A stretch of DNA of 29,847 bases from the IMG/VR virus record IMGVR_UViG_3300046740_000036, positions 1 through 29,847 of that record. The stretch is one strand, 5' to 3'. The DNA comes from a virus. The translations under genes and the position numbers were made by a program. The notes under the pieces are model-generated. The model was given only the letters and a program-made list of their open reading frames with translations. It searched no databases and was not told where the DNA came from. This document shows positions 1-29,847 of this stretch, one piece after another; positions within the stretch are counted from its first letter, which is position 1, and each line of letters begins with the position of its first letter.

Positions 1-2
1 TA

Positions 3-104
3 GCGGTTCCTCCTGCCTACCCGATGCAGCAGATGCTGTGCGTGACGATGGCGCTCTGCACGCTGGTGGGCGTCGGCCTCATGCACGCAGCGGTGCAGTC
101 GTGA
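3..104 (+). CDS. C-terminal part of a small membrane protein (truncated by window edge)
   Basis: The frame is open from the left edge and ends at TGA 102-104. The visible residues run AVPPAYPMQQMLCVT and on through a hydrophobic stretch (ALCTLVGVGLM) that could form one membrane segment, then end in HAAVQS. An internal ATG at 24 could also be the true start, giving a 26-residue peptide. The stop overlaps the GTG of the next frame (GTGA at 101-104), the coupling style used throughout this operon. No family is recognised. It could be non-coding, since only a few codons are visible. Confidence 0.4.
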   Translation, partial: AVPPAYPMQQMLCVTMALCTLVGVGLMHAAVQS

Positions 105-235
105 CCCCCACCACCTCCTCCACCAACGCCTCGGGCCTGTTCTCGCTCTGCCTGGTGCTGGGCTTCCTGATTGCGCTCGCAGTAGCTAACGGACTGATTG
201 ACCGCCTCGCGTGGGCGGTGGGAGGGGGCTGGTGA
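101..235 (+). CDS. Small single-pass membrane protein, 44 aa
   Basis: I chose GTG 101 because it overlaps the upstream TGA (GTGA) and because the in-frame ATG at 38 would overlap the previous gene deeply. The protein has a Ser/Thr-rich N-terminus, one clear hydrophobic helix (about residues 13-34, LFSLCLVLGFLIALAVANGL) and a Gly/Trp tail. Its stop overlaps the GTG of the next gene (GTGA 232-235). A one-helix protein like this could be a small holin-like or host-membrane effector, but nothing identifies it. The Shine-Dalgarno sequence is weak. Confidence 0.5.
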   Translation: MTPTTSSTNASGLFSLCLVLGFLIALAVANGLIDRLAWAVGGGW

Positions 236-420
236 GGCTCTTGGTTGACTTTGAGCACATCGAAGGCTGGGGTTCAGCGTTCTACGTGGAAACAGAGGAA
301 ACACCAGCCGAGCTGCTGACTCGCTTGGGACGCGAAGGCGTCGTCATGGATCGGACTTACGAAACAGCCTTCCACGCGCCCAGCCAAATCAAGCGCCTGC
401 TGATTCGGAAAGAGGACTAG
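232..420 (+). CDS. Hypothetical small protein, 62 aa
   Basis: Start chosen at GTG 232, which overlaps the upstream TGA as GTGA and has GGAGGG about 5-10 bases upstream; an in-frame GTG at 211 lies further inside the previous gene. The product begins VRLLVDFEHIEGWGSAFYV and ends QIKRLLIRKED, a mixed-charge soluble protein without cysteines or membrane segments. It sits two bases before the next ATG in the same operon. No family recognised. Confidence 0.55.
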   Translation: MRLLVDFEHIEGWGSAFYVETEETPAELLTRLGREGVVMDRTYETAFHAPSQIKRLLIRKED

Positions 421-422
421 CC

Positions 423-608
423 ATGACCTTCGAGGATGCCGTCTGGATTGGCCTGGGGCTGAAGGTGGAAGGCTCCACAGTCACCGTCCCCGCCGAGCGG
501 GTGCAATGCCCCGACTGCCGCGCCGACTACCTCACCACTGACTGGCAGGATAAAGCCTCCTGTAAGTGGTGCTACAGCAGCAACGTGCGCGTCAGCGCGA
601 AGGAGTAG
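423..608 (+). CDS. Zinc-ribbon miniprotein, 61 aa
   Basis: ATG 423 follows the previous stop by two bases. The protein carries two CxxC knuckles (CPDC and CKWC) about 18 residues apart, the spacing of a treble-clef or rubredoxin-like zinc ribbon, which should bind one Zn2+. The N-terminal half has alternating hydrophobics and may form a small beta domain. Such proteins often mediate protein or nucleic-acid contacts in phage early operons, but no target can be read here. It is followed two bases later by the next ATG (611) with AAGGAG inside its own 3' end. Confidence 0.6.
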   Translation: MTFEDAVWIGLGLKVEGSTVTVPAERVQCPDCRADYLTTDWQDKASCKWCYSSNVRVSAKE

Positions 609-610
609 CC

Positions 611-946
611 ATGAACCTCGACCCCCTGACCAGCCGCGAACAGTTCGAGTCTGAAGAAGCCCAGCAGATGGACGAGTGGGCCGAAGCCCAGCACACGGCG
701 CTGCTGGAGAGCTACGTCAAGCGCATCTGGGAAGAGACGCGCACCATCAACAGACTGACAGGTCCAGTCACGCGCACCCTGACGCATCGTCTAGAGCTGG
801 TCGCCCGTGGACTCCATAACGTCTCGCGCTACGGCGTCCGCAATAACAGCGAAGAGGACTATCAACTTGACCTGCTCCTGACCGAGTGGGGGCCGGGACG
901 ACTCATGGGCTACTTTGCCGCACTGGCAGAAACGGAGAGCAAGTGA
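611..946 (+). CDS. Hypothetical helical protein, 111 aa
   Basis: ATG 611 is preceded by AAGGAG, so it is preferred over the in-frame ATG at 566 that lies inside the zinc-ribbon gene. The sequence is rich in Glu, Gln, Leu and Arg and is predicted by eye to be mostly helical (MDEWAEAQHTALLESYVKRIW). It has no cysteines, membrane segments or recognisable catalytic motif. The stop overlaps the GTG of the SSB-like gene (GTGA 943-946), suggesting translational coupling and possibly joint function, which is inference only. Confidence 0.6.
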   Translation: MNLDPLTSREQFESEEAQQMDEWAEAQHTALLESYVKRIWEETRTINRLTGPVTRTLTHRLELVARGLHNVSRYGVRNNSEEDYQLDLLLTEWGPGRLMGYFAALAETESK

Positions 947-1365
947 AGATCAACGACCTGTATCGGAGCAAGAAATCGCTGGCGGCAGCGGACCTGAATG
1001 GGAAGGCCGTCCGTGTGACCATCGAGGCCGTGACCTCGCAGAAGTTTGAGGAAGGCGAGAAGGCCATCCTGCACTTCGTGGGGAAGGAGAAGACCCTCGT
1101 TCTCAACCGAATTAATTCTTACGCCATCATCAACGCCGTGGGCGATGACGAGTCGGACAGCTGGATCGGCTGGTCGATTGTCCTCTACGCCACCAAAGTC
1201 CCCTTTCAGGGAAAGATGGTGGACGCCATCAGGGTGGACGACCGCCCAGGCTCGACCAAGCCCCCGGCCACGCCGCAGAAACGTGCTGTAGCGCCTCCTA
1301 CGACCCCACAGGACGTGTTTGACGAGCACGTCGATCTGCCGTCCGACGACGACATCCCCTTCTAG
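943..1365 (+). CDS. Probable ssDNA-binding protein with DDDIPF tail, 140 aa
   Basis: Start GTG 943 overlaps the upstream stop. Residues 1-100 form a compact beta-rich domain (GKAVRVTIEAV, LVLNRINSYAIINAVGDD, IVLYATKVPFQGKMVDAIRV). I recognise this as a conserved phage hypothetical-protein domain, plausibly an OB fold. Residues 101-125 are a Pro/Ala/Thr-rich linker. The last residues are acidic and hydrophobic, ending DDDIPF. That ending is the hallmark of bacterial and phage SSB C-termini, which recruit partner proteins. The next gene is a 3'-5' exonuclease, a natural partner. The SSB role is inferred from the tail plus context; the core does not match canonical SSB clearly. Confidence 0.65.
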   Translation: MKINDLYRSKKSLAAADLNGKAVRVTIEAVTSQKFEEGEKAILHFVGKEKTLVLNRINSYAIINAVGDDESDSWIGWSIVLYATKVPFQGKMVDAIRVDDRPGSTKPPATPQKRAVAPPTTPQDVFDEHVDLPSDDDIPF

Positions 1366-1368
1366 GCC

Positions 1369-2022
1369 ATGCGCTACATCATCCTAGACCTCGAATCGCA
1401 CGCCATCCCTGACGCGGCCACCTACCTGACCGAGCCAGTCGAAGCGCCCTCGAACTACACGAAGCCAGAAGCCATCGCGGCGTATGTCGCCAAGGCCAAG
1501 CAGGCGCAGTTGGACAAGGCCGCGCTGGACATCGACTTGGCGCGGATAGTCTGTCTGGGCGTGAATCACGTCACGGATACGATGGTGGACACGAACATCA
1601 TGAAGGACGAGACGCAAGAGCGAACCATGCTCGGCGCATTCTTCGGCGCGTTCTTTAGCTCTAACAACACCGCCGACTGGCCCGTGCTCGTCACCTTCAA
1701 CGGGCTGGGCTTCGACCTCCCGCTGCTGCTGCGCCGTGCGCTCTACCTAGGCGTGAAAGCGCCGAATATCCAGATCGACAAGTTCAAGCACCCGCACGTC
1801 ATCGACCTGATGGCGCTACTGAACTACGGCGACAAGAACCGATCGCACAGTCTGAGCTTCTACTGTCAGCGGTTCGGCATCCAGGTGGACGACGAGAACA
1901 GCGGCAAGGACATCGCGGCCCTCATCGCGGCCGACAACTGGCACGCCGTCGAATGCCACTGCGCCTCAGACGTTCAAGCCACATACGCGCTCGCGAAGCG
2001 CCTGGGGGTGATCGGTGGCTGA
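1369..2022 (+). CDS. PolB-type 3'-5' exonuclease domain protein, 217 aa
   Basis: This is a stand-alone DnaQ-fold exonuclease of the predicted PolB-like exonuclease family. Exo I is D7-x-E9 in ILDLES near the N-terminus. Exo II is the NGLGFDLPLL segment with D116. Exo III is HCASDVQATY with D201. Together they give the four acidic metal ligands. HPHVIDLMALLNYG (residues 141-154) is typical of this family. No polymerase domain is present, so it likely acts in replication, proofreading or recombination in trans, removing nucleotides from DNA 3' ends. It follows the SSB-like gene by three bases; the GTG of the next gene lies inside its 3' end. Confidence 0.85.
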   Translation: MRYIILDLESHAIPDAATYLTEPVEAPSNYTKPEAIAAYVAKAKQAQLDKAALDIDLARIVCLGVNHVTDTMVDTNIMKDETQERTMLGAFFGAFFSSNNTADWPVLVTFNGLGFDLPLLLRRALYLGVKAPNIQIDKFKHPHVIDLMALLNYGDKNRSHSLSFYCQRFGIQVDDENSGKDIAALIAADNWHAVECHCASDVQATYALAKRLGVIGG

Positions 2023-2446
2023 AGTCGCCATGTGCACTCGATGCGGAGGGGCGTTCAACCCGGCAACGAAATGCCCTCACCCACACGCAATGGTAGAAAT
2101 GGCTCATACGCCAACCGTCAGAGAGTTAGTCCGCGAGATCCAGACCGAACTACGGACCACCGATGTCAGCCCCTCACGGGCCGCAGAACTGCTCGTCAAG
2201 CTCACGGCGCTGATGGGCAACTGTCTCGAGGAGATCCGCAACGCCGACCATGCCTATGCGCTGGTATTGCTTGGGCACCTCGAAGCCGATACAGCAGCAA
2301 ACAGGGCGAAGATCCGGGCCGAGACGACGCAGGAGTTTTTGTGGAAAAGAGAGTGTAGAGACACTAAGGAACTTGTGGTAGAAATGGCCCGATCACTTAA
2401 ATACATGCTCCGGTCTGTCGCTGAAGAAATGAGGCTGACACGGTGA
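2015..2446 (+). CDS. Hypothetical protein with N-terminal Cys/His zinc knuckle, 143 aa
   Basis: Start is GTG 2015, overlapping the exonuclease stop by 8 bases; ATG 2030 is an alternative that loses only five residues. Residues 6-24 contain CTRCGGAF plus CPHPH, a likely zinc site of the C-x2-C...C-x-H type. The rest is helical and charged (RELVREIQTEL, SRAAELLVKLTALMG, LVVEMARSLKYML), with no enzyme motif. Its stop overlaps the HNH gene start (GTGA 2443-2446). It belongs to a run of small zinc proteins in this operon. Function unknown. Confidence 0.6.
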   Translation: MAEVAMCTRCGGAFNPATKCPHPHAMVEMAHTPTVRELVREIQTELRTTDVSPSRAAELLVKLTALMGNCLEEIRNADHAYALVLLGHLEADTAANRAKIRAETTQEFLWKRECRDTKELVVEMARSLKYMLRSVAEEMRLTR

Positions 2447-2895
2447 GGCCACTTCCTGAGCGGCTTGAGAGTCGGATCATGCCAGAACCGAATACGGGTT
2501 GCTGGTTGTGGATTGGAAACATGAATCCGAACGGATATGGGTATTTCTTAAGAGAACCAGCACACAGGTTCGTCTACCAGACGATGGTTGGAGATATACC
2601 TGATGGACTCCATCTAGATCATCTCTGTCGCGTCAGGTCGTGCGTCAATCCTGACCACCTTGAACCAGTAACACCACTAGAGAACGTGCGTCGGTCTAAC
2701 TGCGCTGAAGTTCAACGAGCACTAGCAAGGACGCGAACCCACTGTAGGCGAGGTCACGAATACACCGCAGACAACCTCTATGTTACCGCTGTCGGCCATA
2801 GATGTTGCCGCGCTTGTAGTCGGCTAAATCACTCCGGTCATGAGCGGCAGCGGGCCTCTAAATACGCACCTGATTTCAGGAAGGCCACCCGATGA
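2443..2895 (+). CDS. HNH homing-type endonuclease, 150 aa
   Basis: Residues 17-80 carry the HNH_3 signature. It has a GCWLWIG start typical of phage HNH genes, then HRFVYQTMVGDIPDGLHLDH with H58/H60, N69 (VNPDHLEP) and H72. A second zinc-like site follows (HCRRGHEYT, then CCRAC). It should nick or cut double-stranded DNA. The gene sits within the + operon with GTGA and ATGA overlaps at both ends, so it is expressed with its neighbours. A hand-counted line inside it (2521-2580) is 27/60 GC, below most neighbouring lines, consistent with recent acquisition. Confidence 0.85.
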   Translation: MRPLPERLESRIMPEPNTGCWLWIGNMNPNGYGYFLREPAHRFVYQTMVGDIPDGLHLDHLCRVRSCVNPDHLEPVTPLENVRRSNCAEVQRALARTRTHCRRGHEYTADNLYVTAVGHRCCRACSRLNHSGHERQRASKYAPDFRKATR

Positions 2896-2917
2896 CCATC
2901 ATCGTCTGGACCCGCTG

Positions 2918-3208
2918 ATGTATCCGAAGCCGACTCCCCAGCGGCGGATCAAGGCCAAGACCGACCGCCAGAATGTCGTGGCGCGCGCGAAGTGTGTCGC
3001 CGCCGTCTGGAAGCGGGATAACCGCGAGTGTCAGCACTGCGGGTATTGGCTCTACAAGCACACCGAAACCGACCAGGTGTTCAAGGTCGGGCACGTCCAT
3101 GAGATCGTGCCGAGAAGCCGTGGCGGGGATCCGCATGACCCCGCAAACTGCCTCCTGCTCTGCCCCCAATGCCATGCAAAAGCGCATTCACAGCATGTCG
3201 GCCACTGA
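2918..3208 (+). CDS. HNH nuclease (McrA-like), 96 aa
   Basis: ATG 2918 overlaps the stop of an 8-codon frame (TGATG 2916-2920) and precedes a basic N-terminus. The domain reads C38-x2-C41, then H59/H61 (VGHVHEIVPRSRGG), N77 and C82-x2-C85-H86, a standard treble-clef HNH with a structural zinc. Unlike the preceding gene it lacks homing-type flanking modules and resembles the short HNH nucleases that phages carry for packaging or restriction-like roles. Its 3' end overlaps the next zinc-ribbon gene. Family assignment is confident, biological role is not. Confidence 0.8.
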   Translation: MYPKPTPQRRIKAKTDRQNVVARAKCVAAVWKRDNRECQHCGYWLYKHTETDQVFKVGHVHEIVPRSRGGDPHDPANCLLLCPQCHAKAHSQHVGH

Positions 3209-3371
3209 CTGGCAGATCACCATCCGCTGTAGCTGCGGGTATACCGCCCGCGTCAGTAGCCCACTGGGAGCGTTTATGTCAGGCTGGCGGAAGATTCTCT
3301 GGGAGGAGCAGCACGCCGTCTGCTGGAAATGCGACCGTGAAGTTAGGGTCTTGGAAATGAGGGAATCGTGA
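3195..3371 (+). CDS. Zinc-ribbon miniprotein, 58 aa
   Basis: ATG 3195 lies within the end of the HNH gene (14-base overlap). The product begins MSATDWQITIRCSCGYTAR and has two pairs of cysteines, C-x-C at about residues 12-14 and C-x2-C (CWKC) at about 43-46, a likely single zinc site. A Trp-rich middle separates them. The stop overlaps the next GTG (GTGA). No specific family recognised; similar CxC/CxxC proteins are frequent in phage accessory operons. Confidence 0.55.
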   Translation: MSATDWQITIRCSCGYTARVSSPLGAFMSGWRKILWEEQHAVCWKCDREVRVLEMRES

Positions 3372-3541
3372 CTGACCAGGACATGAGAAGTTGCCCCACC
3401 TGTCACTCCGACGAGAATGTGAAGTTAATGCAGCCGGTCCTCGATGGCTTGATGTTCAAGTGTGTGACATGCCATCGCATTTGGAGCGTGTTCTTTCATG
3501 ACCGGCAACGGCCACGCTTCGATCCGAGGCCAGAAGCATGA
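3368..3541 (+). CDS. Zinc-ribbon miniprotein, 57 aa
   Basis: GTG 3368 overlaps the upstream stop and the TGA at 3539-3541 overlaps the next ATG (ATGA). The protein has CPTCHSDENVKLM near the N-terminus and CVTCHRIW about 20 residues later, two C-x2-C-H knuckles forming a classical zinc ribbon. The C-terminus is Arg/Pro-rich (DRQRPRFDPRPEA) and could contact nucleic acid. Too short for most gene finders. Ribbons of this form resemble transcription-factor or ribosomal-protein ribbons, but no partner can be inferred. Confidence 0.55.
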   Translation: MTDQDMRSCPTCHSDENVKLMQPVLDGLMFKCVTCHRIWSVFFHDRQRPRFDPRPEA

Positions 3542-3825
3542 AGGGCGAGAAGCGGCGGTGCCTGGAACTATCCTGTCCTGCGTGGTTCGTGCAGCGGAGT
3601 AATGGGCAGAAGTTCTGTGACGCCTGCGCGAAGAAGCGGAAGGCGCAGCAGAATCGCCGGTCGCAGATCGCATATAAGTCGAAGCCCCAGAGCGAACTGT
3701 TCGACCTGAGCGAGGCGGTGATTGACGCGATGTTTACCACCGCCCTCGCGGAGATTCGGCGCACGAAGGTGCATCGGCTCGAGGATGCGAGCTTCGATTA
3801 CCGGAACAGGTATCGTGAACCTTGA
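3538..3825 (+). CDS. Cys-rich basic protein, 95 aa
   Basis: ATG 3538 overlaps the upstream stop. The N-terminal half has C8, C13 and a CDAC pair followed by a very basic stretch (AKKRKAQQNRRSQIAYKSK), a pattern seen in small phage zinc-finger DNA-binding proteins. The C-terminal half is acidic then basic without motifs. Its stop codon (3823-3825) lies inside the -35 box of the promoter for the next gene, so the operon is re-initiated here. DNA binding is inference from charge and cysteines only. Confidence 0.55.
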   Translation: MKGEKRRCLELSCPAWFVQRSNGQKFCDACAKKRKAQQNRRSQIAYKSKPQSELFDLSEAVIDAMFTTALAEIRRTKVHRLEDASFDYRNRYREP

Positions 3826-3850
3826 CAGTCCGCTTACGTATCGGTAGGAT
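3822..3850 (+). promoter_or_regulatory. Sigma70-type promoter, TTGACA-17-TAGGAT
   Basis: A perfect -35 TTGACA (3822-3827) is separated by exactly 17 bases from TAGGAT (3845-3850), 4 of 6 matches to the consensus -10. The downstream ATG (3857) begins 6 bases after the -10 box, so a transcript from the usual start would begin at or one or two bases before the ATG. The -10 overlaps the only Shine-Dalgarno-like bases (TAGGA), so initiation here should give a leaderless mRNA. Confidence 0.75.
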
Positions 3851-3856
3851 ACGCCC

Positions 3857-4075
3857 ATGAGCATCCGCTACCAGCCCGCCCTATTCGCAGGCGTGTCTCC
3901 CACGATGCAGCAGGTCAAGGACAAGATGCCGCTGTCACCCAAAGCACTACAGGCGGCGGAAGAGGTCTACATCCGAGCGTATGCCAGCCGGTGCTGCCAT
4001 GAGCCTGGATGCGGCTCGAGGAAGTCCTGCATTGCCCTGTTGGCGCGTGAGATGAAGAGTAAGGGGTATGTCTGA
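3857..4075 (+). CDS. Hypothetical Cys-containing protein, 72 aa
   Basis: First gene after the mid-operon promoter. The N-terminus MSIRYQPALFAGVSPTMQQVKDKM is followed by a helix (SPKALQAAEEVYIRAYASR) and a cysteine cluster (CCHEPGCGSRKSC, about residues 46-58) that could bind zinc or an Fe-S centre. The C-terminus is basic. TGATG at 4073-4077 couples it to the next gene. No family recognised. If the promoter call is right, its transcript has almost no 5' leader. Confidence 0.55.
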   Translation: MSIRYQPALFAGVSPTMQQVKDKMPLSPKALQAAEEVYIRAYASRCCHEPGCGSRKSCIALLAREMKSKGYV

Positions 4076-4353
4076 TGCAGCCTGACCTGTTTCGCACAGA
4101 ACCAGCGTTTGATGGAGATACGCTCGATCCTGATCTGGATGCGGCACGACTGCGAGGACAACTGGAGCGCGTGCGACTCCTGATGCTGGATGGGCACTGG
4201 AGAACCCTGAGCCAGATTGTCCTGCATGTCGGGAGCAGCGAGGCGGGCATTTCCGCACGGCTGCGGGATCTCAGGAAGCAGAAGTTCGGGGCGTACACAG
4301 TAAACGGACGGCGGCGACCCGGTGGGCTGTGGGAATACCAGGTGACACGATGA
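4075..4353 (+). CDS. Winged-helix-like phage protein, 92 aa
   Basis: Residues 30-92 read as a helix-turn-helix followed by a wing: ERVRLLMLDGHWRTLSQIVLHVGSS, then SARLRDLRKQKFGAYTV and a Gly/Arg hairpin before GLWEYQV. I recognise this form from many phage early regions, where it occurs in annotated hypothetical proteins. It probably binds DNA as a small regulator, but the target is unknown. The N-terminal 25 residues are acidic and likely disordered. It overlaps both neighbours by 1-4 bases (TGATG at its start, ATGA at its end). Confidence 0.6.
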   Translation: MQPDLFRTEPAFDGDTLDPDLDAARLRGQLERVRLLMLDGHWRTLSQIVLHVGSSEAGISARLRDLRKQKFGAYTVNGRRRPGGLWEYQVTR

Positions 4354-4886
4354 CTGACGAGCAGGCGATGTCGGCACGGCTGACGGCGATTGCGGAGCGG
4401 CTGAAGGAGTTTATCCGCAAGCATCAGTCTGGCGGATGCCGGATGCTCTCAGTCGCTGACTGCCAGTGCCCGTTGTGCGATGTGGACCGTCTGAGCGCCC
4501 ACGTCGAGACACTGGAGCGCGAGAAGGCGCAGGCCGATGAGCGTGCGCGTCTGAGCTATCCGGGACTGGCTGAGATTGAACGCATCCAGCAGGAGAACGC
4601 ACGGCTGACGGCACGCATCATCAGCCAGCCAGAGATCGTGTTCAAGTCGCTGGCCTCTGCGAAGGACGAAGCGCAACGACTCGCCGGGCTATGCGAAGAA
4701 TGGTATGAGAAGTTCCGGCAGGCCGAGCAGGCACGGGACACGGCGCACGCGGCGCATGATCGGTTGCTCTCGACGCTGAGAAACGCACGGAACTTCATCG
4801 CCCGCGAACACGGCATGACTCAGCATGAGTTCCTAGCCTATCTCGATGCCGCCCTTGCGGCGTCCGCACCGCAAAAGGAAAAGTAG
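4350..4886 (+). CDS. Coiled-coil protein with a Cys motif, 178 aa
   Basis: ATG 4350 overlaps the upstream TGA (ATGA). After a helical N-terminus there is C30 and a C-x-C-x2-C group (DCQCPLCDVD, about residues 38-47), a likely small zinc site. Residues 48-150 are strongly heptad-like (SAHVETLEREKAQADERA, RIQQENARLTARI), indicating a long coiled coil and probable oligomerisation. The stop TAG (4884-4886) is directly followed, in frame, by the next ATG. No function recognised. Confidence 0.6.
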   Translation: MTDEQAMSARLTAIAERLKEFIRKHQSGGCRMLSVADCQCPLCDVDRLSAHVETLEREKAQADERARLSYPGLAEIERIQQENARLTARIISQPEIVFKSLASAKDEAQRLAGLCEEWYEKFRQAEQARDTAHAAHDRLLSTLRNARNFIAREHGMTQHEFLAYLDAALAASAPQKEK

Positions 4887-5084
4887 ATGACTGAAGCACC
4901 CGATTACACCGACTTCGCTAAACGTGGACTGGTGCGCTATCCGATTCGGCTGGATGGCGACACGTTCGCCTATCTCAGTTTGCCGGTCAACCTGACGCAA
5001 CGAGACGTGCGACGTATCACAGCCTACATGGAGTCGCTGCTTCTGCCGCCTGCCCCCGCGCAGGAGACGGAGCGAGGCCGCTGA
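4887..5084 (+). CDS. Hypothetical protein, 65 aa
   Basis: ATG 4887 abuts the previous TAG with zero spacing and has AAAAGGAAAAG just upstream, a good ribosome-binding site within the previous gene. The segment VRYPIRLDGDTFAYLSLPVNLTQRDVRRITAYMESLL resembles the short phage proteins that describe a beta strand pair (substrate-like 'LPxxLTxxDVxRI') followed by a helix. These are common in early operons and have no assigned role. The tail is Pro/Ala-rich. Confidence 0.55.
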   Translation: MTEAPDYTDFAKRGLVRYPIRLDGDTFAYLSLPVNLTQRDVRRITAYMESLLLPPAPAQETERGR

Positions 5085-5104
5085 TGGCTGATAAAGGAGA
5101 CTAC

Positions 5105-5257
5105 ATGCCGACCGACCTCGAGAAAGCCATCCAGCAATTAACCGCCGCCCTGACCAGCGAGAGTCCTACCGACACGCATGACGGGACGATCCTCGCCATC
5201 GCCCGAGGCGTGCTGGTCATCCTCCTGAAGCTCCAGCAGGAAGGCGCGGATTCGTGA
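5105..5257 (+). CDS. Hypothetical small helical protein, 50 aa
   Basis: ATG 5105 is preceded by AAAGGAGA (5093-5100), the best Shine-Dalgarno of this operon, so it is preferred over the in-frame ATG at 5084 that overlaps the previous stop. The product is MPTDLEKAIQQLTAAL followed by an acidic linker and a hydrophobic helix (ILAIARGVLVILLKLQQ), which could be amphipathic or weakly membrane-associated. The stop overlaps the GTG of the VRR-NUC gene (GTGA 5254-5257). Confidence 0.55.
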   Translation: MPTDLEKAIQQLTAALTSESPTDTHDGTILAIARGVLVILLKLQQEGADS

Positions 5258-5580
5258 GTTGGGCACGGCGGGTGGACGGAAACCATACCCTGATCGTCGA
5301 AGCGCTTCGCGCCTATGGCTGGGTGGTGCGGGACACTTCACGGGTCGGGCAGGGCTTTCCTGACCTCCTCATCGCCAAGCGAGGCCGGACCGTGCTGGTC
5401 GAGGTCAAAACGCCCAAGGGGCGACTGGAAGAGGCGCAGAAGGTGTTCCTGATGGAGTGGCCGGGAGAGTGGGCCATCCTGACGAGCCTGGATGATGTCG
5501 AACGGTTCAACGACTCGATTGACCAGTCTCAGCCCGTCCGGTTGACATTCACGGGCGATTTGCGGAATCTAGAACGCTAA
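5254..5580 (+). CDS. VRR-NUC family nuclease, 108 aa
   Basis: This is a compact PD-(D/E)xK nuclease of the VRR-NUC type. It carries an early helix with E16 (LIVEALRAYGW), then GFPDLLI (D37), VLVEVKTPKG (E50, K52) and the downstream Q62 (EEAQKVFL). Together these are the metal-binding core and catalytic lysine. Phage members are usually stand-alone and are thought to act on branched DNA during replication or recombination. It is the last gene of the + operon, and its TAA is followed at once by the inverted repeat that separates it from the convergent late operon. Confidence 0.85.
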   Translation: MSWARRVDGNHTLIVEALRAYGWVVRDTSRVGQGFPDLLIAKRGRTVLVEVKTPKGRLEEAQKVFLMEWPGEWAILTSLDDVERFNDSIDQSQPVRLTFTGDLRNLER

Positions 5581-5653
5581 TCGGAGCGGTCAGACCCCAG
5601 CTCCTCCACCGGGGCGGTAGAGGTTCCCGAGCGCCGAGCCTGACCGGCTCCGA
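5581..5653. repeat. Imperfect inverted repeat between convergent operons
   Basis: Left arm TCGGAGCGGTCAG (5581-5593) pairs with CTGACC-G-GCTCCGA (5640-5653): 7 bp, a one-base bulge, then 6 bp, enclosing a 46-base loop that itself contains CCCC/GGGG. It fills almost the whole gap between the stop codons of the + operon (5580) and the - operon (5662). There is no T-run on either side, so it is not a textbook Rho-independent terminator. It may be an RNA 3'-end structure that protects or separates the two transcripts. Confidence 0.6.
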
Positions 5654-5659
5654 AGGGTG

Positions 5660-5863
5660 CTACTGGTCTGAGGTGGGTTCTGGATGCACCGCCAGCCAAT
5701 CGGCGTCTTTCGCCAAACTGGACGCCAACGCCGCTTGATAGGCGGCAATGACGTCTGCATCGCTGGGGACTGGTGCGTCTGGATGCTGCTGAACGAACAG
5801 CCCCTTGAGCGCCTCGATGATGGCCGGCGTCTCTTGAATGGCGAGGCCGAGCAGGGTTCCCAT
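5660..5863 (-). CDS. Hypothetical small protein, 67 aa (last gene of late operon)
   Basis: ATG at 5863 overlaps the stop of the upstream gene by one base. The protein starts with a hydrophobic-amphipathic helix (MGTLLGLAIQETPAIIEALKGLF) and continues with an Ala/Asp-rich region (SDADVIAAYQAALASSLAKD) ending EPTSDQ. No cysteines and no clear membrane helix. Proteins of this look are common at the end of lysis cassettes in phages of environmental origin; no function is assigned. Confidence 0.6.
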   Translation of the reverse strand: MGTLLGLAIQETPAIIEALKGLFVQQHPDAPVPSDADVIAAYQAALASSLAKDADWLAVHPEPTSDQ

Positions 5864-6273
5864 TACTGCACCTCCGTCAACAGCGTCTTCACCAAGGCCA
5901 CGTAAGGCGCGACCTTGCCACGGTCCTTCTCAGGCAGGGCGGGGACCAACGCATCCAACGACGTCGCCACCACGGTCTTCCAGTCGCTGCCAGCGGCATC
6001 CAGGATCTTCAGCGCCGATTGATGGTAGGTCACGATCTTCCGCGTCGTGTCCGTCGAGACGATCTGCGGCTTCGCGGCCTCTCCATCAATGGCGAAGTCC
6101 CGCAGCAGATCGAGTCCCTTGATGACCCGGGTCTTCTGGAAGTCCTGCGCGGCGACTGGACCGAGGGAGGGAGGGGCTTTCGCGCAGCCGGCCTCGAGCA
6201 CCGCCATCTGCCCGACAAACGCGAACGCACACAGCAGCGCGAGCAACAGCGACAGGTCGGACAGGCGTTTCAT
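5863..6273 (-). CDS. Exported protein, possible lipoprotein, 136 aa
   Basis: The N-terminus has a basic MKR, a long hydrophobic core (LSLLLALLCAFAFVGQMAVL) and then EAGC with C30. The last motif is a degenerate lipobox (Glu at -3 is unusual), so it is either a lipoprotein or a cleaved signal-peptide protein. The mature part is Ala/Lys/Asp-rich and helical (LDLLRDFAIDGEAAK, HQSALKILDAAG). Its place two genes after the probable holin, and its export signal, would fit a spanin-like or envelope role, but the sequence does not prove that. AGAGGG is well placed before the ATG at 6273. Confidence 0.6.
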   Translation of the reverse strand: MKRLSDLSLLLALLCAFAFVGQMAVLEAGCAKAPPSLGPVAAQDFQKTRVIKGLDLLRDFAIDGEAAKPQIVSTDTTRKIVTYHQSALKILDAAGSDWKTVVATSLDALVPALPEKDRGKVAPYVALVKTLLTEVQ

Positions 6274-6276
6274 GGG

Positions 6277-6654
6277 TTACCCTCTGAACTGGGGATGGGT
6301 CACATCGAAACTCTTTGTAAATTCAATCATGTCCTGAATCGCGGAGGCCATCCCGGCCCCCACCCCAACCAGACACGCGATTTTCATCTTAGAGAGGAAG
6401 TCCTGCGGCGGCAGGCTGAAAATGTATTCCGGCAGTCCCGTGGCCCCGACCCCAATCGAGGCGGAGAAGGACTGCAAGCCGGAGCGGATCGCCCGCACCG
6501 CCATCAGGTAATACCAGGGATACGCGACGACTTGGACGGCGGCGGGGGACCCATTGGCGGCAATGCCAATCGGGATGGGCGTGCCGTCCCCGGTGGTTTC
6601 GACGGTTTGGCGAACGACGGTCTGCTGGACAGGCTGTGGATCGTCGTCAGGCAA
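6277..6654 (-). CDS. Hypothetical late protein, 125 aa
   Basis: TTG at 6654 is used as start, with GGGAGG nine bases upstream and no better ATG in frame. The N-terminus is Asp/Gln/Val-rich and likely disordered. Residues 38-75 are mixed (VVAYPWYYLMAVRAIRSGL). Near the C-terminus a hydrophobic stretch (MKIACLVGVGAGMASAI) could be one membrane segment. It lies between the probable holin and the exported protein, so a lysis-linked role is possible but unproven. Confidence 0.55.
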   Translation of the reverse strand: MPDDDPQPVQQTVVRQTVETTGDGTPIPIGIAANGSPAAVQVVAYPWYYLMAVRAIRSGLQSFSASIGVGATGLPEYIFSLPPQDFLSKMKIACLVGVGAGMASAIQDMIEFTKSFDVTHPQFRG

Positions 6655-6759
6655 CTAGGGAGCCTCCCGGCCGTGCTTACTCTACCACGTCCGTTTAGGG
6701 CATCTGCACACTATCTTCATGCGGCAAAATGCTGACACTTGCGCGTAAGTGTATGCAGA
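6655..6759. other. Non-coding gap after the holin gene
   Basis: Between the holin stop and the next start there are about 105 bases with no convincing gene on either strand. It contains a short GGGAGCCTCCC palindrome (6659-6669), whose minus-strand half serves as the ribosome-binding site of the downstream TTG-started gene, and a CACTTGCGCGTAAGTG near-palindrome at about 6735-6750. Both could form RNA hairpins in the late transcript. I see no promoter. Confidence 0.4.
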
Positions 6760-6951
6760 TTACCGCGTCACGCTGATATGCGGAAACCCCGTCGCACCGA
6801 GCATGTTCAGTAGGTATATCAGGGCGATCAGCCCCAACACCAGCAGGACCACCGTGTTGATGGGTTCGGGCAGGCCGAGCATCGGCAGGAGCAGCTTCAC
6901 GATGTAGATGACGACGACGAGCACGATGAGGAGAATCAGCAAGCCGATCAT
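6760..6951 (-). CDS. Probable holin, two membrane helices, 63 aa
   Basis: The protein is almost entirely two hydrophobic helices, residues 1-25 (MIGLLILLIVLVVVIYIVKL...) and about 33-52 (NTVVLLVLGLIALIYLLNML), joined by a short Pro-containing turn (LGLPEPI), with a short polar tail. This is the class II holin topology and size. Context agrees: it sits downstream of the tail and glycosidase genes. A strong ribosome site, GGAGG (6957-6961), precedes ATG 6951. The inverted HNH gene is inserted immediately upstream and its promoter begins within 30 bases. Small membrane proteins of other function cannot be excluded. Confidence 0.65.
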   Translation of the reverse strand: MIGLLILLIVLVVVIYIVKLLLPMLGLPEPINTVVLLVLGLIALIYLLNMLGATGFPHISVTR

Positions 6952-6978
6952 CTATCGCCTCCAGTATCAAACCGTAAG

Positions 6979-6987
6979 TGGTAAAAT
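6979..6987 (+). promoter_or_regulatory. Extended -10 promoter for the inverted HNH gene
   Basis: TGG-TAAAAT (TG at 6979-6980, TAAAAT at 6982-6987) matches the extended -10 form, which can act with a poor -35 box. The HNH ATG is at 6994, six bases after the box, so the transcript would begin at about the ATG. No Shine-Dalgarno is present between them. No good -35 is seen 16-18 bases upstream. Confidence 0.5.
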
Positions 6988-6993
6988 ACAGAG

Positions 6994-7557
6994 ATGGCGA
7001 ACCACAGGAAAGATGGTCGCACTGGCGATCTTCGGCCTCTCTGCGCGTGTGGGTGTGGTGAGCGAGTCAGGAAATACCGCGCCGACTATCTGCTTGGACA
7101 CGAACGACTGAAGCGTATGCGAGAACGTGGAGATCCGCCAGCGTGCGCGTGTGGCTGCGGATTGCTTGTTCCTGCCATGCACGGTAGGCCGTGGATCTGG
7201 CAGCGTTACGTTCACAATCATCACCTGAAGGGTGAGGCGCACCACTTCTGGAATGGCGGTGAGGTTCACACGTCTAAAGGCTACGTGTGGGCAATGGCAA
7301 AGGACCATCCCAGAGCGAAAGAGAGCGGCCACGTCCTGCGCTCGCATCTTGTTGCTGAGAAAACTATTGGTCGCTACCTTCGCTCTGGCGAGGAAGTCCA
7401 CCACGTCAACCACAAGAAGTGGGACGACAGACCAGAGAACCTGATGGTTCTGAGCAAAGCCGCTCATGCGCGTCTTCACGCTGCCGAGCGGCGTGCTCAA
7501 CGACGCCACAAGATACCGGCTGAATCGATCATGACCCATCCTGGTTGCGGCGACTGA
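6994..7557 (+). CDS. HNH homing endonuclease, inverted in late operon, 187 aa
   Basis: The N-terminal third has two CxCGCG repeats (at about C17 and C51), which I recognise as the zinc-binding front end found in phage HNH genes. These are followed by HNH_3: SHLVAEKTIGRYL, then EVHHVNHKKWDDRPENL with H136/H137, H140 and N149, and HARLHA. It reads against the late operon, between the glycosidase and holin genes, and overlaps the 3' end of the glycosidase gene by 61 bases. It carries its own -10 box. All of this fits a mobile free-standing endonuclease expressed independently of late transcription. Confidence 0.88.
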   Translation: MANHRKDGRTGDLRPLCACGCGERVRKYRADYLLGHERLKRMRERGDPPACACGCGLLVPAMHGRPWIWQRYVHNHHLKGEAHHFWNGGEVHTSKGYVWAMAKDHPRAKESGHVLRSHLVAEKTIGRYLRSGEEVHHVNHKKWDDRPENLMVLSKAAHARLHAAERRAQRRHKIPAESIMTHPGCGD

Positions 7558-9269
7558 AGCGTAGTGGGCCTCATTCGCACCATGTTCGATCCGACGATGT
7601 AAGTTCGCAGGGTATTATCTGGAACTCTACTGTAAGCCCCAAGAGATGCATCCTCTGGAAAAGCGTTTAGCCCCACAAGGGCACAACCAGCAAGTTGCGC
7701 CTCTTCCGCTGTTGGGGGAAGAGCGAATTTAGCAGTCTGCGCGTGGAACGTCGCCCCGCCCCCGAAGAACCCCCCCGATCCGAAGTAGGCTTTCCAGTCA
7801 CTTACGCGATCTCCACCCACGTCCTGGAGCTTCGCCGGCTCATCGAAAATAATCGGGACATGATGAGGCTGACTTTGTGGATCATCAGGAGCGCCGTTAT
7901 ACAAATCCAGTCCGTCATGCGTGCGTCTCACCCACTCGCTGTCCCGCTGCGTATGGGTCGTTAGATACGTCCCCCACCATCGTTTGGCGGCTTCGGTATA
8001 GCAGCCATTGGTATACGGATACCCCGACGCCGCGAGTGCCGCCTTGAGCGGATTCGCATCGATGAAAATGCCATCGTGCTGCACTTCTGGTTCGTTCGCG
8101 GCCTCGAGGAACAGTCCAGGTAATCCAGCGGCCGTAAACGCATGAATTTCATCCAATGCATGGGACAGGCGGGCATGGTTGGAACTGGTCAGCAACGTCC
8201 ATTCCACATACCAGCCGAGCCGGTTCATCTCCTTCACGAACGCGACGGCTTCGTCAGGGGTTGGAGAGTCCCAGGTCGGGTCGGTCCAGTTCGGGCCTTC
8301 GACGTAGCTCCAGACCCGCAGGGTATTGAATCCCTGATACGCGCTCAGGAACGGCGTGAGGTCTTCGCCCCTAAGCCAGCGGTCACAGAGTTGGAAGGCA
8401 CTGACACCTTTCCATCTCCAAGCGGCACCATCGTCGGTTCTGAAGACGTGGCCGTCAGGGTGGACGGTGCGGACGATCCCTGGCGGAGGAGCCACAGGAG
8501 TGTTGAATGTTTCCCAAAGTCCAGCGGTGCTCCGGGTGACGTTGACGATGCCTCCCCCTCCGTCTTCGGCGCACATGAAGTGCCCGTTGTCAGATTGGAG
8601 AGCAATGCCTTGATTGACGTGAAGCTCATGCCAGCACTCCGAGGGACCAATGACTTGCCGGTTACACAGCAGCGCCCCGCCCCCGCCGTTCTCGGCGGTC
8701 AGGTAGTAGCCCTTGTCCGACTGGTAGGCGAACGTCCCATCGGGCTGTGGCAGGCGTTTAAACGTCTCCCACGGGCCTGCCGCGTCACGGTTGGCGTTGA
8801 CCTCGTGGCCCCCACCTTCCTCCGCACAGACATACTGCCCATTAGAGGCTCTGAACGTGATGGTCGTCGGCGGCTGCGGCGGGTCGGGATTCTTCAGCAC
8901 CACGATGGTTCTGGGGGTTCCTGTGGTATCCGTGACGTTCCCCGCCACCACCGACTGCAACCGAATCGGATACGACCCCACCGCTGGGAACAGATACTCG
9001 TAGGTCAGAGAAGTGGCCGGCACTTCCCCAGCCGTCTTCCAACTACCCCCTGTCAGATACTGCCACCGGAACTTGTCGGGATGCCCTTGCGTCACCTTCG
9101 CCTTCACCTGTGCGGCGTGGCCGAGTGTCACGGGGGTCTGAAACGACTCGATGGTGGCCTTGGCTGTCATAGGAGGGGGAACAGGATTCAGGTTGACGGG
9201 CGTAATCGGTTCAGCAGGTCCGATAACCAACTTGCCGGAAGCAGTGGAGCCGCGACGGATGGTGCTCAC
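7497..9269 (-). CDS. Glycoside hydrolase (clan GH-A type) with fascin-like beta-trefoil, 590 aa
   Basis: Domains in order: a Pro/Thr-rich N-terminus; a PKD/Ig-like domain (about 36-126); a beta-trefoil of the fascin-like type with three units (about 136-256, repeating NGQYVCAEEGGG, KGYYLTAENGGGG and NGHFMCAEDGGGG); and a TIM-barrel glycosidase (about 265-590). The barrel shows FNTLRVW, LFLEAANEPEV (N392-E393, the acid/base of clan GH-A enzymes) and VPIIFDEPAK (E477, candidate nucleophile). It should hydrolyse a beta-linked polysaccharide, perhaps host capsule, exopolysaccharide or cell wall. GTG 9269 overlaps the upstream stop. The 3' end is overlapped by the HNH gene. Substrate cannot be told from sequence alone. 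Confidence 0.8.
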   Translation of the reverse strand: MSTIRRGSTASGKLVIGPAEPITPVNLNPVPPPMTAKATIESFQTPVTLGHAAQVKAKVTQGHPDKFRWQYLTGGSWKTAGEVPATSLTYEYLFPAVGSYPIRLQSVVAGNVTDTTGTPRTIVVLKNPDPPQPPTTITFRASNGQYVCAEEGGGHEVNANRDAAGPWETFKRLPQPDGTFAYQSDKGYYLTAENGGGGALLCNRQVIGPSECWHELHVNQGIALQSDNGHFMCAEDGGGGIVNVTRSTAGLWETFNTPVAPPPGIVRTVHPDGHVFRTDDGAAWRWKGVSAFQLCDRWLRGEDLTPFLSAYQGFNTLRVWSYVEGPNWTDPTWDSPTPDEAVAFVKEMNRLGWYVEWTLLTSSNHARLSHALDEIHAFTAAGLPGLFLEAANEPEVQHDGIFIDANPLKAALAASGYPYTNGCYTEAAKRWWGTYLTTHTQRDSEWVRRTHDGLDLYNGAPDDPQSQPHHVPIIFDEPAKLQDVGGDRVSDWKAYFGSGGFFGGGATFHAQTAKFALPPTAEEAQLAGCALVGLNAFPEDASLGAYSRVPDNTLRTYIVGSNMVRMRPTTLQSPQPGWVMIDSAGILWRR

Positions 9270-9430
9270 GCAGCGGTCTGCTTCCGTTTCGCGGACGTGT
9301 TCATAGCAGGCACAGGTTCGGGCTTGTCCCAGTCATACCGCTTGCACTGCGGGCAGACTCTCGGATCCTTCAGGTTGCGCTTCAGCCACGCATGGTGACA
9401 GCGTTTGCAGGTCTTCTGAAACTTCGACAT
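9266..9430 (-). CDS. Zinc-ribbon miniprotein, 54 aa
   Basis: ATG at 9430 to TGA at 9266-9268, overlapping the glycosidase GTG (GTGA). The protein reads CKRCHHAWLKR, then VCPQCKRYDWDKP: two CxxC knuckles 15 residues apart followed by the Trp-Asp-x-Pro signature of a widespread small zinc-ribbon family found in bacteria and phages. The tail is basic (TSAKRKQTAA). Short enough to be missed by gene callers. The family has no firm function. It is co-transcribed with the late operon, unlike the other zinc ribbons on the left. Confidence 0.7.
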   Translation of the reverse strand: MSKFQKTCKRCHHAWLKRNLKDPRVCPQCKRYDWDKPEPVPAMNTSAKRKQTAA

Positions 9431-9450
9431 GCCCCCATTCTACCACTACG

Positions 9451-9903
9451 TTAGGGTAGGCCGTTACACACCATCAAATACACGTGGTTGCCATCCCGGT
9501 CGGCGTCTTCGATCCGGCTCTTCACCATGCCATACGCTTCACGGGAGTGGAGGACTTGCGTCCCGTCCGTGTTCAGCCCCACCAGCACGCAGCCTTCCGT
9601 GTCCAGCGATGTATTCCCGCTGTGAATCCGTATCCCCGTGAACCCCGGCACATGGAGGAGTTCCGGCATGAGTTGCCCGCCGAACCTCGTGGACTGACTC
9701 AGGATGACTCTGTAGGTGCCTTCCGGGATCGCTGTAGCACCATCGACCTTCCAGACCGAGACAGGCACCCCGCGCTGTTCTCGAACCAAATCTTCACAGG
9801 TCCAGCACCAGCGTTCCGACCAGACGCCCTCCGCTAACTCCTCCGATAGTTCGCCAATGGTCGAGGTCGGGCCTGAGGTATGGCGCTGAAGTCTCAGCTT
9901 CAT
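9451..9903 (-). CDS. DUF5675 family protein, 150 aa
   Basis: The core reads IPEGTYRVILSQSTRFGGQLMPELL, then VPGFTGIRIHSGNTSLDTEGCVLVG, which I recognise as DUF5675. It has a conserved His (H94) and a Gly-Cys (C105) on a beta hairpin, superficially like the active site of L,D-transpeptidases, although the spacing is shorter. Members sit in phage lysis/tail regions, and no canonical endolysin is visible in this window, so it is the best candidate here for a cell-wall-active enzyme. That role is inference. ATG 9903 overlaps the previous gene's stop (ATGA). Confidence 0.7.
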   Translation of the reverse strand: MKLRLQRHTSGPTSTIGELSEELAEGVWSERWCWTCEDLVREQRGVPVSVWKVDGATAIPEGTYRVILSQSTRFGGQLMPELLHVPGFTGIRIHSGNTSLDTEGCVLVGLNTDGTQVLHSREAYGMVKSRIEDADRDGNHVYLMVCNGLP

Positions 9904-10553
9904 ACGCCAATGCCGCCGTCAATCCACCATGCGCTGGCCCCGTCACTCAAGAGCCGTATCGTTCGAAACAGCGGCGAGGCTGAGAGTGCCACTGCATAGA
10001 CCGCCGCGATGCCCTCGATAGTGTCTGAACCCGCAGGAGTAACCGCTAGCGCGATGTTCCCCATGTTCTTGATGGTGAGTGGCATCCCCGAGCCTGTGCC
10101 CGTGGTGGACCGCGTAGAGGCCGCTGGGAGGTTCACGATACAGGGGTTGGCACCACCCGTGCTGTTCACCGTCACCAGATTGTCCGTGCTCAAGATGCTG
10201 TAGCCGCTGACGACGTTCTTTGCGCCTTCCGCGAGGATGTTCCCGAGACCCGCGAACGCAATCTGCGCCGGGTTCCCGACTCCTGACACGGTATACAACA
10301 CGACCGAGGTCGCGTCCTTCACCACCACGTCATACAGGTAGGCGGAACTCAGGAACACCTGCGCGAAGCCGCTGCTGTCCAACTGCACCGGGTTGGTGAG
10401 AGTCGCGGATCCCTGGTTGTCCGCGTAGACCACCCCGTTCGTCGTGGTGCCGGCGATGTAGAACAGGAGAAACCCCGAGGCGAGTGGTTCCCCATCGAGG
10501 TCGGTGAAGTAGCCGGGGAATTGGAGGAGGCTGAGCGGCACAGACAAGGGCAC
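9900..10553 (-). CDS. Tail fibre/tailspike N-terminal adaptor protein, 217 aa
   Basis: The first 75 residues (FPGYFTDLDGEPLASGFLLFYIAGTTT, VVYADNQGSATLTNPVQLDSSGFA) are the standard virion-attachment domain of phage tailspikes. In this class it is followed by a linker and a receptor-binding or depolymerase domain. Here the remainder is only about 140 residues of beta-structure without a catalytic or helix fold, ending WWIDGGIGV. The gene lies directly after the gp16-like gene, the same position as the P22 tailspike. GTG 10553 has AGGAGA seven bases upstream. It may serve as an adaptor for a separate receptor-binding protein. Confidence 0.7.
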   Translation of the reverse strand: MPLSVPLSLLQFPGYFTDLDGEPLASGFLLFYIAGTTTNGVVYADNQGSATLTNPVQLDSSGFAQVFLSSAYLYDVVVKDATSVVLYTVSGVGNPAQIAFAGLGNILAEGAKNVVSGYSILSTDNLVTVNSTGGANPCIVNLPAASTRSTTGTGSGMPLTIKNMGNIALAVTPAGSDTIEGIAAVYAVALSASPLFRTIRLLSDGASAWWIDGGIGV

Positions 10554-10595
10554 GTTACACTCTCCTCATGCGGGCGTTTCTGTGGACGTGCATCA

Positions 10596-12434
10596 TCATC
10601 GCGGGGCTGATCCTGCTGTCGTGGTGCTGTTATCGTCCTGAGCCGCCAGTGCCGGTGCAAAGGAGCGGACGGGCGCTTGCGTTCCGGCAAATGCCCGTTC
10701 AATCGTCTGCGCCGTCTGTGAAACATTGGGATGGCTGAAGGGCAGGATCAGGCCGTCTCTGAGCGCACGAATCCCCGCCTGCGTCCGTAGCAACTTCGCC
10801 ACGACGCCACCCGTCAACTGTCCCCCCACTGATCCAGCCACAGCCGCAGGGCCAAGGAGTGGACTCGCCATCAGCGTGCCGAGTTCCCCATACATCAGCA
10901 TCGTGTGCGCGGTCCCACTGGGGTTGGGATTCGCGGAGAGACGCTTCATGGTCTGGAAGATAGACTCTAGATCCGCCCGCATCCCCGCATCAGGGAACAG
11001 GAGTTTCTTCGTCTCAGGCCCGAGGTTCTGCCAATTCGTCAGTGCCTTGTCACCAGAGAACCGATCCCCAGAGACGGTGGCATCTGCGACGAGATCGTCC
11101 AGGTAGCCTCTCCCCAACTTCGGGAGCGCATCAGGAGCCACCTTCTGCAAGGACCGCAGCCGCTCAATGCCGGTGTCGTTCCTGAGAGTCGCCTGATTGA
11201 ACGCTCTGACAGGTTCATCCGCGAATGAACCGAGGACGTCTGCGGCGGCATACTTAGCTTTTGTCGCTGCCCGTCCTGCCGTCAGTGCCTTGACCGCATC
11301 TGGTCCAGCATTCGTCACCGCCTGCTGAATCGCTTCATCGCCATTCTTGGCAATGATGGACGCGATACGCTGCCCGTTCGACCGCAGATATGGATCGCCT
11401 TCTCGCGCCATTCCCTTGATCACGCTCAGATCCGCATCGAGATCGGAGAGCCGTCGAAAGGTGGGCGAAGTCATAAACTGGTCGAGCGCCGTCCATCCAG
11501 GAGAGCTTTGACGCAAGGTCAACGGAAGTTGCCGCTTCATCTGATCGTAGACCGGCTGCAGGGCTTCCTTCGCGGCACTCACATCGACTGTGATGGGGTT
11601 CTTCGCTTCAATCGCACGAAGATCGGCGTAGGCTGTATTTGCCGCCCCATGCTGGCTGGTGATTTCGTTCGTGACAGACTGCCGTAAACCGGCCCCGGCT
11701 GTCTCTGCGGTCTGTGGGATTATGGATACGCGGTTCGCCACATTCCCCACCGCTGTCCGAGCGCCTTGAGCCGCTGCCGCTTCCGCATTCCCCGCCACCT
11801 TCGCGCCGGGCAGTGTGCGGTCTGCCGCGAACTTCGCCGCGCCGACCACTGGATTCCCTGTGGCGACGGCTGCATCAACCGGAATCCCGAGATCCTGTGC
11901 TCGCTGAATCCATGCCTTGACCTGAGGACTGTTCACGTCAAGCCCTGGAATGCCGACAGAGAGAGCTTTCGAGATGCCCTCCCCAAGCGCAGCGAGTCCT
12001 CCCTGCTTCACGCCTTCCCATGCGACTTTGCCGGCCTGCGGGTCTTCACCGGAGACGGCTTGGCGTGTCGCCTCGCCTGCCCCACCACCAAGCATGGACG
12101 CCGCGATGACCGGGATAGCCGCACCACCGCCAGTGGCCGCGACGGCTGCGCCAGCCCCAGCAGCAGCTAACGCCGGTAGGTTCTCCTTCGTGAAAACGTT
12201 CTGAGGGCCTGTCTCGATGGCTGCATTCAGGAGTTGCCGACCGACACTGACGGGAGGAGCAATACTCGTCTGGCTCGTGGCTGTCGCAGTAGTAGCGGAG
12301 GAGTATTTCTTTTTGAAGTCATCCACCACGAACTGGATATTGTCAGGCGATTCCTGATTCGACTCCATCTGAGAGACAATGCCGTCGAGTTGACGGCGCT
12401 TGTCTTCACTCAGAGTCGGTGTCTGGTCAGGCAT
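10596..12434 (-). CDS. Ejection protein, gp16-like by position and size, 612 aa
   Basis: The protein has an acidic N-terminus, an Ala/Gly-rich hydrophobic stretch (about 87-122, LPALAAAGAGAAVAATGGG...) and a second near the C-terminus (GELGTLMASPLLGPAAVAGSVGG), with long helical regions between. This is how phage internal proteins that enter the host envelope look. It is the last of four consecutive genes whose order and sizes (188, 328, 498, 612 aa) parallel P22 gp14, gp7, gp20 and gp16 (gp16 is 609 aa). Function is inferred from synteny and composition; no domain is decisive. Confidence 0.6.
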   Translation of the reverse strand: MPDQTPTLSEDKRRQLDGIVSQMESNQESPDNIQFVVDDFKKKYSSATTATATSQTSIAPPVSVGRQLLNAAIETGPQNVFTKENLPALAAAGAGAAVAATGGGAAIPVIAASMLGGGAGEATRQAVSGEDPQAGKVAWEGVKQGGLAALGEGISKALSVGIPGLDVNSPQVKAWIQRAQDLGIPVDAAVATGNPVVGAAKFAADRTLPGAKVAGNAEAAAAQGARTAVGNVANRVSIIPQTAETAGAGLRQSVTNEITSQHGAANTAYADLRAIEAKNPITVDVSAAKEALQPVYDQMKRQLPLTLRQSSPGWTALDQFMTSPTFRRLSDLDADLSVIKGMAREGDPYLRSNGQRIASIIAKNGDEAIQQAVTNAGPDAVKALTAGRAATKAKYAAADVLGSFADEPVRAFNQATLRNDTGIERLRSLQKVAPDALPKLGRGYLDDLVADATVSGDRFSGDKALTNWQNLGPETKKLLFPDAGMRADLESIFQTMKRLSANPNPSGTAHTMLMYGELGTLMASPLLGPAAVAGSVGGQLTGGVVAKLLRTQAGIRALRDGLILPFSHPNVSQTAQTIERAFAGTQAPVRSFAPALAAQDDNSTTTAGSAPR

Positions 12435-12437
12435 GAC

Positions 12438-13934
12438 TTAATACTTGTATTTCTGACGGAGCGAAGCGGCATCTGGGGCGGCTCCATGCTTCGTGGCACC
12501 AGGTTGTCCCTGTGCATATCCACCGAGGACAGACTGCACGGCATTGAGGTTGCCGAGGAATGTATTCAGATCCTTGTTCTTTGGGTCAAGTTGATTCCGA
12601 AACGTCTCGACCACGGAACCGCCAGCCCTTGACCCGAAGTGCGTCATCGCCGTGCCAGAGGTCAACAGTTCTGCCTGCAAGACAAACTGTCCGACGAGTT
12701 GCTGTTGCTCTGGTGTGAGGCCGGAAATGGCATCGGCTGCTGATTCATGCGCGATCAGTGACCGCCATCGACCTCCCAGTGTGCCCATCAGACCCATCTG
12801 GTTAATCTTGTCAGCCATCCCCCTCACCTCAGCGACTTGAGGCAGAACGAGTTTGGCAAGGTCAACACGGGCTTGCGCCTGTGCAGTTAAGGGCTTGTTG
12901 AGGTCGTAGCCTTCCTTCTTAAACTGCGCCACCACGGAGTTACGCATACCGCCTGCTGCTGGCACATCAGTCAGCTTCGATGCCCCTCCGATGATGTCAT
13001 CCATGTAGCCGCGCACCGCATCAGAGGGCGGCTGATTCGGCGCAGCCCCACCAGCAGCTTCCCGCTGTAGCCTCTGGCGTTCCATGCCGACCCGCGCACC
13101 CTCTAGCCCGATGCGCTGCTGCTCAAACTTGTTCTGAATGCCATGCTGCTTTACTGTCTCAGCCTGTGCTGCGGCCTCACGTTTGGCAGTTCTCGCATTG
13201 TCGCTTTCCTCTACCTTCTCCTTCGCCGTCATCGCCCACGACATGCCCATCGCTGGCACGTTAGGTGACCAGACCTTCGGCACCCGCGCCATGATGAATC
13301 CAGGCACTGCAGCGGACTGGCCTGCCTGTATCACCTTGTCGAGATCGTCCTGATTCTCCGTGGTCGCTAACTGATTCCCCATGAAGGTGGAGTATTCACC
13401 CTTCAACAGTGCTTCATTGCCCTTCTGCACCCGATCGAGAATCTTGTTCCCCGCCTCCCCGAGCGCCATGAACCCATGCACCACATTCGGGTCGTAGTGG
13501 GGATGTGACGAGATCATCGGCGCGAGGTCAGGATCGACCTTCATCATCTCGGGCGCATACTGCTGCCAGCTCGCCTCGTCCGTGATCTGTCCGGCTAGTC
13601 CAGACAGCGTGTCATGCTGAGACTTCGTGGCGTCGTAATGGGACTTGATGGCGTCGTAGGTCGCCTTCCGAGACTTCGCGAGTTCCGTCTCGATGCCGAT
13701 GGTGTTGACGCCTTGGCTACGCAGACGACCCACCGCTTGGTCGTAGTCCCCACCCGTCTGCTGCAAGGCCGTCTGAAACATCTGCTGGGCCTGCATTGCC
13801 TGCTGGCGGTCCTGCTGCTCCTGCTTCGACTGCAATGCAGCCCCGGCCTGCACGATGTTGCGGGCAGAGTTGTAGTCCACCGACTCTGGACGGCCCTGCC
13901 CAGCCCCGAGGATGATGTTGGGGTTGTTCGCCAT
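12438..13934 (-). CDS. Ejection protein, gp20-like by position and size, 498 aa
   Basis: Residues 25-60 are Gln-rich helix (ALQSKQEQQDRQQAMQAQQ), and a second coiled region lies at about 225-290 (AKREAAAQAETVKQHGIQNKFEQQRIG). No membrane segment is obvious; the rest is helical and soluble. Long Gln/Ala-rich helical proteins here match P22 gp20 (471 aa) by place and size and would be packaged with the genome and expelled on infection. ATG 13934 overlaps the upstream stop codon. The gene starts before a three-base gap to the next ejection gene. Confidence 0.6.
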   Translation of the reverse strand: MANNPNIILGAGQGRPESVDYNSARNIVQAGAALQSKQEQQDRQQAMQAQQMFQTALQQTGGDYDQAVGRLRSQGVNTIGIETELAKSRKATYDAIKSHYDATKSQHDTLSGLAGQITDEASWQQYAPEMMKVDPDLAPMISSHPHYDPNVVHGFMALGEAGNKILDRVQKGNEALLKGEYSTFMGNQLATTENQDDLDKVIQAGQSAAVPGFIMARVPKVWSPNVPAMGMSWAMTAKEKVEESDNARTAKREAAAQAETVKQHGIQNKFEQQRIGLEGARVGMERQRLQREAAGGAAPNQPPSDAVRGYMDDIIGGASKLTDVPAAGGMRNSVVAQFKKEGYDLNKPLTAQAQARVDLAKLVLPQVAEVRGMADKINQMGLMGTLGGRWRSLIAHESAADAISGLTPEQQQLVGQFVLQAELLTSGTAMTHFGSRAGGSVVETFRNQLDPKNKDLNTFLGNLNAVQSVLGGYAQGQPGATKHGAAPDAASLRQKYKY

Positions 13935-14920
13935 TAGCCGGCGCTACCCGAATAGGTCATCGGCTGTTGCGTCTTCGGCTGACCAAGCGTCCCCCACGGA
14001 TACTTGCTCACCGCATTGGTGATCCCGCCGATGGTATTGCTGATGGCATTCCCGGAGCCGACCGTGCCAGCCGCCTGCGAGTTGCCGACATCTTGGTAGA
14101 GGCTCCCCGTCCCTGCGGCGGCATTCTCGCCAATGTTCGCCAACGACCCGAGGCGATTGAACAGGTTGCCTTGGTTGTTGTTGAAGATGTTGTAAGCCGT
14201 CGAATACTGGTCCTTCGCCCTGCCATAAACGTTGGCGTATTCGTTGCTGGCATAGTCCTGCGCGTAGCGGTCTAGCCCCTTCAGGAGTCCACCGGTCAGG
14301 AGCGTGCCTCGTGATGCCGCGCTGCGCTCGAGCGCGTCGGTGCCCATCTTCATCCGCGCTTGGAAGCCGGGATCGTTCTGCTCCGTGAGGTTGTCAGGCG
14401 GGGTGAACGGTGTCGTCCACGGCTGCGCGAGTCCGGTGCCTTGCACGGAGGCCAATGGATACTGCCCGCCACCAGTGAACGTGCCAGTCTGGAAGCCTGA
14501 GGGATCACCCATGTTGCCTAGCGAACCGCCACCCATGGGGGAGTCCGGCAGGAACTGCCAGTTCTGCTGCCCGCCTCCCTTGAAGTTGGACACCATGTCC
14601 ACGCCCACGCCGTTCAGGAAGAACCCGTCCGAGCCGGGATTCGCCTTCACATCGTAGCCGAGCGACTTCATGTAGTCGGCGGTCTTCTGGATGTTCTCCG
14701 GGGAGGGAGGACCTAGAGACTGGGCATACTGCAACGCGATGGACTTCGGGTCGCCTTGCGGCTGCTGTGATCCACCCGGCCCCTGCTGATAGGGCTGCGG
14801 CTGCGTCTGCACCGTGGGATTGCTTGGGGCACCCACAGGCGCAGGCTGAATACCACCAAGATTCCCACCAGTCACGCCCGTATTCGTCGGCGCGTTCTGC
14901 GTCCAGAAAGTGCTAGCCAT
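13934..14920 (-). CDS. Ejection protein, gp7-like, 328 aa
   Basis: Start chosen at ATG 14920, which has AGGTGG six bases upstream; an in-frame TTG at 14926 lies too close to that site. The N-terminal 170 residues are Gly/Gln/Pro-rich and disordered. The C-terminal part (SAASRGTLLTGGLLKGLDRYAQDYASNEYANVY, then LFNRLGSLANIGENAA) is a conserved module I recognise from phage DNA-ejection proteins of the P22 gp7 type. It belongs to the ejection cassette and overlaps its upstream neighbour by eight bases. Confidence 0.65.
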   Translation of the reverse strand: MASTFWTQNAPTNTGVTGGNLGGIQPAPVGAPSNPTVQTQPQPYQQGPGGSQQPQGDPKSIALQYAQSLGPPSPENIQKTADYMKSLGYDVKANPGSDGFFLNGVGVDMVSNFKGGGQQNWQFLPDSPMGGGSLGNMGDPSGFQTGTFTGGGQYPLASVQGTGLAQPWTTPFTPPDNLTEQNDPGFQARMKMGTDALERSAASRGTLLTGGLLKGLDRYAQDYASNEYANVYGRAKDQYSTAYNIFNNNQGNLFNRLGSLANIGENAAAGTGSLYQDVGNSQAAGTVGSGNAISNTIGGITNAVSKYPWGTLGQPKTQQPMTYSGSAG

Positions 14921-15479
14921 TCCCAACCACCTGTGCGCCCTTCTGCGTCCAGTAGGACACGGTATCCGCCGAGACTTGCTGGGTAGACCCGTCAGGCGCT
15001 TTCATCGTCACCATCGGCACTGGAGAGCTTTTCGGCCCATACCCCGGATAGGAACTCGCCGCCTGATTCGCCGCCACCTGTCCCGGCGTGCCCATCAACG
15101 CGCCACCGCCACCGGGAGCCTGTGCGGCATTCCCGCCAAGCACCGACGGATCTGAGATCGCGCCAGCGTTCTGGATGGGACGGGTCTGGAAGTTCTGCTG
15201 CCCAGTAGACCCGAGGGATGACATCGTGGCCGGCATCGTCCCCCCGCCTCCACTGGTCCCGAGGCCCATCAGACTCCCAAGTGTCTGAAACGCTTGCCCG
15301 CCTGTGTCGGCGTAGGGCTTCAGCAGCCCAATCGCCTGATTCGTCGCGGCAACCTGTTGATTCGCCGCGTTCTTCGCGGTCTTCGATTCTTCGGCACCCT
15401 GAATGATGCCTCCGACAATCGGCCCCACCACCGGGATCGATCCCAGGATGCCTTTGCCGAGACTACTCCAGAAGCTCAT
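14913..15479 (-). CDS. Ejection/internal virion protein, gp14-like by position, 188 aa
   Basis: The N-terminus (FWSSLGKGILGSIPVVGPIVGGIIQGA) is a Gly-rich hydrophobic segment like those of membrane-inserting ejection proteins. After it come Ala/Asn-rich coils, a Gly/Pro-rich disordered middle, and a C-terminal tail (VTMKAPDGSTQQVSADTVSYWTQKGAQVV) that recurs at the end of many phage virion proteins as a small binding motif. GGGAG precedes ATG 15479 by seven bases. It opens the ejection cassette. Confidence 0.55.
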   Translation of the reverse strand: MSFWSSLGKGILGSIPVVGPIVGGIIQGAEESKTAKNAANQQVAATNQAIGLLKPYADTGGQAFQTLGSLMGLGTSGGGGTMPATMSSLGSTGQQNFQTRPIQNAGAISDPSVLGGNAAQAPGGGGALMGTPGQVAANQAASSYPGYGPKSSPVPMVTMKAPDGSTQQVSADTVSYWTQKGAQVVGNG

Positions 15480-15503
15480 CTGAGTGCTCCCATTCTACGC
15501 CTA

Positions 15504-16085
15504 CTAGGGCTTGGTGACCGTGGCATGAAGGTCCTGACAAACCTCTTTGTAGTTCGCCACCGCAAACTGCTGAAACTCCTGGTTCCTGAGCAGGATATCC
15601 GGCCGAATCGAATACCCCGTCGCCCAGTTGAAGTTACAGCTGTAGCCGTTCTTCGGATCCACGCTCACATCGGCATGGGGCGCGTTCGCCATCCGCCACG
15701 ACTTCTCCAAGTAGAGATACGTCCACTCGCAGACGGGCGGCATGATGTGCGTCGGGTCGCCATAGGCTCGCGCTGACGCCCAGTGCGGGGTGATGATCTG
15801 GCAACTCCCACCGGGATGCAGCACCCGGAACAGTTCATTGAAGAACTGCACCCGCTGATACTGGTCCAGGTGCTCGAGGAAGTGGCTGCAGTGCGCCTCG
15901 ATGACCGAGTTGTCCTCCCACGGCCACGGAGTCACGCGGAGGTCTACCACCTGATCGACGCCGGGGAAGGGATGGCGGTCTACCCCGAGGAAGCCGTCGC
16001 GTTTATGAGGACCACACCCCAGATCGAGCTTGAGCACCGACTTCATCACCGGCGCAAGTGCCTTGGCTTTTGCGGCTCTACCCAT
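15504..16085 (-). CDS. Class I SAM-dependent methyltransferase, 193 aa
   Basis: The Rossmann SAM-binding motif I is LKLDLGCGPHKRDGFLGVDRHPF (about residues 18-40), with D21 and GCG. It is followed by HCSHFLEHLDQYQRVQFFNELFRVLHPGG, the usual methyltransferase motif IV-like region. The C-terminal third has no clear target-recognition domain. The substrate is unknown; sugars, small molecules or a surface glycan are plausible because a glycosyltransferase lies just upstream. Only the GIY-YIG gene separates the two. ATG 16085 has AGGAG ten bases upstream and overlaps the GIY-YIG stop by eight bases. Confidence 0.8.
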   Translation of the reverse strand: MGRAAKAKALAPVMKSVLKLDLGCGPHKRDGFLGVDRHPFPGVDQVVDLRVTPWPWEDNSVIEAHCSHFLEHLDQYQRVQFFNELFRVLHPGGSCQIITPHWASARAYGDPTHIMPPVCEWTYLYLEKSWRMANAPHADVSVDPKNGYSCNFNWATGYSIRPDILLRNQEFQQFAVANYKEVCQDLHATVTKP

Positions 16086-16842
16086 TACCGTGAATCTCCT
16101 TTGCCGCTCGCGCCTTCGCGAGTCCAGCCAATCTGACCGCCCTGATCACCGGATCTGCCCATTCACGCCGACGTGCCTCAGCAATCTTCTGCTTTCGACT
16201 CTCCGAGCATGGGCCGAGGCGTTGTCCTGTCTTGGATGCGCTAATCTTGCTGCGCCAGTCAGGGCTGGCGGCACGTTCTTGCGCACAAGCTAAGATCTTG
16301 GCTCTCACCTCAGGGCGAGCCAATGCCGACCTCACCGATGCGGCATGTTTACGCTGTGGCTCACCGGTAGCAAGATAGGCGCGATGCTCAAGGGCTTTCT
16401 GTTCCTGGTTAATCTGTGCAGCCTTGGCTCTTATTGCGTTACCACGCAAGCCATATTCTCGCAGGCGCGCTTTCTGATCTGGATCGGAATAGCGTTGTTG
16501 TTGGGCCTTGCTAATAGCCGCTTTCGCCTGCTCATTGCGCGGTCCCAATACGCCTTCTCCACCAGGAGTGACGTTGTAGCCATATGGGGACTGCGTTCGC
16601 TGTGACTGAATAGACTCTTGTTCCATCTGACAGAGCCTGTCCCAGTCATCACACTCCGCAATCACTTCGCGATGGAACGTCTCAGGACCATATTTCCTGA
16701 GAGCCGCATAGAGCACTCCGTTAGTGCGTTTACCCAGAGCATGCTCAACATGCTTCGCCCAACGTGCATCCAACGTCTTCGACGTAATGCCTATGTAGCA
16801 CTTCCCGTTCGGTGCCGTGAGTCGATAGAGGAGTCCCCTCAC
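16078..16842 (-). CDS. GIY-YIG homing endonuclease with NUMOD repeats, 254 aa
   Basis: GTG 16842 overlaps the upstream TGA (GTGA) and has GGAG eight bases away; a TTG at 16863 is a longer alternative. The catalytic domain is at residues 4-90: LLYRLTAPNGKCYIGITSKTLDARW with Y7, the YIG (Y16), R28 and E75. After it come YNVTPGGEG and repeated basic helix segments (KAAISKAQQQRYSDPDQKARLREYG, KISASKTGQRLG, KQKIAEARRREWADP), the NUMOD3-type DNA-binding repeats of phage-borne homing enzymes. It lies between the glycosyltransferase and the methyltransferase in the operon's own direction. Confidence 0.88.
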   Translation of the reverse strand: MRGLLYRLTAPNGKCYIGITSKTLDARWAKHVEHALGKRTNGVLYAALRKYGPETFHREVIAECDDWDRLCQMEQESIQSQRTQSPYGYNVTPGGEGVLGPRNEQAKAAISKAQQQRYSDPDQKARLREYGLRGNAIRAKAAQINQEQKALEHRAYLATGEPQRKHAASVRSALARPEVRAKILACAQERAASPDWRSKISASKTGQRLGPCSESRKQKIAEARRREWADPVIRAVRLAGLAKARAAKEIHGNG

Positions 16843-17546
16843 CACATGATCTCCCCATCCCAATGCCCAACTTTCACGTCACATGCTACGGCGCAACGAT
16901 AGCCGTATTTTCGAGCATCACCCCAAAACACGAGGTCTTGAGTTCCGAAGCCTTCTTTCCCTGCCAATGTCCTAAACCACGGCTTCTTCAACTTTGGATC
17001 CTTGAACATCTTCAAACGCCACAGATTAAAGCCCATTCCAGTTCCGCAGCATTCGACTAATCCACCATTGGGATCGGGCGGCTGTGGCCTGAAGTTCACT
17101 ATCGGATCCTTAGGATCGCCCCAAGCTTGTAAAACGCCTCCGTGTCCCTTCGTGAAATATGCCCCACCAATACAGGCCAATTCTGGATGGGCCTCCATGT
17201 GATCAAGAAGCTTGATCACGCCATCAGACGGAGGAGCATTATCCATCTCTATAGTCAGGATGTATTCCCATGTGCTGAGGTCAGGATGTGCCAACACTTG
17301 CTCAATGGCCTGTGAGTAGGCATCCCCCACCTCCATCCCCTCAGCCAGGATCCGCACCACCCCGTTGTTTGGGGGGAATCCGAGGTTCCAGTGGGACAAA
17401 GCGACCCGCGTGCTCATCGTCTTGTCGGCCGGCAGAATCACGACAATTCTCTGGCGCTTCCACGACCCGCCCTGAATCAGCCGCGCCGAGGTCTTGTGCA
17501 GATCGCCGTTATGCACGCCCGCGAAGTCTTGAACCACCAGAGGCAT
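16839..17546 (-). CDS. Glycosyltransferase, GT-A fold (GT2-like), 235 aa
   Basis: The protein has the GT-A pattern. VALSHWNLGF is the first strand, and YILTIEMDNAPPSDGVIKLLDHMEAHPELACIGGAYF is the central strand with E-M-D-N in place of the metal-binding DxD. GTGMGFNLWRLKMF (acceptor-side loop) and GTQDLVFWGDARKYGYRCAVACDVKVGHWD (C-terminal ED/H segment) follow. This form, with a conserved FWGDARKYGY region, occurs in several phages. It may decorate a virion protein or host surface glycan. TGATG overlaps the LamG gene stop. The acceptor is unknown. Confidence 0.8.
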   Translation of the reverse strand: MPLVVQDFAGVHNGDLHKTSARLIQGGSWKRQRIVVILPADKTMSTRVALSHWNLGFPPNNGVVRILAEGMEVGDAYSQAIEQVLAHPDLSTWEYILTIEMDNAPPSDGVIKLLDHMEAHPELACIGGAYFTKGHGGVLQAWGDPKDPIVNFRPQPPDPNGGLVECCGTGMGFNLWRLKMFKDPKLKKPWFRTLAGKEGFGTQDLVFWGDARKYGYRCAVACDVKVGHWDGEIMW

Positions 17547-18337
17547 CAGTTCTTCACCAGGAGATAGCCCGCTGCGCTTGCGGCAATAGCCGACATGAAA
17601 CTGTAGGCGCGGGTGTTCGGTTGCCAGTAGAGATCCCAGCGGCTTCTGGGATCGTAGAGTGCCCAGACTTCCGCATCGGTCAAGGCGCGGTTATAGATCC
17701 GAACGTCAGCAATCAGCCCGGTAAACCGGCCCGTGCCATCCGACTGTGCCGCGAGCGTTTCAAAGACATTGCCCTTCACCAATCCCGGAGTGATGCTGGT
17801 GGTATCAGTGCCCTTTGACGCGCCATTCAGGAAACAGGCTCGTGACGTGCTCGAATACTCAATTGCCGTGATGTGCTGCCATGTGTTTAAGGTCACATTC
17901 GAGGTGGGGGTTACCGACCCTGTAGATCCATCAAAAGCCTGCCATTGAGGCGTCGCGGTCACAATTTGGAGGTAATACCCATTGAAACCACCCCCTTGGT
18001 TCGCGACCCAGAGTTTCGATCCTCCCGAACTCGCCGTCTCATAACACCAGATGGAGACAGTAAATGGCGAAGCCACAAATGTGCCGATGGATGAGGCTTT
18101 TTGTAGATACGCATCGGTAGCTCCTGAGAACGATGCCGCGAGTCCTCCAATCGTCGTCGCCGCCATCGTGGTGCCAAAGTTGCCAGCCCCATTAAGAATA
18201 AATGGCGGCACTCCATAGACGGCCGAGTAACCGGGCGACATGGGATACCACGCGGTCAACCCTTCGGCCTGCAGTGATCCCTTGTTGACACCAACCGGCC
18301 CAGCAGGCCGCGATCCGCTTCTCGGGAGACTCAACAT
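17546..18337 (-). CDS. LamG-domain (concanavalin A-like) virion protein, 263 aa
   Basis: Residues 25-225 read as a laminin-G/ConA-like jelly-roll: MSPGYSAVY, FTVSIWCYETAS, GYYLQIVT, WQHITAIEY and the closing FTGLIADVRIYNRALTDAEVWALYDP. These folds bind carbohydrates. The C-terminus (LYWQPNTRAYSFM) resembles the conserved tail of phage LamG proteins. It is likely part of an adhesion appendage. ATG 18337 abuts the previous TAG in frame (TAG|ATG) with no good Shine-Dalgarno, so its translation is probably coupled to the gene before. Confidence 0.75.
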   Translation of the reverse strand: MLSLPRSGSRPAGPVGVNKGSLQAEGLTAWYPMSPGYSAVYGVPPFILNGAGNFGTTMAATTIGGLAASFSGATDAYLQKASSIGTFVASPFTVSIWCYETASSGGSKLWVANQGGGFNGYYLQIVTATPQWQAFDGSTGSVTPTSNVTLNTWQHITAIEYSSTSRACFLNGASKGTDTTSITPGLVKGNVFETLAAQSDGTGRFTGLIADVRIYNRALTDAEVWALYDPRSRWDLYWQPNTRAYSFMSAIAASAAGYLLVKN

Positions 18338-18859
18338 CTACACACTCGTCGCCTGCACGCGCATGTATTTCGTGAAGAAATTTCCACCAGTGGCGTCTGA
18401 CGTCGCGCCAGACCCGTTCGTGATGAACACGACATACTGCGTCGGCATGAACCCGCCATAGAGCGCCGCCACCGAGAACGGCCCATAGGGGTAATCACGG
18501 CTGCTGGTGTTGCTGTCGATGTTCAGCACCGCCCCAAGTCGTCCAAACCCTTGCAGCACGCCCGCACTCGTTACCGTCTCAGCGCTGTTCGTGCCATCGA
18601 ACACGTCCGGCCACGTCACCGTGCCGGCGAGGTTGTCGCTGATCGGCGCGACAATCCAGATCTGCACTTGCGTGTTCGCGGTCGGTGTCGTTCCGGCCCG
18701 CCACACGCCGCTGATCTGATGGTCCAGATCGAGGTTCGTGATGTTCGTGACCGCATCCGATTCGACCCCTGCGACGAACGTGGACGAGGTCGCCACGCTC
18801 TGCGGGTTGATCGTGATCGTGACCGCTGCAGCTGGGAAGGATTCCTTAATGGTCGCCAT
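18338..18859 (-). CDS. Hypothetical virion protein, 173 aa
   Basis: A beta-rich, Ser/Thr/Gly-rich protein with no membrane segment: MATIKESFPAAAVTITINPQSV, then VQIWIVAPISD and PYGPFSVAALYGGFMPTQYVVFITNGSG. Such sequences are typical of structural proteins in tail-fibre clusters of podoviruses from environmental samples. No family name can be given. Its stop TAG (18338-18340) is followed directly, in frame, by the ATG of the LamG gene. Confidence 0.55.
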   Translation of the reverse strand: MATIKESFPAAAVTITINPQSVATSSTFVAGVESDAVTNITNLDLDHQISGVWRAGTTPTANTQVQIWIVAPISDNLAGTVTWPDVFDGTNSAETVTSAGVLQGFGRLGAVLNIDSNTSSRDYPYGPFSVAALYGGFMPTQYVVFITNGSGATSDATGGNFFTKYMRVQATSV

Positions 18860-18861
18860 GG

Positions 18862-19377
18862 TTAGCTATTCCGTGCCGTGTTCACGTCCCCACCGCTGAT
18901 CTGCCCCTCAAACACCAACGTCGCCGGGACGGCATCACTACCAGTGCCTGTGGCGAACAGAGATTCGATTCTCAGGGCCGTCCGTCTCCAGACCGTGTGC
19001 AGCAACGCTCTGGTGCCTGCGGCTCCAGCGACAGAGAAGATGTCGCTAAACCCCGCTTCGGTGTCCACAGAGCCGGTGAAGCCCTGCAGGGCATACTGGG
19101 CGAGCGTCTGCAGCCGCGTCAGGTTCGTCGCGGTCAGGTTCGCCACATCCGCTGACAACATCGCCTGTCCGACCTGATAGACAGGAATCGCATTCCGCCA
19201 CACCACCTTCACCGGGTTGGTGGCTTGGTCATACCAGAACGCAATCGCGGCATTCCCATCCGAGTTGTTCGGTGTCAGATTCACGGCGACCGTCGCATAG
19301 ATCGACCCCGGCTGGCCGGTGGGATTCGGGTTCGCCGCGATGTCGTTCTTCAAGGTTGTGAGTTGGGCTGGGGTCAT
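18862..19377 (-). CDS. Hypothetical virion protein, 171 aa
   Basis: ATG 19377 is preferred to an earlier in-frame start inside the previous gene. The N-terminus MTPAQLTTLKNDIAANP followed by a linker and WYDQATNPVKVVWRNAIPVYQVGQAM is a form I have seen in many phages in the fibre/connector region, as a hypothetical protein. The remainder is helical (LTRLQTLAQYALQGF, RALLHTVWRRTALRIESLFATG). No membrane segment or cysteine cluster. It likely belongs to the virion; role unknown. Confidence 0.6.
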   Translation of the reverse strand: MTPAQLTTLKNDIAANPNPTGQPGSIYATVAVNLTPNNSDGNAAIAFWYDQATNPVKVVWRNAIPVYQVGQAMLSADVANLTATNLTRLQTLAQYALQGFTGSVDTEAGFSDIFSVAGAAGTRALLHTVWRRTALRIESLFATGTGSDAVPATLVFEGQISGGDVNTARNS

Positions 19378-19379
19378 CG

Positions 19380-20018
19380 TTACACCACGGGAAGAATGTT
19401 GCCAGGAGATGCCACGGGTGGCTGCACATACAAATTGATCATCGCCCCGACCCCAGCACCAGTCCATGACCAGGACGGATTCTGTGCGGTGGCGTTCGTT
19501 TCCACGAGATACCCTAAGGCACTGCCAATTTGCGACCCGGCAATGAACGAAAACTGATCGGTAATCGTGTAACTCGAATCAACCGCGTAGGTCGTTTGCA
19601 CGCGATTCGAGAGCGCACTGATCATGAGGCAGTTCGCTACTTCTGGCGTAATATTCCCCGTCGTCAATGATGTCGCACTCGCACTCGACGCGATCAGGCT
19701 CTTGCTCGTCACAAACGAGGTCGCCGTGCCACTAAAGGCGGCGACACAAAACGTCGGATTGTTCGCCGTCGCGAGCGTAAAGGTATGCCCGGTGCCAACG
19801 GTCGGGTTGATGGAAAAGTAGACATCCACACCACTATTCGACTGGATCGTGTTCCCAGCCACAACCTGCCAGACATTGCTCTTACTATCACTCACCGTCG
19901 CCTGAGGCGCACCATTGTAACCAACCACCGCGACCAACAATGTCGCCCCGGTCGTATTGATGGAACTCGTTGTGCCTGCTAAGGCCAACCCCACATGAGA
20001 CACCAACGCAATCGCCAT
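19380..20018 (-). CDS. Hypothetical virion protein, beta-sandwich type, 212 aa
   Basis: ATG 20018 overlaps the TAA of the fibre gene (TAATG), which is why I choose it over an earlier in-frame start at 20063. The sequence is Ser/Thr/Ala/Gly-rich with many beta strands (TTGATLLVAVVGYNG, VNVYFSINPTVGTGHTFTLATAN-like segments, SWSWTGAGVGAMINLYVQPP). Proteins of this kind occur among phage tail fibre clusters. No catalytic residues or membrane segments. Likely virion-attached. Confidence 0.55.
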   Translation of the reverse strand: MAIALVSHVGLALAGTTSSINTTGATLLVAVVGYNGAPQATVSDSKSNVWQVVAGNTIQSNSGVDVYFSINPTVGTGHTFTLATANNPTFCVAAFSGTATSFVTSKSLIASSASATSLTTGNITPEVANCLMISALSNRVQTTYAVDSSYTITDQFSFIAGSQIGSALGYLVETNATAQNPSWSWTGAGVGAMINLYVQPPVASPGNILPVV

Positions 20019-22960
20019 TACTTGGTCAATCCTCGCACCTGGAAGTTGAAGTAGGGCACCCACTGAGAGGCCAGAGACGACAGGTCACTGCTCAGCGCGA
20101 TGTTCGTCGGAGGCACCATGTTCGCCGCTGCGGTATAGACACCATACGGGATGATCTGCGACCGTGCCGTCGTCGCCGTGCTGCCGAAGTTACGATACAG
20201 GCTGTCCAGCGCGAGTCTGGACATGCCCACCAGTGCGCCGAAACTGTAATCGGATCCGGTCGTCAGGTTGCCCGTCGATGCTCGCGCACGAGTGGATGAC
20301 CACGCATAGCCGAGCCAGTAGATGCCGGCGCTGATGGTCGTATTGAACGGGAACGGCTGCACCAGCGACCCGCTCATCAGGTTCCGACCGCTGCTGAACA
20401 CCGTGGACACCAGCGTGGAGTTCCCTGACGAGTTCGCAATCGTGCTCGATCCCGCATTGGCATACTGCACAAACGTCGTGCCCCCATCACTCCCGATATC
20501 GGAGATGTAGGACACGCTCTGCGCCAACGACACCGCGATATTCGTCGCCGCGTTCGTGGAGATGGAGAGCGACTTCGACCAGAGCACTGAGTGACTGTTG
20601 CTCCACAGACTCTCCAGCCGTGTGCTGTTGGTCCCAGTCCCTTGGGAGAACAGCGCGACGTTCGCCTGATAGGTATACGACTGTTGAATCCCACCAGTGC
20701 TAGCAGAGTTGTAGGCCGTCTCTCCGATGTCGAGAAACAGGTTCGCCGTGCCCGTGTTCTGAGCGAGGACGTTGATGCGCCCCCCACTGACGGATCCAAA
20801 CGCCGTGAATGGGGCGAGATACCATGACCCGGCCACGGGCGCAAAACTCGCCGTCGCCGTCAGGAGTGGATAGGGTTCAAGGAACCCATTGAATCCCTCG
20901 ACTGGCGTGGAGAACAGGAGCGTATGACTGCCGTTGTTGGACGTGATCTGGCTGATGTTGACCCCAGCCGTCCCGGCGAACCAGTAGGTGCCCTGCTTGC
21001 TCCCGGAGGTGCCAAACGTGTTCCCCGTGGAGATCCCCAGCGCCCCGATGCCAGCGTGGACGTGATCCTCCGCCACCCACCTAGTGATCGTGCCGACCGA
21101 GTTCGCTGACCCGACTGCCGCTCCGGTCGTGGCCGTCCCGACCGTGCTGGCCGACGCCGTGATGGTGGACCCGTTCAGGCCGAAGGAGATGCCACCGGAG
21201 TTGGAGAACACCACCGACCCGAGGTTATTACTCGTCGTCCCTGCCGAGAAGTTGACCGGCTGTCCGGCCACTGTTGCGCCAGAGATGACCAGTGTATGAC
21301 TGCCATTATTGGACGTGATCTGGCTGAGCGTAATATTTGAACCACCTTGAAACCAATACGTCCCGACCTGACTCCCGGAGGTGCCAGAGGAGTTCCCCGC
21401 CGTCGAGATACCGATCCCAGCCACGCCCGCATGAACGTGATCTTCATGCGCCCACCGGGACACCGTGCCAACGGAGTTCGCTGACCCGACCGGCTGCACG
21501 GTCGTGGCCGATCCCGCCGTCACGTAACTCGTGGTGTTATAGGTGCTGACCGAGAGGGCAATCGTGTTGCTGTTTCCTGAGACGGTCAGGCCGTTATCGC
21601 CAGAGAAATAGAGCTTCGTGCCTTGCAGCGATGACGTCGTGCCAGACGTGTTGCCTTTCAGTTCCCATGCCTGCACATACTTCGACGTATCACCGGAAAG
21701 GGCACCCGTGGTGATGTAGTTCCCCACGCTGAAGACGATGCTATTGCTGCTGCCGGAGACGGTGATCGAGTTCCCGCCTGAGAACCAGAGATCCGTGCCT
21801 TGAGCACTGGAGGTGGTTCCGGCGGTGTTTCCAGTGAGCTTCCAGTTCTGAACGTATTTCGAGGAGTTCGCGGACAGGTCGGCCGTGGTGATGTAGTTCC
21901 CGACCGAGAACACCACCGTATTGCTCGAGCCAGACACCGTGACGTTGTTCCCGCCAGAGACGTAGAGCTTCGTGCCTTGCAGCGAGGACGTGGTGCCTGC
22001 GGTATTCCCAGTCAGTTCCCACGCCTGCACGTATTTCGAGGTGTCCCCTGAGAGCGCACCCGTGGTGATGTAGGGACCGACTGAGATGTCGATGCGCTGC
22101 CCAGTGTTGGAGTTGACCGTGACACCACCACCGACCCCGGAGAACGTCACCGTCCCTGACGTGTAGGTAGTGTTCGACGCGACGATCCCTGAAATCGCCG
22201 TCTGCGCTCCACCCGCGTTGGCTCCGCTGATGACGATGGTGTTGCTCGAGCCAGAGACGGTGATGTTGTTCCCGCCCTGGAAGTGCCAGAGCGTCCCCTG
22301 CAGGCTGCTGGTGGTGCCAGCCGTATTCCCGGTGAGATCCCACGCCTGCGCGTATTTGCTGCTGTTCTGCGAGAGATCCGCCGTCGTCAGGTAGTTGCCG
22401 CTGGTCTGGTAATCAGTCTTGACAGTTGCCGTGATGGTCCCGGCGTTCAGGCCTAAACTCACCCCGTTGCTATCGGCAAACTTGATGGCGGTCTGGTTCC
22501 CTGACGTCGTGCCCGCGCTGAAATTGACCGATCCAGATCCCGCCGTGATCCACGCCGGAACGCCGAGACTCAGCCCGTTGCTGCTGTTCGTGCCGACGAG
22601 CACCGTGCCGGTGGTCGTGGCGGTCGTGATCCCCGTGCCGGCGTAGTCCGTCTTGACCGAGGCGGTAATGCGGGTGGAACCCGACATCCCGAACGTGACG
22701 CCGCCACTGTTCGAGAAGACAATCGTGCCGGTGTTACCAGACTGCGTGCCTGCGGAGATCGCGGCCCCACCCGATCCAGAGCCACCAACCAACTGCCACG
22801 CGGCCCCGTCCCACGAATAGGTATCGCCGGTGTCAGTCTCGTAGAAAAAATATCCGGGATGGGGCGGGGCGTTCGCCGGGGAGGGTGGCGAGGGTGTAAA
22901 CGCCAGTCGCTCGGCGTTGGTGCCTGAGGCGACGAAGTAATTCAGGGTCGAGTCAGACAT
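20018..22960 (-). CDS. Large repetitive tail fibre-like protein, 980 aa
   Basis: Residues 1-60 form an attachment region (PPHPGYFFYETDTGDTYSWDGAAWQ). The middle is built of repeats. Three tandem 59-residue units occupy 299-475, a diverged copy lies at 192-298, and two about 126-residue units at 491-616 and 617-690 each contain ANSVGT and EDHVHAG. The DHVH motif is typical of phage fibre linkers. The C-terminal 290 residues are non-repetitive, rich in Ser/Thr/Ala, and end QVRGLTK; they are the likely receptor-binding head. ATG 22960 overlaps the upstream TGA. It is probably a trimeric fibre; adhesin function is inferred from repeat architecture. Confidence 0.7.
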   Translation of the reverse strand: MSDSTLNYFVASGTNAERLAFTPSPPSPANAPPHPGYFFYETDTGDTYSWDGAAWQLVGGSGSGGAAISAGTQSGNTGTIVFSNSGGVTFGMSGSTRITASVKTDYAGTGITTATTTGTVLVGTNSSNGLSLGVPAWITAGSGSVNFSAGTTSGNQTAIKFADSNGVSLGLNAGTITATVKTDYQTSGNYLTTADLSQNSSKYAQAWDLTGNTAGTTSSLQGTLWHFQGGNNITVSGSSNTIVISGANAGGAQTAISGIVASNTTYTSGTVTFSGVGGGVTVNSNTGQRIDISVGPYITTGALSGDTSKYVQAWELTGNTAGTTSSLQGTKLYVSGGNNVTVSGSSNTVVFSVGNYITTADLSANSSKYVQNWKLTGNTAGTTSSAQGTDLWFSGGNSITVSGSSNSIVFSVGNYITTGALSGDTSKYVQAWELKGNTSGTTSSLQGTKLYFSGDNGLTVSGNSNTIALSVSTYNTTSYVTAGSATTVQPVGSANSVGTVSRWAHEDHVHAGVAGIGISTAGNSSGTSGSQVGTYWFQGGSNITLSQITSNNGSHTLVISGATVAGQPVNFSAGTTSNNLGSVVFSNSGGISFGLNGSTITASASTVGTATTGAAVGSANSVGTITRWVAEDHVHAGIGALGISTGNTFGTSGSKQGTYWFAGTAGVNISQITSNNGSHTLLFSTPVEGFNGFLEPYPLLTATASFAPVAGSWYLAPFTAFGSVSGGRINVLAQNTGTANLFLDIGETAYNSASTGGIQQSYTYQANVALFSQGTGTNSTRLESLWSNSHSVLWSKSLSISTNAATNIAVSLAQSVSYISDIGSDGGTTFVQYANAGSSTIANSSGNSTLVSTVFSSGRNLMSGSLVQPFPFNTTISAGIYWLGYAWSSTRARASTGNLTTGSDYSFGALVGMSRLALDSLYRNFGSTATTARSQIIPYGVYTAAANMVPPTNIALSSDLSSLASQWVPYFNFQVRGLTK
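21536..22066 (-). repeat. Three tandem 177-bp (59-residue) repeats in the fibre gene
   Basis: Codons 299-475 consist of three in-frame units beginning TTGALSGDTSKYVQAWEL or TTADLSANSSKYVQNWKL. Each runs on through GNTAGTTSS, a QGT-x-L-x-F/V-SGGN segment and VSGSSN. Units 1 and 3 share the GALSGDTSKYVQAWEL start; unit 2 matches the diverged unit upstream (ADLSxNSSKYxQ). The pattern suggests an alternating duplication. Confidence 0.8.
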
Positions 22961-24258
22961 CAGGATGGACCCGCCACCAGAATCAACACCCCGGCCCCGT
23001 CAGTGACGAAGACCGGAGGCTCCGCGCCGGTCACGACGGGAATCCAGCCACTGCCGAGCGCAGAAAGGCAGTCAGATTGTATCGCAGAGCATGGGATCGT
23101 GCCGGGAAGGATGTTCCCGCCATCGATCACGGTCAGTCCGGTATCCGTTCCTGTTCCACCATGTCCAGGATCGAGCACGCCTGTCGCTTGTGACAGGTTC
23201 GCGGGAGCCACCGCTTGCTTGGCGAGCGTGTCCCACCACGCCTGATACTGTCGCGCCCCTTCCGACCCCACGAAGCCACTGCCATCGGGCTTCATGGCCC
23301 TGCGTGGCTGCTTGGTCGCTTGGAGTGACCCACCTTCGATAGGACCGACGGTGAAATTGCCCGTGGTGCCGGCCGTCGAAGCACCGATGACGAGCGATCC
23401 AGTCGTCGTGGACCCCAGCGCCGTGCCACCCGTCGTGACGGTCAGGTCCGCGATCCGCATGTCCGTCGGCAGTTCGCCGGTGCTCACCGACCAGCCCACC
23501 CGGACCGTTCCCGCGGCCATCGACACCGCATCAGGGTTGAACAGGTTCGCGGAGGTAGACAGCACGAACCCATTGCTGGAGGTCGCCGGCCGAATCGTCA
23601 GTTGGGTGTTCGTGAGTTCCACCACCCAGATGACGCTGGAGATGACCACCGGGACCATCGCCGCCACCACTTCGCCTGTCCGTGGCGCGAAGGACTGCAA
23701 GTCGCCAGTTGCCGTATCTCGGAGATGCCAGTTGCTGGAGGTGTCCTGGTAGGCGACTGACCCGTTCTTGCTCCGCAGCCGATTGGACCCGTCGAGGACC
23801 GTCGTGGAGTTGATCCAGAGTTGTGCGCCAACCGTGTTGTAGGAGACCAGTCCCGCATCGGCGGTGTAGTTCTGCACCACCACCATGCGACCCGTCTCGT
23901 CCAAATCCCCAAGAGCCGCAAGCGGCAGCGTGGCGCGGATGTTCGACCGAACGCCTTTGAGTGCGCCGCCCGTCAGGAACGCCGCCCAGAAGTTATTCCC
24001 GGCTCTGAACTGGGTCGCCGCGTCTGTCACCCCGCTAGGAGTGGCGTCCAGAACGCTCAGGGTGTCCGTGGAGACGATCAGTTTACGGAGGAGGTATCCA
24101 GCCCCGAGGTCGGCCTGACCGCCACATGTGTCGTCATCCAGCCAGCCCCAGCCCCCACCCGTCGCGGTGGCGAGTGAGGCCGGAACAGCCCCATTAATCC
24201 CAATGGTCCCGCCGCCCTGCCCTGAGAGGATCTTTCCGGTGGTCGGTGACAGTCTCAT
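22960..24258 (-). CDS. Tail fibre-like protein, 432 aa
   Basis: The protein is Ser/Thr/Gly/Ala-rich beta structure, for example MRLSPTTGKILSGQGGGTIGI at the start, and VVELTNTQLTIRPATSSNGFVL. Near the C-terminus, ATGVLDPGHGGTGTDTGLTV carries the LxxGHGGTG motif common in phage tail fibres. It ends in a hydrophobic strand (VFVTDGAGVLILVAG). The ATG at 24258 has no recognisable Shine-Dalgarno. Its natural upstream neighbour has been displaced by the inverted HNH gene, and the antisense frame over that gene ends as ATGA on this start. Likely a virion appendage. Confidence 0.65.
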   Translation of the reverse strand: MRLSPTTGKILSGQGGGTIGINGAVPASLATATGGGWGWLDDDTCGGQADLGAGYLLRKLIVSTDTLSVLDATPSGVTDAATQFRAGNNFWAAFLTGGALKGVRSNIRATLPLAALGDLDETGRMVVVQNYTADAGLVSYNTVGAQLWINSTTVLDGSNRLRSKNGSVAYQDTSSNWHLRDTATGDLQSFAPRTGEVVAAMVPVVISSVIWVVELTNTQLTIRPATSSNGFVLSTSANLFNPDAVSMAAGTVRVGWSVSTGELPTDMRIADLTVTTGGTALGSTTTGSLVIGASTAGTTGNFTVGPIEGGSLQATKQPRRAMKPDGSGFVGSEGARQYQAWWDTLAKQAVAPANLSQATGVLDPGHGGTGTDTGLTVIDGGNILPGTIPCSAIQSDCLSALGSGWIPVVTGAEPPVFVTDGAGVLILVAGPS

Positions 24259-24274
24259 GACGCAACCGATACGG

Positions 24275-24280
24275 TATAAT
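24275..24280 (+). promoter_or_regulatory. TATAAT -10 box in front of the inverted HNH gene
   Basis: A perfect TATAAT lies seven bases before the ATG (24288). No -35 matching TTGACA is found at 16-18 bases upstream; the closest, GTGACA at 24246-24251, is 23 bases away. No Shine-Dalgarno sequence lies between the box and the ATG. As for the HNH gene at 6994, a transcript from this box would be almost leaderless. Confidence 0.5.
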
Positions 24281-24287
24281 GGTGTAA

Positions 24288-24863
24288 ATGGCTAGGCCGC
24301 ATGGACTTTCCGGCGAAGACAATAACAAGGCAAAGGTAACGGCGCAGGACGTTTTGGCAATCAGAGACAGCAGAGAATCTGGGCCGATACTGGCTCAACG
24401 CTATGGTGTAACCGAGGGAACCATCAGCGACATTCGCTGCCGCCGTTCTTGGGACCATCTTCCAGCCCAGCGACGGTGTGATGAGCCGGGCGAAGAATGG
24501 CGTCCAGTGGTCGGCTTTGAGGATCGATATGAAGTCTCCAACCTCGGCCGGATTCGCTCGCTGTTCTCTCGCACAGGAATGATCCGAAACACGAAAGCCG
24601 ACAAACTGGGTTACCACCGTATCGCCTTGATCCGAAATAAGTCTCGGATCGATGCGCTGTTCCATCGAATCGTTGCGGCTGCGTTCCTGGGCCTGTGCCC
24701 AATAGGGTTTCAGGTTAATCATAAAAACGGCGACAAATCTGATAATAGGAGCGCAAATCTTGAATATCTCACCCCTAAAGAAAATGTCCGCCATGCGATG
24801 AGACTCGGCCTCCGGCGCTCCAAGAAACGTGTTCATGATGTGCCGAGCACTGCGTCTAGGTAA
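24288..24863 (+). CDS. NUMOD4-HNH homing endonuclease with N-terminal HTH, inverted, 191 aa
   Basis: Three modules are visible. Residues 15-58 form a helix-turn-helix of the resolvase-like kind (KVTAQDVLAIRDSRES, ILAQRYGVTEGTISDIRCRRSW). Residues 68-110 form NUMOD4 (GEEWRPVVGFEDRYEVSNLGRIRS). Residues 125-172 form HNH_3 (HRIVAAAFLGL, FQVNHKNGDKSDNRSANLEYLT with H145 and N157, NVRHAM). It cuts against the late operon in the gap between two fibre genes and overlaps the 3' end of the upstream gene by 31 bases. A homing or group-I-intron origin is likely, but no intron is seen. Confidence 0.9.
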   Translation: MARPHGLSGEDNNKAKVTAQDVLAIRDSRESGPILAQRYGVTEGTISDIRCRRSWDHLPAQRRCDEPGEEWRPVVGFEDRYEVSNLGRIRSLFSRTGMIRNTKADKLGYHRIALIRNKSRIDALFHRIVAAAFLGLCPIGFQVNHKNGDKSDNRSANLEYLTPKENVRHAMRLGLRRSKKRVHDVPSTASR

Positions 24864-27082
24864 CCATTTACGACCACCCAAGCGACAGGATCCGTGCACG
24901 CAATCCGATACACCCGGTCCCGGCTACTGCCCATTCGCCGCAGGATCGCTCTGGTCCGAAATGCCCCAATCGCCCCGGTCTGGACGAAGTGGATGTCACT
25001 CCACGTATGCCCCCCATCATCCGACCAGTCGATCTCAAGCAGCGGATCCGAGCCTTGCCCCGTGCTGATGCCGTTGCCGGCGTAGAGGTCAATCTGAAGC
25101 TTGGAGAAGAACTGCCGCATCTGCTCCTGACCAATGTGCGGGAACCACCGCTCCCTTCGGATCAGATATTCGGTGCCACTATCTCCGCTCGGCGTAGGAG
25201 GAAGTGGAGGACTGATGGCTTCGCGCAGGATAAATGACGGACAGGACGTAGACAACCCAAACCGTGCCACCGGACTCGCCGTCGCCGCAGCGCTATAGAT
25301 ACCTTGGTCGAATGTTGCCTGAGTCACCGTCGCAAGAATTACCCCAGTCGCAGCCACTATGTTGTAATAACTACAGGTGTCCGTGGCGACTTCATCATGT
25401 AACCGAAGCCAAAACGTCGTCGGATCGTCAAGGGCATGAAACAGCGATCCAAAGCTACTATTCGTAGTGAAGTTGTAGGTATTCAGCGTCGCGCCCGCTG
25501 CATCGTATCTACGAACAAATGTTAGCGCACCACCTCCAGACGGTTTTTGGTAGATCGCCAGCACGCTATCATCACCCAATACCATGAGGTCATTAGTGGT
25601 ATAGCTAGCGACTCCAGCGACAAGGTTCGCTCCGAATGTATTGGTATTCGGATTCCACTGCTGGATCGGTGCGTTTATGGACGAACTTTGACCAGTGGTA
25701 TAGATAATAGACTCGTCATTACTCGCTGCCGCATTTACAAGACCCAGTGCTGGCAGCGTCCATGTATCCGTGACGATTCCATCTCCGTCTACCCGGTTGA
25801 TAAACGCCGTGCCTGGGAACGTGCCAGAGTTTCCTACATAAAACACCTGCGCTCCAACGCAGGTCCGCACGGAACTGTTACTGCGTGAGGTCAAGCCTGA
25901 GACAGTCGCGATAACGTCTAGCTGACCATTGAACAACTTGAACGTGCGGTCGTCATCATCGGCGAGTAACACCCGCCCATTTTCTAGAACGTCTCCACCG
26001 AGTTCGCTATTAGTGACCGCAACATCGAAAAACCTTAATACCTGATAATTCGCCCCATTCGTAGGGCTGACGACGGCAGTGAAAAACCCCGACGTATCGT
26101 CATTGTCGAAGATCGCACCTATTGGAACTGCGGATGTCGGACCTGGAACAGCAGAGAGTGTCACGTCTACGGATGGAGGAGTGCTACCGAACTTGTGGAC
26201 ATACAAATACAGCAATGTGCCTTCAGATTGCGGCACTTGGATCGGCTTGTTAGTCGCCTGTAATGACAAGAACGATGTAGTGCCGTCTGATTCATAGACG
26301 GTAATCCCGATATTTTCGGTGGCAATATCGGAATAGGCCCAGAATCCCGCCATCAACTCGTCGGCATGTCCGGTGTAGGAATACCAGGCATACAAGCCAT
26401 CCCCGAAGTCTTGCGTGATGGTCTGCGGCAGCGTGGCGAAGGCCGTAGCGGTCGCTGCACTACTATTCGTCGGTATGGATGGATCAGAAACGAAAGACCC
26501 AGATCCTATCTGTGTCCAGTCATGCCCATTCCCGCTCTGGTCGGTGACCGTCGAGGAGAATGGGCAATCCATGTAGAGATTCGACGTATGGACCGCAGAC
26601 GTCGCCTGCATCTCCAAGAGAAGCTGGGCGGCACTCAACGCTGTCGTCCATTCCCGGCAGTAGGCCACCGTCACGTCGGTCTGAGCGGTGATAGTATCGC
26701 CGCCCATAAACTCAAATCCGTTCGTAAACGCCGATCGATTCAGTGTGAAGGTGCCTATGGATGTCGCATTGATGTAGAGCCGCTGAGTGGTGCCACTCTG
26801 CGTCCACGCATAGAACGACCATGTATCCGCTGTCGGAGGTGTCCCGTTTACTGTTCCAGGTCCAGTCCCCTGCAGAATGGCATTCCCTGAGTTGGCATAT
26901 AACGCCGTGTAGTTGGTATAGACCGCAGGATCATCAAGGATCGCATAGGCCACCTGATGCGCCGGAGACGTTGACACGGTGGGGAACTTCGCCCAGAAAC
27001 AGACCGTGCTATTACCAGACGCAGGAAGTAGCGACGTGGTGCGCTTCAGGTAATCCGACGTGGTGGCGAAGTGGACCGCCAT
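24833..27082 (-). CDS. LamG/propeller protein fused to a gp10-like C-terminal domain, 749 aa
   Basis: Residues 1-180 are a LamG/ConA-like module (CFWAKFPTV, SFYAWTQSG, AQTDVTVAYCREWTTALSAAQLLLEM). The middle (about 180-630) is repetitive beta structure, consistent with a propeller (GRVLLADDDDRTFKLF, GDGIVTDTWTLPALG, NDESIIYTTGQSS). The last 110 residues (IRRERWFPHIGQEQMRQFF, GQGSDPLLEIDWSDDGGHTW, GAFRTRAILRRMGSSRDRVYRI) are the C-terminal domain I know from P22 gp10-type stabilisation proteins, where it normally follows the propeller in the same chain. Hand counts of three 60-base lines inside (25501, 25561, 25681) give 29, 30 and 25 GC, against 34 and 37 in flanking lines 27841 and 28321. 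Confidence 0.8.
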   Translation of the reverse strand: MAVHFATTSDYLKRTTSLLPASGNSTVCFWAKFPTVSTSPAHQVAYAILDDPAVYTNYTALYANSGNAILQGTGPGTVNGTPPTADTWSFYAWTQSGTTQRLYINATSIGTFTLNRSAFTNGFEFMGGDTITAQTDVTVAYCREWTTALSAAQLLLEMQATSAVHTSNLYMDCPFSSTVTDQSGNGHDWTQIGSGSFVSDPSIPTNSSAATATAFATLPQTITQDFGDGLYAWYSYTGHADELMAGFWAYSDIATENIGITVYESDGTTSFLSLQATNKPIQVPQSEGTLLYLYVHKFGSTPPSVDVTLSAVPGPTSAVPIGAIFDNDDTSGFFTAVVSPTNGANYQVLRFFDVAVTNSELGGDVLENGRVLLADDDDRTFKLFNGQLDVIATVSGLTSRSNSSVRTCVGAQVFYVGNSGTFPGTAFINRVDGDGIVTDTWTLPALGLVNAAASNDESIIYTTGQSSSINAPIQQWNPNTNTFGANLVAGVASYTTNDLMVLGDDSVLAIYQKPSGGGALTFVRRYDAAGATLNTYNFTTNSSFGSLFHALDDPTTFWLRLHDEVATDTCSYYNIVAATGVILATVTQATFDQGIYSAAATASPVARFGLSTSCPSFILREAISPPLPPTPSGDSGTEYLIRRERWFPHIGQEQMRQFFSKLQIDLYAGNGISTGQGSDPLLEIDWSDDGGHTWSDIHFVQTGAIGAFRTRAILRRMGSSRDRVYRIACTDPVAWVVVNGYLDAVLGTS

Positions 27083-28240
27083 CTAGAGGCCTGTCCCCAC
27101 CATAATGCGATCTGTAGTCAGGTCCAGTCCCTGCCGGTAGATCGTTCCGCTCTGCCGATCCCCCACCAGATGAGTCCCAAACGCAAACGCATGACAACGG
27201 CCAAGATGCGGATAATGCCGCCGAGTCTTCGGACTCCACTGCGACCGCTCACACCAGACCCCCGTCGCCGCATCGAAGACCCAACTCGTCTCCATGTCCG
27301 GCGCGTAGAGGTGATAGAACGAGTGCCCCGCCTCGCTGTAGCACCAGCCAATCGACTGGTCCATGCCTTCCGCTCGATTGAAGAAGATCTCGCTCGAGAA
27401 GCTAGACACGCGCTGGAAGTTGTAGCCGTTGATCCGCATCACCTGATCGCGGCCGTTCTCATTCCCGCTCAACAGGAACAGCGTGTTGTCCATCTTTGCG
27501 ACGGAGTTCTGTGCCGCAACCCCCCACTCCACCACCGTCTCAGAGATGGGCACATACGGGGTGTCCGCATCCCCGCTGTCGAAGTAGGGCAGGGAGTGCT
27601 GTGACCCAAACAACCAGAGCGTTTCATGGCTCACCGCCATCTGCACGAGGTTGTCCGAGAACAGCGAGACTTCCTCCACCTGCAGCGGATCCCACGTCGT
27701 CGCGTCTTCAAGGGCGGAGTAATAGAACTGACGCGTGCCCCCTCTGAGCGCAATGAAGTCGGAGTCAAAGAACACTACCGTCTGCACCGGCTGCATGAAG
27801 TTGATGCTGGTGACGTGCGTCAGCGTGTAGGTCGGGCTAAACGTCGTCAGATCGAGCACGTAGAGTTGCCCGAATGACGTCAGCGCCAGTTGGTTGCTCT
27901 GCGTCCCTGACGAGGCGAATGACACACAATCCGACCCACCGAAACTCGAGGCTCCGACCGACCCGATGACCGAGACATTCCCAGACGCATAGACTTCATG
28001 CAGGAACTCGCCACCGACCGCAAAGCACCGCCCGTCCTGGTAGAAGATCCCACGGACAGGACCGGCCGAGAGGGTAGCGAACGGGGTCAGGCCGGGACGG
28101 GGGACGAGTTGGCCCTGCGGGTTCTTCCCAGAGGCTCCGCCGTCCGGTTGTTCGACAAACCAGTTGATCGTGCGTTCGGCGTCCGCGTTGACCGAGTAGA
28201 CCGAACCGGAAGGGCCAATGACGCCGGGGGCAACAGGCAT
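27083..28240 (-). CDS. gp10-like packaged-DNA stabilisation protein, N-terminal propeller part, 385 aa
   Basis: The start IGPSGSVYSVNADAERTINWFVEQPD, then LVPRPGLTPFATLSAGPVRGIF and DGRCFAVGGEFLHEV, is the conserved opening of a large podovirus head-tail protein family. In that family a beta-propeller is followed by a C-terminal beta domain. Here the chain stops after the last propeller blade (HLVGDRQSGTIYRQGLDLTTDRIMVGTGL). The missing C-terminal domain sits at the end of the next gene. TAG (27083-27085) is followed in frame by ATG (27080-27082). It should plug the portal with the gp4-like factor. GAGGG lies four bases before ATG 28240. Confidence 0.8.
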   Translation of the reverse strand: MPVAPGVIGPSGSVYSVNADAERTINWFVEQPDGGASGKNPQGQLVPRPGLTPFATLSAGPVRGIFYQDGRCFAVGGEFLHEVYASGNVSVIGSVGASSFGGSDCVSFASSGTQSNQLALTSFGQLYVLDLTTFSPTYTLTHVTSINFMQPVQTVVFFDSDFIALRGGTRQFYYSALEDATTWDPLQVEEVSLFSDNLVQMAVSHETLWLFGSQHSLPYFDSGDADTPYVPISETVVEWGVAAQNSVAKMDNTLFLLSGNENGRDQVMRINGYNFQRVSSFSSEIFFNRAEGMDQSIGWCYSEAGHSFYHLYAPDMETSWVFDAATGVWCERSQWSPKTRRHYPHLGRCHAFAFGTHLVGDRQSGTIYRQGLDLTTDRIMVGTGL

Positions 28241-28247
28241 CTAACCC

Positions 28248-28994
28248 TCAGGGCTGATCGGTGTTGATGTTATACCAGCCGCTCTTGTCCGTCCCGCCCG
28301 TGATCCCCGGATCGAGCGAGAGGTCGCTGACCTTCACGTTGGTCCGCTTCACGTCCTTGAGTGACCCGACCGCGTTCTGCATCACCAACTGATCAACAGG
28401 TCGTCCGTAGTAGGGACAGAGTTCCAGTGCGAGGTTCCACTTGAACATCCGCGAGTAACCCGGAGCCATGACCAGCGACGTCGAGAGGTTCGTAAACTGC
28501 GCGGTCTGCGACCCGAGGTAGATGGCGCAGTAGTTCCCCGTCGCCGTAGGGGTCGGGTAGAGCAGGATCGTGCCGAGGCCCGTCGCAATCGTCGGGTTGT
28601 AGTAAATCTGCGTCGGGATGGCGTTCGTCAGCGTCTTGACGCGAATCGCGGCATAGGCATCATCCGTCAACGCCACCAGCGGAATCTCGTTCTCGCTCGT
28701 GGTGTTGTAGTTCAGAATGACGCCGGCATTCTCGATCTCAATCGGGCGAGGAAGTGTAATGTCTCCCCCCGCTGGCCCAATCGTGTAGGTCGCCTGATTC
28801 GCGACGATGGGGAAGACGTTCCGGTCCACCGTCAGCATCGTCAGGTCGTTGATGACGTAGCTGTCGATCAGGTCGTTGAGAATCCGCAGCCCGAGCGAGC
28901 CGTCCTCCGCAGACAGCGTTTCGCCCGCCGCCGTTACCCCGATGGTCATCAGCGCATCGGTAATGATCGTGCGGGCGGTCGCCGTGACGCTCAT
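28248..28994 (-). CDS. P22 gp4-like head-tail connector (tail accessory factor), 248 aa
   Basis: The opening TARTIITDALMTIGVTAAGETLSAEDGSLGLRILNDLIDSY is the characteristic helical start of phage gp4-like adaptor proteins. It is followed by a Tyr/Thr-rich beta part (VANQATYTIGPAGGD) and a helical tail. This family adds to the portal after packaging to seal the head and prepare tail binding; P22 gp4 is 166 aa, and longer phage members are common. ATG 28994 overlaps the upstream TGA (ATGA). The order gp4-like then gp10-like matches P22. Confidence 0.8.
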   Translation of the reverse strand: MSVTATARTIITDALMTIGVTAAGETLSAEDGSLGLRILNDLIDSYVINDLTMLTVDRNVFPIVANQATYTIGPAGGDITLPRPIEIENAGVILNYNTTSENEIPLVALTDDAYAAIRVKTLTNAIPTQIYYNPTIATGLGTILLYPTPTATGNYCAIYLGSQTAQFTNLSTSLVMAPGYSRMFKWNLALELCPYYGRPVDQLVMQNAVGSLKDVKRTNVKVSDLSLDPGITGGTDKSGWYNINTDQP

Positions 28995-29278
28995 ACGTAA
29001 TACAGCGCGTTCATCAGGGTCGCGGTCGTCGTGCTCGAGGTCACGCGGATGATCTTGATCGGCAGAATCTCCCCGACCGCGGCCGTGAACGGCACAATCG
29101 AGCCATCCTCAAAGACCGCATTGACGATCCCCGTGCCGCCGACGTACACGGCGTCACAGGGCTGGGGCTTGTTAATGGTGCCCAAGAGCGTGGCGGCAGT
29201 CGTGCCGTCGATGTTCAGCGTGTCGCTCTTGGTCAGGACAATCGAGCGGTTATACGGCTGCGTGGCGATGGTAGCCAT
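28991..29278 (-). CDS. Spike-base-like structural protein, 95 aa
   Basis: The segment KPQPCDAVYVGGTGIVNAVFEDGSIVPFTAAVGEILPIKIIRVTSSTTTATLMNALY, with a conserved GGTGxV..VFEDG and a terminal ALY, resembles the small base proteins of head spikes in some phages and gene-transfer agents (RCAP_rcc01079 type). It is located between the gp4-like gene and a capsid-associated gene, which fits a capsid vertex or surface role. Family identification is from memory of the motif, so moderate. Confidence 0.6.
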   Translation of the reverse strand: MATIATQPYNRSIVLTKSDTLNIDGTTAATLLGTINKPQPCDAVYVGGTGIVNAVFEDGSIVPFTAAVGEILPIKIIRVTSSTTTATLMNALYYV

Positions 29279-29281
29279 GAC

Positions 29282-29731
29282 CTACGTCGTGACGCTCTTG
29301 ATGACCGCGAAGTTGATGATAATCGCGCCCGTCTCTGCGACACCCGCTGCGGCGTTGTTGTTCGCCACCTTGATCTTGAACGACCCGGCTGCGACCGTGG
29401 AGACGTAGACATCGGTCATCACCCCGACCGCGCCAGACTGCTGGCAGCAGACCACCACATCCCCAATCGCGACGAGGCTGTTGGTGACGGTGAACTCGGC
29501 TGACAGTTCCGCACCGAGCGAAGCGGTGTTCGTGGTGATCGTCCCGCACAGCGTGTTCAGCGTGACGCCAGTCGTGCGGTTCGACGCCTGTGTGACCGCC
29601 CCACCAGTCGCCCCCTGCAGCCCCGTGGTGGACGCACCGTAGCCGATGCTCGCACCTGGACCGACCGCCTTGACGCCGCCGTAGAACTCCGTATCCTGGC
29701 CGGGCTGAAACGCCCCTCCTGCTTGTGGCAT
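29282..29731 (-). CDS. Capsid-associated (decoration-like) protein, 149 aa
   Basis: After a Gly/Ala-rich start (GPGASIGYGASTTGLQGATGG) it has NRTTGVTLNTLCGTITTN, then EFTVTNSLVAIGDVVVCCQQSG, AAGSFKIKVANN and IIINFAVIKSV. This VTLN-CGxIT ... INFAVIK pattern recurs in small proteins near major capsid genes in many phages. It is probably a head surface or head-fibre base protein. ATG 29731 has AGGAG in the end of the upstream gene and a three-base gap to its stop. Role inferred from context. Confidence 0.6.
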   Translation of the reverse strand: MPQAGGAFQPGQDTEFYGGVKAVGPGASIGYGASTTGLQGATGGAVTQASNRTTGVTLNTLCGTITTNTASLGAELSAEFTVTNSLVAIGDVVVCCQQSGAVGVMTDVYVSTVAAGSFKIKVANNNAAAGVAETGAIIINFAVIKSVTT

Positions 29732-29734
29732 GAC

Positions 29735-29847
29735 TTACTCCTGCGCGGTGACCGTCACCGGCTTGATCTTCGGCTTGTTGGGACCACGCCCCCGCTTCTT
29801 CACGGGCTGCACGTCCACGACGTGCTGATGCGTGGCATCTTCCGCCT
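29735..29847 (-). CDS. C-terminal end of a basic late protein (truncated by window edge)
   Basis: The reading frame is open to the right edge and ends with TAA at 29735-29737. Only 36 residues are visible: an N-side segment AEDATHQHVVDVQPV, then a Lys/Arg-rich tail (KKRGRGPNKPKIKPVTV). The basic, Pro-containing tail could contact DNA or an acidic partner. No family can be named from this. Its 3' end provides the ribosome-binding site of the next gene. Confidence 0.5.
   Translation of the reverse strand, partial: AEDATHQHVVDVQPVKKRGRGPNKPKIKPVTVTAQE

Follow-up and report, generated by a model that had tools for sequence, protein, structure and literature searches.

What does a phage gain from a gene in which a trefoil of carbohydrate-binding type appears to be joined to a glycosidase barrel? 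The question is raised by an open reading frame at 7497-9269 of the window, by which we mean the whole stretch of a virus record that was analysed (29,847 bases). A preliminary description had seen here a phage glycosidase composed of a PKD-like domain, a fascin-like beta-trefoil and a clan GH-A barrel. It had suggested that this protein and a nearby adaptor divide the work, one depolymerising and the other attaching to the receptor, or, alternatively, that the enzyme is released.

Gene and domain layout

The frame, which had been given without a strand, is open and intact and encodes 590 amino acids on the minus strand. Its GTG start overlaps the stop of a 54-aa upstream ORF (GTGA). The following features were delineated:

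7497..9269 (-): whole gene, 590 aa, intact open frame
9168..9269 (-): residues 1-34, N-terminus modelled at low confidence
8892..9167 (-): residues about 35-126, Ig/PKD-like beta domain, weakly supported
8490..8873 (-): residues 133-260, CBM92-like (bacterial fascin-like) beta-trefoil, three repeats
8760..8771 (-): WETF, residues 167-170, first CBM92-type ligand-site motif
8622..8633 (-): WHEL, residues 213-216, second repeat, degenerate motif
8505..8516 (-): WETF, residues 252-255, third CBM92-type ligand-site motif
7500..8486 (-): residues 262-590, clan GH-A-type (beta/alpha)8 barrel with a small C-terminal beta part
8091..8093 (-): E393, predicted acid/base, NEP motif, after beta4, invariant in 10/10
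7839..7841 (-): E477, predicted nucleophile, DEP motif, after beta7, invariant in 10/10

A long antisense ORF, 8142-9398 (+), was not preferred, the minus frame being kept in nine relatives; codon-position composition does not clearly separate the two frames. The full-length model has a pLDDT of 66.5 with the trefoil at low confidence, and in a comparison with the PDB glycosidases rank at the top with poor superpositions. We therefore drew the conclusions on the fold from a model of the barrel only, in preference to the full-length one. In the latter the proposed PKD-like domain is indeed beta-rich (pLDDT about 55-75), but the Pfam match of the protein to PKD_3 (E 0.024) falls short of the family cut-off. 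Inspection of residues 1-34 gave no signal peptide-like stretch at the N-terminus of the window protein. The two proposed catalytic motifs, N392-E393-P394 and F475-D476-E477-P478, lie exactly where they had been placed. Of the three CAE-type units, VCAEE and MCAED carry CAE and LTAEN does not.

The trefoil module

The three internal repeats of the trefoil can be aligned with one another. When residues 134-261 alone were compared with Pfam, DUF7910 (4e-17), FRG1 (1.3e-7) and Fascin (2.7e-5) were found. Among PDB sequences the full protein matches 7zoi (2.9e-11) and 7zoh (7.3e-9) best, fascin scoring about 4e-5. These two entries are CpCBM92A and CpCBM92B (PMC11039641). As this study describes the family, each CBM92 repeat bears one WExF motif whose Trp and Glu contact the sugar, some members lack the Trp at one or more sites, and the modules bind beta-1,6-glucans by preference. 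CBM92 modules formerly went under the name 'bacterial fascin-like domain', and trefoils of this kind are known from carbohydrate-active enzymes. In the window protein WExF is present in two of the three repeats, giving two canonical sites and a degenerate one. The trefoil had been recognised correctly, but as the closest solved structures are CpCBM92A and CpCBM92B, which outscore fascin, and as the WExF motifs stand at the ligand-site positions, CBM92-like is the better name. Judged by its sequence, the module is CBM92-like with two canonical predicted sites.

A search of annotated phages with the trefoil alone gave no significant match. Among plasmids five records were found (E 2e-12 to 0.02), all matching within query residues 81-268, mainly in the trefoil. 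Similar trefoils are encoded in two further phage records, which carry our handles L008 (38% identity) and L038 (40%). The search that gave L038 confirmed 2 of its 36 pattern-matched stretches, the second being once more the L008 contig. Together with the window there are three distinct phage records with a CBM92-like trefoil, and in all three another domain follows it on the C-terminal side. In L008 (1486-2901) and L038 (3797-5233) the trefoil stands at the start of the protein, and 270-330 aa remain behind it. These remainders match no Pfam family. Membership of the window's barrel family was not detected for them by hhalign (probability 0.1 and 0.3), nor was a relation between the two (E 0.054).

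Fold and family placement of the barrel

The barrel-only model is of good quality (pLDDT 85.1, pTM 0.88). In its numbering beta4 (125-130) is directly followed by N131-E132 and beta7 (212-215) by E216, that is, E393 and E477 of the whole protein. The structure prediction thereby bears out the proposed clan GH-A barrel with both predicted catalytic residues at the expected strand ends, and the gene belongs to no known non-enzymatic fibre family that we could recognise. Among the structural matches listed, 4qfu, 3kzs, 5msy and 8t9w are at the top, with Z from 24.4 to 23.1 over 306-310 residues at 3.3-3.4 A; 4qfu reaches 24.4 over 306 residues and the GH140 apiosidase 23.1. GH5 mannosidases and mannanases come next among them with Z about 20. 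We group 5msy, 4qfu and 3kzs with GH140 as well; 8t9w alone bears a GH140 title. A Z of 23-24 indicates a common fold, which does not confer membership of GH140. Compared with the viral library BFVD, the model comes closest to a phage protein listed as uncharacterized (E 2e-19).

GH5 is described as a family in which eight residues are strictly conserved, namely Arg, His, Asn, Glu, His, Tyr, Glu and Trp (PMC3978015), and two mannanases without the first His have been reported (PMC3059134). Five of the eight (Arg, Asn, both Glu and one His) are kept in the barrel family. None of the ten sequences has the beta3 His, the beta6 Tyr (His+2) or the beta8 Trp; the beta3 and beta8 positions were mapped by strand order and HMM alignment rather than by residue-level superposition. 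Canonical GH5 was ruled out on these three residues. We therefore place the barrel, as modelled, in clan GH-A, close to GH5 and GH140, and assign it to neither. The plant type GH5_14 was likewise ruled out. In rice OsGH5BG the fascin-like module is inserted after barrel strand beta1 (PMC3526467), whereas in the window protein the trefoil (133-260) lies ahead of the whole barrel, whose first strand the full-length model places at 286-290.

Relatives of the barrel and conserved residues

On its own the window barrel matches no Pfam family at E<=10 and no PHROG. Annotated phages gave no significant match to the full-length protein, one chance match (E 8) to the barrel alone and no significant match to the barrels of two relatives, L035 and L033. 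Scans of viral contigs and of genome contigs with the single protein returned nothing. With a DNA pattern derived from the DEP and GATFH motifs, 13 stretches of viral contigs were picked up; four of them, including that of L015, hold barrel relatives. Scans of viral contigs with alignments then confirmed 9 of 13 stretches and, in a second scan, 3 of 72. After removal of duplicates nine relatives and the window make up the final alignment (A5), with 21-43% identity to the window; all nine come from uncultured phage contigs. The genome scan with alignment A4, which required one of two patterns of 8-9 residues, yielded 123 stretches and no confirmed one. Within the reach of these scans, the one of genomes being limited to the two patterns, the group appears in uncultured viruses only.

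One of nine members matches Pfam Cellulase (E 0.0034), and a PDB search with the family profile finds GH5 endoglucanases (best 1.2e-8), the alignments shown passing through NEP. The L015 barrel is only weakly similar to the window by tblastn and clearly similar to other members; a stop codon inside its profile match ends it early, and it may be a broken copy.

Fifteen of the 329 barrel positions are invariant in all ten aligned sequences: F292, N315, R318, N392, E393, H439, R442, P472, D476, E477, P478, G505, T507, F508 and H509. The last four belong to the GATFH motif. E393 and E477, which are both among the fifteen, had been named before any alignment existed. Their conservation and their position in the model are what we observe; from these we infer catalysis.

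Gene surroundings

The enzyme gene is the last large ORF of a minus-strand block. At its 3' end it is overlapped by 61 bases by a convergent HNH ORF, 6994-7557 (+) (HNH_3, 3.7e-9). Upstream lie:

9266..9430 (-): 54-aa ORF with two CxxC pairs (by eye), directly upstream of the enzyme gene
9451..9903 (-): DUF5675 protein (3.6e-25), between adaptor and enzyme
9900..10553 (-): 217-aa adaptor-type protein (phrog_26190), no catalytic domain seen

The DUF5675 protein may be a lysis protein. Of the proposed division of labour between enzyme and adaptor only the proximity was found; the two proteins have no detectable sequence similarity (best chance alignment E 2.8).

Elsewhere in the window there are three homing-endonuclease-type genes, 2443-2895 (+), 6994-7557 (+) and 16078-16863 (-), recognised by two HNH_3 matches and one homing-endonuclease PHROG match. 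Weak matches to a glycosyltransferase at 16839-17546 (-) (phrog_12406, 2.3e-5) and to a methyltransferase at 15504-16085 (-) (phrog_6636, 5.5e-10) lie within the minus-strand block, and both genes have relatives in the record L004. A 749-aa protein at 24833-27082 (-) has a lectin-like N-terminus (Laminin_G_3, 2.9e-9), and its C-terminus matches a head-closure PHROG, as does its neighbour. The head protein 27083-28240 has relatives in 41 annotated phage records, including Rhodoferax, Vibrio and Acetobacter phages, with about 27-34% identity in the ten of the 41 that were listed. These sequence relatives hint at a Gram-negative host.

The surroundings of the barrel relatives vary. In L028, L029, L030, L033 and L037 a large ORF of 345-724 aa lies directly upstream of the barrel gene. 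Some of these ORFs resemble one another, and their family matches tell little: there are just phrog_15511 (L030), a family of unknown function, and a PKD domain below cut-off (L029). In L035 the barrel gene comes after a Peptidase_M15 gene and a 342-aa protein that has no detectable relationship to the barrel, and in L015 it adjoins an ORF that is endolysin-like by eye. The L023 gene is flanked by genes for DNA polymerase A, nucleoside deoxyribosyltransferase and dGTP diphosphohydrolase. In L037 the ATG of the barrel gene overlaps the upstream stop, and the protein starts with MRRLLTLLALLLTLNAC, by eye a predicted lipoprotein-type signal. This protein (5653-6894) has an extra stretch of about 90 aa ahead of the barrel. 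No such leader is seen in the window protein and six other N-termini, L032 and L015 standing outside this comparison; a hydrophobic stretch from residue 23 in L030 is part of the domain start. Behind the barrel gene in L025 (4166-4645), L024 (4346-4729) and L035 (7567-7947) stand small lipoprotein-like ORFs that resemble one another by eye and are possibly spanin-type. Such diverse settings of the barrel genes make an obligatory virion part less probable, though still conceivable for the window protein.

Proposed function of the protein

We suggest, with somewhat better than even confidence, that the protein is a phage-borne polysaccharide-degrading enzyme with a glucan-tethering trefoil which is made late and released at lysis. 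The C-terminal barrel would be a retaining clan GH-A glycosidase with E393 as acid/base and E477 as nucleophile. Repeats 1 and 3 of the trefoil would, with their Trp-Glu sites, tether it to a glucose-containing polysaccharide; judging from CBM92 biochemistry the ligand is probably a beta-1,6-linked or -branched glucan. Late expression is suggested by the position of the gene, which closes the block of structural and lysis genes. As the enzyme has no export signal of its own, it would most likely be freed at lysis and could then cut host or biofilm exopolysaccharide, aiding the spread of the progeny. With this the phage glycosidase of the preliminary description is upheld as regards the clan GH-A barrel, both glutamates in place, the fascin-type trefoil and the late region, its catalysis being a prediction. 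We note, however, that no family model recognises the window barrel directly, that the trefoil is modelled at low confidence and that its second site is degenerate.

The enzyme could instead be a depolymerase bound to the virion, attached to the tail via its N-terminal region and clearing surface polysaccharide during adsorption as a complement to the adaptor at 9900-10553. It is encoded on the late strand near this adaptor-type protein, and its fold is weakly similar to BFVD phage proteins named endoglucanase or cellulase. The five relatives that directly follow large tail-region-type ORFs are placed as virion depolymerases would be, which counts against release. In L038, too, an adaptor-type fibre lies upstream of the trefoil protein, a second instance of proximity that favours a split of attachment and depolymerisation. 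Yet the N-terminus does not resemble the local adaptor, although other anchors are conceivable, and the enzyme matches no PHROG. A receptor machine of two proteins is also not supported by relatives that are a predicted lipoprotein (L037) or lie in a DNA-metabolism region (L023). Because of these two relatives and the missing similarity to the adaptor we favour a released enzyme over a virion part, to which we would give about one chance in four. The context of L015, beside the endolysin-like ORF, and of L035, one gene after the Peptidase_M15 protein, was also counted for release. Release, the alternative already named in the preliminary description, fits better than the split receptor machine, and a late, lysis-released polysaccharide-degrading enzyme fits best.

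Less probable still is an auxiliary enzyme which serves neither release nor adsorption but changes the use that the infected host makes of environmental polysaccharide such as plant, fungal or algal glucan. Active soil-virus glycosidases exist, among them a GH5 endomannanase (PMC6786970), CBM92 modules bind beta-1,6-glucan (PMC11039641), and L037 is a predicted lipoprotein. The window protein, however, is without a signal peptide-like stretch, and among the Pfam and PHROG matches in the window no polysaccharide-metabolism genes were recognised beside the enzyme gene. A barrel without catalysis that serves as a carbohydrate-binding scaffold would account for the loss of the beta3 His, beta6 Tyr and beta8 Trp of GH5 in all ten members. 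It is hard to reconcile with both glutamates, Arg318, Asn392 and His439 being invariant in 10/10 in spite of 21-43% identity to the window, and we consider it very improbable.

A wider proposal, which we put forward tentatively and at rather less than even odds, is that the barrel is the first of a clan GH-A glycosidase family outside the present classification, borne mainly by uncultured phages, that is deployed in various ways, free with a beta-glucan-binding module in the window and as a host-envelope lipoprotein in L037, and that remodels the glucan-containing matrix around the infected cell.

Comparison with known systems

Such phage proteins escape Pfam and PHROGs and stay labelled 'uncharacterized'. 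The alignment turns the barrel proteins into a testable enzyme family with named, predicted catalytic residues, and a first idea of the polysaccharide comes from the CBM92-like module. This bears on how environmental phages handle exopolysaccharide or soil glucans. Enzymes that combine a trefoil with a barrel are already known (PMC3526467, PMC11039641). Among the papers listed in our literature searches no title suggested a CBM92 protein from a phage or a phage tail barrel of GH5 type. What is new is that the barrel family is unclassified and that a phage joins such a barrel to a CBM92-like trefoil, and with the window, L008 and L038 such modules are now added to phage proteins.

With CpCBM92A and CpCBM92B the window protein has in common the three-repeat trefoil, significant sequence similarity, WExF in two repeats and an attached glycosidase-type domain. 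It differs in the WHEL of repeat 2, in being phage-borne and in a barrel partner outside the known Pfam families. The GH140-type structures (BT_1012 5msy, 8t9w; also 4qfu and 3kzs) are closest in fold, including the C-terminal beta part, at 10-12% identity to a barrel that has no Pfam match. The endoglucanases and mannanases of GH5 share profile similarity through NEP and the fold (Z about 20), and it is the loss of the beta3 His, beta6 Tyr and beta8 Trp (10/10) that sets the window family apart from them. Plant GH5_14, as in rice OsGH5BG, likewise combines a fascin-type trefoil with a GH5-like barrel. Three entries in BFVD (A0A6J5R577, A0A1B1ISZ4 and A0A6J5R1U1), two listed as uncharacterized and one nameless, have the same barrel fold (E 2e-19 to 2e-10, TM (query) 0.64-0.72). 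The soil-virus GH5 endomannanase, likewise of clan GH-A type and encoded by a phage, also comes from a viral contig of environmental origin. It was found via curated Pfam/InterPro annotation and its activity is confirmed (PMC6786970), whereas the window enzyme had gone unrecognised and is predicted from sequence and model.

Follow-up and report, generated by a model that had tools for sequence, protein, structure and literature searches.

A P22 gp10-type tail hub encoded in two pieces, the second of which bears an exchangeable module

The product of the P22 gp10 family is a packaged DNA stabilisation protein, which as a hexamer seated on the adaptor closes the DNA channel, and to our knowledge the hub or nozzle of short-tailed phages is made from one chain, on which the fibres are hung. 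The window analyzed here (the whole stretch of 29,847 nucleotides of the viral record IMGVR_UViG_3300046740_000036) raises the question of how such a hub is built when its opening and closing parts lie in two consecutive genes, with about 640 foreign residues between them. A preliminary description had placed a protein of 385 aa at 27083-28240 and one of 749 aa at 24833-27082, both on the minus strand, and these coordinates and sizes proved correct. No description of a split gp10 or nozzle was found in the open literature searched. The features considered below are as follows:

28248..28994, minus strand: gene of 248 aa immediately preceding the hub gene, at the position of a gp4-type tail adaptor (phrog_12985, E 5e-41)
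27083..28240, minus strand: hub protein P0001 (385 aa, TAG stop), N-terminal platform strands and beta-propeller of the P22 gp10/Hc3 type
28061..28240, minus strand: P0001 residues 1-60, platform strands predicted to pair with the C-terminal domain of P0002
27080..27085, minus strand: junction, TAG (27083-27085) followed in frame by ATG (27080-27082), read from the sequence
24833..27082, minus strand: C-domain carrier P0002 (749 aa), module followed by the C-terminal platform domain
26624..27061, minus strand: LamG (concanavalin A-like) domain, P0002 residues 8-153 (Pfam Laminin_G_3)
26126..26470, minus strand: second beta-sandwich-like segment, P0002 residues 205-319 approximately (low-confidence AF2 strands)
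25217..26125, minus strand: module beta-propeller, P0002 residues 320-622 approximately (AF2 and VIA-align)
24836..25162, minus strand: C-terminal platform domain of the hub, P0002 residues 641-749 (PHROG 578 profile match)
24288-24863, plus strand: HNH/NUMOD4 endonuclease adjoining the module
22960..24258, minus strand: gene of 432 aa, kept in relatives L002-L005, downstream of the C-domain carrier

The family phrog_12985 has no assigned function, and the equivalent slot in OR003940 is annotated as tail adaptor. A GIY-YIG endonuclease is also present among the tail genes, and an HNH-like ORF lies between the hub halves in L005 and L015.

Two proteins that jointly match one hub

P0001 matched positions 18-364 of the 486-position profile PHROG 578 ("head closure Hc3"; E 7e-60), while residues 641-740 of P0002 matched positions 369-465 (E 8e-12). 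The two proteins thus tile the profile in order, in agreement with the proposal of a gp10-type protein in two pieces, and the whole-family profile is satisfied by both jointly and by neither chain singly. The hub profiles of the solved, single-chain proteins 9VYG, 7EEQ, P22 gp10 and Sf6 gp8 likewise span both halves. The motifs on which the proposal had been founded were all retrieved, ERTINWF, PVRGIF and FAVGG in P0001, and GQGSDP, SDDGGHTW and RMGSSRDRV at the distal end of P0002. A Pfam search of P0001 gave no gp10 match even at E 1. However, most residues of its AF2 model had a pLDDT above 90, and VIA-align superposed this model on the hubs of P22 gp10, Sf6 gp8, Pan3 and Pam1 with Z of 30-34 (cf. 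P22 gp10 8EAP: Z 34.0, 347 aligned residues, rmsd 5.1; Pam1 7EEQ: Z 30.5, 310 aligned residues, rmsd 2.5), which identifies a seven-bladed, gp10-type propeller in P0001. The closing domain of P0002, which might have fitted an unrelated family better, aligned to the gp10 family instead, and its comparison with intact relatives by hhalign gave P 100 and E 3.6e-41. Because the window and 20 more contigs of one clade encode the hub in two genes, and not as the single continuous chain of gp10/Hc3 proteins, we classed it as a split variant of this family.

Junction and origin of the split

At the window junction TAG directly abuts ATG in frame, as had been described, and programmed readthrough of this stop could in principle yield, as sole or minor product, a single hub chain of 1135 residues with the module internal. 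Such an in-frame abutment is shared by L002, L003 and L125 and is restricted to these four of the 21 split contigs, so a conserved in-frame stop is lacking. Among the 21 junctions, 7 are 1-nt overlaps and 4 are 4-nt overlaps, 3 have gaps of 131-388 bp, 2 have the halves far apart and 1 is unclear; the forms found at homologous junctions comprise TAG|GTG, TGATG, TAATG, (A/G)TGA overlaps and gaps. The halves are therefore in other frames or separated in 17/21 contigs, where readthrough cannot join them, which argues that two separate polypeptides are the rule among the split relatives, and readthrough as a general mechanism was rejected. Furthermore, the second gene does not always begin with the same codon (it is GTG in L002), the C-domain carriers open with a conserved M-A/P in every frame arrangement, and TAG immediately 5' of ATG also occurs at other genes of the window phage, e.g. 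at P0001 itself and at the gene starting at 18337, so that TAG|ATG resembles an ordinary start context. Readthrough to one chain is thus unneeded, and we regard it as very unlikely.

The 21 distinct split contigs compare with 124 loci that encode a single intact chain, the uninterrupted homologues for which the preliminary description had called. The split sequences were monophyletic in a tree of 135 rows (SH-aLRT 97), and in a more careful tree their clade had a bootstrap of 97 and an SH-aLRT of 88 and was present in 98% of bootstrap trees. These trees indicate that the split arose once, in the phage from which this environmental clade descends. All members of this clade are metagenomic contigs, and a scan of genome contigs returned only two intact relatives, in a Planctomycetota MAG and an Acidobacteria MAG. 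One might suspect an assembly error, a frameshift or a pseudogene, since the contig is metagenomic and L168 proves that such breaks happen; L168, a candidate for a further split, was placed between intact near relatives in the tree and was for this reason treated as a frameshift and rejected. However, the arrangement recurs in 21 distinct contigs with conserved reading frames and start positions, and near kin share C-terminal domains that are 93-99% identical, and we consider an artefact hardly conceivable. Nor do the relatives own a complete gp10 beside a separate copy of the C-terminal domain: no complete copy was present in the window or in the 11 whole split records searched.

The module and its exchange

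The residues that precede the C-terminal domain of P0002, about 640 in number, comprise a LamG domain, a beta-sandwich-like segment and a beta-propeller, as had been largely anticipated. The LamG assignment was confirmed by Pfam (Laminin_G_3, PF13385; 37.7 bits against a cut-off of 27.6, E 2.9e-9), and the beta-sandwich-like segment is also kept in L002, L003, L006 and L043. P0002 folded alone by AF2 gave a model of modest confidence (mean pLDDT 58.8), in which pLDDT reached 70-89 across much of residues 410-590 in the propeller; VIA-align matched this propeller to NHL, TolB and LRP6 propellers with Z of about 20-21. Foldseek ranked gp10 structures first for P0002, because its propeller and C-terminal domain stand in gp10 order, and this raised the idea of a duplicated hub propeller, which was rejected by profile comparison (P 0.1-0.3%). 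LamG is limited to the window and its near kin, and in other relatives this C-terminal domain is joined to unrelated modules, for most of which Pfam returned nothing.

The modules of 17 carriers and close kin fell into six families with no mutual blastp similarity, and mapping the module type on the hub tree needed 8 changes, a number equal to that for shuffled labels. L133 and L134 are 95% (N) and 99% (C) identical in their hub halves and carry unrelated modules, and the same is true of L045 and L125 (N 96%, C 89%). Such pairs indicate that module exchange in front of the C-terminal domain occurs, and they support the transfer suggested earlier much better than base composition does. The GC contrast on which that suggestion had rested is real, although smaller than the hand counts implied (53.5% in the module vs 60.9% and 60.2% in the hub halves; GC3 58% vs 78% and 73%), and the homologous module of L002 and L003 has a GC of 59.6-59.9%, similar to its flanks. 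Low GC, being private to the window, was rejected as proof of transfer.

We also considered whether a homing endonuclease or mobile element had caused the split and the insertion, a neutral accident without any role in adsorption that was then tolerated by fold complementation. The HNH/NUMOD4 gene beside the module (24288-24863, plus strand), the GIY-YIG gene and the HNH-like ORFs of L005 and L015 would fit this idea, as would the single origin of the split. However, the window HNH/NUMOD4 endonuclease is antisense and downstream, not located at the split, and the split has persisted across a deep clade while six unrelated module families replaced one another at the same junction, which points to selection on the carried module; an accident of this kind therefore seems quite improbable. 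The LamG, beta-sandwich and propeller module is most likely an adsorption (surface-binding) element, which may bind a receptor or a glycan.

Linkage of the two halves

When intact homologues alone were analyzed, 18 of the 40 top covarying pairs between hub and C-terminal domain fell in residues 1-60, against 6.1 expected; covariation was scored as MI from only 76 effective sequences. P0001 keeps these residues. Across the split phages the identities of the N and C parts were correlated (Mantel 0/2000), a correlation partly due to shared descent and linkage. To judge from these sequence comparisons, the two hub halves co-evolve. In T7 gp12, the N-terminal 45 residues contribute three strands to the platform, and the fibre dock is situated between the latter and the propeller (PMC6702177); the topology of T7 gp12 and SU10 gp17 agrees with N-terminal strands completing the platform (PMC6702177, PMC9509320).

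It might nevertheless be argued that P0002 acts on its own as a tail fibre or adhesin and is attached elsewhere by its gp10-like domain, to the adaptor or another hub surface, and that P0001 works without the platform half. The carriers of L021 and L022 lie kilobases downstream amid fibre-like genes, two carriers accompany a single hub in the L116 record, and an AF2 model of the joined chain (TAG read as Gln, as a folding proxy; pTM 0.46) neither docked the C-terminal domain to the hub nor co-superposed it with gp10 structures, eight C-carrier rows of the input alignment being misaligned onto the hub. Against this, each split record searched keeps precisely the half that the hub gene lacks, with no further platform, both halves co-vary in partner fashion, and P0001 retains the residues that covary with this domain in intact hubs. 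We thus hold an independent adhesin to be unlikely.

The explanation that we favor as a whole, and consider probable, is a once-split gp10-type hub of two chains whose C-terminal half mounts an exchangeable module. A tail hub (nozzle) of the P22 gp10 type was split once, at the turn by which the chain passes from the propeller back to the platform; the hub gene terminates at that turn, and the other platform half forms the C-terminal 109 residues of the second protein, behind the exchangeable module. Both proteins would be made separately, mostly from stop/start-coupled genes, presumably with translational coupling. The C-terminal half would pack against hub residues 1-60 and, by complementation between chains, complete the platform, and therefore six copies of the module would hang on the exterior of the tail, at the position of the T7 fibre dock. 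We infer that a two-chain platform domain holds an exchangeable, probably adsorption-related, module. Whether the C-terminal half is more generally a docking plug, by which plug proteins mount unrelated swapped modules through fold complementation, with more than one per phage (cf. the L116 record), seems to us evenly balanced.

Like the P22 gp10 family, the window hub is present once per genome, has the propeller fold (VIA-align Z 30-34) and is encoded after the adaptor gene, and its halves cover in order the profile of P22 gp10, Sf6 gp8 and PHROG 578 Hc3 (8TVR, 8EAP, 7SG7; Pam1 7EEQ, Pan3 9VYG). Unlike these proteins, single chains of about 440-490 aa in which 9-14 residues separate the two HMM segments, it consists of two chains and has a 640-aa module before the second segment. 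As in the T7 gp12 nozzle, the platform would be formed from both chain ends, and an extra domain, probably on the outer surface, stands between propeller and C-terminal platform; but gp12 is one chain and its fibre dock, a small jelly roll, serves to hold fibres that are separate proteins (PMC6702177), whereas in the split clade the extra domain is the module itself and completely variable. Large insertions in a propeller-plus-platform hub are also known from the SU10 nozzle gp17 (PMC9509320) and the crassvirus muzzle gp44 (PMC10172136), where they interrupt a single chain between blades 2 and 3 of the propeller or within blade 3; these hubs have neither the gene break nor the insertion at the propeller/platform crossing, and the window has both. 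Modular phage receptor-binding proteins similarly combine a conserved attachment domain with unrelated modules swapped between near-identical phages. Their anchor is usually an N-terminal domain, and it belongs to a trimeric fibre or spike separate from the hub, in contrast to the anchor proposed here, which is C-terminal and half of the hub's own platform domain.

If this explanation is true, a clade of phages has opened its hub chain at the propeller/platform crossing and turned half a structural domain into an exchangeable anchor, thus forming a natural split-protein pair. Phage adhesins or receptor-binding parts would then be attached on a new principle, in which fold complementation with the hub replaces the fibre dock. 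The invariant 109-residue C-terminal tag would also flag adsorption modules in uncultured phages, and the split would allow a direct test of which part of the hub needs covalent continuity to hold pressurised DNA.

A tail hub distributed over two genes

The window (29,847 bases, a single virus record from IMG/VR) carries the following genes in and around the tail hub, with the ATG of P0002 directly abutting the TAG of P0001 in the same frame:

27083-28240, minus strand: P0001, 385 aa, N-terminal part of the hub
24833-27082, minus strand: P0002, 749 aa, module plus C-terminal hub domain
24288-24863, plus strand: HNH/NUMOD4 homing endonuclease ORF that runs antisense to the tail operon and overlaps P0002 by 31 nt, 3' end to 3' end
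20018-22960, minus strand: 980-aa fibre-like protein, highly repetitive (NITVSGSSNTIVFSVGNYITT-type repeats), with an N-terminus that other members share, among them L004 and the record of L116
16839-17546: weak glycosyltransferase match, beside the GIY-YIG endonuclease listed below
16078-16863, minus strand: GIY-YIG-type homing endonuclease amid tail genes

P0001 matched positions 18-364 of the PHROG 578 profile (head closure Hc3, P22 gp10 kind; E 7e-60), and residues 641-740 of P0002 matched the consecutive part, 369-465 (E 8e-12). The AF2 model of P0001 resembled P22 gp10 (Z 34) and the Pam1 hub (Z 30.5), and a profile of intact relatives matched, each as one chain, the solved Pan3, Pam1, P22, and Sf6 hubs. 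These profile and structure matches indicate that a single hub protein is distributed across two genes, as the preliminary description had proposed. The LamG/propeller module that it placed ahead of the C-terminal domain was likewise recovered: residues 1-640 of P0002 are foreign to the gp10 family and comprise a LamG domain (residues 8-153), followed by a segment resembling a second beta-sandwich and by a beta-propeller that aligned to NHL, TolB, and LRP6 propellers at Z about 20-21. The low GC content of this part, previously taken as a sign of transfer, was found in the window only, where it is consistent with a recently acquired allele.

Conservation of the split and separate polypeptides

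In annotated phage genomes (Rhodoferax P26218, DSL-LC05, BA3, VvAW1, PBR31, phiAX1, ctn9Y15), the hub is one chain of 458-489 aa. IMG/VR and bacterial genomes were searched with alignments of both hub parts, and the two domain HMMs were used to map loci, which yielded 124 intact loci (HMM segments 9-19 residues apart) and 21 distinct contigs split at exactly the same place as the window, counts that depend on the queries used and are not population frequencies. All split hubs, together with contig-end fragments, grouped as a single clade in a tree of 135 rows (SH-aLRT 97), and this clade was recovered in a careful tree of 47 rows (bootstrap 97, SH-aLRT 88; 98% of bootstrap trees). The split is conserved and of single origin.

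A complete gp10-like protein beside a separate copy of the C-terminal domain, which would have argued against a divided hub, was absent from the window and from 11 whole split records: each contained a single N part and lacked an intact copy. A single C part accompanied it in all but the record of L116 (L181), where one hub gene, its product bearing a 529-aa C-terminal extension, occurs with two C-domain carriers, open frames of 549 aa and 375 aa whose modules differ; one of these carriers contains 'GTYAxxGSAADL' repeats. At L168:4272-5794, the hub is broken in two frames around profile positions 89-119, probably by a frameshift or assembly error; L136 and L138, which are closely related to it, have intact hubs.

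Readthrough of the junction had been considered as a way of rebuilding a 1135-residue chain. Only the window, L002, L003, and L125 (4 of the 21 split contigs) show in-frame abutment; seven have a 1-nt gene overlap (TGATG, TAATG) and four a 4-nt overlap, the halves lie 131-388 bp apart in three and >2 kb apart in two, and one is unclear. Readthrough therefore cannot join the halves in 17 of 21, and TAG also immediately precedes ATG at other genes of the window phage. Most split members make separate chains, and the simplest reading is a hub made as two polypeptides, presumably with coupled translation. L005:3237-3624 and L015:3438-3825 lie between the hub halves and contain an HNH-like frame (CxxC...CxxH) together with a small peptide that may be a membrane peptide.

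Exchange of modules

Six module families without detectable mutual similarity were distinguished among 17 carriers plus L002 and L003.

Module families of the C-domain carriers
LamG and/or sandwich and propeller: window, L002, L003, L015, L019, L020, L043, L115, L117, L125, L128
Second family: L119, L133
Third family: L116, L120, L134
Fourth family: L045
Fifth family: L122
Proline-rich repeat protein: L021

Modules are unrelated between L133 and L134, whose hubs are 95% and C-terminal domains 99% identical, and between L045 and L125 (96% and 89%). Placed on the hub tree, module type required 8 changes, no fewer than with shuffled labels. Modules are mosaic between the window and its nearest kin, L002 and L003: identity to L003 and L002, respectively, is 82% and 41% for LamG and 34% and 55% for the propeller, and the C-terminal domain is 93-94% identical to both. 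Modules have been exchanged, and the hub halves have evolved in a correlated manner.

The platform and the predicted role of the module

The T7 gp12 platform is a jelly roll with strands from the first 45 residues and the C-terminus, and its fibre dock lies on the outer surface between propeller and platform (PMC6702177); the SU10 nozzle platform is two-ended as in T7 gp12 (PMC9509320). Among 124 intact gp10-type homologues, covariation (MI with APC) linking the hub part to the C-terminal domain was concentrated in residues 1-60, which held 18 of the top 40 pairs (6.1 expected) and 12 of the top 20, a result to be read as indicative because the effective number was 76. The joined chain, modelled with AF2 only as a folding proxy and from an alignment containing misplaced rows, gave a pTM of 0.46 and no docking of the C-terminal domain onto the hub. 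The C-terminal 109 residues would probably assemble with the N-terminal strands of the hub into one platform.

The split lies at the turn from propeller back to platform. A separate second split type (L024, L026-L028) falls after about residue 55, where the chain makes its other passage from platform to propeller: the first 55 residues, with platform strands, and a 250-490-aa module form one gene and the remaining hub the next, with a 4-nt ATGA overlap in L026-L028. These hubs have, in addition, an insert within the C-terminal domain. A third, unsplit group (for example L017, L129, L142) has about 90-160 extra residues within the C-terminal domain. Intact hubs with an additional segment in this domain, located after the first strands and before the GQGSDP loop, are those of L017, L025, L129-L131, L135, L141, L142, L144, L145, L151, and L155. 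These three positions all touch the platform, and its outer face may thus be the place where added domains can be tolerated or of use.

Binding proteins often contain LamG domains, propellers, or jelly rolls. Since, in addition, the modules follow the exchange pattern of receptor-binding parts, a role in adsorption is predicted and plausible. The parts themselves (gp10, LamG, propeller) are ordinary; the arrangement is new, a tail hub that is split in nature and whose C-terminal half would act as a plug for unrelated modules.
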